Shown here: positions 1 through 64,000 of the stretch, piece after piece
How positions within the stretch are numbered: position 1 is the first letter of the stretch
Layout of the letters: each line of letters begins with the position of its first letter
Source: Alloascoidea africana
Taxonomy: Eukaryota; Ascomycota; Alloascoideomycetes; Alloascoideales; Alloascoideaceae
DNA: 64,000 bases
Assembly: GCA_030581615.1 (NCBI GenBank)
Contig: JAKTTT010000005.1
Span: 62,001-126,000, forward strand
Direction: 5' to 3'
The notes under the pieces: generated by a model
Databases searched by the model: none
The model's input: the letters and a program-made list of their open reading frames with translations, nothing else
What the model was told of the DNA's origin: nothing
Translations under genes and position numbers: made by a program

Positions 1-407
1 TTCTTCTTGATACTACACAATAAAAGCTAGATACTATTAGTACATGTGCTTCTTTAGTAAGCAATCCCAAATTATGCTAGAGCATAACAAATAGGCTAAA
101 CAAAATGATCTCAGAGAGAAAGTGAAAAAGGTGGTAGGAGAAAAAACAAGCAAACAAAAACTATCAATGGATAAGTAACAGTCTAACCAAAAACAGACAA
201 AAAAAAATTAAAACTCTTTACCTGTAAATGTCAAATCATAAACAGAGATCAAAATCTCAGTGTGTTGAACGACAGACAACAAAACAAAAAAAATACAGTA
301 AGTACAACTGAGCGCCACTGAATAAAAAATTAATCCAACAAACGTCTCATCTCGTTTCGTCTCGTTTCGTCTCGTATTGCTTCTATTCTTGATTTGAACC
401 AAATGAA
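1..407. other. AT-rich 3' flank of the CRZ1-like gene
   Basis: No gene is visible. The stretch is A/T-rich and lies downstream of the minus-strand zinc-finger gene that ends at 408. It contains a short tandem motif at about 343-376. Confidence 0.6.
343..376. repeat. short TCTCGTTTCG tandem repeat
   Basis: About three imperfect copies of a 10-bp unit (TCTCGTTTCG) lie 30-65 bp beyond the stop codon of the CRZ1-like gene, probably in its 3' UTR. It looks like a simple microsatellite; no function is claimed. Confidence 0.6.
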
Positions 408-2660
408 CTATATATAAGTTCCCGAGACTTCGTTTTCGCTCGCATCTCCAGCATCACTATTACTGAAACTTGTGGTAGGACTATTGTTCGGATCCATCAG
501 CATTGGATACTGGCGGTATATAGATTCCGGTAGCCGATTACTATTGGACACCGAGATCATTGACATTGCATCCTGAGGACTCAGCAATCCTCCCTTTTGA
601 GATTGTCCCTGTTGTCCCTGCAATTTTTGTTCTTCTTCTCGCAACGGTCTTATGCATTCGCGGCCTGCTTCAGTTCTGAAATGCCTTCCAAGGGCATCTG
701 CACGGGCAAACCTTTTCCCACAGCCCCATGTTATACCACTGTTTAAAATGCCAAAACACTGATATTTCTTCTTTCCTGAATGTAAATCTTCATGCCGCTT
801 GCAATCATGCTGCCGTGCAAACGCTTTCCCACAAACGCTACACACAAACGGACGCTCATCTGTGTGCGTTCGTAAATGCGACCGTAAGTTGTAAGCCCGC
901 GTAAACTTTTTATCGCACAGATGACACCCATATATTGAAGGATGCTTTTGGGTTCGTTTACTAGGCCCGCTAGGCGATGCCAACTCAAGCATGTAGTTTC
1001 GATCCATTGATTTGCTCCGGGACAAATTTTGCTCGTCCTTGGTGTTTGTGGAACTAAGGCGCGCAGAACCGCTCCGTTTTCGAGTCCTCGTGACCCCCGA
1101 TACTTCCGGGGGCAGAAGCGTATTGCTTTGATGGGCATCGGGACTGTTGTTCATGCCTATCGGGCTATCTGATATCGAACTTGTGCCGCCAGGAGAAAGT
1201 AGGGATGAAGTCGGCGATGGCAAAAAGGGACTCCCCGTTTTGCTTCCAGAAGAGCTGCCTATAGGGCTATTCCCCCGTGAATGGGAGCTTCTAGGAGATC
1301 TATTAAAGAGCGATGTTCCAAGCTCCCGTCCCCTTGATCTAGACCGTGAATGTGAACTTGAATGTGACTGAGATCTTGAACGAGGAGACCTTCTTGACCC
1401 ATACAAGGGCGAATTTGATGGGGAAACTGAACGAGCACTTCCTACTGATGAGTGCGGCGAATTTCCGTCAGAAATATCTTCAAACTCCAATGGTCCACTC
1501 CAAGTCACTACAGGAGAGTTCTTCCCGCTTCGGATCACTACATCTTGTTCAGCCAAGTTCTCATGCTTGTTATTTTCTAGCAGAATGGTTGGGATGGGTG
1601 GAGGCTGGCCAGAAGGCGTTTGCTGGAGATTTAGTTGATCGTACTGCTGTTGTTGTGTGCCAGACATATAGGGCTGTATTGCCTCCCCCGTTTGCGACTC
1701 ATATTGGGCACTTGTAATTATTGAGCTCTCAACCCTATCGAAAAGCGGTTTAAAGTCTTCGAAAGTAGAACCAGGAGCCGTGACTGTTGTATCAATGCTC
1801 AGTTGTGGGATTGAAGGATTTGCTTCTTGAAGGGATGTTGTAAGCATCGAGCCCAGGTTAAAGTCTCCATTGAACTGGTCTAAGGAGGAGCCTCCAAGAT
1901 ATGCGCTATCCATATTGGGACTTGCCGACGATCCTTGTGTTATTTGAGGGAGCAGAGAAGGTGAATTTGCTCCTGAGTTAAAGGGCGAAGCTGAGATCAC
2001 GGAACTGGCATCAGAATGCTGGGACATGGAATGCTTTCTGCTACCTAATGCATTTGGTACAAGTAGATTTTCTCCGGTGGTGCCCATTATCATCATTGAG
2101 TTAGGGCTTGTAGAAGATCCAAATTGTTGTTGATGAGTGTTGGAGCCTGGAAATGCTTCCAAATTTTGCGATTCTGTAGAATATTCATTGACAGGCAATA
2201 GATAATCTTCCGGAGGGTATCTCCACGTTTCCGAGGACTGAATGTTGAAGGACGGAACACCCGGAATGTCTGATGGATCTGGGAGGGCAAAAGGATCCAC
2301 GAAAGGCTCTTCCCTGTGCGCTTGATTCTGAATAAACTTGTGCGATGAATTATGGTGTGGATCCCTCAGAATGTCATTTATTTGAGTGGAGGGAGATTGC
2401 GACTGCGACTGATACTGTAACTGGGCATCAGGGGCATCAGGGGTCTGTTGTTGGGAAAAGTCCATGAAGGAGAAGACATCTTGATCCGAGGCATTCATCG
2501 GTGAGTCGTGTAACGAGGAGTTATCGCTATTAACTAGGCGTTGTTTCTGGTTCTTGTGGTTCAGAAAACCATGGTTGGGAGAATTGTGAAAAAAAGCACG
2601 GTCGCTCATATATCGTGAAGAGGAAAGCTGGAACGGAATGAAAACAGGATGCCGAGACAA
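408..2660 (-). CDS. CRZ1: Crz1-like C2H2 zinc-finger transcription factor
   Basis: The 750-residue protein has a long Ser/Gln/Asn-rich N-terminal region and zinc fingers near the C-terminus. Two classical C2H2 fingers lie at about residues 577-627 ([10 protein letters not shown] and [10 protein letters not shown]), followed by a third atypical finger ([22 protein letters not shown], residues about 633-665). This finger arrangement is the signature of Crz1, the calcineurin-activated factor that enters the nucleus on calcium stress. A Ser/Arg-rich stretch at about 430-480 and many SP sites suit regulation by phosphorylation. PQLSID (about residue 288) could be a degenerate PxIxIT calcineurin-docking site, but this is only a guess. 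Met18 is an alternative start. The gene runs in the same direction as PSD2, with about 530 bp of promoter between them. Confidence 0.88.
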
Positions 2661-3190
2661 TAAGGGCCGAAAAGAAAAAAAAATTCAGTGATTTTGGGGG
2701 TTGCCTGGAAAATTTATAAAAACTTGGACCGAGTGTGTGTTGTCTCTTATAAACTTATAGTTTATCCTGGAGATGCTTCCTGTATAGCCTTGTGTAGTAA
2801 ATCAGGCACCTCACGAATGATCTCGAAGCACTTGGGGGCAGACTATGATACGAGTAGGACCGGTAGCGCGTCTTGTCTAGGGTTTGGGAGCTGGGGCCTT
2901 AGACAATTGGCAATGAGAACAAGCGCACAGAATTCTCTCGGATAATACAGAGTGGGATGGTACAGTGAATCGGAACTGTTCTTGTGCTTGCGAGAAAATG
3001 GTGGCGGTTTGGATCCCCTGCGGGCCGGGTAACGCGTGCACGCACCCCGGCGAGGGGCCCGCGCAGCAGCACAGCCCCGGTGCGGATGTTGTGCATGTTA
3101 CGAAAGTTGTCGATGTTACGGGTGGAAATCAGATGGGTTCTACTCAAAGCTATCATCTCGTCATATGCATGCTTCTAATGCTGAATATGC
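2661..3190. other. intergenic region upstream of CRZ1-like gene
   Basis: This 530-bp gap holds the CRZ1 promoter and the PSD2 3' end. A patch at about 3005-3085 is very GC-rich compared with its surroundings. No coding sequence is supported; the short open frames on both strands look like by-products of that base composition. Confidence 0.55.
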
Positions 3191-6100
3191 TTAGCGTCTA
3201 CGCTTAGCGTCCGAAACGGACTTTTCATCATCGCTCTCGTTCTCGTCGTCCTCTTCCTCGTCGTCGCTGTCTCTCTGTAGCTTCAGCTTCTCCAAGCTGA
3301 GCCCCTCGAACTTCATGTCCTGGGCCTCCCACGAATACTTGATCGCATCCCGGCCGCTGGTGACCTCAAACTCGTTCTCCTTGTCGTCTCCCATAAGCGG
3401 ATAATCGCCATAGTTGTCCTCTCCTGTAGAATTCTGGTAGGCGTCTCCGCCTGTAATGGTTCTCATTATGCGCAACTTTTGTTCCTCTGTAATCTCGTCA
3501 ACCTCCGTTATCGACGAGTGTCTATCAAACTCGGCAACAGACTCATGATGTCCAACAGACATTCCACATCTAATTAACGTCTCCAAAGCATCGTTCGAGT
3601 TCGCAGTCAAGTCCTGGTCAAATTTGAACCCGGATTCTTTCTCAAACAGTACCAGCAACGTAGACCCCCCAAACTTGAAATAGCCCAACTCCTGTCCTTT
3701 TTCAACAATGTCTCCTTCGTTCACGGTGATCACTGTGCTACCAACCATCATTGCCCCGACGCAAACAACAATCACACACCCAAATTTCTCAGTATGAATG
3801 GGGACCAAAACCCTAACGTTCTCTCCGTACACATCGATTTCTGACCGGATAGCCATGGGGTTCACTGTATAGTACTCCCCTTCAATATGTGTCATTTTCC
3901 CAATCTTTCCCGTCACAGGCATGTGGAATCTATGGTAATCCTGAGGTGCAAGCCTAAATATACCCAAAGGCCCATCGATGAACTTCTTGATGGGGATACC
4001 AGAGTTAGCGCCGAAGAGTCTGTCTAAAGTGAAACCACGTCCCTTGATCCAAATCTCCGTGGCCTTCGTCACACTGTTAAATACTGAACTCCTACAATCC
4101 GCTGGCGAAGTGACGATATAATCGTTTCCTGGATCATCACATGGTCTTGCACCGGGTTTCAATTTTCTATAGAAAAACTCGTTGAAGGTGTTGTACTTGT
4201 CAAGCGACGTGTACAACGTTTCGCTGAGATCAAGCTTATGAAATTTGACAAACGACTTGATATCATTTTTCGATTGTGGAGAATCATATTTCCTTCCCTG
4301 TTTAATCGAAAGGTTCTTCAAAAGCTTTCGGATTCTCTTGGATTCAACACCTTTGCCCTGGTCAATCCCCTTGTAGAGCAAACGAATGCCAAGTCGCACA
4401 TAAACGCTCATTTTCTCCTCCAAAATAATGCCAGTGTTTCTATCCTGGACCAAAATGTTTGCAGAGTTTTCGCCTAAGCCATATTTCCCATAACTAAGTT
4501 TTATCAACACTTTAGAATACCATCTTTTACCAGCCTGTGTGGACGTCACATAGGTATTGAGACAAAGCCGGTTAACTGTCGCCCAATCTTTGCTTGCACA
4601 AACGGCAATGTGCGTTATAATATCTATATCTATTTTGCTTTTCATTCGACGCTTTCCGCAAATTGGACATGCTTCAATCCTCATAATATGATCAATTCCA
4701 CCTACAGGTGATGGTGTTTGAGGGATATCTGGACCGTCAACGCTAACTGTGACAATGGATGGCCGTTGCTCAGTACTGGACAAAACCTCTTCGCAATCTG
4801 GAGTACTTTTCACGGTGGGAGTGGGAGTCGGAGTTAGACCCAACTGATAATTGTTCTTTTCAAACAATCTCTGTTTTTCCGCTAGTTTTTCAACTTCGTC
4901 TTCTAGGAAAATAACCGCCTCATCAATGGTGAGATCATCTGTATATGCATTCTTGTTAAATTGTGCAAACCGACTTGCAATGTATTCTTCTGAAAGAGTT
5001 GAGCCCATAGCCTCAAGCATAGAGGTCAGCTCAACAAAACTGATAGTATAGGTATCATCGGCATCATAATATAACAGAAGATGCCTGAAAAACTGTTGTC
5101 TGAGGGTTCGATAGGGAACAAACATTGTACGGATGGTTATTTTGGGATGATACTTCTCCCCCCATTTATCATAGTTATGGAGTTTTAAATCAAGAACCCG
5201 AGTTTCAAAGCCATCTTCAGTCATTTTACCGGCCAAATTGACAGAGGAGCCCGAGGTGCTAGAAGATACTCCAGGATGAGCAAGCGCGTTGCGAGTGGGA
5301 TTGTTTCCATTCTTTTTCTTTTCAACTGACAAATATGGAAGGTTGAATACAGAAGAAGAATCACTGGAAGATGCTGGTGCTGAATCAACAATACTTTTCA
5401 CGGATATGCTAGTTTCGGCAACGTAATCATTTGTTGAAATCTTATCCTTATCCATCACAGTAATAAATAGAGTATAATTTTTCTCCTTCTCAGAAAGGTT
5501 AAACACCATTCTCTCGTTATAGACCGGATTTAAGGTATGCCGTTTCCAGGATGACCGATAGGTACGTTTCCCAATTGATACAATAACAAACGGATCCATG
5601 TCAAATCCTGTTCTGGTTGCATTTCTCTCGGGAGGTAGGTCGACAATCTTGACAATCTCGAAAAACGTAACACCCATAATCGGACTGGCCGGGATGAAAT
5701 GGTAATGTTTTTTGTTCTTTCTCTTCTTTGACAAAGGCTTGGGACAGGAAGTTGCATCCTTCTTGTGTCTCCTGAACCGTCGCTTCTTCACTTTCCCTTC
5801 TTCCGCATGCGGAACATCAGATTGCGGTTCTTGATCAACGCCGCTTTCAAAAGCAGATTGGTCTGTTGTCAACTCAGATCCCTCATGGTAGCTAGCTTCA
5901 CTAAAATCTTCAACCAAGCTCTGAGATGAGCCAAAAGCGGCCAATTCTACATCCGAATTGATGTAATCATCGCCATAAAACAAATCTTCACTGTCGGAAT
6001 AAAACCCTTGCTCATTGGGTTGTGTGTATGACGCAAAGTATTTTTCCAGCTGATGACTATTCGCACCAGAATCCGAGCTGCCAATAGACCTATAATACGG

Positions 6101-6970
6101 AATATTCAACTTGGACCTTGCTCTAGCTCTTTCGCACCACGCATTCCATATGCCCTTGATAGCATCCTGATTATTTTGTAGTTTATTGTTGTTGTTGGGT
6201 AAAGAAAGAGAAAAATTTAGTTCAAGTTCGCCGGTTACGTATTTTTTGTTTCGTCTAGAAGAGTAAAGTTTGAACCAACGTGGCTAATATAGCAGCAATG
6301 TTAGATCCTGAAAGAATATCCAGTGCCTGGAAACTAAGCTCATACATCTTTCAACTCTGTGGAGGTGGTATCAAACAGAGTCAGTCTGACCTCGCCGAGA
6401 TAGTCCTATAGCAAATAGCACATGGTCAGAATAATTATTCCCCATTGGAAAATTGAACAAAGAAAAAACAAACGAAAATTAGGGTTGCTGTTTCTCACCT
6501 TTCCATAGCGGTCTTTATCCCAAACCACTATTTTAACCTTTGGGTCTTCTCCTAGCTCTGAGAGAGGTATGCTAAGACTTTCATTCCATACGGGGCTCAA
6601 TGTTTTCTTCACGACGGAGCTTCTGAAACGGGATCTTCCCATTGCCACTTCCACGAACTGGCCTATAGTCAGTATACAAGCGCTCAACAGACAGAGATTC
6701 TTGAAGTTGTAACATGGCCAGTGCTGGAGGAATTGGCTGCTCTACTTACCGGATCACTGGTAATGCCTCTATCCATTGCCGCCAAACCCGTAGCCTATAT
6801 AATATTCGGTTAGTCATTGCTCCAGAGTGTTGAGAGTTTTCGGCACAGAAAGATGACTGCCGTACCTGAAGAATATCGACCGCTAGGACCAGGTCCTCGT
6901 CATCTTCCGGCGCAAGTCTTGCTTTTGAGATTTGAGCTGTTCTGGATTTTCGGTTTCGAAAAAGGCCCAT
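3191..6970 (-). CDS. PSD2: Psd2-type phosphatidylserine decarboxylase (5 exons)
   Basis: This enzyme converts phosphatidylserine to phosphatidylethanolamine in the Golgi/endosome system. My exon model is 6970-6866, 6794-6750, 6657-6499, 6405-6346 and 6283-3191; all joins keep frame and give 1153 residues (S. cerevisiae Psd2 has 1138). An N-terminal C2 domain is spread over exons 1-5 (DILQATGLAAMD, KTLSPVWNE, WDKDRYGK, DYLGEVRL, WFKLYSSRR, VTGELEL). A second C2 lies at about 325-430 (TLNPVYNE). An EF-hand-like segment is near 525 (YYDADDTYTISFVEL). The catalytic domain has DYHRFHMPVTG and the self-cleaving GGST at about 995-998, whose Ser becomes the pyruvoyl group. The tail is acidic and ends KRRR. 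Introns are 71, 92, 93 and 62 bp. The start at MGLFRNRK was chosen because the open frame further upstream resembles nothing in the family. Confidence 0.92.
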
Positions 6971-7850
6971 CGTCGAACTTGAAAAAGAGTATGGAAGATA
7001 GTTGCCGTCCAGGGGAGGAAATCCCTGAAAGAAAAGAGTAAAATATAAGAGGCAGAAATAGTTCACGTAATATAAAACTGCTTAACCAGACGCTCTTCTT
7101 TTGACCTGAATAATCGCAGAGAAAAGGCTGTGCACACAAGTAAGAATGTGCCTAAGACTGACAAATCATGTGACTGCTGAGGCAGGGTTGGGAAGCAGAG
7201 GCCCGTGTCTGAAACTCTACGCGTGGAGACCAGGAGACGAGGACCAGGAGAGTCGGTCTCTGGGCGACTACTGTGGCTGTGGCTGTGGCTATGGCTGTGG
7301 CCGAGGCTATTGCTGAGGCCGTGGTGGAGGCGATGGTCCTGGTCCTGGATTGTGATGGCGGTCTGGCCATGGATCGCGAATGAGACATTAGTCAGGGCGA
7401 TATGGCCGCTCAGAGCGCGGTCCAACACAGCCGTCGCAAAAGTCAAAATGGCGAGTCTGGAGAGCTCTGAAAGCATTCAGAGCACAGTAGATCTGCCACA
7501 GGAGAGATCTGGCCGATCGATGCTTAGAATTCAACGGATTTGTGAATCCGGCGTAGTCGGGCGAGCACTTTTGGGGGAATCGGACACAAGCTTTGGCGCA
7601 CGTAGGTACCCGCAATCGCCCCAATCCACCGAATTCACTCTGTTCCAATCGTCCAATTCCACTGGAATCGCTTTAATCGTCCCCAGCTTCCTGGAGAAAC
7701 AGCAGTAGCATCCTCTTGTTAGGTTTTCACCTGGTGTGTATGAGTCGATATGATATTTGGCGTGTGGGCGTTCTGTGGTGAGCTTTATAATGGTCCCTTG
7801 ATACTGGAACTTTTCTTCTCTATCAAATCTGAACAATTACACTGGAAAGC
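6971..7850. promoter_or_regulatory. divergent promoter region between PSD2 and SLH1
   Basis: About 880 bp separate the two divergent start codons. The region includes a GGCTGT-type hexamer run at about 7270-7310. Open frames of up to 167 codons exist on both strands, but none resembles a known protein and they overlap one another, so I do not call them genes. A 101-codon minus-strand frame (7531-7836) begins only 15 bp from the SLH1 start and is the least unlikely of them. Confidence 0.5.
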
Positions 7851-10800
7851 ATGCCGTCCGACCTAGATGCCTTTTTACTACAGGCAAAGCTGATGACTGA
7901 GGCCGTGGTTCCTCTAGACCTGCCAATCAAACTTCCAGAAACTGATATCGACCATGATATGGATCCGTCGTTAAACTTGGACTCAATTTTAAGCTGGTTC
8001 TCAGAGCCAGAATCACAATCGGAAGATTCAGATGATAGTTCAAGTAATGGCGCAGCTGAGACGCCTTTGCTCTCTAGTGAAGGGCCCGATGATTTAAATC
8101 AATTACTACTGGACAGCTCTAAGCGGATAGCTCAGAAACAGGGTGGCTTAACTCCTCAAGATGTACTCAAAACGATCCAGGCAATAGTTTCAACAGATGT
8201 ACCTTCTGATGAAATACAATCAGACCTATTCGATGCCTTTGGGTTTGACGAGTTTGATCTAATCTCGCAAGTGATACAGAATAGACTTAAAGTCAAAACC
8301 CTTTTAGAGAATGCAAATAGCCAACTCAATCACAGTACTTCTGCAATGGTGGAGGAAGAGAAACGGCTAAAGTACATGTCCAAGGAGGATCTAAATAGAA
8401 TGGTAGCTGAGAATAGGAAAGCAGCCAAAAATGCTCCACTCCATCCAGCAGTAGTGGATGTGGAAAGCCAGTATCCCCATGTTTATCGCTCATACAACGC
8501 TGGGGGCATTTTGTCTTCCATGGGTACGAAATATGCGTTACCAGTAGGCACAGAACGAAAACAGGAAGAGGTAAGGAAACATAAAAAGATGGGTACTTTT
8601 TACCACTACCTGTGTATTGACATTTCCAATTTTAGTATTATGAGGAAGTTATAATTCCATACCCTGAGAAGAAACCAATGATGTTCAAAGAGAGACTGAT
8701 TCCAATTAGCGAATTACGAGGCATTTATCAAGGTACATTCAACGGTTACAAAACTCTCAATCGAATGCAATCTTTGGTGTATCCAGTTGCTCACGATACA
8801 AACGAAAATATGCTGATTTGTGCACCAACTGGAGCTGGTAAAACTGACGTTGCAATGCTAACAGTCTTGCACACAATTGAGCAATACATGACAATGACCA
8901 CTTTAGATGATGGTAATGTTCAGTATGACATCAACTACTCGGACTTTAAAATCGTATATGTGGCACCACTAAAGGCCCTAGCAGCAGAAATAGTTGAAAA
9001 AATGGGAAAACGATTGGCTTGGTTAGGCATATCGGTTCGGGAATTAACTGGAGATATGCAATTAACGAAAGCCGAAATTATGACTACACAAATGATTGTG
9101 ACCACTCCTGAAAAATGGGATGTTGTTACGAGAAAGGCAAATGGTGACAATGAGTTGACCCAAAAAGTGAAATTGCTAATCATCGATGAGGTTCACCTTC
9201 TCCATGAAGATAGAGGATCGGTCATAGAGACCTTGGTTTCCCGTACCCTCCGACAGGTTGAAAGTTCTCAATCCTTGATTCGAGTTCTCGGACTTTCAGC
9301 AACACTGCCCAACTTTGTGGATGTTTCCGACTTTTTAGGTGTGAATAGAATGGTTGGAATGTTTTATTTTGATCAATCTTTTAGACCAGTGCCCTTAAAG
9401 CAACATCTAATTGGTGTTAAGGGAAAAGCAGGGAGCAAACAGGCTCAAGAAAATATCGATCGCATTGCTTATGATAAACTTGCCGAGAACTTGAAGAATG
9501 ATAAACAAGTCATGGTGTTTGTGCATAGTCGAAAAGATACAGTGAAAACCGCAAGAACTTTTATGCGCTTTGCACAGGAGTATCATGAAAGAGACCTATT
9601 TGATTGTCAAAATGCTTCTGCCTATCCTAGATACAGCAGAGAAATAGCGGGAAAGAACAGAAACAAAGATATGAGAGATCTGTTCCAGATGGGTCTTGGG
9701 ATTCATCACGCTGGAATGCTTCGATCAGACAGAAACTTGACAGAAAAGATGTTTTTATCAGGAGCGATCAAAGTTTTGTGTTGTACGGCGACTTTGGCAT
9801 GGGGTGTAAATCTTCCAGCTGCTGTGGTTATTGTAAAAGGAACCCAGGTGTACGACGCAAAGCAAGGTGGTTTTGTCGACCTTGGAATTTCAGATGTTAT
9901 CCAAATCTTTGGTAGAGCCGGAAGACCTCAATTCGAAAGCTTTGGTACCGGAATTTTGTGTACCAGTAATGATAGACTATCTCACTACATTTCGCTAATC
10001 ACACAACAGCATGCAATCGAGTCGAAGTTTTCAGCAAAGATTGTTGACAATCTGAATGCAGAAATATCGTTAGGAACGGTCACGAATGTAGAAGAAGGAA
10101 TTCAATGGTTGGGCTACACATATATGTATGTCCGAATGCGAATGAATCCATTTGCGTATGGAATTGATCGAAATGAACTGGAAGAGGACCCCTCTCTTGG
10201 CCAACGAAGACGAAACATGATAGTTGCAGCAGCAAGGAGACTTCATGTTTTACAGATGATAATTTTCGATGAGCGATCGGGCTCTTTTGTGTCCAAGGAT
10301 AATGGACGCATTGCCTCGGACTTTTATTTACTAAACAACAGTGTGGAGATTTTCAATTCTATGATGAATCCAAGCGCTACTGAAGCGGATGTTTTATCAA
10401 TGGTAAGCATGAGCGGTGAATTTGACAACATCAAGGCAAGAGATGAAGAAACCAAAGAACTTGAAATGTTATTAGAAGAGGCAGCGCTTTGCCAAGTTGC
10501 CGGTGCTGCAGATACAGCCCAAGGGAAAACAAACATTCTTCTCCAGGCATACATTTCAAAGGCTAGTGTCAATGATTCTGCTCTGGTCTCTGATCTCAAC
10601 TATGTTGCCCAGAATGCAGTGAGAATTTGCCGTGCGCTATTTTTGATTGCAATGAATCGAAAGTGGGGCATCCTCAGTAAACTGCTATTAGCGCTTTGCA
10701 AGTCTATAGATAGACAACTCTGGTGGGAGTTCCAACATCCTTTGAGGCAATTTTCTGGCATCCCTGAAAATATCTATAGGATCCTGGAGTCAAAGGAAAC

Positions 10801-13759
10801 ATCAATGGAAACACTCCGTGATATGGAGGTTGGCGAACTTGGACAGCTGGTCCATAATAACAAGATGGGGAAAGTGTTGGCAAGGAGCATCGATAGACTC
10901 CCCTGGCTGCTGATTGATGCTCAAGTATTTCCGATAACGAGAAACGTGTTGCGCGTACATGTTGAGCTTGAACCCGATTTTGTTTGGGATGATAGATATC
11001 ACGGAAACGCCCAATTCTTTTGGGTATGGGTTGAAGATTCCGAAAATTCTGAAATTCTTCATGTTGAAAAGTTCATTTTAGGGAAAAGGCAGTTAAAGAA
11101 TGATCACGTTCTGGACTTTATGATTCCTTTAAGAGATCCTCTTCCAGCACAGATCATCATTAGAGCGATTTCTGATGTATGGATAGGTTCGGAGTCTGTA
11201 CATGCTGTATCATTTCAACATTTGATCAGACCAAATAATGAAGTGATTCAGACAAAACTGCTTCGGCTGCAACCGCTACCAATAACTGCTCTTCACAATC
11301 CTGTTGTAGAAGAAATTTACCGACCCAAGTTTCGCTACTTTAACCCTATGCAAACAATGGCGTTTTTTACTCTCTACAACACAAATGGCAACGTGTTTGT
11401 TGGATCGCCTACTGGCTCAGGGAAAACTTTGGTCGCAGAACTGGCAATATGGCGAGCATACAATGAAATTCCCAATTCCAAAGTAGTCTATATTGCTCCC
11501 ATGAAGGCGCTTGTAAGAGAACGAGTTGATGACTGGAAGACTAGAATAATGAAACCAGTGGGGAAGACGTTGGTGGAGTTGACAGGTGATTCAACTCCAG
11601 ACGCAAGGGAGGTAAGAAATGCAGACCTTATCATTACAACACCTGAGAAGTTTGATGGCATATCTCGTAATTGGAAGACTAGGAAATTTGTGCAAGAGGT
11701 TTCACTAGTAATAATGGACGAAATTCATTTACTTGCAAGTGACCGTGGTCCCATTTTGGAAATGATTGTTAGCCGCATGAACTATATGAGCTCTCAGACA
11801 AAACACCCTGTGAGATTATTGGGTCTATCCACTGCGGTTTCAAACGCTGGAGACATGGCAGGATGGTTAGGAGTCAAGGAAGGTCTATTCAACTTTCCTC
11901 AATCTGTAAGACCTGTTCCACTTCAAATGTATATTGATGGATTTCCAGATAACCTGGCTTTTTGTCCATTAATGAAAACAATGAACAAGCCAGCATTCAT
12001 GGCTATAAAATCGCATTCGCCTACTAAACCTGTTTTGATTTTTGTTGCCTCTAGAAGGCAGACAAGGTTAACAGCAGTCGACTTGATCAATCTGTGTAGC
12101 ATGGAAGACAATCCACGACGCTTTTTAAAAATGGAAGACGATCAATTGCACTCGGTTTTGAAGAAGGTCAAGGACGAAACCTTAAAACTGGCTTTACAAT
12201 TTGGAATCGGTCTTCATCACGCTGGTCTCGTCGATTCAGATAGGAGGATAAGCCATGAGCTTTTCGCCTCCAACAAAATCCAGATTTTGGTTGCCACCAG
12301 TACACTAGCATGGGGTGTGAACTTACCTGCGTATTTGGTTATAATCAAGGGTACTCAGTTTTTTGATGCAAAAACCGAGTCTTATAAGGATATGGATTTG
12401 ACTGATATTTTGCAGATGATGGGAAGAGCAGGCAGACCTGCGTTTGATACTAGTGGTGTAGCAATTGTCTATACCAAGGAATCCAAAAAGACTTTTTACA
12501 AGCATTTTCTGAATACTGGATTTCCTGTTGAGTCTTCATTGCACAAAGTCATGGCAGATCATTTGGGTGCTGAGGTTTCCGCTGGTACAATTAAGAGTAA
12601 ACAGGATGCAATAGACTTTCTTACCTGGACCTTCCTTTTCAGAAGAGTTCACAACAATCCCACGTACTATGGCATCCAGGACTCGACACCGGAGGCGAAA
12701 AACAAGTATTTGTCATTGTTGATTGAAACGGCTATCGAAGAGTTAAAACTGTCAAGTTGTGTGGACTTTCTGGGTGAATCAGTTATTGCACCCACAGCAT
12801 TTTTGAAGATTTCAAGTTATTACTACCTCTCCCATAAAACTATTCGAAACCTTTTGAACAAACTGCGCCGAAATGCCAGTTTTAAAGAGTGTTTGATGTG
12901 GCTCTGCGAAGCCTCAGAGTACGACGAGCTTCCTGTACGTCACAACGAAGACCTTATCAACATTGAAATGTCACAGGAGATGAGGTACAAGGGAGAGGAG
13001 CTTGGTGTTGTCATGTGGGATCCTCATGTCAAGTCTTTTCTACTATTACAGGCATTCATGAGCCGTGTTGAACTTCCGATTGCTGACTATGTTCAGGACA
13101 CAATTTCAGTTCTTGATCAAAGCTTGCGTATTTTACAAGCTTCTATTGACGTTACAGCCGAGCTTGGTTATCTGTCTACTGTTCTAACATTCATCAAGGT
13201 TATGCAATGTATAAAACAGGCCTATTGGTTTGATGATGATCCTGTGTCAGCACTACCTGGACTTCAGTTGAAGCCAGTACCGGAGGATGACACGGTAGAG
13301 TTGACAACTATTGAAACTCTCGGGTCAATGACTATTTCGAAACTTGAACAATTTGCACGAAATGCAGGAATCCAGAATCGATCAATGAAGGAGTTCATCA
13401 ATGTTTCCAGCAAATTACCAACAAGCAGATTGGTAGTCTCCAAAAAGGAATCCAAAGATGTAACACAGGTTCATGTAACACTGACACACAATAATCCAGG
13501 GTCTTTAAGTAAGGACTTTAAGGTTCATTGTCCCAAATTTCCCAAGGTGCAGAAAGAATCTTGGTTTGTTATTTTGTGTGATGAAGCAACAGATGAGATT
13601 CTAGTCTTAAAACGATCTCCTCCTCCAAAGTTCAATAACAATCACAAGGCAGTGACGGAGACTGTTCTGAACCTTCCAAATGAGTTGAAAGACAGAAAAC
13701 TGACTCTGAAGGTTGTTTGCGACGCAATGGATATAGAATATGACTTGGTTGTTAACTAA
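7851..13759 (+). CDS. SLH1: Slh1/ASCC3-type tandem-cassette Ski2-like RNA helicase (2 exons)
   Basis: Slh1 is the ATPase of the ribosome quality control trigger (RQT) complex, which splits collided ribosomes. Exons are 7851-8570 and 8636-13759. The 65-bp intron has donor GTAAGG and acceptor TTTTAG, and joining keeps frame to give 1947 residues (S. cerevisiae Slh1 has 1967). There are two helicase cassettes, each followed by a Sec63-like module. Cassette 1 has CAPTGAGKT (about residue 302) and DEVH (about 424). Cassette 2 has GSPTGSGKT (about 1164) and a DEIH box (about 1267). FDQSFRPVPL and the short N-terminal region favour Slh1 over the spliceosomal Brr2. The codon for Leu in MLICAPTGAGKT is CTG, evidence that CUG is read as Leu here. 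Confidence 0.93.
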
Positions 13760-13915
13760 GAAATTTTTATAATACACACCAACTGCATTGTATTTATTCG
13801 TATCCTTTTTTTCATTAATTTGGTCTTCTCAAACTCCTCGTATAATACAAACTGCCTTCTATGCTATACAGTGAGATAGTGGTTCGCCTTACAATAGAGT
13901 GCTACTCTTTCGTGC

Positions 13916-15442
13916 CTAATTGTGGTCAATTTTAAACGTTCCAACTTCAATTTGTTCCACCTTTGGTTCCTCGAAAGTCATCATTTCATGTTGCATATCC
14001 CATCCCATCTGACTGCAAACAAATTCAACTACAACATCGCAGTAACCCAATAATGTGATATCAAAACCGAAGTGTAAAACGGGGTCCTTGTTAATGTATA
14101 CCTGCGGGATGTAAGCCGGAATCATATCCACAATATCACTCACAGGTGCAACCTTAAGCGAAGTACCAATGCAAATTAAAAGATCGCAGTTCTGAATATC
14201 AGATTTTAAGCTGTCGTAGTACACTTCAGGTAAATCTTCCCCGAAAAACGTTATGTCTGGCTTCATCACTCCAAATGATTTTCCAAAGTCTTCAACTTCT
14301 TCGAATCCGTTCCTTTTAAAACTATTAAGAGGCTTCTGACGTTGTCTAACTTTTCTCATGCAAACCGGGCATTTTGCAATGATTCCTTTACGTATATCAT
14401 CGAATATATCTGTCCCATTACACCTGTATCCACATGTCTGACAAGTTGCAAACTCAAATGAGCCATGACATTGGATACATTTGTCTCGCGAAATGCCAGC
14501 ACTACCCTCCAGATTATCAATATTTTGGGTATAATTCCGAAGCAGCATGCCTCGGTCTTGTAAAAGCTTTATAAATGCATGGGTTGGGGTGTATCTGCTA
14601 GTAGGAGGCAAAATATCCTTCGCTATAGAATAAAAGATTGTCGGATCATTCCTGAATACATCGATATCAAAAACTTCTTGAGGATCACTTAATCCAAGAC
14701 TTGCTAATCTCGAATAAAAACCAGTGCTAGATCTAAAATCCGGTATACCCAAAGAAGTTGAGATTCCCGCGCCCGTCAGGACTAGCACTTTATGAGATGT
14801 TTTCAGCTTGTCCCAAAGTGATGGGAGTGTTGTAAAATGTGCAAGTCTTTTTCTCTGGCTTAACACCTGAGTCATGGCCTCCTTTAAATAGAGAAATAGT
14901 ATTTCTTGGCCTTGTATTGAATTATCGTTTAGTATAGACTGTGGTAAAACGAATCCTAATAAGATTATCAGTTGCGGAAGAGTATACTGTGCATCTTTGC
15001 ACATCAAGTATTTTTCCAAAAACTTCACTGGTCCATTACTTTTCAAGTATCGTTGTACTTCGTTTCTCTCAGATTTTGAAAAAGAGGCCATTGCGTTTTC
15101 TACCTCTTGTTCATCAGCGCCGTCGAGGTAAGAGGTTGTTTCAGCTGCCAAATAAGAGCCACCCGTAGAATTTGAATCGATACTAACGCGACTAGCATTA
15201 CTTTGTGGGTAACTAGTCAGCCCTTCATTTTTTCTCAGTGTCTCTGTGGTATCCCCTAGAAACTGCTCATACTTGTGTCTTTGAAGAGGAGAGCGGTTGA
15301 TACTGGGTATTCGTTTCAAAACACCATTTGCTTCCATTTTCTGTAAATCTTCACTACTGCTTGATCCTTCATGCTGATCTTTTAATCTGTTTAGCATATT
15401 AAGGGACAGAATGATGGCTTTTGCATCAGAAAACGCTTCCAA
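13916..15442 (-). CDS. HST1: Sir2/Hst1-family NAD-dependent protein deacetylase
   Basis: The 508-residue sirtuin has the class I core: LTGAGIS and GIPDFRS (about residues 221-240), NYTQNIDNLE with the catalytic HGS after CIQC, a four-cysteine zinc site (CIQC, CQTCGYRC, CPVC) and IGTSLKVAPV. The N-terminal half carries a Sir2/Hst1-type region (SILNDNSIQGQEILFLYLKEA and neighbours). It removes acetyl groups from histones and other proteins in silencing or in Sum1-type repression. Length and core suit Hst1 (503 aa) or Sir2 (562 aa) equally. In yeasts outside the whole-genome-duplication clade one gene commonly serves both roles, so the symbol is provisional. Its 3' end faces that of SLH1, 156 bp away. 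Confidence 0.87.
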   Translation of the reverse strand: MEAFSDAKAIILSLNMLNRLKDQHEGSSSSEDLQKMEANGVLKRIPSINRSPLQRHKYEQFLGDTTETLRKNEGLTSYPQSNASRVSIDSNSTGGSYLAAETTSYLDGADEQEVENAMASFSKSERNEVQRYLKSNGPVKFLEKYLMCKDAQYTLPQLIILLGFVLPQSILNDNSIQGQEILFLYLKEAMTQVLSQRKRLAHFTTLPSLWDKLKTSHKVLVLTGAGISTSLGIPDFRSSTGFYSRLASLGLSDPQEVFDIDVFRNDPTIFYSIAKDILPPTSRYTPTHAFIKLLQDRGMLLRNYTQNIDNLEGSAGISRDKCIQCHGSFEFATCQTCGYRCNGTDIFDDIRKGIIAKCPVCMRKVRQRQKPLNSFKRNGFEEVEDFGKSFGVMKPDITFFGEDLPEVYYDSLKSDIQNCDLLICIGTSLKVAPVSDIVDMIPAYIPQVYINKDPVLHFGFDITLLGYCDVVVEFVCSQMGWDMQHEMMTFEEPKVEQIEVGTFKIDHN

Positions 15443-15573
15443 TCGCGTCTAAACAATTGGATGACCATTTCTCGATTTTCATGTTATATACACCCATACA
15501 CCTATAGATTGGGGGATTGGAAGATTAGGAATAGATAAATACTTATTTGTGCCTGTTAACTTTTAATCATAGA

Positions 15574-15771
15574 TTAGAGATCGTTTAGAGCTTTCAAGTA
15601 CTGTTTAAGGTATTTTGGCGTATCGGCTTGCCTTTCAATTGTCGAAAAATTTAGGAATTTCACAAAAGGCACATTGGCTTCTCCCAAACCACCGCGTATT
15701 TCTGAGAACGATTAAAATATCAGAACCAGAGTAAGGTGAATATAGAACATACTGAAGAATAGGCACAGCAT
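15574..15771 (-). CDS. possible spliced 48-residue microprotein
   Basis: I do not recognise this product. A reading frame 15701-15574 ends in a stop and encodes a sequence containing FVKFLNFSTIERQ and YLKQYLKALNDL. It is preceded by an acceptor (CTCAG) and, 51 bp upstream, by a consensus donor GTATGT at 15752. A short 5' exon (15771-15753, ATG CTG TGC CTA TTC TTC A) joins in frame to give 48 residues. The frame can be read a little further upstream (RDEML), so a longer N-terminus is possible. It lies between the sirtuin start and the PRP11 start, which it faces divergently at 19 bp. The amphipathic C-terminus looks protein-like, but the call rests on splice signals and frame agreement only. 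Confidence 0.35.
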
Positions 15772-15789
15772 CTCATCTCTACAGAAAAG

Positions 15790-16606
15790 ATGGATTATCA
15801 GAATAGAGTAGGCTCAAAGAAAGGAGGTTAGTTAAGCTCATTGAGAAAGATGATTGCTTTATAAGAGACGATATCTAACCTGCCATTTTTACTATAATAG
15901 TTGGTGGTCAAGCTGGATGGAGCGAACAAAATGCCCATACAAGAGAACGGTTACGGAAGTTAGCGCTGGAAACGATAAATTTTGATAATGGTAAGGACGT
16001 TTGATGTATTCTGATGAAGGATTATATTACCAATTTGCTAATACAGTTTCTCTCTTTTGATGGCTAGATCCTTACGTTTTTCGGAATCACGTTGGACATT
16101 TGGAGTGTAAACTGTGCTTTACTACACACGTTTCTGAAGGTTCCTACTTAACTCATACACAAGGACGAAAGCATCAGACAAATCTTGCTATAAGAGCAGC
16201 AAAAGAACAAAAGCAGAAACAGCTTGAAGGTGGCAGTATTCCTTCTTCAGTGCCTACAGCATCTACCATAGAGAAGAAAAAGTTTATAAAAATTGGACGA
16301 CCAGGATACAAGATCAGCAAAATAAGAGATCCCGTTTCGAAACAGATAGGACTTACTTTTCAATTGTTTTATCAAGATATTAAAGAAGGCGAGATTCCAC
16401 GATATCGCTTCATGTCACGGTTTGAACAAAAAGTAGAACCTTCAGAGGAAAATAGCGAGTATCAATATCTGACCATTGCCGCAGAGCCTTATGAAACTGT
16501 TGCTTTTAAGATTCCCGCTAGAACGATAGACAGGAGCAGTGGAAAGTTTTGGAGTTACTTTGATAAAGACACAAAAGTGTACTACTTGCAGCTTTTGTTT
16601 AGTTGA
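15790..16606 (+). CDS. PRP11: Prp11/SF3A2 spliceosomal protein (3 exons)
   Basis: Prp11 is the SF3A2 (SF3a66) subunit of the U2 snRNP SF3a complex, needed for prespliceosome assembly. Exons are 15790-15826, 15901-15990 and 16068-16606, giving 221 residues in frame. Donors are GTTAGT and GTAAGG; branch-like ATCTAAC and TGCTAAT precede acceptors ATAATAG and GGCTAG. The start MDYQNRVGSKKG matches the family N-terminus. The U1-type C2H2 finger ECKLC..HTQGRKHQTN spans the last two exons, and the C-terminal block (GRPGYKISK, RYRFMSRFEQ, AAEPYETVAFKIP, FWSYFDKDTK) is close to human SF3A2. The C-terminal proline-rich tail of the animal protein is absent, as in other fungi. Confidence 0.93.
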
Positions 16607-16833
16607 TCATTTGGAGTTGGGAAAACAGCTTATGACATCTTTAATAAATGTAAATGTAAAACTATTGTGTTTTTTAATTTCCTAATTCACCTCATTTTGT
16701 TAATACATTCTGAAACCCCTAGCATGTTTATGTTTCGTGCCAAGGCCCTTGGTCTGCGATCCAGAAGCTTCATTGTGGGACTTCCATACTACCACTAGCA
16801 CCTCTCAGGATTCACCTCCTTCTTCACCAGGGT

Positions 16834-17985
16834 GTGTATAGTTGTACTAGCAACCATACCCACGTTTTCCATCAGCAAATGAACCTTGGAACAAGTTTTT
16901 CCTCGAATTCAAGTCCTCTTATGAGCTCCAACCTTAACGCATTGTCTGCGCTCTCCACTTCTCCTACCGTAGGAGGTGGTATCTCTAAACGACCAGTATC
17001 AAGTGCCAAACGGCGTGAGGCTCAACTAAGTAAGCGAAAGGATGTGGTTAACGAAAAGATCCAAGAGCTGGGCAAAATAATACCAGAGTCCTTTCTGTTA
17101 GTACAGAACAAATCACAGACAAGTCCTAATGCCAGCGCAAGTGCAAGTGGCGGCGGTCTTTTGTCCCCTGTAATTGCTTCCCCTACTTCCCGTGGTGCAA
17201 TAGCGAGCAATAGAGACAAAAAGCCTCACAAGGGTACGATTCTTACCAAGACAGTAGAATATATCAAAATGTTACAGCAGCTGATTGACGATCAAAATCG
17301 CCAGGAAGTTGAACTAATGCAAGAGCTCCACGACTTGGAGATTGCAAATGGACAGGAGCCCACGGAATTAGGTGCCACCTCCGCCGAAAAGGCTCTCACG
17401 GAGCTTGGGCTTCTTTCAGAAGACGAGGAGGAAGAGACTGATCGAAAAAACGACCAACCCAGCCAAGGCGTGCCCTATGTCGATGCCATGACGAAAGACT
17501 TTGCCAACTACGAAGAGCTGTCTCCCGGAATGTCTAGCACCGTCTCGGGTACTCCTTCAAATCCGCTGGCGCGGATCACATCGTCCTCTTCTCCTAGATC
17601 GCCTTTAGGAAACAAGCCGTCTCCCGAAAATCCTATCATGTCGCAACTTGACAGGTCAGACATGCAAACTCCTTCCAAACAGCAACTACCAAACATTTTC
17701 ATCCGAGCTTCAACAGCTCAGAGCCTGAATCCACAGCAAAACAACAGCAATATAAATCAAAACTCTGATAAACTGCAAATGTTTCAAAATTCAAACATGG
17801 CATCTCAACCTCTTTACCAGAACGCAGACATAAATACTCTGGATCAAACCCAATTAGAGGAATTCTTTAATGATGATTTCAGCACGTTAACCTATCTGGA
17901 TTTTGATGATAATCGACCAAATGACAATAACAATACTGATCGAGACACAACGACAGCGAACAATAGTAACATTTCCTGGAACTGA
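16834..17985 (+). CDS. bHLH transcription factor, Rtg3-like, with atypical basic region
   Basis: The predicted protein has 383 residues from 16834, or 368 from the better-looking Met at 16879 (MNLGTSF). A helix-loop-helix is visible: helix 1 VNEKIQELGKIIP, a 40-45 residue Ser/Ala-rich loop, then KPHKGTILTKTVEYIKMLQQL followed by a leucine-containing coiled coil. KPxKGxIL-TVEY resembles Rtg3-type factors. The basic region (AKRREAQLSKRKDVV) lacks the His and Glu that contact the E-box in canonical bHLH proteins. The C-terminal half is Ser/Asn/Gln-rich with an acidic end (FFNDDFSTLTYLDFDD) that may activate transcription. The 5' end is uncertain: CAG directly before the Met at 16879 could be a splice acceptor of an upstream exon. 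Confidence 0.7.
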   Translation: MYSCTSNHTHVFHQQMNLGTSFSSNSSPLMSSNLNALSALSTSPTVGGGISKRPVSSAKRREAQLSKRKDVVNEKIQELGKIIPESFLLVQNKSQTSPNASASASGGGLLSPVIASPTSRGAIASNRDKKPHKGTILTKTVEYIKMLQQLIDDQNRQEVELMQELHDLEIANGQEPTELGATSAEKALTELGLLSEDEEEETDRKNDQPSQGVPYVDAMTKDFANYEELSPGMSSTVSGTPSNPLARITSSSSPRSPLGNKPSPENPIMSQLDRSDMQTPSKQQLPNIFIRASTAQSLNPQQNNSNINQNSDKLQMFQNSNMASQPLYQNADINTLDQTQLEEFFNDDFSTLTYLDFDDNRPNDNNNTDRDTTTANNSNISWN

Positions 17986-19288
17986 ACTGAGAGATGATGG
18001 AAACTCCATATGGTGGGCACGATATTATAGAGTAATTAAGAATTTGCTCCTGGTTCGGGTTGGATACATCTCAATGGGCAAATCTTCTTTCGGCTTTACC
18101 ATTTATAGCTGTCTAAATCGCAAGATTTCGTGGTGTAAGAGTTTCTAAAAAGTACTTGAGATTTTGTGTACATGTTAATGATTTTCGCTACAGGGATGCT
18201 GGATTAATGCAATTGAGTTTTATGATTCCTTTACAAACTAATGATTTGGTCATGCAGTTCTACATGCTAGAGTAGCACTCAGAAAGCTTTTGTTTTATTT
18301 TGTTTTCTAATAGTTGAATGTAAATGAAAAAACGGGACCAAACTTTGAGCACAAATGGTCAACTTTTACAGTAAAACATGAAAGAGGTGATTATTTATTG
18401 CAATAGACGCTACTTGGTCAAAACACCCCCAAAGGGATAATGGGTCATTTCTATGGGAAGCAAGCTAAAAATTTCTAAATTCTGAATGTTAGTCAACAAG
18501 CTCACAACTGCTATGGGGGGATTGTTTAATTCACAGATTGCCTGATATATCAGTCTATTAGGCATGGTTTGCCTTTCCTCATAGTTAAAGAGAACAAATA
18601 ATTAACTAGGACTGGTGCACAGCATAATGTTCATCATAAAGAGCAAGCGTGAAAAAAATGAGCAAAGAATTGACAGTTTCAACAAACCTTTTACATGTGT
18701 TGATAGAATGATGGATGGTACGAACCATGAGAAGTGTGAAAGAGAAAAATTTAACTGGTCTCATTCACCGTTACCCGGATATGAAGCTCTTAGGGCTGTA
18801 ATGGTAATTTCAAATTATGGTTTCTCTCATTTGTCTCTATGTTTTAGCATTTCCGGTGCTTCTGGATATTTGAAAATTGATTAAATTAGTTTAGCAAGAA
18901 ACATACGTACTAATGAGGCATATTCGATTTCTTATCTACAAAGTAAATATTTCAACCTTCTAATTGTTGCTCATTCATTCTTGAAATTTGCAGATGTGAT
19001 ACAAATGACCTAGCATTCAAGTGAGTACCTAGAACAGAAATGTAAAGCAAGGAAGTCAGTACGTTGCATTAAAGAAACGTTTGGAATCAGTTTGTGCAAT
19101 GTAAAGTCTTCAGTTCACTCGATTGTTCTCTGGATAGGAGCATAACAATACACATATGATTTGTTCAATCGCATCACAAAGAGGTTGATAAATCGGGGGG
19201 CTTAAAGAAGCATATTAAGACCTACTTTTACTTTCTTTTTTCTTCTCCTCCTCTGAATGCTCTTTTTGAATTAACCGCCGAGTTAAAA
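17986..19288. other. 1.3-kb intergenic region, CBR1 promoter side
   Basis: No gene, RNA or repeat is recognised. The sequence is A/T-rich, and the one 89-codon open frame (18615-18884) has no protein-like features. Confidence 0.55.
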
Positions 19289-20170
19289 ATGTTATCGACC
19301 TCCAAGTCGCCTCTTGCTCTTGCCGCCAATGACAATATGCCTTTGGTTGTAGCGTCGGCAGGTATTGTCCTGGCCATAATAGGATTGATTTCCTATTTTG
19401 TGTTGTTGAGAAATAAAGAAACCAAATTATTGCATCCAAAGAAATTCAAACAGTTTTCTCTAATCAAAAAGACACCAATTTCTCACAATTCAGCCCTCTA
19501 TAGATTTGCTTTGCCAAAACCAGATGACTCTTTGGATATATCAATTGGCCAGCATGTGTCGGTTGGAGCAGATATTAATGGAAAAGAGATTGTTCGTTCG
19601 TATACTCCTACTTCGTCTCCTAAACAAAAGGGCTACTTTGAACTGCTGGTGAAATCATATGCTGATGGTAATGTCTCCAAACATATCAGAAATCTGAAAA
19701 CAGGTGACAGTATTAATGTCCGTGGCCCAAAGGGCACCTTTTCTTACACCCCAGGTATGGTTAAAGAAATCGGAATGGTTGCGGGAGGAAGTGGAATCAC
19801 ACCAATGTTCCAGATACTCAGTGATATAGCACATAACCCAGAGGACAATACGGTTGTCAATCTCATCTTTGCAAATGTAACTGAACAAGACATTTTGTTG
19901 AGACCAGAGCTAGATGTTCTAGCAGCAACAAACCCCAACATTCACGTTCATTACGTTTTAAACGATCCGTCTGAAGGTTGGAAAGGAGATGTTGGGTTTG
20001 TGACTTTGGAAATATTGAAACAAAAACTCCCTGAAGCTTCTGACGATATCAAAATTCTGGTCTGTGGTCCCCCGCAAATGGTGAATTCGGTTAAAAAGGC
20101 ACTTGCTGATCTTAGTTATGATCCTCCAAAGCCAATCTCCAAGCTTGAAGATCAAGTGTTTATATTTTAA
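19289..20170 (+). CDS. CBR1: NADH-cytochrome b5 reductase
   Basis: The protein has 293 residues. One N-terminal membrane anchor (about residues 17-39, MPLVVASAGIVLAIIGLISY) precedes a ferredoxin-reductase fold. The FAD-binding motif RSYTPTS lies at about 98-104, GPKGTF follows, and NAD binding uses GGSGITPMFQ (about 160-170) and CGPPQM (about 255). The C-terminus VFIF is typical of the family. It transfers electrons from NADH to cytochrome b5 for sterol and fatty-acid desaturation and for diphthamide synthesis, at the ER or mitochondrial outer membrane. Length and anchor match Cbr1 (284 aa) better than the mitochondrial Mcr1. It converges with HOM3, whose 3' end is 70 bp away. Confidence 0.93.
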   Translation: MLSTSKSPLALAANDNMPLVVASAGIVLAIIGLISYFVLLRNKETKLLHPKKFKQFSLIKKTPISHNSALYRFALPKPDDSLDISIGQHVSVGADINGKEIVRSYTPTSSPKQKGYFELLVKSYADGNVSKHIRNLKTGDSINVRGPKGTFSYTPGMVKEIGMVAGGSGITPMFQILSDIAHNPEDNTVVNLIFANVTEQDILLRPELDVLAATNPNIHVHYVLNDPSEGWKGDVGFVTLEILKQKLPEASDDIKILVCGPPQMVNSVKKALADLSYDPPKPISKLEDQVFIF

Positions 20171-20240
20171 TGTTAACCATCGGATACTGTACTTCTCTTT
20201 TTGCCAGGTGATACATATTAAAAAACATCCATTAAAAAAT

Positions 20241-21833
20241 CTAACTTAAATCGCCTCTTTTCAAGTCTTCCAACCTTCTATTCAAAACAGCTGATTCTCC
20301 ATGTTCCATCAGCTCTTTGTGGATAACCTTTAAAGCGAGTAGTGCATCTTTCTCTTCAATCACGCAACTGATGTTTATTTCATTTGCACCTTGACTGATC
20401 ATTTCAATGTTTATTTTATGTTTTGCAAGCGTGGAAAACATTTGTCCCGCAATACCAATCAATGATTTCATCTGCTTTCCGACCAAGGAAATGATTGCCA
20501 AATTTTTCTTTACGTCGATTGTACCACAGGACTTGCGTAATTCATCAATTGCATCTCGTAGGTGTTTATCGGAATCGCTACTCTTGTGTAGAGCCATAGA
20601 CACATGAACCTCCGATGTTGAAATCAGATCAACAACGAGTTTCCATTTATCGAGAACGCCAAACACGTTCGCCAGGAACCCATGAGAGAGGTTTCGTTTG
20701 TTGGAATGTATATTCAGCACAATAATGTCGCTTTTGGTTGTCACCGCCGTGGGAATCTTTTTCATTTCCTGAGCCTTTAAATAGCTAACAGAAATTGCTT
20801 CCAAGGCAGATGGTGGATGAGGAGGAGTCGCTTCACCTCTTCTCCCCACATTATCCGGATATATAACTGTTCCATTTCCCTTGGGATTCTTGACGTTTTT
20901 AATTCTGATTGGAGTACGGGCGTTAATAACCTGCTCCATAGTAAACGGATGGATTACTTCCGAACCATAGTAGGTCAGTTCTGCCGCTTCATCTGGAGTA
21001 ACGGCACTGAGAAGTCTTGCTCCTGGCACCTTACGGGGATCTGCGGTGAAAATGCCATCTACCTCTTTCCATATCTGGAGTTCTTCAGCTTCCAGAGCAA
21101 CTGCAACAAGAGCAGCACAAAGATCAGTGTATCCTCTTCCGACACTGTTTAGCAATCCTCCAGGGACAATGCCGAAATAACCCGTGATCACAGGGATCGA
21201 CCCTTTCCCTTTAGAGGTTATTTCTTCGAGGGTTTCCTGCAGACGCTCCACCAGATACGGATATAGGCCAGTCTCTAGACTTTCATTGTGGAACTTGTAT
21301 GTGATTGGAATCAAGCCGGAAAGATCGACATATACAGCATCAAGACCATTATCCTTCATCATTGCAGTCATAAACAGACAGCTCAGTTTTTCGCCGGCGC
21401 TCATCACGGAATCTAGAGTTCTGGGACTAACCTCTTCGATGACCTGGGCAGCGCCCAACAGTGCAGAGACATGTTCGCACTCATTTTTTATTTCTCTTTC
21501 CAGATTCGTGCGGATATCTTCATTTTTTATCCTTTCCCTTGTTGTTTCTAAATGATCATTCACAATCAAATCCAGGACATGTTGGAATGGCTTTTGGTCT
21601 TGAGCCAAATCAGCGGCCTGTAATAAGCGAGAGGTGGTACCTTCTGTCTTTAGATATGTAGATCTTGCAGAACACACAACCGCAACGTTATATGTTTCTG
21701 AATAGACCTTGATAATGTCATTTGTGATATTCTCAGGAAACTTTCCGACGCTTGTTCCCCCAAATTTCTGAACTACCCAGTTCTTCGTGTTCTGAGGGCA
21801 TGCCAATGTGGAGGAGTTGATTGCTGAAACCAT
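20241..21833 (-). CDS. HOM3: aspartate kinase
   Basis: This enzyme phosphorylates L-aspartate, the first step to threonine, methionine and homoserine. The 530-residue length equals the S. cerevisiae enzyme (527). VQKFGGTSVGKF (about residues 22-33) is the N-terminal nucleotide-binding signature. VITGYFG and GRGYTDLCAALVA mark the kinase core and FTADPRKVPGARLL the substrate region. Two C-terminal ACT domains (VLNIHSNKRNLSHGFLANVF, IISLVGKQMKSLIGIAGQMF) would mediate feedback inhibition by threonine. The upstream region carries a Gcn4-type TGACTCA and a Cbf1-type TCACGTG, consistent with amino-acid and sulfur-amino-acid control. Confidence 0.96.
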   Translation of the reverse strand: MVSAINSSTLACPQNTKNWVVQKFGGTSVGKFPENITNDIIKVYSETYNVAVVCSARSTYLKTEGTTSRLLQAADLAQDQKPFQHVLDLIVNDHLETTRERIKNEDIRTNLEREIKNECEHVSALLGAAQVIEEVSPRTLDSVMSAGEKLSCLFMTAMMKDNGLDAVYVDLSGLIPITYKFHNESLETGLYPYLVERLQETLEEITSKGKGSIPVITGYFGIVPGGLLNSVGRGYTDLCAALVAVALEAEELQIWKEVDGIFTADPRKVPGARLLSAVTPDEAAELTYYGSEVIHPFTMEQVINARTPIRIKNVKNPKGNGTVIYPDNVGRRGEATPPHPPSALEAISVSYLKAQEMKKIPTAVTTKSDIIVLNIHSNKRNLSHGFLANVFGVLDKWKLVVDLISTSEVHVSMALHKSSDSDKHLRDAIDELRKSCGTIDVKKNLAIISLVGKQMKSLIGIAGQMFSTLAKHKINIEMISQGANEINISCVIEEKDALLALKVIHKELMEHGESAVLNRRLEDLKRGDLS

Positions 21834-21965
21834 GGTGCAAGATAAGATTGATCTAGTCGAAAAGTCAATAGAAAATTAAACCAAAGATTCTTTTTTAGGT
21901 AATCCGCCGTGGGATGTTTCTCCTTAAGCTAAGTAGAAGACTGAAATATAGAAAGAGCGAAGAGG

Positions 21966-21972
21966 TGACTCA
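21966..21972 (+). promoter_or_regulatory. Gcn4-type site upstream of HOM3
   Basis: TGACTCA, the consensus Gcn4 half-palindrome, lies about 135 bp upstream of the HOM3 start. HOM3 is a known general-control target in yeast, so a working site is likely but unproven here. Confidence 0.65.
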
Positions 21973-22022
21973 GAGAAAGCACAGTTCCGAGAAGAGTTAT
22001 CGATTTTCCAACGTTTTGCGTG

Positions 22023-22029
22023 TCACGTG
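22023..22029 (+). promoter_or_regulatory. Cbf1-type E-box upstream of HOM3
   Basis: TCACGTG (E-box CACGTG at 22024-22029) lies about 190 bp upstream of the HOM3 start and 50 bp beyond the Gcn4-type site. Cbf1 binds TCACGTG at sulfur-metabolism genes. Confidence 0.5.
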
Positions 22030-23514
22030 GTTTTTCACAGACCTCCCGAAACTCTCCTGGGGTTTTGGTCTCCTGTCTCTTGAGTGCAAAGCAGGATATA
22101 ACACGAGAGATTGCACTCGATGGGGTGCGCGGTTTAGCTTTTTCTGTGAAGGGTAGCAAGGTTTTCTTTTTCTTTTGTTTTAATGCAATGTAGTTGAAAC
22201 AAAAGAATTAGAAGATCAAGGCATTCTCAGTAGCAAAAGCTATTCCTCGCTCGTCATCAAGTGTAATCAATCGTGCTGTGAGAACTGGATTCTTTGTCAC
22301 CAGACCGATTGTAAAAAGTCGTCGAAAATTGAACAGATGAGCAATGGTTAGAAACCGCATGATCTACAAAGAAGAAACCAGAATTCAGGATGAAATCAAC
22401 ATACTGAAAAGCTTTGCCAGTGACTTAGAAGCAAAGAATGAAATTCTAAGAGAAAAAAAGCTGGTTCAAGTCTAAGAGCACAAATTAAACATGGCCAAAG
22501 AGCTGGTGGGTGAGTCTACAGAACTTTGGACAACAATCACTTGTGCTAAGGTAGCCCCTACTTTCTCACTGTTATTCCTAGTGTGATCTATATATAATCG
22601 GATTCGAGGGCGTCCTATGTTAAAAACTCAGGACCCAAAATAACATCGGAAACAAAAGCTTTAAGATGTCTTTGATATTTATGAAGCATGAGCTTAACTA
22701 TGACTAGAATGTGCGAACAAATTACCATCACCAAAACGGAAAATAAAGAATCTAGGGACCTCTGCCAATAGGAGATGCCAACCACGATCATGACGGCAAA
22801 TACTTTGAACACCTAACTGTGACCAGGATGCCAGCAGATTAGAGTGTGTCATGAGTGGGGAGGTGAAAGCAGAATCAAACTAGGATCAAAAAAGTTGGGT
22901 GCTCCTTTCGATTACGTAGCAGCGGCAAATCATGACAATAAAACCCCAGGTCCTTTAATGATCATCAGAAAATCATCAACGTAGACAGATCTCTGATTAA
23001 ATTTGCAAGTTCGTTTCCCCAACCTTCCCCAACCAATGTTGTGGCTAACTGTCTGTCGAAATAGAGCGGGTGAATTTCCCGTTCGAATATTACGGTTTTA
23101 CAATCGGCTAAAACATGATTCGTACAAACTTGACAGATTTATCTGGATTGATAACCACCTTTTCTTGAAACACGGAGAGCCAAAGAATTCAAAGTTGACA
23201 GAAAGTGTGGAAACAAGAATTCTTGCACTGTTCTACACCAAATCTAAAGTTCAACTTGCCCATGGCGGAAGACGTTTCTCTATCCGTCCTGGAACAACAT
23301 CTCAATTTACACATTTTGTTCCGACTCGAATATTACAAAAAAATATAGTAGTAGGATTGAAGTTGAATTATACCATTGAAACATTTTAAAGTCAACTTTA
23401 TAACGTATTTTTGCTTCTCTCAACATCTTATTTCCACACAATAAATCAACTCTGCTCTCATGGCAGCATCATTACCTATTTTCTCTGTACCTTATCTATC
23501 AACACTTGTATCTA

Positions 23515-24927
23515 TCATTTGGAATACTTTTCTTGTAGCACTCTCAGCTTAGAGTAGAATGTATCAATGTCCGAATAAGTTCCCTGGAACCATCGTTCTC
23601 CACTGTTGGAATCAAAGGCCAACCGTGAATGCAACGCTCTCCTGTTCCAAAATACCACACAAGTTCCAGGCTCCAGTCTCGTTTGATATTTGTTCTCGGG
23701 AAGATTGATCAGCTCTTCAAACCGGGCGTAGCCTCTCTTGAAAGCCTGATATAGTTTCTCGTTCTCTGGAGAGGATGAGGAATCGGAATTCACGATTGCA
23801 TCGTGTTCGTATGGACCTTGGAAAGGAGGAGAATAGTTGATCTCCCTAATCTTCTTTCTGTTGGTTGCAGGATTAACTGCACTGTATGGATCTTCCACTA
23901 CCAATGGTCGTAGGAAATAATAGCTATGTCCGTCGTTGTCGTAATGGAAAGTAATTGGCACTTTTGTCAAAGCATCATACGCCTCTGGATCTTCTTCAAG
24001 AACCTGCTCGAGAGCAAAATAGGAGTCCGAAAACACCGAGTCACCACCAGTAACGCCATTTTTCACAGAGTGCAGATACTGGAGACCCGGGGGAGATTCG
24101 TAATAGCATAGATCCATATGTAACGGTAAAAACACGTCTGTGTAAGCAACGTTCTTGGCATCAGGAATAGATTTGACGTCGAAAATCTTGCCATAAAAGG
24201 TATCTTTGATGTAGCCAATCCTCTCAGCGATTATTTGTACCTGAGGCTTACCGTTAACCTCACCTTCTGGGATGCCATTGATAAACGCAAGGCCATAAAA
24301 GTAAAGAGATTGTAGAAAGTGGAACAGGGTTTCATCAATTGTCATGTACTCGTTATAATCTACAGTAGTGGCGACCTTGGAGTAGTTCTGGTTCCAGCTG
24401 ATCTTGGGGACGTCATCCAGTCTGGCTTTCCGTCTGTTATTCAGAGTTGCGTACTTGAGTAAGAAGTCCACAGAGAAAGAGGACTTGTGACCGTCTTTCC
24501 ACTGAACCTCCAGCACATCGTTCTGCTTTTGGTCCTGAACGACCTTTATGGTATTAGGGGTGGTCTTGTCTGGGTTGTTGAAAACCTCGACCGTGGTGAA
24601 CAGCTTCTGCTTCGAAGACTCCTGTATGCTGCCTGGAGAGGTGCATGCATCTCTCAGAAACTCGTTACGGAACTTAATTGGAGCATTTCCGACGTTGGGC
24701 AGGCCCACGGCAATATACTCATTCGTTGAAGAAGAAACAGAGAGCTTGGTGGGCTCTTCAGGGGTGCTGGAAGGGTAGGAAGCAGTTGAGTAGCCCAGTC
24801 TGGCCGCGGGGGCCCGGAGACCAGCGGCGGCCCTCGAGCCGAGCGCAGCCGGTCGGGCCAGCTGTCTCAGCAGAGCACACGAAGTAGATGGGACGGATCT
24901 GAGCATGGGGTTGGTTGGTGAAGACAA
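23515..24927 (-). CDS. AIM17: mitochondrial Fe(II)/2-oxoglutarate dioxygenase, Aim17/gamma-butyrobetaine hydroxylase family
   Basis: The 470-residue protein begins with an Arg/Ala-rich presequence lacking acidic residues (residues about 8-50), typical of mitochondrial import; Met8 is an alternative start. The N-terminal DUF971-like domain includes LRDACTSPGSIQESSKQK and VQWKDGHKSSF. The TauD-like catalytic domain has the metal ligands HMD (HxD) in LPLHMDLCYYESPPG and a distal His in RRALHSRLAF, with the 2-oxoglutarate-binding Arg in GERWFQGTYSD. Animal relatives make carnitine (TMLH, BBOX). In S. cerevisiae Aim17 is mitochondrial with no settled substrate, so a carnitine role is inference. 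It diverges from SPO11 over only 141 bp. Confidence 0.87.
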   Translation of the reverse strand: MSSPTNPMLRSVPSTSCALLRQLARPAALGSRAAAGLRAPAARLGYSTASYPSSTPEEPTKLSVSSSTNEYIAVGLPNVGNAPIKFRNEFLRDACTSPGSIQESSKQKLFTTVEVFNNPDKTTPNTIKVVQDQKQNDVLEVQWKDGHKSSFSVDFLLKYATLNNRRKARLDDVPKISWNQNYSKVATTVDYNEYMTIDETLFHFLQSLYFYGLAFINGIPEGEVNGKPQVQIIAERIGYIKDTFYGKIFDVKSIPDAKNVAYTDVFLPLHMDLCYYESPPGLQYLHSVKNGVTGGDSVFSDSYFALEQVLEEDPEAYDALTKVPITFHYDNDGHSYYFLRPLVVEDPYSAVNPATNRKKIREINYSPPFQGPYEHDAIVNSDSSSSPENEKLYQAFKRGYARFEELINLPENKYQTRLEPGTCVVFWNRRALHSRLAFDSNSGERWFQGTYSDIDTFYSKLRVLQEKYSK

Positions 24928-25068
24928 GAAGACAGGGAAGAAGGCAGCATTTTATATCGAGCGAGTTTGTGGGGTCGGTTGGCTGATTGGGATTCCGAGG
25001 CCCCGGACTCCTTTCCTACCACACTAGGCCCGCGAGCAGCTTTCCAACTTTCGTACCACCAGCTCGCC

Positions 25069-26663
25069 ATGGATGCCAGGGACGCCATAGAAGCGCTGCT
25101 CACGGATTGTGCCAGAGCCGCCCAGGACGGGACCGTGATGACCCTGGAGCTGGCCTGTCCTCGGTCAAAGAGGCTGTTGTCAGCCGAGCAGCGGTCCTCC
25201 GAAAGGTACACCCGGGATGGAAACCCTGCTGCTGTCGAGTTTTGCCTCTCACATGTGCTGACCACAATGACCTAGCAGACAGACCAAAACCATAACTTTG
25301 ACCTTCCCCGGACAAACAGAGAGAGAAAGCTGGAAGTTCGGTGCGTGCGACTGATGGCTCTATTTCCCCACATTTTTCTGTTACTGATCGAACGATGGTG
25401 CTGCTGCTTCAGCGGTCTTTGTCAAGATCTTCCACATAATTAAACGCAACATGGCCGCCAAAACCATCCGATCTAGACGAGATATTTACTACCAGGATGT
25501 GGATCTGTTCCAATCGCAAAGAACTGTCGACGACGCCGTGAGAATTATCGAGGCCACTTTGAATCTGTCTGCTGAGCATATGGGCATCGTAAGCACGGAT
25601 TGATTGTGGAACGAGCCAATCTAAATCTAGAAGAAACTTTAACAAATCCTGCATGTACGCATTTGTGCTAAAATAGGTGGCCTCTGCAAAGGGTCTTGTT
25701 ATGGGAGACCTTACGATCTGCTACAAGAACCAGAATCTACATGCCTTGAAGCAAAAAGATGGCGTATGCATTTTCACATCTCTCGAGATCTACAAATAAT
25801 TACATAATTAACGATTCGTTTTTGAACCAATTGTGTCTGGTTTAGATCAATTTGATACCCTTGATGTGCGACGTCAAGTACATCTTTGTCAATCCGGGCA
25901 CCGCGTTCATTCTTGTCGTCGAGAAAGAGGTATTCTTTCTCTCCCCAGACTTGCGCTTTAGCGGTAGACACTCTGACTCTTAAATTGTCTTAGGCTGTTC
26001 TAAAACAACTGGCATCCTTGAATTCTCAACTTGATGTTCCCCATATTATCATATCGGTAATTATCCGTTGGCTGATGATTCACATTTGCCCATACCCATT
26101 CTTTCTTTCTTTTTTTTTTTCAGTCCATTTTGTTCAAATCCTCTCCGCATTATCTTTCTAACTCTCCCCACTTTCCTCTTTTGAAGGGCAAAGGATTTCC
26201 AGATCTTCGAACCCGCAAGTTCCTAACCACCATTGTTGAATTTAATCCTACAATTCCCGTACTAGCAGTCGTGGATTCTGATCCGCACGGAATATCAATT
26301 CTCAACTGCTACAATACGTATTTGCTGAATTCCCGAGTCTTGAAAAAGCAGTTATCTTTTTTAGGAGCCTTTATTACCGATTACGAACGCGGCTGGATAG
26401 ATCTATCTCCTTTTGATGTGAACGTTGCGATATCAATGTTGGCAACAAAGGACTGGATACATGCTGATTCAAGCTTGCTTTTAAGGTATGTTTCTGGTAC
26501 GAGAAGCAAAAGCAGATCTTTAAAACTTACCTGTTAAAATTAAAGACGTGAAATACAGCGTCAATTGGTGTTTGGCAAAAAAGCCGAAATGAATGTCGCC
26601 AATGATTCATCGATATGTGGCTATGTGACCAAGAAGATCAAGCAGTTGTGTAAACGCTTTTGA
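25069..26663 (+). CDS. SPO11: Spo11 meiotic topoisomerase VI-like protein (8 exons)
   Basis: Spo11 makes the DNA double-strand breaks that start meiotic recombination. No single frame shows it whole. Exons are 25069-25205, 25276-25340, 25413-25588, 25677-25763, 25846-25929, 25994-26056, 26187-26485 and 26546-26663; all phases agree and give 342 residues. Exon 2 has TLTFPGQ and ESWKFA. Exon 3 has RRDIYYQD with the catalytic Tyr at about residue 94. Exon 4 has ASAKGLVMGD. Exon 5 ends in VVEKE (Toprim Glu). Exon 7 has GKGFPDLRTRKFL and VDSDPHG (Toprim DxD), then the last exon has REIQRQ and KKAEMN as in S. cerevisiae Spo11. Introns are 60-130 bp. Exon 1 and its donor GTACAC are the least certain. 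Exon 1 and the promoter are GC-rich. Confidence 0.88.
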
Positions 26664-26921
26664 ATATTCGATGCCTAGCAGAGGCCTGAAGAATAATAAC
26701 TCAAGATATAGTGGCATGATAACTACCATAGAAATTGCTTCGCTCTAGTACGATTGGAAAAAAGGGAAACTCAACAGCATGCGGAATACTGATTTCGATC
26801 AAAACGCTGCAATCGGTTTCTTCTAAAATAATTACCATTATAAAAGTCAAATCATATTCTAACAAAACGATATGCCGTTATGTGATGCAGCACCTCTGCT
26901 CATTATCCTGTGCCTCGCCAT

Positions 26922-28577
26922 TTACTCATGAGCTATATCCCCCATTTTTTCAACGGCCTCATAATACCAATTTGCCGTGTATCTTCTCATAGACTTGCCC
27001 CATTTAATGAGAATTAGGAAAGAAAGATTTGCAAAAAAACATATTCCCGCACATAAACCAGTTGTACCATTAATACCCATTCCATCAACCCAGTATTGGA
27101 AGACAAAAGTAAAAGTCATTCCCAACATATTTCGAATAAATAAAATCAAAACCATAGTATGTGCAGTTTGTTGAGGATATGAGTCAACGCCATAGGTGAT
27201 TGCAATTGAACCACAGGCGCTTATGCCAAAAGATATAAATGCAACTCCAACCACTGGTAATGGCCATGGTTTCCCATAACTAACACCCAAACCATACATT
27301 AGAATACCAATCGTATTTATTATTCCGGCCGGTAACAAAGTCCATAATCTGTCTTCGGGCTCAAAATACCCTTTCTTTCTTCTTGCCATGTAGAGCTGGA
27401 AGAAATCAGATAGATATCCATACCCCATTCCAACAAGACCTCCAGCAAAGGAAGACAGATTGATTAGTCCTATTTTATCTGGGGTAAAGTTGTAAGGTGG
27501 CGATCCGAAAAACTGGGACTGTGTGACACTGAGAAGAGAGAGCCAGCAAATTTGTACTCCATAGACAAACGAACACCACACAACTGCTGGATACCTTATT
27601 GTTTTGAAAGGCGATAGTGCCAGTCGAAGATAACTGTTCTGAGCTCCGTTTTCTGGACTGAAAAGTTTTAGTCTTTGAGTATAGGTCTTCTTCTTCGGCA
27701 GTATGTAGACATTACCAACGTTGTTTTCATAGTTTGTAGAAGATTTGAAAGATTCTTTAGAATCAACTACAAAGTTGTTCTTTTTTTCATTTTGATCGCC
27801 TTCGACTTCCTTATTTGTACTCTCTTCAATTTTTTTACTGCTGTTTGAAGGAGGATAAATTCTCTTATATAGAGATTCCTCCATCAGAAAAAATTGGCCA
27901 ACCAAAAGAACTCCATTGATTATCAGAATCCACCAAGCAATCCACTTCCATCCTTGGCCTTCTGCAATGTAGCCAGCGGCTACCGGTCCCAAATATGACC
28001 CACCATAAAACGCAAACATGTAAAGACTGAGTCTTCTTCCGTGTTCATGAAGGAAAAAAATGTCAATGATTGATATTTGCACCATCGAGTCTACCGGTGC
28101 GGCTGCAAATCCTCCAAGTGCGTTAAATGCGTAAAGAGAGCCCTCGGTGTTGCTTGCCCCACACACAACAGCGGCAATCAAGTCAACTATTGACCCAATC
28201 ATATAAACTGGCCGACGTCCTATCTTCATAGCTAGGGGTTGTAGAATAACACATCCAACCCCAAGAAAGAGATAGATCAAAGCAGAACTTGTATTGAGCT
28301 GGTTGTAAGACACGTTATAAGTTTCGGCCATTTCCCCATATACAGGTCCCACCCAGTTAACAGCGGCTGATAGTATAAAAGCCCATAGCCAAACGAGGAC
28401 GTAATGAACTTCTTTTCTTGTTTTGGACCAGTTTAAAGGGTCGTTGGGATCTAAGCTCGGCTGAGGATGTAAGATGATGTCCTTCCCTTTTTGGTGGCCA
28501 AGATGAGAGTTGTTCCCAACATCAATGATGTAAGTACTTCCAGGAACCTTTTCAAGCTCCATTTTTTTGCAATACAA
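26922..28577 (-). CDS. MFS transporter, DHA1 family, Hol1-like
   Basis: The 551-residue protein has about 12 hydrophobic segments. DPNDPLNWSKTRK just before TM1 is the mark of fungal drug:H+ antiporter-1 relatives. MKIGRRPVYMIGS after TM2 is the MFS signature loop, and HEHGRRLSLYMFAFYGGSYLGPVAAGYIAE covers TM4-5. A hydrophilic Lys/Asn/Ser-rich loop of roughly 80 residues separates the halves. The best match I can recall is the Hol1 group (cation and polyamine uptake), but substrate cannot be read from sequence, so no symbol is given. It converges with SPO11, with 258 bp between the stop codons. Confidence 0.8.
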   Translation of the reverse strand: MYCKKMELEKVPGSTYIIDVGNNSHLGHQKGKDIILHPQPSLDPNDPLNWSKTRKEVHYVLVWLWAFILSAAVNWVGPVYGEMAETYNVSYNQLNTSSALIYLFLGVGCVILQPLAMKIGRRPVYMIGSIVDLIAAVVCGASNTEGSLYAFNALGGFAAAPVDSMVQISIIDIFFLHEHGRRLSLYMFAFYGGSYLGPVAAGYIAEGQGWKWIAWWILIINGVLLVGQFFLMEESLYKRIYPPSNSSKKIEESTNKEVEGDQNEKKNNFVVDSKESFKSSTNYENNVGNVYILPKKKTYTQRLKLFSPENGAQNSYLRLALSPFKTIRYPAVVWCSFVYGVQICWLSLLSVTQSQFFGSPPYNFTPDKIGLINLSSFAGGLVGMGYGYLSDFFQLYMARRKKGYFEPEDRLWTLLPAGIINTIGILMYGLGVSYGKPWPLPVVGVAFISFGISACGSIAITYGVDSYPQQTAHTMVLILFIRNMLGMTFTFVFQYWVDGMGINGTTGLCAGICFFANLSFLILIKWGKSMRRYTANWYYEAVEKMGDIAHE

Positions 28578-30182
28578 TTCAGAAAAAGAATATGAGATGT
28601 GGAGTTAATGTGGAGGTTCATTTGTTATATATATCAGGTTGGAAAAGTGCCCTTTGCGGTCGGGGAAACATGTATAACCCCCATTTTGCCTTAGTCTCCT
28701 TTGGGTATCTGATTCCGGAGAGGCACCCTCTTTGGTTCCTAATTGGTCGGATTTATATCTGGTCGTATCTACATGATGCAGATTCTGAGAGCTCGAAACT
28801 TTTAAGTTCTCAAGATGTCAACTACAAAGAATAAACCCTATACAAAAGTTGGGGGTATTTCTTATTTGCAGAGAGAATACATCTCCATGATGGTAACCTC
28901 TGAAATGAAAAGAAAAAAAAAAAAAAAAAACTTCTGAATTTATGCTAAATAGTAAACTGGGGCAATTGCACCAACGTTTTGGCTGCTATCCAAACTTAGG
29001 AACAGGCTTATGCATTATCTTCACACAATAAAATTTCAAGCCCCGTATCGGCAATAACGAGAAACTTCTGATGATTCTAATCAGTGGAGGCGTTCCCAGG
29101 GCGTTAAAAATAATCCTCGAAACGTGGATGGACTTGCCCAAACCAAGTACCGACGCATTGTTACTGAATAAATTTGGGGCAATCCTAGATACTTGGTTCA
29201 TAAAGATTCCCCAAACAAATTGTGATTGAAGGAAAGACCTATTTTTGCAGTTTAGGTTTTTAGATCTTCTCTTGTTGCTTCCATTTGGGCGTATGGAGGG
29301 AGTCCAGCTTCTAGAAATGGAGCATCTGTCTGGGTGCATGAGATTGCTTTGTGTAATGCAGGGACGTTGCCTATATGCATGCTCGTATCTAAGGGATTTG
29401 ATGTATCTTTTCCAAGTCACTAAGACGTCATTAATCAATAAGCTGGTTTTTAAAGTAATTAATACAAACAAAAATCAAAATCTCTTTTTTAAAAGTAGCT
29501 TGGGCCAGGGCTATTGTCAAATGATAGTAGGAGGAGGAGGAACTGTCAACATCTGGTGCTATCTGTAAGAACGGAATTTTAGAAATCGGCATTGATCTCT
29601 ATAAACCGTTAGCAATCAATTGGTGTCAGGCTTTATCTTGCATGACCATATTGTTTTACCCTCAATTAATTTCAACTATTTAAACTTAACTGAAAGCGCA
29701 GCGGAGCGACCGACTTGTCCAGTGATTACGAACTAAATTTTAGAAAACATAAAAAAAATATTTTAAACTATTGAAAATTTAGGTATTATTCTCCGAGAAT
29801 TGAAAATACTCTTGATTAAAGAAGAAAGTTATTTAAAAAATTAGTCATGGTAAAGTAAAATTTGTTAAGATTGTTGATAAAGGAATTAAAGAAATTTAAA
29901 AAGGTAAGAACGTGAAATCCTTACTTAAGGAAAAATAATCTATACTAAGGAGAATACAAAAATATACTTGTAACAATAGTTCAATCCCGGAATAAGATTG
30001 GATCGAGGTTAGAAAGGAATGGAGCGTTGTGAAATTTGTAGAAATAGAACATAAAAAAGTAACTGTATGCGTATCCATATAGTAACAATTTATGAAACAG
30101 CGCATCTGAAAGAATACAAGTGAGATATCAAGAAAAGAGTTAAAGAATTGTTAATGAAAATGATGATTGGTGAAGGATATCA
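28578..30182. other. 1.6-kb intergenic region
   Basis: This contains the promoter of the MFS gene and the 3' side of the wall-protein gene. A run of about 20 A residues lies near 28912-28930, and 29700-30180 is strongly A/T-rich apart from a short GC island at about 29697-29720. A 161-codon minus-strand frame (28986-29471) has no recognisable features and is not called. Confidence 0.5.
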
Positions 30183-32612
30183 TCACAATAAGTAAGCAAT
30201 GGCACCGATCATTCCAGCGGCTATTCCAACGCCTGTGCCCATCTTATCGGCAGCACCAGGGTAACTGGTGATTCCGGCTGGAGTTGTTGCACTTTCAATT
30301 GAGGATGTCTCGATTGTGCTTGGCTCCGGTGCTGGTGCTGGTGCTGGTGCTGGCTCGGGAGATGGCTCGGGAGATGGTGCTGGTGCTGGTTCTGGTGCTG
30401 GCTCAGGCGCTGGTTCAGGTGCTGGTTCAGGTGCTGGTTCTGGCGCTGGTTCTGGCGCTGGTTCTGGCGCTGGTTCTGGTGCAGGTTCGGGAGAAGGTTC
30501 AGGAATTGGCTCTGGCGCTGGTTCTGGAGCAGGTTCAGGAGCTGGCTCTGGTGCTGGCTCTGGAGCAGGTTCGGGAGATGGTTCAGGAATTGGTTCAGGA
30601 GCTGGCTCTGGAGATGGTTCAGGAATTGGCTCTGGAGCTGGTTCCGGAGAAGGTTCAGGAATTGGCTCTGGTGCTGGCTCTGGTGCAGGTTCAGGAGCTG
30701 GCTCTGGTGCAGGTTCGGGAGAAGGTTCAGGAGCTGGCTCTGGTGCTGGCTCTGGTGCAGGCTCTGGTGCAGGCTCGGGAGATGGCTCGGGAGATGGTGC
30801 TGGAGCTGGTTCAGGAGCTGGTTCAGGAGCTGGTTCAGGAGCTGGTTCAGGAGCTGGTTCAGGAGCTGGTTCTGGTGCTGGTTCAGGAGCTGGTTCGGGA
30901 GAAGGTTCAGGAATTGGCTCTGGTGCTGGCTCTGGAGATGGCTCAGGTGCTGGCTCAGGCGCTGGTTCTGGCGCTGGTTCTGGCGCTGGTTCTGGTGCAG
31001 GTTCGGGAGAAGGTTCAGGAATTGGCTCTGGCGCTGGTTCAGGAGCAGGTTCAGGAGCTGGCTCTGGTGCTGGTTCTGGTGCTGGTTCCGGAGAAGGTTC
31101 AGGAGCAGGTTCAGGAGCAGGTTCGGGAGAAGGTTCAGGAATTGGTTCAGGAGCTGGCTCTGGAGATGGCTCGGGAGAAGGCTCAGGAATTGGTTCTGGT
31201 GCTGGCTCGGGAGATGGCTCTGGTGCTGGCTCGGGAGAAGGTTCGGGAGAAGGTTCAGGAATTGGCTCAGGAGCTGGTTCTGGAGAAGGTTCTGGAGATG
31301 GCTCAGGAATTGGCTCGGGTGCTGGCTCGGGAGAGGGCTCTGGCGCTGGTTCTGGTTCTGGAGATGGCTCGGGAGATGGCTCAGGAGTTGGAGTTGTGCA
31401 TGGCTCGGTCGTAATACTAGTAAAAGTAGTTATGCTGTCAGTGCAATCAGATTCGGTGCATGGAATTGTGGAGGTGGTGGTATAAGTGGTCCAAGAGGTT
31501 GTGCCATTCGAAAAGCTCGAAGGAGAAAACGTAGGGTCTGAGAAGTATGGGGAAATATAAGAGGAAGTTGTCTCCGAAGTTGTGCACGGCTCAGTAGTCG
31601 TTTCAGTGGTTGTAGTAACACTGTCAGTACAATCAGATTCAGTGCAAGGAATTGTGGAGGTGGTGGTATACGTAGTCCAAGAAGTAGTATCGTTGTTGAA
31701 TGTAGAAGGAGAAAACGTAGGGTCTGAGAAGTATGGGGAAATATAAGAGGAAGTTGTCTCCGAAGTTGTGCACGGCTCAGTAGTCGTTTCAGTGGTTGTA
31801 GTAACACTGTCAGTACAATCAGATTCAGTGCAAGGAATTGTGGAGGTGGTGGTATACGTAGTCCAAGAAGTAGTATCGTTGTTGAATGTAGAAGGAGAAA
31901 ACGTTGGGTCTGAGAAGTATGGGGAAATATAAGAGGAAGTTGTCTCCGAAGTTGTGCACGGCTCAGTAGTCGTTTCAGTGGTTGTAGTAACACTGTCAGT
32001 GCAATCAGATTCAGTGCAAGGAATTGTGGAGGTGGTAGTATACGTAGTCCAAGAAGTGGTGTCGTTGTTCGTTGGAGTAGGTGAAAACGTTGGATCTGAG
32101 AAGAATGGGGAAATGTGAGATGAAGTTGTTTCCGAAGTTGTGCACGGCTCCGTAGTTGTTTGTGTAGTTGTAGTGACACTGTCAGTACAATCAGATTCAG
32201 TGCAAGGAATTGTGGAGGTGGTAGTATACGTAGTCCAAGAAGTGGTGTCGTTGTTAGTTGAAGAAGGAGAAAACGTTGGATCGGAGAAGAACGGAGAAAC
32301 ATAAGAAGTAGTTTCTTCAGATGAGGTAGGCTCTTCAGATGAGGTAGTCTCTTCGGATGAAGTAGTGCATGGTTCGGTGGTCGTTTCAGTGGTTGTGGTG
32401 ACACTATCAGTGCAGTCAGATTGAGTACATGGAATGGTAGACGTCTTGGTAATGGTAGTCCAAGATTCTGTAGTGGTGTCACTGGTACTATCAAATTGGC
32501 TTGAGGAAGCAATACTCGAACTAGTAGTCACAGATGAACTATTGTAAGAGTGGGTGTCATAATAGGCAAGGGCAATATTAGCCAAAGCTAATAGAGAAAC
32601 GAGAGATCTCAT
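30183..32612 (-). CDS. GPI-type cell-wall protein with Thr-rich and Pro-Glu-Pro-Ala repeats
   Basis: The protein has 809 residues from the Met at 32612; a further Met 21 bp upstream is less likely because it would spoil the signal peptide. It opens with a signal peptide ([16 protein letters not shown]). Six Thr/Ser-rich repeats follow, each with IPCT(E/Q)SDCTDS and TTEPCTT and a period of 186 bp (62 residues). About 350 residues of (A/S/I)PEP repeats come next. The C-terminus is hydrophobic after small residues ([26 protein letters not shown]), as for GPI addition. The cysteine-spaced Thr-rich repeats resemble flocculin/adhesin stalks, so adhesion or wall structure is likely but no ligand-binding domain is visible. 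Neighbouring 186-bp copies are almost identical, implying recent duplication or conversion. Confidence 0.82.
30325..31390 (-). repeat. Pro-Glu-Pro-Ala/Ser/Ile coding minisatellite
   Basis: About 1 kb is made of a 12-bp unit encoding PEPA with PEPS and PEPI variants (read on plus: GGTTCAGGAGCT and similar). Higher-order blocks recur, such as runs with [12 protein letters not shown]. The antisense strand reads (GSGA)n without stops. Confidence 0.85.
31420..32480 (-). repeat. six 186-bp tandem repeats (Thr-rich stalk)
   Basis: The landmark encoding [11 protein letters not shown] recurs at a spacing of 186 bp (near 31641, 31827, 32013, 32199), with diverged end copies near 31455 and 32425. The two copies covering about 31600-31970 are almost base-for-base the same. 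Confidence 0.85.
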
Positions 32613-33338
32613 AATCAAAATCCACTCTCTCAAATTATTTATTCGTTTTTATTCGGTTTTGAGAATTGAACTTGAATGAGAAGAGAATGTGTTTGAGTGA
32701 TGATGAAAAGAAGAAGACGAAAAATGGTCTCCTTTTATATAAGAGTCTACTCTATGGGGTTTTGTTTGTTCATTAGAAATAATACTCTGAACTAACCGTA
32801 CTCTTCGACTTATCTGAGTCTGAACCATTGTCGTTGGCAGTTAACCCCAGTCCAACAATGCCCACAATGGCTCGAATAATTATTGAATACAACATATTGT
32901 ATGCATTTATCAATTATAGATAGTTCCGCCATAGTTGCGTACCATGTGTGCAGATACATGGCCAGATGGTTGGTGTTTTCCCATTGTGAGCCAAGAAGAT
33001 CCGGAGTCTTTGTGGTACTTGGCAGATCTGGGGGTGCTTATGTACCTGTGCATTTACTATAACAGGTAATTCGGCCTGCCAAGTTCGTTTAAGACCTGCT
33101 TGCAAGCATTGGCCCACCAAAGACCAGTCTACAACATTGCTCATACTACAAACGCTTCACCTTTCAATACTTGGTTGATCCAGAAGTCCAACTGTTTTGT
33201 TTATATTATAATTCTTCTCCGAAAAAGAGAAGAGTCGGTAACGGCTTTGAATTATTTATAGAACGAAACATACGATTAACAAGACTAGACGAAAATTAGG
33301 GCCAAAATGGAGGTTCATAGGGCTTCAGATCTATTAGA
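32613..33338. promoter_or_regulatory. promoter region of the Thr/PEPA wall-protein gene
   Basis: About 725 bp lie upstream of the first wall-protein gene and downstream of the second. A T-rich stretch and a TATATAA at about 32735 lie about 125 bp upstream of the start, in the usual TATA range for a yeast surface-protein gene. No other gene is seen. Confidence 0.45.
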
Positions 33339-34424
33339 TCAGAGGAAAAAGACGCCAAATATGATGGTTGCAGCAACCACAGTGATCAAGTTTTCTTGAA
33401 CAGTTTTAATAGAGCCACCTTCAGCAATGGGAACTTCTGGTACCTGTTCTGTTGGAGCAGGAGGAACTTCACTCGGCAAGGTACTAGTGCTTCTAAGAGT
33501 AGTTGTACTTTCGATAGAGATAGTACTAGTGAGCGTAGTGGTTGGTTCAGGCTCGGGTTCGGAAGCAGGAGCTGGCTCTGGAGCAGGTTCGGGAGAAGGT
33601 TCAGGAATTGGCTCTGGTGCTGGCTCTGGTGCTGGTTCTGGTGCTGGTTCTGGTGCTGGTTCTGGTGCTGGTTCAGGAGCTGGTTCAGGAGCTGGCTCTG
33701 GAGCAGGTTCGGGAGCTGGAGCTGGAGCTGGAGCTGGCTCAGGAGTTGGTGTTTCGCACGGTTCTGAAGACGTCTCAGGAGCAGGTTCTGGAGCCGGCTC
33801 TGGCGCTGGTGCTGGTGCTGGTTCTGGTTCCGGTGCTGGTGCTGGTTCGGGAGCTGGAGCTGGAGCAGGTTCTGGAGTTGGTGTTTCGCACGGCTCTGAA
33901 GAAGGTTCTGGTGCTGGTTCGGGAGCTGGTTCGGGAGCTGGTTCGGGAGCTGGAGCTGGAGCTGGAGCTGGCTCAGGAGTTGGTGTTTCGCACGGTTCTG
34001 AAGACGTCTCAGGAGCAGGTTCTGGAGAAGGCTCGGGAGCAGGTTCTGGAGCCGGCTCTGGCGCTGGTTCTGGTGCTGGTGCTGGTTCCGGTGCTGGTGC
34101 TGGTTCGGGAGCTGGAGCTGGAGCAGGTTCTGGAGTTGGTGTTTCGCACGGCTCTGTAGAAGGTTCTGGCTCTGGCTCAGGAGTGGGAGTTTCTTCACAT
34201 GAATCAGAAATAATAATAGTATGGATTATATTTGTTTTATGTTTTCCTCGTTTCTCCAAACCATTATTCAACGCTTCTGGCAAATGAGCATTAGGAGAGC
34301 TCGGATTCTTAATAGCAGCTTTCGCCTTCAATTTGTTAACAAATGGAGGTACCACGGATGCTGTAACAACTAGGTTAAGCGAAAGAATAAATAGCGATAG
34401 TAGTTGAAAATTTGGACACTTCAT
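33339..34424 (-). CDS. GPI-type secreted protein with Pro-Glu-Pro-Ala repeats and Kex2-like site
   Basis: The 361-residue protein has a signal peptide ([23 protein letters not shown]), a short pro-region ending in a Kex2-type LEKR site before GKHKTN, then Pro/Glu/Ala repeats. The repeats are divided into blocks by about four copies of [10 protein letters not shown], and a hydrophobic C-terminal segment ([16 protein letters not shown]) follows a Ser/Thr-rich stretch, suiting a GPI anchor. The PEPA repeat is the same kind as in the gene 700 bp downstream, so the two are probably related by repeat exchange or tandem duplication. The paired CE(T)PTP cysteines could form disulfides between molecules. 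No catalytic domain is visible; a structural wall role is inferred. Confidence 0.78.
33550..34190 (-). repeat. PEPA repeat with [10 protein letters not shown] blocks
   Basis: A 12-bp-based PEPA/APAP repeat is interrupted by larger duplicated blocks. The segment coding for [16 protein letters not shown] recurs at about 33750, 33880, 33985 and 34140 with only a few changes. Confidence 0.8.
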
Positions 34425-37400
34425 TGCGAAAATTTGCTTTAGATACTAATCAAAACGACAGATCGAAGAGCGACAGGTATCGAGTTCAACAATATGGAAT
34501 AGAAACAAGACTTATCTTCATTAATTTATATTTATTGCCAGGTCTAAAATGGTTAAAATTACAAAGGGCTAATTAAGCTTAACTGTCAATAGATTATTTC
34601 ACAAGCTGATGATTCTATTTGATTTTCCTATGAACATTAAGCATCTGAAGGTATCATCTGGTGTCATTACTGACTTGCTATTGAGCAAGCGAAGGATTGA
34701 TTGATTGGCCACTTACACTCATGCTCTAGTATTAATTTTCCTCAAATTCCTAATGTCAAAGTAAAGAACGTGTATATGGAATTACTATTTCCCGAAATGT
34801 ATTTGTTAGTCGAAGAAATTGGGTTGATACCATCACAGTGGTTTCTTAATCCCCTCTTGCTCTCACAGTCTCTTGCCAATTGAAATGAAAACTAAAAAGA
34901 TGTCGTACATTTGGTATGCTGGAACATGAAGACGCATTATGGTTAAACCATAAATAGCAAATGTATTAGCCATCGGTTCAATAAAGTAGAACTTTTCGTG
35001 GCTGCATAGTTTTGGTTTTGTTTTCTGCTAAAATCTGCAATGAGTTTCAATCTTCACATACTCACTACGGAAAAAGCTAAGAAGTATTCTTTTTTAAGAC
35101 AGAAAATAGTGGGAAGAGCTTCCTGGGCTGAAAGTGTAAAGGAATGCTATGTTAAAGCCAAAAATCACATGCTAGAGCATATATTGAACAGGCACATTCA
35201 GAACACTAAAAACGATCCGGACTCCTCAGATGGTCTTCTAGCAAAGAAGATACACTAGTAGGCTCATTTGATTGATCCAGTCGAATATCTAGCGGCTTGG
35301 CTTCAGTTTTCGAGAATATTGCATGGAAAATCCCAAAGCCAATTGATCCTGTGACAGATAGATTCAAGCATTCAAAATAATCTGCTCCATAAAGATTTGA
35401 TGACCGTTCTCAGTATATTAAAACCAAATCCTGGTAGTACACTGTAAGTTATTTCCTTTATGAATTACAAAGACGTTTTTCTGCTACACAAACTGTTGGA
35501 TCCATCAAAAAGAGAGAGATAGAAATACTTAAACACGTTTTCATAATATCGAGGGACAGTGCTTAACCCATGATCCTAGCAATGATACCAAGTATATAGG
35601 TTTCTTTTTGCCTTTGATACTTTTCCGGTAAAGTTGCGCTGTCCGTGGCAGATACGATAAATTTGGAACAGTTGATGGTCTAGGAAGCAATTGAATCAAA
35701 TTCTTTGACACCAAGCACATCGTATTAAGGACCAATCCATAAATAGACTCTTAATCGTTTTGCTATTATTGTCCTAAAGGAGATTCTATACTAGTACACT
35801 ATGCATAGAATAACAGCAGAGAACAGTTCGAGAACGTAACTTCTTTATTATCACCTGCATACAAGCAATAACAATGCAAATAGGAATTGCTTTACTGAAA
35901 TATTGATTAAACTGATTTGGCCAGAATACTCTAGTTATGAATCATGAGGATAGCAAAGCTCTATAATCTTCTACTTCAAGTTACTAGTAAACAAACTATG
36001 TTGAGTTGAAATTTTTGTCCAAACGACCCCTAAATTTTCGAATGCGCACCCCATCAATGATGCAGGGAAAGAACAATGCCCTTTTAAAGGGAGACCTAAC
36101 AATTTATAAAATGGGGAGGGACTGTGTGATATGTGGAACAAAGCCAGGCACAGTGACGCACAAACGGCACTTGTCCTATTCTATCTCACGCCGCCAGCAA
36201 AGTAGTCTCTAAAACATATCTTGTATGCTTAGTAGGTTGCTTGAAAAAAAGAAAGAAAAAGAATGCTAAATTTCAGTATGATTCTTTGAAGTGGTGATTT
36301 GACTTTTAGAGGTGTCCTCATGGAAGTTACAGAACTCAACAAGGAATGACCCCCAATTGTGGCTAAAATGGCAGAACTAGGGTTATGCTGGTATTTCCCA
36401 TATTATTTTGCAAATGTAAATTAACTGTCAATTTGGATGCATTTGTTGAGGGTTTGGTTCACTAAGCGCTTAATGGTTGTTACCTGTCTAGCATTTGTTC
36501 CTGTTGACTAAGAATGGTATTCTACTCTCGCCTCTTTCAATAAATGTTGAAGCTGCAACAACCACATTAAACAAGAATGATAGATCTGTGCCAAGTAATG
36601 TATCCTAGAATTGCGTGTCGAAACACCTTATTCAAGAAGTAATGGTAATTAAGCTACGTAGCCAACAAACCTATGGATTTGGGGAGTACACAGTTTCTGG
36701 ATTCCTTCAAAATAGACTAGTTGCACGTAGTTACCAGCATAACTCGAAACACTTGGTCAAGTTGTTGACTTTGAGGAACATATCTATACGATGTGATGAT
36801 ATCTAAAAAGTTTAGCGTTTGACAATGTTTTGAATTTAATTTGTATAGGGAGTGCAATAACTACAAATAACGATGGCTATCAGTTGATTGCTTAAAAGTC
36901 TCTCCAATCTATAATTTTTTTTGGAGTCTAGACAAGCATTTTGATCAATAAAAGAGACTTGTTTCTAGCTCCACACTATCCATTAGTTTGCTTCTGTTTT
37001 ACGAGTCAACCATATTCTGGACGGTTGTTGTCTGTTTTCCTTACAGGTCTAGGACTACTTTTGATGTTTGCAATTGGCAAAATGCTCACGCAAGCGTTAG
37101 AAAACTGTCAACCCTAAAACGACTTGACATGTAGTTGGAGTGGTTGACATATCTCTGAGAATGTCAAAACAAAGAAATCAAAATGTCGACCCGTTAATTC
37201 GATTTACGAAAAGCAAAATTGCCCTGTAAAGGGAAACAGAATATTGATAAATTTTACTATTGAGAAGAAACACACTGTGTACCTGGAAGAAGACGTTTCA
37301 GTAGCCACTGACACAATTCTACCCCAGCACAAAGAATTTTGAATCCCAGAAAGTAAGAGATCGGACCCTGTAATGGCTATCGCTTTTAGATACAAAACTT

Positions 37401-38356
37401 GTCACCTCCAGCTCCACCAGGAAAAGATGCCTTACTGCCTCATCAAATTCGATGCTAAGCTCTCAGGAAACATCGATGAACAAACACTCATTTTGTGGTT
37501 CGTGGTCTTCCCATGTCAAGGCACACTACGTGTTACGCATATCTGAAGCGGTCATACGAGTCCCCTTGCAAAGAGTGGCAGGCCACAAAATGGTGGGAAA
37601 CGTCAAAGCTTAGGGCACGCTCATGATATTACCAGCACAGATCGGCTGGAAAATTCAGAGGCATTTCTTTTCCTTCCCTCGCTCTAGCTAAGCTTTTTTC
37701 TTAATGCTCATACTCTGAAGTCAATAATAGAATGTCGAGATCTGTGCGTTTTGTTCGCCTGTTTGCAAATGCACGGAGTTTCAGCACTCGGAAGAGTTCT
37801 GGCAGCTGCGAAGAGTCTCCAAGTCACCAAAACCATGGCAGAAAGGCAAATTTCCGGCGGCGGCCTGGTGCTCCAGCCACGAGCCTCCATCGATAGGCAG
37901 GCTCTTGCTACACCGAGAGAACCCAGCCGGTGGCCCAGCGGCTTGGAGGGAGAGGCTAAGGTTCCAGCGGCCGGAAGTTTGTAGTTTGTGCATTTGTGAC
38001 CACCCAACCTTCTCCACTCGCACTGAGGTACTAAACAGGAGCCCACAATAAGGCATTTGCTCCAGAACAGGAACAAGCGGACTCGGCTCGGAAATCCTTC
38101 GAGATCTCGATCGGAGTTTTAATAATTTCGTCTCGATCCCGTCATCGCCAAACCACATGCTGAAAAACTGACAGCTTTAGGGAATAAGAATCTTTGCTGT
38201 TAATTTTTCTGGGGCTTGCTTGGACAAACGGAACAACACTTCGCTTTAGACCTTCACTCTTTACCCCATTATCGCTACTTCTCTGCTCTTCTCCTTCATA
38301 GATTCAGCTCTGTACCTCTTCTACTCTTGCCCAACAGTTGATCCAAATAACTGGCC
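34425..38356. other. 3.9-kb gene-poor region
   Basis: This is the longest stretch without a supported gene. It is mostly A/T-rich with only short open frames (the largest are 72 codons at 35040-35258 and two overlapping GC-rich frames of 77-125 codons at 37708-38158). No repeat, transposon end, tRNA or centromere-like inverted repeat was spotted by eye. The GC-rich patch at 37750-38150 immediately precedes the HPP-family gene and is probably its promoter. Confidence 0.5.
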
Positions 38357-39406
38357 ATGGTGTTTAAGTTCAACATCGACAAGGTCACAAACAAATACAT
38401 TCCCCCCAATTTTGTCCACGCTCTTCCTCAACCTCTGAGGCGTTTTCTTGGACATAGAACTACTCCTAATAAGCCTATTCCGGACTGGCTGCTTTGGATA
38501 GACATATTCATAGGCACTTTTTGCGGTATACTTATCCTCGAGGGCGTGTTTAGGTCCCCCAATATCTTCACAGATCATCACCATGCGCCAATCATTATTG
38601 CAAGTTATGTAAGTAATTGTCGAAAAAAGTCGCTAGCAGCATCATTTAACCGTTTAACTAATGCCCATTACTAGGGTGCAACTGCCGTCTTGACTTTCAA
38701 CACAATAGAAGCCCCACTGGGTCAGCCAAGAAATGTCTTTTTTGGAAATCTTTTTGCATCAATTCTTGGCATGGGCATTTCTAAACTTTTCTGCCTCTCA
38801 GAGGCTGGAGAAAACCACTTGTATCTTGGTGGAGCGCTTAGCGTAGCGATTACATCTGTTTTGACAAACATTCTAAACTGCACTCATCCACCAGCGGGAG
38901 CCGCCGCTCTCATGCCATGTGTGTTGGAAGAAATCAGAAAGATGAGCTGGTGGTACATACCCACTCACATGGTGTCCTCTGTCCTCATTGTCGGAGTGGC
39001 ATGTATAACGAATAATGTCTTCAGAACATATCCCAAGTTCTGGTGGACTTCTCTTGCCGCCAAAGTGCAGACACCGGCCAGTTCTCCAGCAGGAACGCTT
39101 GGTAGTTCTCAGGTCTTGCCAGAAAAGGCGAAAATTGATGATACAACAGTGACACAAACAGGACTGCAGCCACAACGATCCTCGAACTTGACCAAGGTAA
39201 AATCAGTGATTGAAGGAGACTTGGATGCTGTTACCTATATCAGCGATATAAACCAGATAGAGATAAACTTGGAAACGATCATTGTTCCTGAAGCATTGAA
39301 TCTTTCCAATTATGAAATTCAAATATTAGAAAGCATTAGGCTACAACTTGCTGGGTTATCCGGTAGCCGTATTCCTGGTGATGAAGATGGTCGTGTTTTA
39401 TTTTGA
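38357..39406 (+). CDS. HPP-family integral membrane protein (2 exons)
   Basis: Exons 38357-38608 and 38675-39406 join in frame to give 327 residues. The 66-bp intron has donor GTAAGT, branch TTAACTAAT and acceptor ACTAG. The HPP domain has four to five hydrophobic segments and the family signature NCTHPPAGAAAL in exon 2, with GATAVLTFNTIEAPLGQPRN spanning the segment just after the junction. The C-terminal hundred residues are soluble. HPP proteins occur in bacteria, plants and fungi; in plants and cyanobacteria some transport nitrite into plastids, but the fungal function is unknown to me. The histidine-rich DHHHAP in the first membrane segment is notable. Expected location is a cellular membrane. 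Confidence 0.82.
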
Positions 39407-41489
39407 AGAATTTATTTGTGATAGGGAATTGATGAAATTAATATGGTTGTACTAGTAGTAGTAGCATTTGGGGTTGGTAATTCTAAACAAAAGGAGAAAA
39501 GACAATGAATAAAATACCAGCTGACTTGAAAATCAGCATTCGGTGGTTTTCAACAGATAAGGCTTTGACATTGTCATATCTCTTCCAATTGAGTTTGACT
39601 CGGAGTTTTTCTGTAAACTTCACAACTGTTCTTCCAAAGTTCAGGCTGGATATCCAAAAGAGGTTGATTCTGGAAGAACTGACGACGATCCACTGAAGGC
39701 GTCAATTCCTTTAAATTTCTCTGCTTCTGTTGCCTACCATATTCCAAGTGAGATTGGATCCGTTTATATCACACGACAATCGGAAACCAGCAATCGTTGG
39801 GTGAAAAACAGAAATTGATATTGCTTATCCAGCGCCTTCAATTCGGTTATTGGCTAAGACAACCTCTATGAGAAATCAATTGAGCACCTTTCCTAATCCA
39901 GATTAAACCAAATGGAACTAAAACCTATTGGAGATCAAGAGGTACTCGCCATTATTTAGGTTTTACTTTTGAACCAGCAGGAATCAAATTACACTTGCAT
40001 TTTCTTCTTTTTGAATCAGATAAGCTTGAAACTTTTTTCAAGTAGCAGGGGTGTTTTGTTTTACGTTTAGAGGGAAAAAGGGTCGTGCATGTCTGATTCA
40101 ATACGAAGATACAAACTCTTAGCATACAAATTTCTTTAAAAGGGAAGATTTGTCTTTGTTTGGAAATTGACAATTACAATTTGTAAAGCAAGCCCAGGTG
40201 CCAATTTCCATTCTATTTCTCCAATCAGGTTATAGGTAGAGCCACGATAATCAGGAACGAGGATAACGTGGCTATCAAATTCACAAACTCAGCCTAGCAG
40301 ATGGCACATCTGTGAAAGCCCAAAAAATAGTTCGTTCCGATCAAAATTCTGATGTAAATTATCGTCTTTTATTTAATATCCTCTTCAAGTCTGGACTTTT
40401 GTCCCACAATTGGAATCGCTCCTGTTTGCTACTTCTCAACCTGCGTTTATTTTTTTTCCATGAGAATGTCTCTCATTGACGCCAAGTAGTATTTGTTCCC
40501 TGCCTTTAGGGTTTGCCATTTCTTGAACATTTTGCTTTCTTTTTGGGGCTATAACCACTTTCTTGGCTTATTTTGTACCTCAAAGAGAACAATAATTTTT
40601 GTTATTACTACTATTCTCCAATATACATTGTTATTTTCAATTCCTTGTGCTAAAATGTTCCCTACTTTTCGCTTCCCCAGATCGACTGTATTCTGGTTTT
40701 ATCTTAGAAACATATTGAATCATTGAAAATGCTTTCCTAAAACTGCAAAGATAGGTTGAGATGTAAAAGAGGGACTATTCTACGAGGGGAAATAATGCTG
40801 TTTAATGCAAAAAAACATTTGTCAATGTATTTTTCTCTAAGGAGCGATAACCAATCAATATAGATAATAGCGAAGTAAATACAATAAGTCACATGTAATA
40901 AGGATAGACGGAGATAAATGAACACCTCTCCGATATTGTAATCAGTAGAATGAGGGATAATTTGGCAGTCAAGTAGCGAGGCTTCACATTGAGATATTGG
41001 TTCCAGCTTCAGTTGAGTCGAAAAAGCAACCCTTGCTTTCTTCTCAATTCTTCGGTTAGGATGGAGGTAAAGCATACCCAAATATTCGGTTTTAAAAGCC
41101 TGGTATTGCAAACCATGAAAAAGATGCTGATAGTATAACTAGAGATGCAAGAAGTGAAAAACTTGATCCTGTCAAGCTTTCCCATTTTTTCAAAAATTGC
41201 AGAGAACTGTGATCTTTCGGAACTTGAAAAAAATACATCGTTAATAAAGACAGGTAAGAATGGGCTATAGTAATGAAACACAGAAAAATAAATGAATCGT
41301 TTCGTAATCAAAAAAAGGCAATTAAGGACTGAAGGATGGATGATAAAGGTAAATAAATGCGATTGCTTAAAAGACTGCACTAAAAGATGAGTGGTATCCA
41401 TCCTCGGGACTGCAAAACTTCAAAAGAATTGAACCAACAAAACAAAAATGAGATGAACCGAAATAATCAATAAAAATAGTATTTTTTTT
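39407..41489. other. 2.1-kb convergent intergenic region
   Basis: This lies between two 3' ends. It is A/T-rich, with open frames up to 130 codons that show no conserved features. Nothing is called. Confidence 0.5.
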
Positions 41490-43073
41490 TCAAAAGCTAT
41501 CGAGAGGCGATGGCATTAGAGTTGTGCTTTTTGAGCGTTTTTCATGGACCGCTTCGATACTTGTCGCAGCAAATGGAGATTTGATCGATTCCATGATACT
41601 GGAATCATCATATGAAGTTGAGGACAAATAAAGTCCATGAGTGGAAGTTGTGATGGTTTGTATGTCGTGTGTACTGGAGATGCTACTGGATTGTGATATT
41701 AACTGGTTTGGATCAGACTCTCCAGATAGATTCTTTACCGACAGCAATAGAGTTTCATCGCTAAAATCTAGTGGTTTCATACTTCTTCTAAGACTTGATT
41801 TTACCTGAAACTCCTCGTCTTCTATGATAGTATCATTCCAATGTTCTTGTTCTTGAGATCTTTCCATCTCTTTGTAAATTGTATGGTCAGAAGTAGATGA
41901 AAGATCTTGCCATCCAGGTTTGAACAGGTTTCCAGGAGAAGCGGAAGGTGATGAATTCTCGCTTATAGCGTTCTTCTCGGTTGGCAGGCCATATCGAATT
42001 TGGTAATCGTTAAAGGGGAATGATGTAGATTCGGAGTGCTGGAATGGGAATGAACCCTTGAGATTGTTGATGTGGCACTTCTCCTTTTCAAAATCTAAAC
42101 TCGCTCCTGGCGTTTTGCCTGTTCCTGCTATATCAGAATTCTGAACAACCGGCGTCAAAGGCTGAGTGGTGTATGCTTGAATGCTCTGTCGCTCCTTACG
42201 ACAGGACATTGGCAGTCGGTTTGGACCCTCATCCTCGACAGTAATAATCGGGATATGAGAGCTTGAAGAGGTAGAGGATTGTCTGGAAATGCTCTGACTA
42301 TGCCCCCCATTGCTCATTGATCTAGGAAATGCATACTGGTTTGGGACAGAAACCTGCGAATGGAGGGATGTTATAGAACCCTTCTTGCCATTCTGAAATT
42401 GCAAGGGCGTCGAGCGATAAGAGGCATCGTTCCCAGTGTATGTGGTTGAAGAGGAGGAAAACGTAGCACCTGACATTCTAAAAGTTTCAGAGGTCTTGAC
42501 AGAATCAGAGCATGAAGGGGCGCGATTCAAACCTGACGTTCCAATGCTTGCGTTGTTAAGCGAAGGCGCATGTCTGAGACTGCCATTTGTAGAGGAGGAG
42601 CTTTGCATCGATTGATTTGGGCTTTCCGGGATTCCAAACGCCTCGTCTATGCCATAGGACTTGTTTTCATCCAGATGTGCAAGATGCTGGAAGTTAAACG
42701 GGGTTGAAATTGCCGCTATTGTTGAATGTCGAACACTGCTGCTCCTAACTCTGCTCTTCGGTTTGGAACCCGATTCTTCATCTTCTGCTAAAGGCTCTGG
42801 GGATGAGGAGCCCGATCGCTTCATTTTGTTGATTATTGACGATGTAAATGAGCCAGAAGAGCGTCGGGCGGCTCTCGACATTTTGTGTGTCGAGCTGGCT
42901 TTTAACTGAGTCATTGACATGGAGTGCTTTAAAGAAAATCTTCGACTAGAAGAAGAAGAATGAAAGCTTTCATGGCGCTCCTTGGGTCCTTCATCGTCGA
43001 GCCAGATGGAGCCCATTGCAGGCTTTTCTACTTGCGATAGCGTATATAAATGCTGATTGTTGGAAGACGACAT
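41490..43073 (-). CDS. Ser-rich protein with a possible CRIB-like motif
   Basis: I do not firmly recognise this 527-residue protein. It is rich in Ser, Thr and basic patches (RRFSLKHSMSMTQL, KMSRAARRSSGSF), with many potential phosphorylation sites. The segment ISTPFNFQHLAHLDE (about residues 122-136) resembles the CRIB/p21-binding motif (ISxPxxFxHxxHV) used by Cdc42 effectors such as Gic1/2. That would place it in polarity signalling, but the rest gives no support. The C-terminal third has acidic stretches. It is a long frame with clear codon structure, so I consider it a real gene. Confidence 0.6.
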   Translation of the reverse strand: MSSSNNQHLYTLSQVEKPAMGSIWLDDEGPKERHESFHSSSSSRRFSLKHSMSMTQLKASSTHKMSRAARRSSGSFTSSIINKMKRSGSSSPEPLAEDEESGSKPKSRVRSSSVRHSTIAAISTPFNFQHLAHLDENKSYGIDEAFGIPESPNQSMQSSSSTNGSLRHAPSLNNASIGTSGLNRAPSCSDSVKTSETFRMSGATFSSSSTTYTGNDASYRSTPLQFQNGKKGSITSLHSQVSVPNQYAFPRSMSNGGHSQSISRQSSTSSSSHIPIITVEDEGPNRLPMSCRKERQSIQAYTTQPLTPVVQNSDIAGTGKTPGASLDFEKEKCHINNLKGSFPFQHSESTSFPFNDYQIRYGLPTEKNAISENSSPSASPGNLFKPGWQDLSSTSDHTIYKEMERSQEQEHWNDTIIEDEEFQVKSSLRRSMKPLDFSDETLLLSVKNLSGESDPNQLISQSSSISSTHDIQTITTSTHGLYLSSTSYDDSSIMESIKSPFAATSIEAVHEKRSKSTTLMPSPLDSF

Positions 43074-44816
43074 CCTTAATTCTGTTACTGTCGTTCCCCC
43101 AGGATCTAAATATGAACACTTTCTCTCCGGTTACTGTTTCTCGGGGGAAGAAATCAAAGGTAGGTTGCACTCGAAAGAAGAAAATCTAATTTCTGAAAAA
43201 TGGACAAGAGAGAATGCTAATATATAGACATGTTCAATTGATTCAGAGAACCGTGGACAGCTGAACATTATAATTTTGGCGTGATGCAGAGTTTCGCCTG
43301 CGACACTTTTTAGGAATGCAGAGCGGATTGTGCAGACGGATTGCCTCTTTGGGCCGCCGGCAGTCGCCAAAGGTTTCACCTTCGAGACCCAGCTGTTTAA
43401 TATGTTTGCAGACAGCTTTTATGGCGTCCGTCAGTGGAGAACACTCTCCGAAAGGTTGGGCAAAGAGTGCCGAGCCGTGCAAACTGGACAGAGTTCAGGC
43501 AGCTGTCTCTGAGAGCTGGACGTCGGCAGCACGGCTTGGTGTAAACTCAGCCTGCTAGTCCCACTGTCTAGCACAAACGCGTTTCTACTAGCCAACCAGT
43601 GCGGGCAATGAAAGACCGAAAACCCTGATCATTCTTCGTTTAAAGTCAGATACTGGTTCATTCCAGGCCACTTATCAGTGATTTACCGGGCATTGTCTTT
43701 GTCTTGCCTATATATATAACTGTATCGGTTAGCCTCACATTCAGACAGTATACTGTACCTCACTGAGTCTATTTAGCATACTACAATTGGGTTTAAGACA
43801 GAGACGTCAAAGAATGAAGCTCTTGCAGTGAAACTTTGGGGCTTACTTCGGGTAAATACAATAAATTAACAGCGAACATTGACTTGCGCTCATGTCAGTA
43901 AACAGAGAACATCGTGGCCATGACTGAATGGAAATGTGGAGTATGATTCACACTTATCGCGGTTAAACTAGGCTTTTCAAGCCAAGACACGCCCATAACA
44001 CTTTCAACCCTTGATTTCTGCTTTCTTTGTTATTCTCGGAGACTATACCTCCACCAGCTTGATAAGTTGAGTTTACTATTTGGTTGACTCTATTATTGGT
44101 TATGTGAAGGGTTCAAAACGAGGGATGAAAATGCCTGGGCAAGAGGTTAAGTACAGTACAAGTCTAGGCTTTATGTTGGATTGACAAGCAGCTGTTCCTA
44201 ATTGTCCACGCCAAGTTTCTAGACCATTGAAAAGTATACCACAAACCAGGATTGTTCCGAGAAAAAAATATTAGGACCTATAATGGCCAAGCCATAGTTT
44301 AGCAAAGTTTGCTAGAGAAAATACGAGCTATTCCTAAACTCACACCTCATAGGTATTGACCAATTGCTCTTTTGTTGAAGATTTGTTTTATTTGTAACTG
44401 CCAAAGACAAATAGTGGTTAAGAATGCCTTCAAACAGCTCAATGTTTGAATTGTCGTAAAAGATACGTTTAGGTTCTGCCTTCTGTTGAGAATTCATGCC
44501 AAAAGAAACTTGGTTTAGAAAAACAATTGTAACAGAAATTGGATAATTTATCAAATGCTATAAAATGTGTGTTCTAGTTCTATTAAGCATTGTCATTTTA
44601 ATGTCATAGAGCAAAGAAAGGCATGTAGGCTTCATGAAAAACGGCTGTAGGATTCTTCAAATTTCAATACTTGACTCAAAAAACTTTCAACAAAATCCTA
44701 AATCCAGTTAGCCAATGCTCACCAGTTTGAAAAATAAATACGATATCTTTTTTGTTTTTGAAAAGGCAAGTCATCATCTAAACTAAAGAGGTTAAAATCT
44801 GGGATAGGACCAACCC
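43074..44816. other. 1.7-kb intergenic region left of the MULE
   Basis: This contains the promoter of the Ser-rich gene, including a GC-rich patch at about 43300-43560 with meaningless open frames on both strands, then A/T-rich sequence up to the transposon. Nothing else is identified. Confidence 0.5.
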
Positions 44817-44825
44817 AAACTAGTT
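44817..44825. repeat. left target-site duplication of the MULE
   Basis: AAACTAGTT occurs directly outside the left inverted repeat and again at 49217-49225 directly outside the right one. Nine bases is the usual duplication length for Mutator-like elements. Confidence 0.85.
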
Positions 44826-44910
44826 ACTAGTTTACTTTTGTCCACCTCAAAGTGTTTTTTCCCGACTTCCCCATTGGGATACAACCTAACACCCCAAATA
44901 TGCAATGCAG
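44826..44910 (+). repeat. left terminal inverted repeat of the MULE
   Basis: The 85-bp arm matches the reverse complement of 49132-49216, with conserved blocks TTTTGTCCACCTCAAA, ATTGGGATACAACC and ATATGCAATGCAG, and diverged bases between. Confidence 0.85.
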
Positions 44911-45801
44911 GTTCTAATGCAGTTATTCATCTTTTGCATGCATTTATCTGTTTATGGAATTTTGCATGTTTGTTTATTTTTGATTGTTTTGTTTTTACAA
45001 ATCCGGAATACCTCCATTCCCCTTTGTTTCCTGTCTCCTGCCTCCCCGTTTTCTTTTCTTCCTCTCTTCCTACTTCCTACTTCCCACTTTCCGATTTTCC
45101 AATTTTACCGTCTTCAAACAATGGTTCTTGTGAGTCTATGTGAATGATTGAATGATCAACGTCTCTATTGTTTCTCGGTCACTGACATGCAATTTCTAGG
45201 TTCCTGTAGCTCTGTTTGGTTGAATTTGGAGTGGCTGTTTGGGTTACATGCCGATTTTCCAATTTTGAAAGCGGATTGTGAGATGGTCATAAAAGCCGGC
45301 AATTCAAAAAAGGAATTGTTTTGGAACTTACATTTGATTTTGTAAATAGAAAACAGGTCCCAATGTCATTGCAGACTGTAAGCGTCAGTGCTGTTTCTCA
45401 AAATAGGCAACTATTAAACGGTTACTGATCTTAAAGGAATGTTCTCTTATTAACACTTTTTAGATGAGTTCAAGCCTCTACTGCCAAGTGTAGTTTAGCT
45501 CCATCGAGCTGTGGATAAATCCTATTGTTAAAACTGCTCTTGGTTGTTGAAATATAGCTTAGGATTATTATGTATTAGGCGGATAGTTACTTCGAACAGA
45601 TAAGTATATTTACACTGCTAATTTGTAACTGAAGGCTTTAAGTAACTGGAGAATTGATCTTCCAAATTGGTTTGTTGTCAATAGCCAGAAATAGATATAG
45701 TTTAATTAGTTTAGTTCTAGGATGCAAACCATAACCACAAATTTTTCTATTTCACAAGTAAAACAACGGCATACACTGTTATATACTTACTATACCCTAT
45801 A
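44911..45801. other. MULE 5' noncoding region
   Basis: About 890 bp separate the left inverted repeat from the transposase ATG. There is a pyrimidine-rich stretch at about 45040-45110 but no second gene. It presumably carries the transposase promoter. Confidence 0.55.
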
Positions 45802-48330
45802 ATGTCTTTCTCTGTATTTCAGTCTGTTTACGAGTTTAAATGCTCAGATCCAGATCATGCGGGTCCTGTACTTTGCACTGGAGCCCCGGGCCAAAATATC
45901 TGTGGTGCATGCAAGCACCAACGGACAACAGAAGGGCAAAAGGCAGATCGCGATGCCAAAAGAGCGGAGAAGAGATTCAAAGTCTCAAAATATCATTCTT
46001 TGGATGATATGATAAGCTTTGTGATCTCTTCGAATTGCATCGCAGATGTCTCATGCTCGATTATTGATCCTGACTTGGAAAGGATCAATTATCTGGCTCA
46101 TGGTGACGAAGCAGACGACGGGGAGGGTTTCTACGAGCCCCAAAGTGAGGTTGAGGATCAGGCCTCTTCGGACATATGTTTGTTGGAGGATCTCTATGCT
46201 TCAACCATCGAAGTATTAGAAGCTTCAACAGGGTTGAACTTTTTCAAGAACAGGAAGCGACTGTCCGCCTACAGTTTCACAAGAACATATTCCTGCATCC
46301 AAGATGAAAAGCACCATCGGGGAAAGGAAGCCCCGAAACTGCTCCATAACCCGAAAAACTTGAAGGCGTTTCGATGCCAATCAAGTATTCAGATTTCGTA
46401 CAATTGTCGTGACGACTTTTACAAAGTTTGTTTTTGTCATCGCTTGGACCACCCAAAGCCAAGCCCAATTGTAGTTCCTCCCAAGGTTGAGGAAATGATT
46501 GACATGAATTTCCGGTCGGGTCCGACCGCAGTTCACAACCTCCTTGATCAGCTTTTGGATGATGGACCAACAAGAAGATTCTTACAGGATCCGAGAGCGA
46601 AAAAGGTGGTTTCCAGAATATGGCGCCAAAAAACTGCCGCTCGCTGGAAGCGTAGTGAAAACGCTGTTGAAAGCGCCCGGCAACTAGTTGAAGAGCTAGA
46701 AAAGGAAGGGAAAATCATAAAATTAGAGCTTGATAATAAAAACATTTCTAATAAAACTGTTGAATATTTGGCCTTTTATGTTCCAGCTATTGTTGAGCTT
46801 TTAAAGGAGGATTGCAAGGAGTGGGTTATGGATGCGACTTTTAACATCACGAATTCATTCTATTACTTGTATGGAATTGTGGCATCCTTTAATGGAGAAG
46901 GCTTTCCAGTGGCATATATGTATTCTGATAAGGGGACCGACTCCAAAATCCTCAGAAGTTTTCTTGTGGAGGTGAGGGCTCTAGGGTTTGAGAGCATACA
47001 AACGGTTCATACAGATTGCGATCTTGCGGAGGTCAATGCGGTTGAGAATGCATTCGAAGCACACACCTTGCACTTATGTGCTTGGCATGTTTTACGTGCC
47101 TTGAAAAAGCATAGTGCAAAAGTTGCCAGATCCAAAAAGTACAATCCTCAGGACTTTGCAGGTTTGAATATTGATACGCAGTTTGGAAGTGGCTCTGGAG
47201 TTGGAGGGCCGAAGTATGAGGTGGTGAATGAACTTGCCTTTAAGCAAGTTTTTCAACACATGCGGTCGATTTTGTATGACCACCCTTTCTATCACCTCTT
47301 AAGCACTCATCCAAAAAGTGCTGACCAATTATGGTCGGAAGCAGTACAAAATATCTACCGCATCTGTTTTGAATATAAGCAACCATACTTGTGGTCGTAT
47401 ATTGCCGGGCAGTGGATGAAGAAAGACATGTTTGTGCGTTGGTCGAAAGTGGGAAAGCCATATCTGCCGGTCTTGAACACTTCAATGTTGATCGAGAGCC
47501 ATTGGAGATCTCTCAAGCACAAGCACTTGCGGAATTTTAGAAATTCCAGAGTTGACATTGTAATTTATTTACATGTCAATGTGGCTTTGAAGGCTTATTC
47601 CGATAAGCTCCGGATGAGACTAACGTTTCTTGTAGGATCTCCCAATTCCTTGGACCTGAATTCTTGGCAGATCAGATTCAAACAAGATTTTATTAAGTTT
47701 GATGATCTGGCAAGAAAACAAGTTTCTGAAGGAACATGGGAAGCCAACAACGGTTCGTTCCATTGGAACAGAGCACTTTGGCTTTGTGACTGTGGTGGCC
47801 AGAAATTTAATGAACATAATATTTGCGTGCATCTTGTTCATTCATTTAACTGGGATCGAAAAGACTGGTCGATATTCATGACTGTTAGAAAACAGTCAGT
47901 CCCTCCATTGTTAACATTTGCCAACAATCACCTCGCCATAGATAATCATCAAAGGGCTGGAGAGCTTTTGATTGCTGATGTGAATGAGCAACAAAACACT
48001 GGGGAAATTAATACAGGTGATGGATTGACCGAAGAGATCCAAGAGATGGAACGTGCCAAGTCTGAAGGGACAAAAATGCTGGAGAGCTTTAAGCGCATTT
48101 ACGAGATGTTGCCTGTCTGGATGAGTATGGACCCAGATGAGATCTCAACGATCAAGCCTGGATCACTTGAACTTGCTAGTAATTTGGAGGAAAACATGAA
48201 GGAAGCGTTCTTAATTGAGTCGCTCAATATTCCTCCAAATGAACTATATACGAATAAGCCTTTCCAGGGCATGGAATACAAAAAATGGATAAGGGCTTTG
48301 AAATTATATGCGGCCCAAAAAAATACTTGA
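45802..48330 (+). CDS. MULE transposase with SWIM zinc finger
   Basis: The 842-residue open frame belongs to the Mutator-like transposase superfamily. A Cys/His-rich N-terminus (CSDPDHAG..C..CGACKH) may be a DNA-binding zinc site. The catalytic core shows WVMDATFN (first Asp about 344), VHTDCDLAE (second Asp about 405-407) and the CAWH signature at 426-429 that MULE transposases place between the second Asp and the Glu; the catalytic Glu was not assigned with certainty. A SWIM finger CxCxnCxH follows, with Cys 662 and 664, Cys 675 and His 677 (CDCGG..NICVH). The remainder is acidic and helical. The product cuts and pastes DNA by binding the 85-bp ends. Relatives in yeasts (Mutyl in Yarrowia) and fungi (Hop) are known. 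Confidence 0.9.
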   Translation: MSFSVFQSVYEFKCSDPDHAGPVLCTGAPGQNICGACKHQRTTEGQKADRDAKRAEKRFKVSKYHSLDDMISFVISSNCIADVSCSIIDPDLERINYLAHGDEADDGEGFYEPQSEVEDQASSDICLLEDLYASTIEVLEASTGLNFFKNRKRLSAYSFTRTYSCIQDEKHHRGKEAPKLLHNPKNLKAFRCQSSIQISYNCRDDFYKVCFCHRLDHPKPSPIVVPPKVEEMIDMNFRSGPTAVHNLLDQLLDDGPTRRFLQDPRAKKVVSRIWRQKTAARWKRSENAVESARQLVEELEKEGKIIKLELDNKNISNKTVEYLAFYVPAIVELLKEDCKEWVMDATFNITNSFYYLYGIVASFNGEGFPVAYMYSDKGTDSKILRSFLVEVRALGFESIQTVHTDCDLAEVNAVENAFEAHTLHLCAWHVLRALKKHSAKVARSKKYNPQDFAGLNIDTQFGSGSGVGGPKYEVVNELAFKQVFQHMRSILYDHPFYHLLSTHPKSADQLWSEAVQNIYRICFEYKQPYLWSYIAGQWMKKDMFVRWSKVGKPYLPVLNTSMLIESHWRSLKHKHLRNFRNSRVDIVIYLHVNVALKAYSDKLRMRLTFLVGSPNSLDLNSWQIRFKQDFIKFDDLARKQVSEGTWEANNGSFHWNRALWLCDCGGQKFNEHNICVHLVHSFNWDRKDWSIFMTVRKQSVPPLLTFANNHLAIDNHQRAGELLIADVNEQQNTGEINTGDGLTEEIQEMERAKSEGTKMLESFKRIYEMLPVWMSMDPDEISTIKPGSLELASNLEENMKEAFLIESLNIPPNELYTNKPFQGMEYKKWIRALKLYAAQKNT

Positions 48331-48354
48331 AGCGCTATTTCATCGAATATATAT

Positions 48355-49020
48355 GTATAAACAAGTAGATATAAACGCTTTATATGTTTTTTTTGTCATA
48401 AACTATGAAAACAAGTATATATAAACACTTTGTATGTTTTTTTTTGTCATAAACTATAAAAACAAGTATATATAAACACTTTGTATGTTTTTTTTTGTCA
48501 TAAACTATAAAAACAAGTATATATAAACACTTTGTATGTTTTTTTTGTCATAAACTATAAAAACAAGTATATATAAACACTTTGTATGTTTTTTTTGTCA
48601 TAAACTATAAAAACAAGTATATATAAACACTTTGTATGTTTTTTTTTGTCATAAACTATGAAAACAAGTATATATAAACACTTTGTATGTTTTTTTTGTC
48701 ATAAACTATAAAAACAAGTATATATAAACACTTTGTATGTTTTTTTTGTCATAAACTATAAAAACAAGTATATATAAACACTTTGTATGTTTTTTTTTGT
48801 CATAAACTATGAAAACAAGTATATATAAACACTTTGTATGTTTTTTTTGTCATAAACTATAGAAACAAGTATATATAAACACTTTGTATGTTTTTTTTGT
48901 CATAAACTATAAAAACAAGTATATATAAACACTTTGTATGTTTTTTTTGTCATAAACTATAAAAACAAGTATATATAAACACTTTGTATGTTTTTTTTTG
49001 TCATAAACTTTGAAAACATG
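48355..49020 (+). repeat. 50-bp tandem repeat array inside the MULE (about 13 copies)
   Basis: A unit of 50-52 bp containing GTATATATAAACACTTTG and GTCATAAACTAT is repeated head to tail about 13 times. Units differ mainly in the length of a T run (7-9) and at single bases. It begins about 25 bp after the transposase stop codon and ends about 110 bp before the right inverted repeat. There is no comparable array at the left end. There are no unique spacers, so this is not a CRISPR array. Confidence 0.92.
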
Positions 49021-49131
49021 TAATCTGACTAGACCATTTATCAGTGAGTCGTGACGTTGTCGTTGTCATGACAATCATTAACACCGAAAAGAGAATCAAA
49101 GGTGCATTGCAGAATTTCCGTTGTTGGATTA

Positions 49132-49216
49132 CTGCATTGCATATTTTAGGGGGTATGGTTGTATCCCAATAGGGGTTTCGAAAATTTCTTTTTGAGGTGG
49201 ACAAAAGTGCGGTTGT
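49132..49216 (-). repeat. right terminal inverted repeat of the MULE
   Basis: This 85-bp arm is the inverted partner of 44826-44910. It ends ACAACCGCAC when read inward, against ACTAGTTTAC at the left; the next 16 bases are the same in both. Confidence 0.85.
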
Positions 49217-49225
49217 AAACTAGTT
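49217..49225. repeat. right target-site duplication of the MULE
   Basis: AAACTAGTT directly follows the right inverted repeat and is identical to 44817-44825. Confidence 0.85.
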
Positions 49226-49333
49226 GTGTAAGTCACGTGAAAAGAATAAGTTACCCTGATCATGCATCATTTTTTTTTTTTCTTAGCCTGAATTTTTCAC
49301 GGTTCTGAACCAAGACTCGAGGGGCATCTAGAT
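49226..49333 (+). promoter_or_regulatory. UTP14 core promoter next to the MULE
   Basis: Only 108 bp remain between the transposon footprint and the UTP14 start. They contain CACGTG at 49234-49239, a T run at about 49270-49281, and AATTTTTCA at 49291-49299. The last resembles the RRPE element (AAAAWTTTT-like) common upstream of yeast ribosome-assembly genes. Confidence 0.45.
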
Positions 49334-51976
49334 ATGGGAAAAACTTCTGTGAGAAGGACACAAAGATCGGGTATACCGAACATCAAAAAGCCAAAGTCTG
49401 GCAATAAGCGGAAGAAGGATGCCACACGGCGCTCAACGAATAAGATATTGAACGCATTTGACATTGCTGAAAGGCAAGAGGAGAACAAAGATGACGATAG
49501 TGACGATGAGGAGTCCAGGAACGAAAAAAAAGACAATTTCGATGGAGTTGTAAGATTCACGATTGATAAGGAGACCGGGAGACCTGTAGAGGTTGAAGAT
49601 TCTGATGAAGATGACGATTCTGATGGCGCTGAAGACACTGAAATAGAATCTGCAAGCGAATCGGATGAAGATGATTATCCCACGATGGGAGAGGAGGGAA
49701 TGACATTATCAATGCTTTGGGATCAGCGTACTGGAAACACGGAATCTGGAGCTAAAACTTCACAGAAAAAGGAAATGGACCTTGCTCTTGATGATGATAC
49801 TTCATCTGAAGATGATGCCAGTGACCAAGAAGAATCTGAAGATGAGAGCAGCAGTAGCGAGGAAGACGATGACGAAGAAGAGGAAGAGGAAGAAGAAATT
49901 GATGCTCTATCCTTTGAGGAAGATGAAGCTGCTAACTCTGATGAAGAAGACTTTTCAAAAATGTACGAAAATGTTCAAAAGTATGTTACAAGCGGCACCT
50001 CAGACAAGAAACCAAAAACCATTCGCAAGAGGCTTCAAAATAACAATGCACCTGAAAATGAATATGCTGTTCCTTCAAAAGGGAGCAAGTTAATGAATTC
50101 AAAAATGCTCGAAGCAGCCGCTATAACGGGCGACCTGCTTATCAGAGATAAAAAAGGCGCAATCAGCGAGATTGAAGCAATGGCAGTTCCTTTACCAGGG
50201 CGAATTAGAGCCCGACATAGCAGACGAGCGGCCCTTGAAATCACAAATCAAGAGGTAAACAAGTGGAAAGACGCTGTTCAACAAAATAGAGATGCCGAGG
50301 TTTTGCATTTCCCCATAAACCCTGAGTCAAAGCACAATGAAATTACGACTTTTACACCTAATGAGCCTATTACTGACTTGGAAAAGAAGGTTAATTCGAT
50401 TCTGGTGGAATCTGCGCTTGTTGATGAGGAAAAAGAGAGAGCCTTTGAAGACATGCAAGTTAAGAAATTGTCAAAGGAAGAAATAATAAAGCAAACTCAA
50501 CAGATGCGACAGATGAGAGAGCTCATGTTCAGAGAAGAAGCACGAGCTAAAAGAATAAAGAAAATCAAATCCAAAACATATCGGAAAATACACAAAAATG
50601 AAGCTTTGAGAAATCAAGCATTGGTTGAAGGCGATGACGACGATATCGAAAAGAAAGAGTATGACCGAGCTAAGGAAAGGATGACGCAGAGACATAAGAA
50701 TACAAAATGGGCAAAAAGCATGGTTAAAAGCGGCATTTCTAAGGATAAAGCAAGCAGATCAGAATTGGAAAGGGCAAATGAACTTAGACAGATTTTAACC
50801 CGAACCGAAAGGCATAACAGCAGCGATGAAGGGGAAGATTTGGAATCAGATCCTGAGGAAGTTGAAAAACTTGAAGAAGAAAGGAAAAAGACTGGAAAAG
50901 GAGTAATGGGCATGGACTTTATGAGGAAAGCCGATGAGCTCGAGAGAGCTCGAAACAAGGCAGAAATCGAAGAACTGCGGTTATTGGAGGCGGGATCTGA
51001 CGAACCAGAGGAGGAAGACACCGTTACAGTAGGAAGAAGGATATACGGAGGAGATCACAAAAAGACTGCCCCTGTTCGTCAATCCATAGCGAGAGAAAGA
51101 GCACTGGATGACAGCGATTATGATAATGGCGAAGCGGAAGAAGCTGAACAAGAAGTTACAAGGGTAGATTTGGATGACAAACCCGAGACGACTGGAAAAA
51201 AGGCCAAAACCGTTAAATTTAAAGATGAGCAAGATGATGATGAGCAAGAGAATGAAACCGAAGAAAACCCGTGGATGGCTAGTACCGATGAACCCCATGT
51301 TCAGAAATCTTCCAAGGTTAGAGCACTCGACAAGGACAGCAGTAGGTCTGATAAGTTAATGGCAAAATTAAAGAAGGGTGAAAAAGCTGCTTCTAGAAAG
51401 GGCTCCAAGGCTGATGATACCATTATTGACTTGAACTCAACTGTCAAGTTTCTTGACCCTTATGCAGACGAGCATGATGGTTCTGAGGGAGAGTACGATG
51501 ATGACACGCAGATGACACACAGTATTCAATCTTTCAAGAACAAGGATCTCCTAAAGCGTGCATTTGCTGAAGACGATGTAGTGGATGAATTCCAAAGCGA
51601 GAAGCGACAGGTCATTGAGGAGGAAGGCGATCAAGAGATTGACGAGACTTTGCCAGGGTGGGGATCATGGGGCGGCGAAGGAATCACTACGAAAAAGAAA
51701 TTTGTCAAGAAGATTCAAGGTGTAGCCGAGAATAAAAGAAAAGACTCCAAGCTGAAAAATGTTATAATTAATGAGAGGGCGATTAAGAAAGCGGCCAAGT
51801 ATTCAGCATCAAATGTCCCATTCCCTTATGAAAGCCGGGATCAGTACGAATTGTCTCTACGGATGCCAATTGGTCAAGAATGGACTTCAAGAGAATCTCA
51901 TCAACGGCTGACTATGCCCAAAGTTACTGTTAAGCCTGGTACTGTTATTGATCCGTTAAAAGCAGCATTTAAGTAG
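49334..51976 (+). CDS. UTP14: Utp14, small-subunit processome component
   Basis: Utp14 activates the Dhr1 helicase to release U3 snoRNA during 18S rRNA maturation in the nucleolus. The 880-residue length equals S. cerevisiae Utp14 (899). The N-terminal third is dominated by acidic Asp/Glu/Ser stretches. The conserved middle includes KKIKSKTYRKIHK and RMTQRHKNTKWAKSMVKSG. WMASTDEP lies in the second half, and the C-terminus has the family block NVPFPYESRDQYE, SLRMPIGQEWTS and PGTVIDPLKAAFK. It has no introns. A MULE is inserted about 110 bp upstream, so expression might be affected. Confidence 0.95.
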   Translation: MGKTSVRRTQRSGIPNIKKPKSGNKRKKDATRRSTNKILNAFDIAERQEENKDDDSDDEESRNEKKDNFDGVVRFTIDKETGRPVEVEDSDEDDDSDGAEDTEIESASESDEDDYPTMGEEGMTLSMLWDQRTGNTESGAKTSQKKEMDLALDDDTSSEDDASDQEESEDESSSSEEDDDEEEEEEEEIDALSFEEDEAANSDEEDFSKMYENVQKYVTSGTSDKKPKTIRKRLQNNNAPENEYAVPSKGSKLMNSKMLEAAAITGDLLIRDKKGAISEIEAMAVPLPGRIRARHSRRAALEITNQEVNKWKDAVQQNRDAEVLHFPINPESKHNEITTFTPNEPITDLEKKVNSILVESALVDEEKERAFEDMQVKKLSKEEIIKQTQQMRQMRELMFREEARAKRIKKIKSKTYRKIHKNEALRNQALVEGDDDDIEKKEYDRAKERMTQRHKNTKWAKSMVKSGISKDKASRSELERANELRQILTRTERHNSSDEGEDLESDPEEVEKLEEERKKTGKGVMGMDFMRKADELERARNKAEIEELRLLEAGSDEPEEEDTVTVGRRIYGGDHKKTAPVRQSIARERALDDSDYDNGEAEEAEQEVTRVDLDDKPETTGKKAKTVKFKDEQDDDEQENETEENPWMASTDEPHVQKSSKVRALDKDSSRSDKLMAKLKKGEKAASRKGSKADDTIIDLNSTVKFLDPYADEHDGSEGEYDDDTQMTHSIQSFKNKDLLKRAFAEDDVVDEFQSEKRQVIEEEGDQEIDETLPGWGSWGGEGITTKKKFVKKIQGVAENKRKDSKLKNVIINERAIKKAAKYSASNVPFPYESRDQYELSLRMPIGQEWTSRESHQRLTMPKVTVKPGTVIDPLKAAFK

Positions 51977-53423
51977 ATGTATCTCGGCTAGTGCAAACCA
52001 ATAGAATGCATAATTATTATTAAAAAATCCTTTCTATGGTAACAAATAGAAAATTGAGTATTTATCTTAAGTGTGAATCTGTAAAGCCCGTTGGTAAGCA
52101 GGATGTTCTTAGTTGGATATGATCTGCAAGGATGCCCACCTTTTAACAAGCTGCTGGATCTTTCCTCCATCTTCAATTAGAATCGTAACGAGGCTTTCCA
52201 TAAGCCCGAGAGTATTTGGCAATTAGATCTTAGCCGTGTGAATTTGCAAATGAATCTCTAAACGGTATTCAGAATGCGATTCTGATGCTCTCTGGTCATG
52301 GCTAAGAACTTGAGAGAATTATCATAGTCAAAATATGGAAAAGTTATTGTAAAACAACGCTTAGGCGCCATTAACGTTCATCCTGCATATTATCGCCCGG
52401 CTTATAATCCTAAGGAATAAAACCCTTGACAATCGTTATTAATTTCCGTCTATGTGAAATCGTTAAAAGGCATACCTCACAGACATGCTAATAGCGAAGA
52501 ATCTACCTTAGCGCAAGCAGATGGGTCCTATTTTCCGGTACAGGTTAACGCAATGAAGGTTACAGGGCTATAAGTATGATCCAAGGTATCAACATGTGCA
52601 GTTTCCTTCCCTAAAACAACTTGCCAGTTTTTGAGGAGTCTATTAAAACGGGTAGAATCTTCTGGAAGAAATTGTTTGGCATATTCTTAGATCAGGCCAG
52701 ATAGTAAAGTTGGTGGGGTTTAGAATGTGCTATAGACGTTCAACTACAGAATTTGAGAGACTCTCCTAGTACAATTATCACGCAATTGCTAATACAGTAG
52801 AACTGAATAAGTAGCAAAGAGCATGCTGAATTTTGGGGGAGAAAACTGGCCACCACTTTAGTTCTCTACACTAACTCAAAGTTGCTGGAAACAGCCTATC
52901 TAACAAACGATACTGAAAATTTTCACCGCTGGAGGATAATCCCAGATGTGAGTCAAGAGGTGGTGGCATGTGGCACTTGAAACCTGACTCGTATTTCTCG
53001 TCCTGTTCACTTGTATGATGTTTTTTAATGCCAAAGTAATCATGATCACATCACTTGGAGTAGAAAGAATCAACTGCCGCTAGACAAAATCTCTGTGTAG
53101 GGTCCTGGACCTAGGACTAAAAGACAAGTCTTACTGTGTCATAGTGACCAAAGCTCAGTGTGCTAACGGTCTAACCGCTGAACTTGACGATCATTAAATT
53201 CTTTTCCGTAACCCAAGTTCATTTGCAAAGCCGTGGTGCAGGCAGATTGCAGGCAGTCAATAATTTAAAATATATTTATTTGTTTATTTCTTCACTTATT
53301 AATGGTCAAACTCCCACACCAGAGAAGGAAAAGCTTTTTTTTCGCATCCAGTTATTTTACCCTTCACTCTGCTTTGGTTGTCCAAGTGTTTGCCTTTTTG
53401 CCCATCACACACTTTCTACAAGC
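51977..53423. other. 1.4-kb intergenic region
   Basis: No gene is seen. A segment near 53125-53195 resembles the D-arm half of a tRNA on the minus strand but does not fold into a full tRNA. The part just before 53424 is open in the frame of the next gene but has no ATG. Confidence 0.5.
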
Positions 53424-56400
53424 ATGATCTTCCTCTACATCCTGCTTTTTGTATTTGTAGTCTACCTGCTAGTTCACCAAAGCTTTTCGCACACAAGAGT
53501 AAGACTGGCCCATACCGAGGGTTCTCCCAAATGGCAGCTGGATTCTGAAGTCTCAAGGTGCCCTTTGTGCGAGTCAGAGTTCACTTTTTTCAACCGCCGA
53601 CACCATTGCAGGTAAGTCTCCTGGGACTAGGGCTGTCAAGCAGACATTAATACTCGGCATGTTCTCACAGAATGAACCTAACCTTACATTATTATAGAAA
53701 CTGCGGAAGGGTAGTTTGTGGCCAGTGTTCTTCCCGGAAACTTTTATATGAACCGCCAGCTTTTACGGTGGACCCAGATACTCAGATATTTCTCGAGTCT
53801 CCACAGTCACCTCATCGGACATGCGATGATTGCATGGAAAAATGTTTTGTAGTCGATGATGATCCAAAAGAGGAGGCCACTGATATGAGCCTGGAGGAGG
53901 AATACTCCCCACTTCCTCAAGATAATGTTCATCTTCTGACAACGGAGCAAAGGAACAACACTAACCTCACAAGTTCCGCTTCCGAGTTCACGGAGTCTGA
54001 TATGGATGCTGATCACTCAGTCTCGGAGTCTGATTTCTGCGAGTTGGACGATCCAAAACAGCAGCAAAGTACTGCAGATTCAATTGGTCACAATAAACCT
54101 CTCCAAGAAACCCTAAACTACTTTGAAGAAATCCATTCTTCCCGTTTCCAATCACGGGTATCATCGCCTCCTTCTGAGAAGGATATATATCTCGAACCTT
54201 TGATATCTTTTGCAAACTCTGTTCCTGAAACAGACCTGCCGCCTCCCCTTCCACCTAAAATTCCCCATATGCCAAAACTTAATACTCAGATTCCTTCTCG
54301 ATCATCTTCTCATTGTAATTCTCCAAAACCCCCATTTTCATGTATAAATACCCAAAATGCGATTGTTGAGCCAGACTATCTTCCACCATTGACAGACGGT
54401 TCTGGATATGACTCCTTCACCACAATCAACACAAAAGAGTTGACCGAGGCGTTAAAAAACGCTGCTTCCCAAATCAGTAGGCCTTCTTCATCTAGTGATA
54501 ATGGAACGGAAAACGCAGTAGAAGGTGGAATAACGTTTTCGAGAGATAGATCAACCATCAATTCTAAGCAGCCATCCCCTAGAATAAACTCAGTTCCCCT
54601 AAGCACTAGTAATTCTCAAGAGAAGCAAGCAGGGTACAAACGATACACTATTGGGTCAGAAGCAACTCGAATCTATCCTCAGCCAAAAGGTTTGTCTTCT
54701 CCAATATCGGAAATGAGTCCTCAATTTACTCAGTCTAGCAACTTGAAGAAAGTGGAGCCTTTCAATGTGAAATCACAATCTGTAACCAACATCTCAGCTC
54801 TTAAAGACATTAACTCTAGAAACACCAAGAACATCAGGGAAAACGAGGCTGAAACAGCTGGGATCAGAAGGAGGACGAACCAACCAAAACATAAAAGGCC
54901 GCTCAGCGCAGACATTAGCTCTTGGAATTTATACGCACCCAATTATTTTGCCGAGCTTGCTGGATCAACCAGTTCAACTGAAATACACCGTTCAAACGAG
55001 GCCTCTGGTGTATCTTCGTCTTCGTCTTCACCCAAGGAAACTCCTGCAAGTACACTTCCAGCTTTAGATCTATCCAAAAATGCGTTTGTATTCAAACCCA
55101 GTCCTATCAAGGAAGAAGTGAAACCTCAAAATGAAGAGGAACCAAAAAGACAAGCTAGGATAACCAGGGCCAAAACCTTTAGTGGAGACAATAGAGGAAT
55201 AGCCATTAAAGAAAAAAAGGATCTTCCTTCTGTTACATACAACTATATGCCTTCATACCCACGTTCTACATCATCAACGGCTTTACATAAAACCAGACCG
55301 ATAAGTGTGAGCAATGTTGTTGGTTCCGATTCATCAAGCTCAAGACCGGTGAGTATGAACATTTCTTCATGGTTGGGTGATTTGGCTGCCATGTCTCGCA
55401 CTACATCGGAAGGGGGATCCACTAGCAATGAAAACGATCAACAATCAAAGCCTATGATTTCACAATCTTCAGAGACTGCTCTTTTGGAGGAACTGTTAAG
55501 TCTGAGAAAGCTACGTTCAGGACAGGAAGTCTCTGTGAATAAACCAGATATAATTAACCACGCTTTACCACATTCGAATGCTCAACCTATTTTAGTTCAA
55601 AGAGTTCACGTTCGAAATCAGGATATGTCGGCAGCAGCGATCAATTCATCTTATCAAATGAACAATGCTAAAGATCTTCCTAGCTCTTCCAGTACCTCAC
55701 AGATCGGTACTAGTTTAGGTCCAGTTAATGCTGGATCATTAGAGAATTCTCTATCTCTACAAAATTCATTTGAGCCTGAAAGCATAGTGGAAGAGGTTAT
55801 TGATGATAGGGTTGAAGAATCCTCGGCTAATGGTAATGCTAATGGAAACACTGTGATACAATCGCCTACCAGAGAAGAGGAATTGGAAATAACCGGACTG
55901 ACGAATAGTCCACTTGAAGATAATCAAAGAAGCAACTCTCCTGCTCAAGAAACAGATGATTTTGATGAATCCGAGAACCCTATCATTAGGATGCGAACGG
56001 TGACGTTTAATTTACATCCAGAAATCGTTGAAGGCGATCAGATATCCGAGTCTGAACATGAGCAAGAACACGAATCCGAGGCCGAAACAGATTCTGAAGC
56101 CGAACAAGACCGCAATCTACTTGGGCTGGAGGCTCTCGGTCAACTAAATTTGGATGATGAACAAACAAGCGATTCAAGCATTGAAGCAATACCTACAGTT
56201 GTTGAAACCGAAGATAGTAGCGAATCTGAGGATGATCAGGAGATGCAAGATGCAGTGGAAGAGTTGGAGGATCAAGATAACGAAGATGACATTGAAGAGC
56301 CTGTAGATGCTGGCAATGCTGGACCGATTGAACAAGAAGCAGTAACACCAGCGTCTCCAGAAGTGCAATCAGAACAGGCTCCCTTTTTACAAGAAGACAA

Positions 56401-56917
56401 CATGTGTCCAATATGTGAAGTTGATATAAGCGGCATGTCTCAAATGGAAAGAGAGGAGCATATTAACCTTTGCTTTTTGAATGCGGAGGCCGGTATGGAA
56501 CAATTCAACGAGGAAAATCCATCGACAGGAAATTCCCTGTTGAAAGAAGAGGATATGTGTCCTGTTTGTGGGAATATTCTTGATGCTTTATCACAAGATG
56601 AGAAAGAGTCTCATATTAACCAATGTTTAAACAGTCCGGCTTCAAAGAGGACTTCAGAGCATTGGAAAAACAACAGAATGATTACTTATATTTACAAAGA
56701 AAATTCCGAAAACTCACCATCAAACGAGCATACGCACGGTAGTGACGATGATGAACGTGATGATACATGTTGTGAGATTTGTTATGAAGATTACGAAGAA
56801 GGAGATAAAGTTGCAAGATTGGAATGTCTATGTGTTTATCACTATGATTGTATTTCTCAATGGTTTAAAAAGAAAGGACAAGGTAATTGTCCTGTTCATG
56901 CTCCTCGTGGTATTTGA
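53424..56917 (+). CDS. FYVE and RING domain protein, Pib1-like but much larger (2 exons)
   Basis: Exons 53424-53611 and 53698-56917 join within RRHHCR to give 1135 residues; the 86-bp intron has GTAAGT, branch CCTAACC and ATTATAG. An N-terminal hydrophobic segment (MIFLYILLFVFVVYLLV) suggests a signal anchor. The FYVE domain follows at about residues 40-110 (WQLD, RRHHCRNCG, then CGQC and CDDC), which binds phosphatidylinositol 3-phosphate on endosomes or vacuole. A long Ser-rich low-complexity middle and an acidic stretch lead to two C2HC-type fingers (MCPICEVD..H..C, MCPVCGNI..H..C at about 955-1030). A C-terminal RING-H2 (CCEICYEDYEEGD, CVYHYDC, CPVH) follows. S. cerevisiae Pib1, an endosomal ubiquitin ligase with FYVE plus RING, has only 286 residues, so the middle and anchor are extra. 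Confidence 0.8.
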
Positions 56918-57421
56918 TTTATACGGTGAAAAAAAAAATGCAAAGCCGTTGTCTTTTATGATCAGCGTTCCAATTCGGAACTTCTTTATGTGTATTATTG
57001 CATTTTTTTTATTGCATTTTCCCTATTTTGTTTGTTTGTCATTCCATTTTCTTTGTTATTATTTGCATACCCTATTATTGCCCTGCTTGGAAATTTCAAG
57101 AGCTATCGTTCTATCCCAACGAAACAATACTGAACTCGTTGGTATGCACTAGAGGGATCCAAAAGAGGCCATTCTTTCCTGAACAATCCTCATACATTTT
57201 TTAAGAAATTACTCTAACAAACAGAGACCCATCCTTCGCTTTACTTTACTCATGCTATTTGTGTTTTTTTCCCCTTGTTATAGAACACTTGTCAATATAA
57301 ATCTAGTATACAAGTATAGTGCGACCAATTCTGTTGATTCCAAAGCTTCATTTCCCACAATGAGTACGTTTAAAAGTCAAATCAAAGAAAAATAGCCAAT
57401 TCTTCGTTAAGTTACCAGGAA
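56918..57421. other. 504-bp convergent intergenic region
   Basis: This is T-rich and lies between two 3' ends. No gene or structure is recognised beyond likely polyadenylation sequence. Confidence 0.5.
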
Positions 57422-57991
57422 TCAACGACACTGTATAGTGGGATATCTCGGATCATACCTAATGTAATCTCCACCATCACTATCATCATCCCCATTATTA
57501 TCCAAGCGATCAAATTTGCCATGCCGACTTTCGCCAAGACTCGGGTTGTCATTTGAACTGGGATTAAAAACAGTTATATCGTTTCCGGATACTGCTGTGT
57601 TTTCGTCATCTTGGTTCGAGCTGTCTCTTTGCGATGATGATGGAACCAGCATCTCGTTTGTAATTTTGGGCTTTTTGCTTTCAAATTCATCTTCATCTTC
57701 ATCTGTGATCTTCGACTTGTCGTTTCTTTGAGATGCATCCGTTTTTCGTCCTTCCAAATTATTCTCTTGTGCTGATTCATCTGGTAAACCAACTTTTTTA
57801 AACTGTTTCCCACCACCACCACTAGAAATTTTGGTTTCTGTTTTCCTCTTTTTTTTCAACTTGCTAACATCCAGAACCGTCATCCCCACTCTTTTCATCT
57901 CATTGGAGCTATCCGATTTTGCTGAACCATAGGATGAATTCGTAATGCTTCGTTCAAATTGTCTTAATTCTGTCAATCTCTGAACATTCAT
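57422..57991 (-). CDS. unrecognised basic/acidic low-complexity protein or 3' exon
   Basis: I do not recognise this. From the Met at 57991 it encodes 189 residues: MNVQRLTELRQFERS at the start, a basic patch (KLKKKRKTETK), then a hydrophilic Ser/Asp/Lys-rich region and an acidic end (NGDDDSDGGDYIRYDPRYP). The frame is open further upstream to 58102 without a confirmed ATG. A consensus-like acceptor (CTTTCTTCAG, near 58080) could make it the last exon of a gene that includes the frame at 58257-58883. Composition suggests a nuclear protein, but this is inference. Confidence 0.5.
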   Translation of the reverse strand: MNVQRLTELRQFERSITNSSYGSAKSDSSNEMKRVGMTVLDVSKLKKKRKTETKISSGGGGKQFKKVGLPDESAQENNLEGRKTDASQRNDKSKITDEDEDEFESKKPKITNEMLVPSSSQRDSSNQDDENTAVSGNDITVFNPSSNDNPSLGESRHGKFDRLDNNGDDDSDGGDYIRYDPRYPTIQCR

Positions 57992-58256
57992 TGTTAATTC
58001 TACATTGAGTATAACCTTTTCATATATATGAAAAAGTATATCACTAGAAGTACCACCGTTTTCCCCATCTTTTGATCTGAAGAAAGTTGAACGAGATCTC
58101 AATATACCTTTGTATGCAGATGTTCATAACTGCTCAAATGAATATCATATTCATTCATCCGAGAATAACCCTAAGCCAAAACCCTCCCCCAAAAACATAT
58201 CAAAGTCATATTTTAGCATGAATGACCAGAACCAAATAGAAAAATAGTTTGTTTTA

Positions 58257-58883
58257 TCATATTTTGAGGGGTTGTGTATAGTATACCTTCAGACACAAAT
58301 CACAAAAGAAGGTTTTCGCTGCTTCCTTTGCAGCTTCCGTCTTTAATCCTCTCGCGTTAGCACTTTTTTTTGTAAAAACATAAACATGATACAATTCATT
58401 AACATACAATTGGAGCTGGATTTCTGGTGCTCCTTGATCGACGAGACTATGCAAATATTGCAAATTAATACAACGGGGTTGCCCTTCTGGTGGTGCCTTG
58501 AATCTGATTATAGAAACATACCATAAAGCGTGATGTCGAGAATTTGGGTTATTTTGGATCAAATAAACCAGACTTGGTCTCAAAACTGGTACACAGGCAA
58601 CTAACTGTACTGGTTGTGCTTTCAGTGATGTAGTGTGCGGCTTGTGGAGAAGCGGTGGGTGTTCTGTTGTAAGGAATCGTCCATAGTAAAAAGTAAAAAG
58701 TCTGTGGAACTTAATAGAGATATTATGGAGATTCGGGTTCTCATGCTCTGTTTTACTCCTGCGGACCTGCCGGCCTTTTTCCTGATTCGGTCCTAGTGCG
58801 TTAGCACAGTTACATAGTGGCATGATTTCCTTTTCTGATCTGTCTATGTTCGCGATTACAGACATGTTAGTAATCTTAAACAT
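58257..58883 (-). CDS. unrecognised protein, possibly joined to the downstream frame by an intron
   Basis: The 208-residue frame (Met7 at 58865 is an alternative start) has conserved-looking segments PVLRPSLVYLIQNNP, ALWYVSIIRF, CINLQYLHSLVDQG and VNELYHVYVF. It ends with GLKTEAAKEAAKTFFCDL, which looks like the last helix of a double-stranded-RNA-binding domain, though weakly. A donor GTATAC follows CTGAAG at about 58285, just before the stop, so splicing to the next frame is plausible; I could not find an acceptor that keeps phase, and a small middle exon may be needed. Family and role are unknown. Confidence 0.5.
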   Translation of the reverse strand: MFKITNMSVIANIDRSEKEIMPLCNCANALGPNQEKGRQVRRSKTEHENPNLHNISIKFHRLFTFYYGRFLTTEHPPLLHKPHTTSLKAQPVQLVACVPVLRPSLVYLIQNNPNSRHHALWYVSIIRFKAPPEGQPRCINLQYLHSLVDQGAPEIQLQLYVNELYHVYVFTKKSANARGLKTEAAKEAAKTFFCDLCLKVYYTQPLKI

Positions 58884-59526
58884 AGCTGTAGCTTTTACTT
58901 CTATATGAATATAAAAGCTCCTGGTTCTCAGAGTTCTCTGAGTTCTTCAGGGGATTTTCTGATTCTGTTTTCTTTTCTTGGTCTTGTCCTTGTTTTTCGT
59001 GTGTCTCGATTAGGACACGTGCGTTTCTTCTATCTTCAACTCACTACAGATATTGTACAGCACTTTTGCGTTACCACTTTTGCAGTAACTTTTGCGGGTG
59101 ACCGGGCTATGCTTACGTGATCTTACATATGCAAATTACAAGGTTGTTGCATATTACTACTTTGGGATGCTGTTAATAAAAATCTGAAATCACTTTTGCT
59201 CTAATAGTGCAAATCCTTGATGCAAAACTGAAGTAACTGGCACACTGCAAATGTCAGGTCAGTAACAAAAAGTCAAAAGCCCTGCCGGTCACCATATTTT
59301 ATGTAAATATTAGCCAATAAGAATCTTAGAACCTGAATATCCACTGCCATTTTTGTATTTGGGATACATAAATTACCAAATTCATCTTCTTGAATAAAAA
59401 ATCAAGTCTTACCCTGACAAATCTGAAGGTTTCTTCCCACACGTGACCATCCCTGAACCAGTTGTCGTGAGCTACAAAATCGTCTTTGGTTTCTCAAAAA
59501 CTGATGAAGCCTGCGTTTGTCATTAG
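58884..59526. promoter_or_regulatory. divergent promoter region with two CACGTG boxes
   Basis: About 640 bp separate two divergent genes. CACGTG occurs at 59017-59022 and 59440-59445, the latter 82 bp before the SANT-like gene. These fit bHLH-type binding (Cbf1, Pho4 or similar) but no regulator is assigned. Confidence 0.4.
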
Positions 59527-60232
59527 ATGTCGCAACAAGAACAGTCAAGGTGTAGAGTGCGCTGGACTGAGGAGTTGGATCTTGAACTCGTTGAGCTCTA
59601 TCAAGATTATCAACTATATTGCCTTGAATTCGGCTCTGTAGGGTCTAGGTGGTTAGAAGCAATTTCTGTTTTTAACAATAAAACTGGCCTCTCTGTAGCT
59701 CAAAGGAGGACCCTGGAGAAGAAGTTCTACGAGCTAGAGGTGGCCATGAAAGAAAAAATGAAGGGTCGGCAAACTCAGACCGGTCTTGGTGGAGGATTGA
59801 CCCAAGTAGAGTTAAAGCTCCAAGAAATCATGCATGCAGTAAGTTTATCCAAAATATTAACGTCTTTTAACTATATCCAATGCTAAGAAAATCTTATAGA
59901 AACAAAGCATCAAGGAAGAGAGGCAACGAGATGCAGAAGACCGACAGACCAAAGAAAAAGAACTGCTTGAGAGGGAGGGGGAAGTCTGTGAATCCTCCTC
60001 TGCGCATTTGAAGAGACGACGAGTCCTATCACAAGCATTGAGCTTGCCCGAATCTATTTGGGATTCGTCAAGTGAACCAGAAGACAGCCGTTCACTGAGT
60101 TCACAATCCCAAAGAGATTCGCCAATGGGAGCTACGCGTTCGATTCGTGGTTCAGGGAGAGGCATGAAGATGCGCGTATTACAAGCAACCGCTGAAACTT
60201 CTTTGAAGTTAAGTGGTTCCTTGAAAACTTGA
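59527..60232 (+). CDS. SANT/Myb-like protein (2 exons), 3' half within a palindrome
   Basis: Exons 59527-59838 and 59900-60232 join in frame to give 214 residues; the 61-bp intron has GTAAGT and TTATAG with a TGCTAAG branch. The N-terminus has a Myb/SANT-like trihelical pattern (RWTEELDLELVELYQDY, SRWLEAISVFNNKTG, AQRRTLEKKFYELE), as in fungal DNA-binding proteins and some transposon-derived genes. A charged Glu/Arg/Gln coiled-coil region follows (KEERQRDAEDRQTKEKELLERE), then a Ser-rich tail with basic KRRR and SIRGSGRG. From about 59793 the gene is mirrored in inverted orientation at 60284-60708. The mirrored copy has a different C-terminal end, so the stop here may have been made by the inversion. 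The target genes are unknown. Confidence 0.62.
59793..60229 (+). repeat. left arm of a 0.43-kb inverted duplication
   Basis: The left arm pairs with 60284-60708. From about 59866 to 60196 the arms are essentially identical by eye; both ends are more diverged, and the left arm carries about 11 extra bases in the intron. Confidence 0.9.
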
Positions 60233-60283
60233 GCGATAGTTTTCGCAGGAAGACGATCAAACACCGGTGAAAGCTTGAGCGAT
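60230..60283. other. 54-bp palindrome centre with a 17-bp direct repeat
   Basis: The spacer contains TTGAGCGATAGTTTTC and, 45 bp on, TTGAGCGATAGTTTCC running into the right arm. A direct repeat at the centre of an inverted duplication suggests template switching during its formation. Confidence 0.7.
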
Positions 60284-60708
60284 AGTTTCCAAGGAACCAC
60301 TTAACTCCAAAGAACTTTCAGCGGTTGCTTGTAATACGCGCATCTTCATGCCTCTCCCTGAACCACGAATCGAACGCGTAGCTCCCATTGGCGAATCTCT
60401 TTGGGATTGTGAACTCAGTGAACGGCTGTCTTCTGGTTCACTTGACGAATCCCAAATAGATTCGGGCAAGCTCAATGCTTGTGATAGGACTCGTCGTCTC
60501 TTCAAATGCGCAGAGGAGGATTCACAGACTTCCCCCTCCCTCTCAAGCAGTTCTTTTTCTTTGGTCTGTCGGTCTTCTGCATCTCGTTGCCTCTCTTCCT
60601 TGATGCTTTGTTTCTATAAGATTTTTCAGCATTGGATATAGTTAAAAGACGGATAAACTTACTGCATGCAAGATTTTTTGGAGCTTTAACTCCACTTGGG
60701 TTAATCCT
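60257..60708 (-). pseudogene. inverted partial copy of the SANT-like gene
   Basis: Read on the minus strand this is a copy of the last 30 or so codons of exon 1, the intron with both splice sites, and all of exon 2 (60613-60257). Its C-terminus differs: after SGSLET it continues IAQAFTGV before the stop, where the left gene stops after SGSLKT. The SANT part of exon 1 is missing; sequence beyond 60708 does not match. It is probably not a functional gene, but it may preserve the original 3' end. Confidence 0.75.
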
Positions 60709-61209
60709 GGTTCAGGAACCAAGCATCTTCTGTGGACAACAAGTTTAATGTACAATGTTTCCAATCCTTTGAACCTTGAGAACGATGAATTGACTACGAC
60801 ATGAAACACATATCTTAATCAATATAGGCACGATCATCTGGATAAAACTGTTTATATTCTCTAATTTATATGACTGAAATGCTCATTTATAAAAGTTTTT
60901 CTTTCTTTCTTTCCTTCTCAAGAATACTGCGCTCTCCCCTTGCATGACATTCAAGGAACAAACTTGCCTAGACTTGAGGTAAACTGTTGTAACAAGATAA
61001 CAAAAATAAAAATAACGAATTCAAATTCAAATTCAAAAAAAAAAAAGAGAAAACCAAAAATAATTAATAAGAAAAATGCCTAAAGGATGCACGCATTCCT
61101 TTTTGTTCATGTTTCTCGCTTTTTCTCTATCATTTTTGCGATAATAGAGAGTCATAAAAACATTAATCCATCCATTCTCTCCTTCATAACGCGAGATTTT
61201 TTTTTTTTT
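60709..61209. other. 500-bp region right of the palindrome
   Basis: This is A/T-rich, with a T run at 61199-61210 close to the stop of the next gene. No gene is recognised. Confidence 0.5.
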
Positions 61210-63201
61210 TCAATCTCTCTTGATTGCTTGGAAAATGCTCAATATGAACCACCAATTCACAAGCCATGTAATGCTTCCCAATACCAGACCCGAGATGGAA
61301 CATAGGATAAAACATCCAGAGACGTATAAAAACCCACTTGTCCAATCGCCAAATTCAGCCTGTGCTATGACCATAGCATGTATAAACATGTAAAATGCAC
61401 AGGCAAATCCGTTGATAAAAGCAGGCCAACTCCAAGAATGGTTCTGGTTTGCCAATTTATAGTACGTAAATGCAATTGTGATTACACAACTTGCAAAAAT
61501 CATTAGAAGAACGGAAAGTGATAGAAACCCAAACATGTAATAGATCTTGTTGAACCATAGAGAGGAAAGGATGAACGTGAGTTCTGCACAAATCGCACCA
61601 AAGGGGAAAATTCCACAAATTATTGCGCCTGGAATCACACGTAGCGTAAAAGGTTGAGAAGGAATTTGTCGTTCAATGAGGTTGAAACGAATAGGAACAT
61701 CTGCACCGAAAAACCTTGCAATTCTTCCTTGAGTACTGGATTTAATAACAATGTATGAGCCGAGGAAAGCTAGAGGGATTGAAACTGCAATGAAAATTGC
61801 AAAAAGTGCACATAGTGTACCAAAAGGAATGGCGCCGGATGAATGAACAGCGATAAGAGAATTATTCATAAACAAAACAACCAGGAAAACAATCCCGGGG
61901 ACAGCGAGTGGTGTGAATACCATGTTGAGAAAGATACGCTCACCTTGGAAAATCTTGTAAATCGTTGTTGAGGAGTAACCATTGATAAAGCCTAAGAAGG
62001 AGAATACGACAATTGCGCCAGTGGTTAGAGAACCCGAATTTTCAGGAGACAAGAATCCAAAGACTCCAAGAAGTAAAACAAGAGCCAAAGTGCAAAACAG
62101 TTGGAGTCCAGATCCAATACAAATCGATAATAGCATCAAGTGTTTTGGCTTTCTGTAAACATCTCCAGCAACCAAGTTCCAAGAATCTGTATCGTTGTAG
62201 TCTTTTTCCTGGAGCAAGTTTGCCAGAGGGATGTCGTCATCGTCTGTACTTGTTGTCATTGGTACCGCCCCCACCGCCGCCGAATCTTGGTTTTTTTTTG
62301 AGAAGCGTCTAATATCGTTCGAAACGTTTCGAAACAGGACATTAAAGAACAAGGCCAGTAAAAAGATGGAGATGAGTCCAAAGTTGCCAAGAGTGATCCA
62401 CTGAATGGTGGGGTCAAAAGCATGTAGATATTGGTCCCAGCGGTCCGACCAGCGGATGGGGGAGGATTCAAAGTGGATATGATAGGTGAAAACAACTTTC
62501 TGATCAATGTCTTCGTTCAAGGCTACTTGGGGTTCAAGCGAACACTTGTCCGAATCAGGGGCTCTATCCAAGGATTGTGGGTTCATCGTTGCGCCCACAA
62601 CGCGATACTTTCCACCTTTAACTTCGTGAAATTTTACCAGGATGTCAAAGTGATTGTAGAGATGGGCAACTTTATTTTCGTCAACGTAGCCCATTTCGAA
62701 CCCAGGCGAGATGAAATCGGAGTGGGTTCGAGTATCATGAACCGTTTGTCCAATGGGGATTCCATCGATAAGTAGGTTGATGGAATAGCCTTTTCGGATC
62801 AAATCGTTGGTGAATTTTGCCTGCTTCGGGGAGTATTCGGCAACACACATTCGATGGCAATTATCCTCATTCATCATTTTGGCGTCTTCAAAGGGAGAGT
62901 TGAAAATCCGGTCTCCCAAAAGCGCCTGGCCTATGGATTCGGACTGTTTCACCTTGCCATCGCTCGGTTTGCAAAAGCCAAGTAAAGGGTGGTAAAAGTC
63001 GTAGGAGTAGAGATATAGCTTGTCATCTTGGCCCGGGCCATTTGGGGTGACATGGTTCACAGTTATTGGCAAAACCTCGTCCTTTGTGTAGGTTCGCTTC
63101 TTGCTACTGGAGATATACCAGGCCTGGGTCTGCGCAACCTCTAGGCAAAGGAGAAGAAGAGTAAGGGGTATTAAAGACTGTAGCCGACAGTGGATCATCA
63201 T
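61210..63201 (-). CDS. EMP70: nonaspanin of the EMP70/TMN (TM9SF) family
   Basis: The 663-residue protein begins with a signal peptide (LIPLTLLLLCLEVAQTQA), followed by a luminal domain of about 250 residues (KKRTYTKDEVLPI, FYHPLLGFCKPSD, SIGQALLGDRIFNSPFE, MCVAEYS) and nine hydrophobic segments. The C-terminus ends in the Lys-Arg-Asp (KRD) typical of TM9 proteins, whose KxD signal retains them in the Golgi by COPI binding. Family members work in endosome/Golgi sorting, adhesion and copper homeostasis. Length fits Emp70/Tmn1 (667) or Tmn2 (672) better than Tmn3 (706); Emp70 and Tmn2 cannot be separated by eye, so the symbol is provisional. Confidence 0.9.
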   Translation of the reverse strand: MMIHCRLQSLIPLTLLLLCLEVAQTQAWYISSSKKRTYTKDEVLPITVNHVTPNGPGQDDKLYLYSYDFYHPLLGFCKPSDGKVKQSESIGQALLGDRIFNSPFEDAKMMNEDNCHRMCVAEYSPKQAKFTNDLIRKGYSINLLIDGIPIGQTVHDTRTHSDFISPGFEMGYVDENKVAHLYNHFDILVKFHEVKGGKYRVVGATMNPQSLDRAPDSDKCSLEPQVALNEDIDQKVVFTYHIHFESSPIRWSDRWDQYLHAFDPTIQWITLGNFGLISIFLLALFFNVLFRNVSNDIRRFSKKNQDSAAVGAVPMTTSTDDDDIPLANLLQEKDYNDTDSWNLVAGDVYRKPKHLMLLSICIGSGLQLFCTLALVLLLGVFGFLSPENSGSLTTGAIVVFSFLGFINGYSSTTIYKIFQGERIFLNMVFTPLAVPGIVFLVVLFMNNSLIAVHSSGAIPFGTLCALFAIFIAVSIPLAFLGSYIVIKSSTQGRIARFFGADVPIRFNLIERQIPSQPFTLRVIPGAIICGIFPFGAICAELTFILSSLWFNKIYYMFGFLSLSVLLMIFASCVITIAFTYYKLANQNHSWSWPAFINGFACAFYMFIHAMVIAQAEFGDWTSGFLYVSGCFILCSISGLVLGSITWLVNWWFILSIFQAIKRD

Positions 63202-63485
63202 GGGCTATACAACGAGAAAAAGGCTATTCAGAGGTGTGTCTGTATGTGGAGTTTGGAGACTTGTTAGGGACGTCCAGGGTTTAGGTTTGGTTCTATTTCA
63301 AGTCTTGAGACGAGATGGGAGAGGATGGGGTGTTCTTCCCAGCGAGCCCGGGGTCGCGTGCACAGCCTCTGCCGGTGGCTCTTTGGGGCGTATACGCCGG
63401 TGCTATCGAACTTTGAGCATTGAGCCTTGAGCATTTGAGCATTGAGCATTGATCACTATTAACTACACACTACACACTCTAGCTA
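63202..63485. promoter_or_regulatory. EMP70-family promoter and GH3 gene 3' region
   Basis: This short region holds the upstream sequence of the TMN gene and the 3' end of the GH3 gene. A small ATTGAGC-type repeat (GAGCATTGAGC recurring) is at about 63413-63450. No gene is seen. Confidence 0.5.
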
Positions 63486-64000
63486 TTATAAGCCGCGCCA
63501 GTCCCGCTGCTCGCCCACACAGAACTCGGTCTCGACGAACGGGCCCGCGCTGGAGTCGCCCAGCAGCACTTTGTACTCGCCGGCGTCCGACGTCCAGCAG
63601 TCGTCAAACTCGTTCCAGTAGGAGGTCGCGTACCGGGTCTCCAGCGGGATGGTGGCTGTCTTTGTCTCGCCGGGCTGCAAGAAGACCTTTGTGAAGCCCT
63701 TGAGCTCCTTGACCGGGCGGTTTAAGGAGGGCTTGGCCTGCGACACGTAAAGCTGCACCGTCTGGGCCCCGGCCGTGTGGCCGGTGTTGGTCACCTCCAC
63801 AGAGACCTCGATCTGGGCGTCTGGCGCCGGCCGGGCCTGGCTCACGCGAGGGCTGGCGATCTGGAAGGTCGTGTAGGAGAGGCCGTGGCCGAAGGGGAAC
63901 TCGGGGACCACCTTGGCCCTATCGTAGTACCTGTATCCGACGTAGACGTCTTCACCATACAGCACCCTGCCCTTGTCGGACCTAAAGTTGAGAAACGCAG
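63486..64000 (-). CDS. GH3 beta-glucosidase, C-terminal part (runs off the window)
   Basis: This is the 3' end of a glycoside hydrolase family 3 gene; the frame is open to the window edge, so start and catalytic residues are outside. YGEDVYVGYRYYD and FPFGHGLSYTTF are classic GH3 motifs near the end of the second domain, followed by a fibronectin III-like domain (VSVEVTNTGHTAGAQTVQLYVSQ, PVKELKGFTKV, LQPGETKTATIPL). Such enzymes release glucose from cellobiose and aryl-beta-glucosides. The gene is markedly more GC-rich than its neighbours, with many codons ending in C or G, which could mean high expression or a different origin. Confidence 0.92.
   Translation of the reverse strand, partial: AFLNFRSDKGRVLYGEDVYVGYRYYDRAKVVPEFPFGHGLSYTTFQIASPRVSQARPAPDAQIEVSVEVTNTGHTAGAQTVQLYVSQAKPSLNRPVKELKGFTKVFLQPGETKTATIPLETRYATSYWNEFDDCWTSDAGEYKVLLGDSSAGPFVETEFCVGEQRDWRGL

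Follow-up and report, generated by a model that had tools for sequence, protein, structure and literature searches.

A structurally complete Mutator-like element upstream of a UTP14 homologue in a yeast genome

The window analysed here is a stretch of DNA of 64,000 nucleotides, of which positions 44826-49216 are occupied by a structurally complete Mutator-like element (MULE) of 4391 bp (Table 1), in agreement with a preliminary description that had placed an intact MULE in a yeast genome at exactly these coordinates. The element contains a single long ORF, the remaining ORFs listed inside it being of 65-80 aa, and is followed by a UTP14 homologue. The latter matches 6ke6_RQ, from baker's yeast, at 436.7 bits and 5oql_K, from Chaetomium, at 215.5 bits. 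Judging by these scores, the host looks like a budding yeast. Of three esterase places in the genome, the one aligned with PDB sequences reaches 221.3 bits with 1thg, a Geotrichum lipase, a little below its 225.8 bits with 1lpm and 224.3 bits with 1crl, and so lends no support to Geotrichum as the host; a comparison of ATP synthase alpha likewise pointed to no particular species. UTP14 is essential in baker's yeast, and the insertion may have an effect on it. Throughout, C1, C3, C11, C14, C15, C17, C19, C30, C37, C50 and C94 denote contigs of the same 23.2-Mb genome.

Table 1. Features of the Mutator-like element and its insertion site, in window coordinates
Feature	Position	Strand	Basis
Target site duplication, left copy, 9 bp, AAACTAGTT	44817..44825		sequence read
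Left terminal inverted repeat, 85 bp, imperfect	44826..44910	+	pairing with right end; C19 match
Element 5' untranslated region (promoter/leader presumed)	44911..45801	+	parts common to C30 (79%) and C11 (88%) copies
Transposase ORF, 842 aa, no internal stop	45802..48330	+	PF10551 at residues 341-431
N-terminal Cys/His-rich motif, residues 14-37, within block common to C94 protein	45841..45912	+	alignment, motif
Putative zinc-finger DNA-binding region, residues 125-236	46174..46509	+	41% identity to C94 protein
Putative catalytic Asp 1, D344 (DATFN)	46831..46833	+	motif position, inside PF10551 match
Putative catalytic Asp 2, D405	47014..47016	+	motif position, inside PF10551 match
Putative catalytic Glu, E565 (LIESHW)	47494..47496	+	motif position; ESHWR retained in C50 and C1 relics
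SWIM-like finger CxCx10CxH, residues 662-677	47785..47832	+	motif only
C-terminal block, residues 762-841, retained in C94 protein	48085..48324	+	alignment (31/80 identical)
50-bp AT-rich unit repeated 13.2 times in tandem, separating ORF from right end	48359..49022		repeat reading
Right terminal inverted repeat, 85 bp, imperfect	49132..49216	-	pairing with left end
Target site duplication, right copy, 9 bp, AAACTAGTT	49217..49225		sequence read
UTP14 homologue, 880 aa	49334..51976	+	start codon 117 bp beyond element

The element is bounded by the perfect 9-bp target site duplication that had been claimed for it, and matches between 9-mers at random window positions arose by chance in 3 of 200,000 draws. 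The 85-bp inverted repeats of the preliminary description were recovered as paired but imperfect ends, with 67 of 88 alignment columns identical (6 gap columns included in the alignment) and 5 of the outermost 8 bp of the two ends mismatched. Their pairing score is 90, whereas 1000 shuffles and 2000 random window pairs each peaked at 36, which sets the terminal inverted repeats far above controls. The duplication length, 9 bp both here and in a copy on C19, lies within the 8-11 bp given for MULEs in PMC6446971.

The transposase ORF is uninterrupted over its 842 codons, as previously reported, and none of 1000 simulated copies carrying 0.07 random substitutions per site, under uniform mutation without bias, stayed free of stop codons. 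The Pfam MULE DDE transposase domain PF10551 matches the protein with 24.5 bits (E 3.7e-5), slightly below the 27.6-bit cut-off, and is recovered at the same ORF in the genome search with 29.3 bits, above it; a ZSWIM1-3 RNaseH-like profile overlaps this stretch (E 1.2e-4), and the third Pfam match, rve, is insignificant (E 0.071). The companion profile proposed for the protein, PF04434 (SWIM), is absent from its Pfam matches at E<=1, so the SWIM-like finger is assigned by its motif, C662-x-C664-x10-C675-x-H677. In a direct alignment with the MULE protein on C14, neither the DDE nor the SWIM motifs fall in register, and the putative catalytic residues are therefore assigned by motif recognition, aided by PF10551 for the two Asp. 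By its pattern, the putative zinc-finger region may be of the WRKY-GCM1/FAR1 type, WRKY-GCM1 fingers being what Babu 2006 reportedly deals with. Pfam searches of this region gave no match for 4 of 4 sequences, and searches of PDB sequences returned a single chance-level match each for its alignment (A1; E 0.16, unrelated) and for the transposase (P0001; E 0.19). The AlphaFold models, one for the complete transposase (pLDDT 36.7) and one for its finger region (pLDDT 34.9), are both unusable, and codon-usage scoring was uninformative, certain off-frames outscoring true frames.

The window copy is the sole full-length transposase found in the genome, where it is accompanied by a small derivative family with related ends. 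A search for copies sharing the ends, suggested at the outset, yielded deletion derivatives on C19, C30 and C11 and no near-identical second copy; the further family places found are all fragments (C3, C17, C50), deletion derivatives or relics. The left end of the element is 95% identical to that of the C19 copy over 85 bp, and its right-end region is 88% identical in C19 and likewise in C30. The C19 copy has two right-end motifs in tandem, no target duplication was seen at the C30 copy, and the flanks of a 418-bp copy on C11 are inverted, not direct. A 24-base stretch of the 50-bp unit, at no more than 3 mismatches, occurs at 15 places in the genome, of which 13 are in the window element and the other 2 within the copy on C19. 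Among the coding relatives measured, the closest is on C50, where pieces matching about 350 nt and about 740 nt of the transposase frame give dS of 0.14-0.18; the coding pieces on C50 and C11 taken together give dS of 0.14-0.35. The differences between the transposase ORF and its relatives carry the signature of purifying selection, dN/dS being 0.24 in the comparison with C11 (ORF nt 1-578) and, for two pieces on C50, 0.33 and 0.37. Relatives of the transposase were sought in viral contigs and prokaryotic genomes, and none was found there.

We conclude that the feature is very probably a Mutator-like DNA transposon of the cut-and-paste kind, with a single ORF and the look of an autonomous element, that has inserted upstream of UTP14. 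By homology with the superfamily, its DDE/RNase-H-type transposase would be directed to the terminal inverted repeats by the N-terminal finger regions, would excise the element and would join it to a staggered target cut, the repair of which would generate the 9-bp duplication; catalysis, end recognition and present activity are, like any effect on UTP14, inferred. The element had been called recent and possibly still active. Since the family places elsewhere are broken or shortened and none is near-identical, a recent insertion is plausible, and the element may still be active; neither a near-identical second copy nor, within the same assembly, an empty-site allele was found. It is quite possible, if somewhat short of probable, that this transposon is a complete but silent lone survivor of a family that once moved and whose last full copy has stopped: the coding pieces on C50 and C11 have diverged, the remaining copies found are truncated or broken, and cut-and-paste elements may dwindle to a single copy, but the open frame, matching 9-bp duplication and paired ends suggest that decay has barely begun.

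The preliminary description had named a domesticated gene as the outcome that would overturn its reading. That the window copy is a transposase gene kept by the host and no longer mobile is highly improbable, even though it is the only full-length family ORF found, bears a signature of purifying selection and adjoins UTP14 on its upstream side. The mobility signals whose loss would mark domestication are retained, both inverted repeats and the perfect target duplication being present; the same dN/dS is expected from selection on the transposase during mobility, and the relics of the family have decayed at other places. Domestication does not fit the window copy, then, but does fit a relative on C94, described below. 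It is barely credible that the true right end of the transposon lies 8 bp further out, with a ACTAGTTT tip on both sides and the apparent duplication being end sequence, for although the left tip is ACTAGTTT, the bases beyond 49216 are AAACTAGT and both C11 copies have an ACTAG or ACGAG tip at each end, the C19 copy, whose right tip is AGAACCACAC, is bounded exactly there by the unrelated duplication GATGTAGCC. The tip of the C19 copy agrees with the ACAACCGCAC of the window at 8 of 10 positions, and its perfect 9-bp duplication is unlike the element tips, so that the borders of the window transposon are right and are fixed independently. Because the ends of the C19 copy are likewise asymmetric, the mismatch between the ends provides no date for the insertion. 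At the left junction, AAACTAGT-T-ACTAGTTT forms a perfect odd palindrome, and 8 of the 9 duplicated bases consequently double as the reverse complement of the left tip of the element; the duplication thereby loses a little of its independence from that tip.

As far as we are aware, few complete MULEs have been described from budding yeasts, and an intact copy whose ends are defined and which has natural deletion derivatives could therefore be directly testable in laboratory yeast. One yeast MULE, Mutyl, is said to be treated in Neuveglise 2005. The comparisons that follow are made by description. Mutyl belongs to the Hop/Mutyl group of MULEs and has five copies reported in one strain of Yarrowia lipolytica; the window element shares with it a budding-yeast host, a 9-bp target duplication (9-10 bp in Mutyl) and few copies, but differs in having 4391 bp instead of 7413 bp, imperfect ends of about 85 bp instead of 22 bp, a 50-bp minisatellite, and one long ORF with no second gene corresponding to mudrB/mutB (PMC5014426, PMC6446971). 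Hop of Fusarium oxysporum likewise has one transposase (836 aa, against 842), a 9-bp duplication and long ends of 99 bp, which are perfect in Hop and imperfect here (PMC5014426). The MULE 'Phantom-Ca' of Candida albicans resembles the window element in its Saccharomycotina host, 9-bp duplication and single ORF, but has 34-bp ends (PMC6446971). Kluyveromyces lactis alpha3 is also a MULE-type transposase in a budding yeast, unlike the window element in being domesticated for mating-type switching (PMC5499181); no mating-type domain was detected among the 19 window ORFs scanned, the window having 23 ORFs of at least 150 aa, 4 of which, besides the transposase, lay outside these scans. The suggestion that MULEs are rare in Saccharomycotina has to be tempered, given additional MULE-domain places on C14, C15 and C37 of this genome and the MULEs or MULE-derived genes published for Yarrowia, Candida and Kluyveromyces (PMC5014426, PMC6446971, PMC5499181). 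No published account of the window element was recognised in the literature searched.

An intact ORF of 604 aa on C94 matches the transposase at the N-terminus, the putative zinc-finger region and the C-terminus, and its product is devoid of the catalytic core and SWIM motif, transposase residues 237-761 having no match above 20 bits. The ORF is single copy, with no second full-length match to its protein found in the genome, and element ends were not detected at the locus, where a search for element DNA at E<=1e-4 gave no match. In these respects the gene looks like a domesticated, catalysis-free transposase derivative. According to PMC6000157, the Arabidopsis FRF proteins are truncated relatives of MULE-transposase-derived factors and suggested competitors for FRS binding sites; like them, the C94 protein has lost the transposase core and SWIM motif and keeps a DNA-binding domain, putative in its case, but unlike these members of the plant FAR1 family it also retains the transposase C-terminal block and has no Pfam-recognised FAR1 domain. 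It is conceivable, though rather unlikely, that the C94 protein still binds MULE ends and either represses the element or serves as a transcription factor at host promoters with MULE-end sequences. Plant FRF proteins would then have a fungal counterpart, present in one genome with a relative of the transposon that gave rise to it. With an intact MULE and a gene keeping only non-catalytic transposase parts, the route from transposase to regulator could become testable within one genome.

Two further candidates were considered and discarded. The sequence ACTTTTATTCACCTAAAA, present at 12 of the 32 places of a genome motif search, was set aside as a sister MULE end because the one such place that was read has an inverted-repeat arrangement and, by eye, a Ty3-like RNase H stretch. 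The interior of the C19 copy was rejected as captured host DNA (Pack-MULE), since it is a repeat with 45 matching genome pieces, itself included, and a reading of its ORFs by eye suggests a pogo/Fot1-type repeat.

The element in the window is a real and complete Mutator-like element (MULE), new to a known superfamily. As claimed in the preliminary description, the 9-bp target duplication AAACTAGTT is found on both sides of the 4391-bp element as read in the window, and the 842-aa transposase frame is free of stops throughout. The 85-bp inverted repeats proposed at its ends stood in part: the two ends pair at 67 of 88 columns in inverted alignment (6 gap columns) with a score of 90, where the best of 1000 shuffles and the best of 2000 random window pairs each reached 36, but five of the outermost eight base pairs differ. 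Since the window's left junction, AAACTAGT-T-ACTAGTTT, forms a perfect odd palindrome, independent evidence on the borders matters, and they are settled by a 1754-bp copy on contig C19 that has its own, unrelated duplication, GATGTAGCC. The left tip of this copy is that of the window element and its right tip shares 8 of 10 bases; the right-end motif is present in two tandem copies 51 bp apart, the outer of which abuts the duplication. The palindromic junction also makes the target site in the window resemble the element's own tip.

Residues 341-431 of the transposase match the MULE domain PF10551 (E 3.7e-5), at 24.5 bits under the Pfam cut-off of 27.6 and, in the search of the genome assembly, at 29.3 bits above it. 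The ZSWIM1-3 RNase-H-like domain at residues 302-419 (E 1.2e-4) likewise falls below its Pfam cut-off, the rve match in Pfam is insignificant (E 0.071), and D344, D405 and E565 are putative catalytic residues by motif. The MULE assignment made earlier is borne out by PF10551; for the accompanying SWIM assignment there is a CxCx10CxH motif at residues 662-677, but PF04434 is absent from the Pfam listing for the protein. The yeast regulators Aft1 and Rbf1 were reportedly related to MULE fingers by Babu in 2006; the putative N-terminal finger region of the window transposase has no supporting match in Pfam or the PDB. Between the ORF and the right end lies an AT-rich minisatellite of 13.2 copies of a 50-bp unit, a 24-base stretch of which (allowing up to 3 mismatches) occurs at 15 places in the genome, 13 in the window element and 2 in the C19 copy.

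Coordinates of the window element, its relatives and other features (G000, the assembly searched; C, its contigs; L, loci taken from them)
Feature	Location	Strand	Remark
MULE	window 44826-49216		
Target duplication	window 44817-44825 and 49217-49225		
Palindromic left junction	window 44817-44833		
Transposase ORF	window 45802-48330		
DNA-level relatives besides window	C11 (two), C19, C30, C3, C17, C50		
Protein-level relics	C4, C1		with stops
Transposase-related intact gene, 604 aa	L042:3838-5652 = G000 C94:38337-40151	minus	
Longer C11 copy	C11:297760-299985		
Fold-back C11 copy	L038:2574-2991 (C11:338573-338990)		418 bp
C19 copy interior	L035:2381-3511		1131 bp
Other MULE-domain places	C14:31824-32141; C15:177067-177650		over Pfam cut-off
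MULE-domain place	C37:128840-129376		below Pfam cut-off
End-like motif locus	L073 (G000 C63:17300-18250)		
ATP synthase alpha/beta pair	C46:149119-149790; C70:3765-4436		equal scores
Tandem-repeat region	window 30183-34424		

The search for copies sharing the element's ends, proposed in the preliminary description, found relatives in the same genome, for instance on C19, C11 and C30. The assembly (23,180,953 bases, 138 contigs) holds at least 12 matches to the transposase, 15 to the 5′ region and 7 to the right end, counts that are lower bounds, in which the window copy is itself included and a single copy can appear as several pieces; a 27-base left-end pattern (up to 3 mismatches) occurs in at least 5 places and in none of the reversed control. 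Among the matches listed, only the window ORF is a full-length transposase, and the closest pieces are those on C19 (95% over 85 bp) and C50 (93% over 347 bp). Simple counts against window codons gave dN 0.084 and dS 0.347 (ratio 0.24) for C11 over ORF nucleotides 1-578, and for C50 dN/dS of 0.33 (dS 0.14) over 1657-2003 and 0.37 (dS 0.18) over 1726-2468; the transposase lineage has therefore probably been under purifying selection. The insertion had been described as recent and possibly still active: recency is plausible, but none of the family copies is similar enough to demonstrate that the element multiplied recently, and current activity is unproven. A search of the assembly for an empty site with the joined flanks returned two matches, each of them at the locus of the window itself, and thus detected no empty allele.

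The longer C11 copy shows by eye an 8/9 match, AGCGCTTAT/AGTGCTTAT, at its flanks, two bases beyond the left tip and one beyond the right; no target duplication was seen at the flanks of the C30 copy. The fold-back derivative on C11 has host flanks that form a 17-bp inverted repeat with no direct duplication. Inside the C19 copy sits a dispersed ~1.1-kb repeat with 45 matching genome pieces including itself, many at 82-90% over ~1 kb; its minus-strand frames may, by eye, resemble the N-terminus of a pogo/Fot1-type transposase, and without it the MULE derivative measures 623 bp. The MULE-domain places on C14 (inside a 531-aa ORF), C15 (best piece with two stops) and C37 apparently belong to other families. 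The C63 locus carries a MULE-end-like motif recurrent in the genome; read by eye, it has an inverted-repeat arrangement and includes a stretch of Ty3-like RNase H.

The gene on C94 is likely a domesticated derivative encoding a catalysis-free DNA-binding protein. Three collinear blocks relate its product to transposase residues 1-98 (33%), 125-236 (41%) and 762-841 (39%); above 20 bits nothing matches residues 237-761, which span the catalytic core in full together with the SWIM motif, and acidic, Pro- and Gln-rich stretches stand in their place. The frame is still open despite this divergence: under a simple model of random substitutions (604 codons, 0.1 per site), 0 of 1000 runs remained stop-free, and the C4 relic, of similar divergence, has two stops in a 147-codon match. 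Across the surrounding 9501 bases the element gives no DNA match at E<=1e-4, so no inverted repeats are detectable there. The neighbours of the ORF are a ribosomal L11 family gene, presumably of RPL12 type, and an AMP-binding gene of the acyl-CoA-ligase type. Against domestication, a Pfam scan of the protein gave no meaningful domain and codon usage was uninformative. Formally, the transposon might instead have captured a host gene, but with two separate ends flanking a catalytic core, loss of the core is the simpler explanation. FRF proteins are described as shortened versions of FRS proteins, with which they may vie for binding sites (PMC6000157).

Published MULE target duplications span 8-11 bp, and the elements listed with them include Mutyl as well as members of the Hop group and of Candida (PMC6446971). 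Among the DNA elements of Saccharomycotina, Mutyl is described as the first to have been reported (PMC5014426), and it is full-length in only a few Yarrowia strains (PMC9865632). Other papers mention MULEs in Candida albicans (PMC7175516), note homology of K. lactis alpha3 to MULEs (PMC5499181) and make available an excision assay in yeast (PMC5225508).

A UTP14 homologue has its start codon 117 bp past the element's end, and Pfam scans of 19 neighbouring ORFs found ordinary host genes, such as phosphatidylserine decarboxylase, Sir2-type and EMP70. Elsewhere in the assembly, the two places on C46 and C70 that score equally for the ATP synthase alpha/beta domain may reflect a gene duplication or contig ends left unmerged. 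The tandem-repeat region of the window combines long 12-bp and 186-bp repeats with long open frames on both strands, those of 369 and 286 aa on one facing those of 809 and 361 aa on the other, perhaps encoding cell-wall-type repeat proteins.
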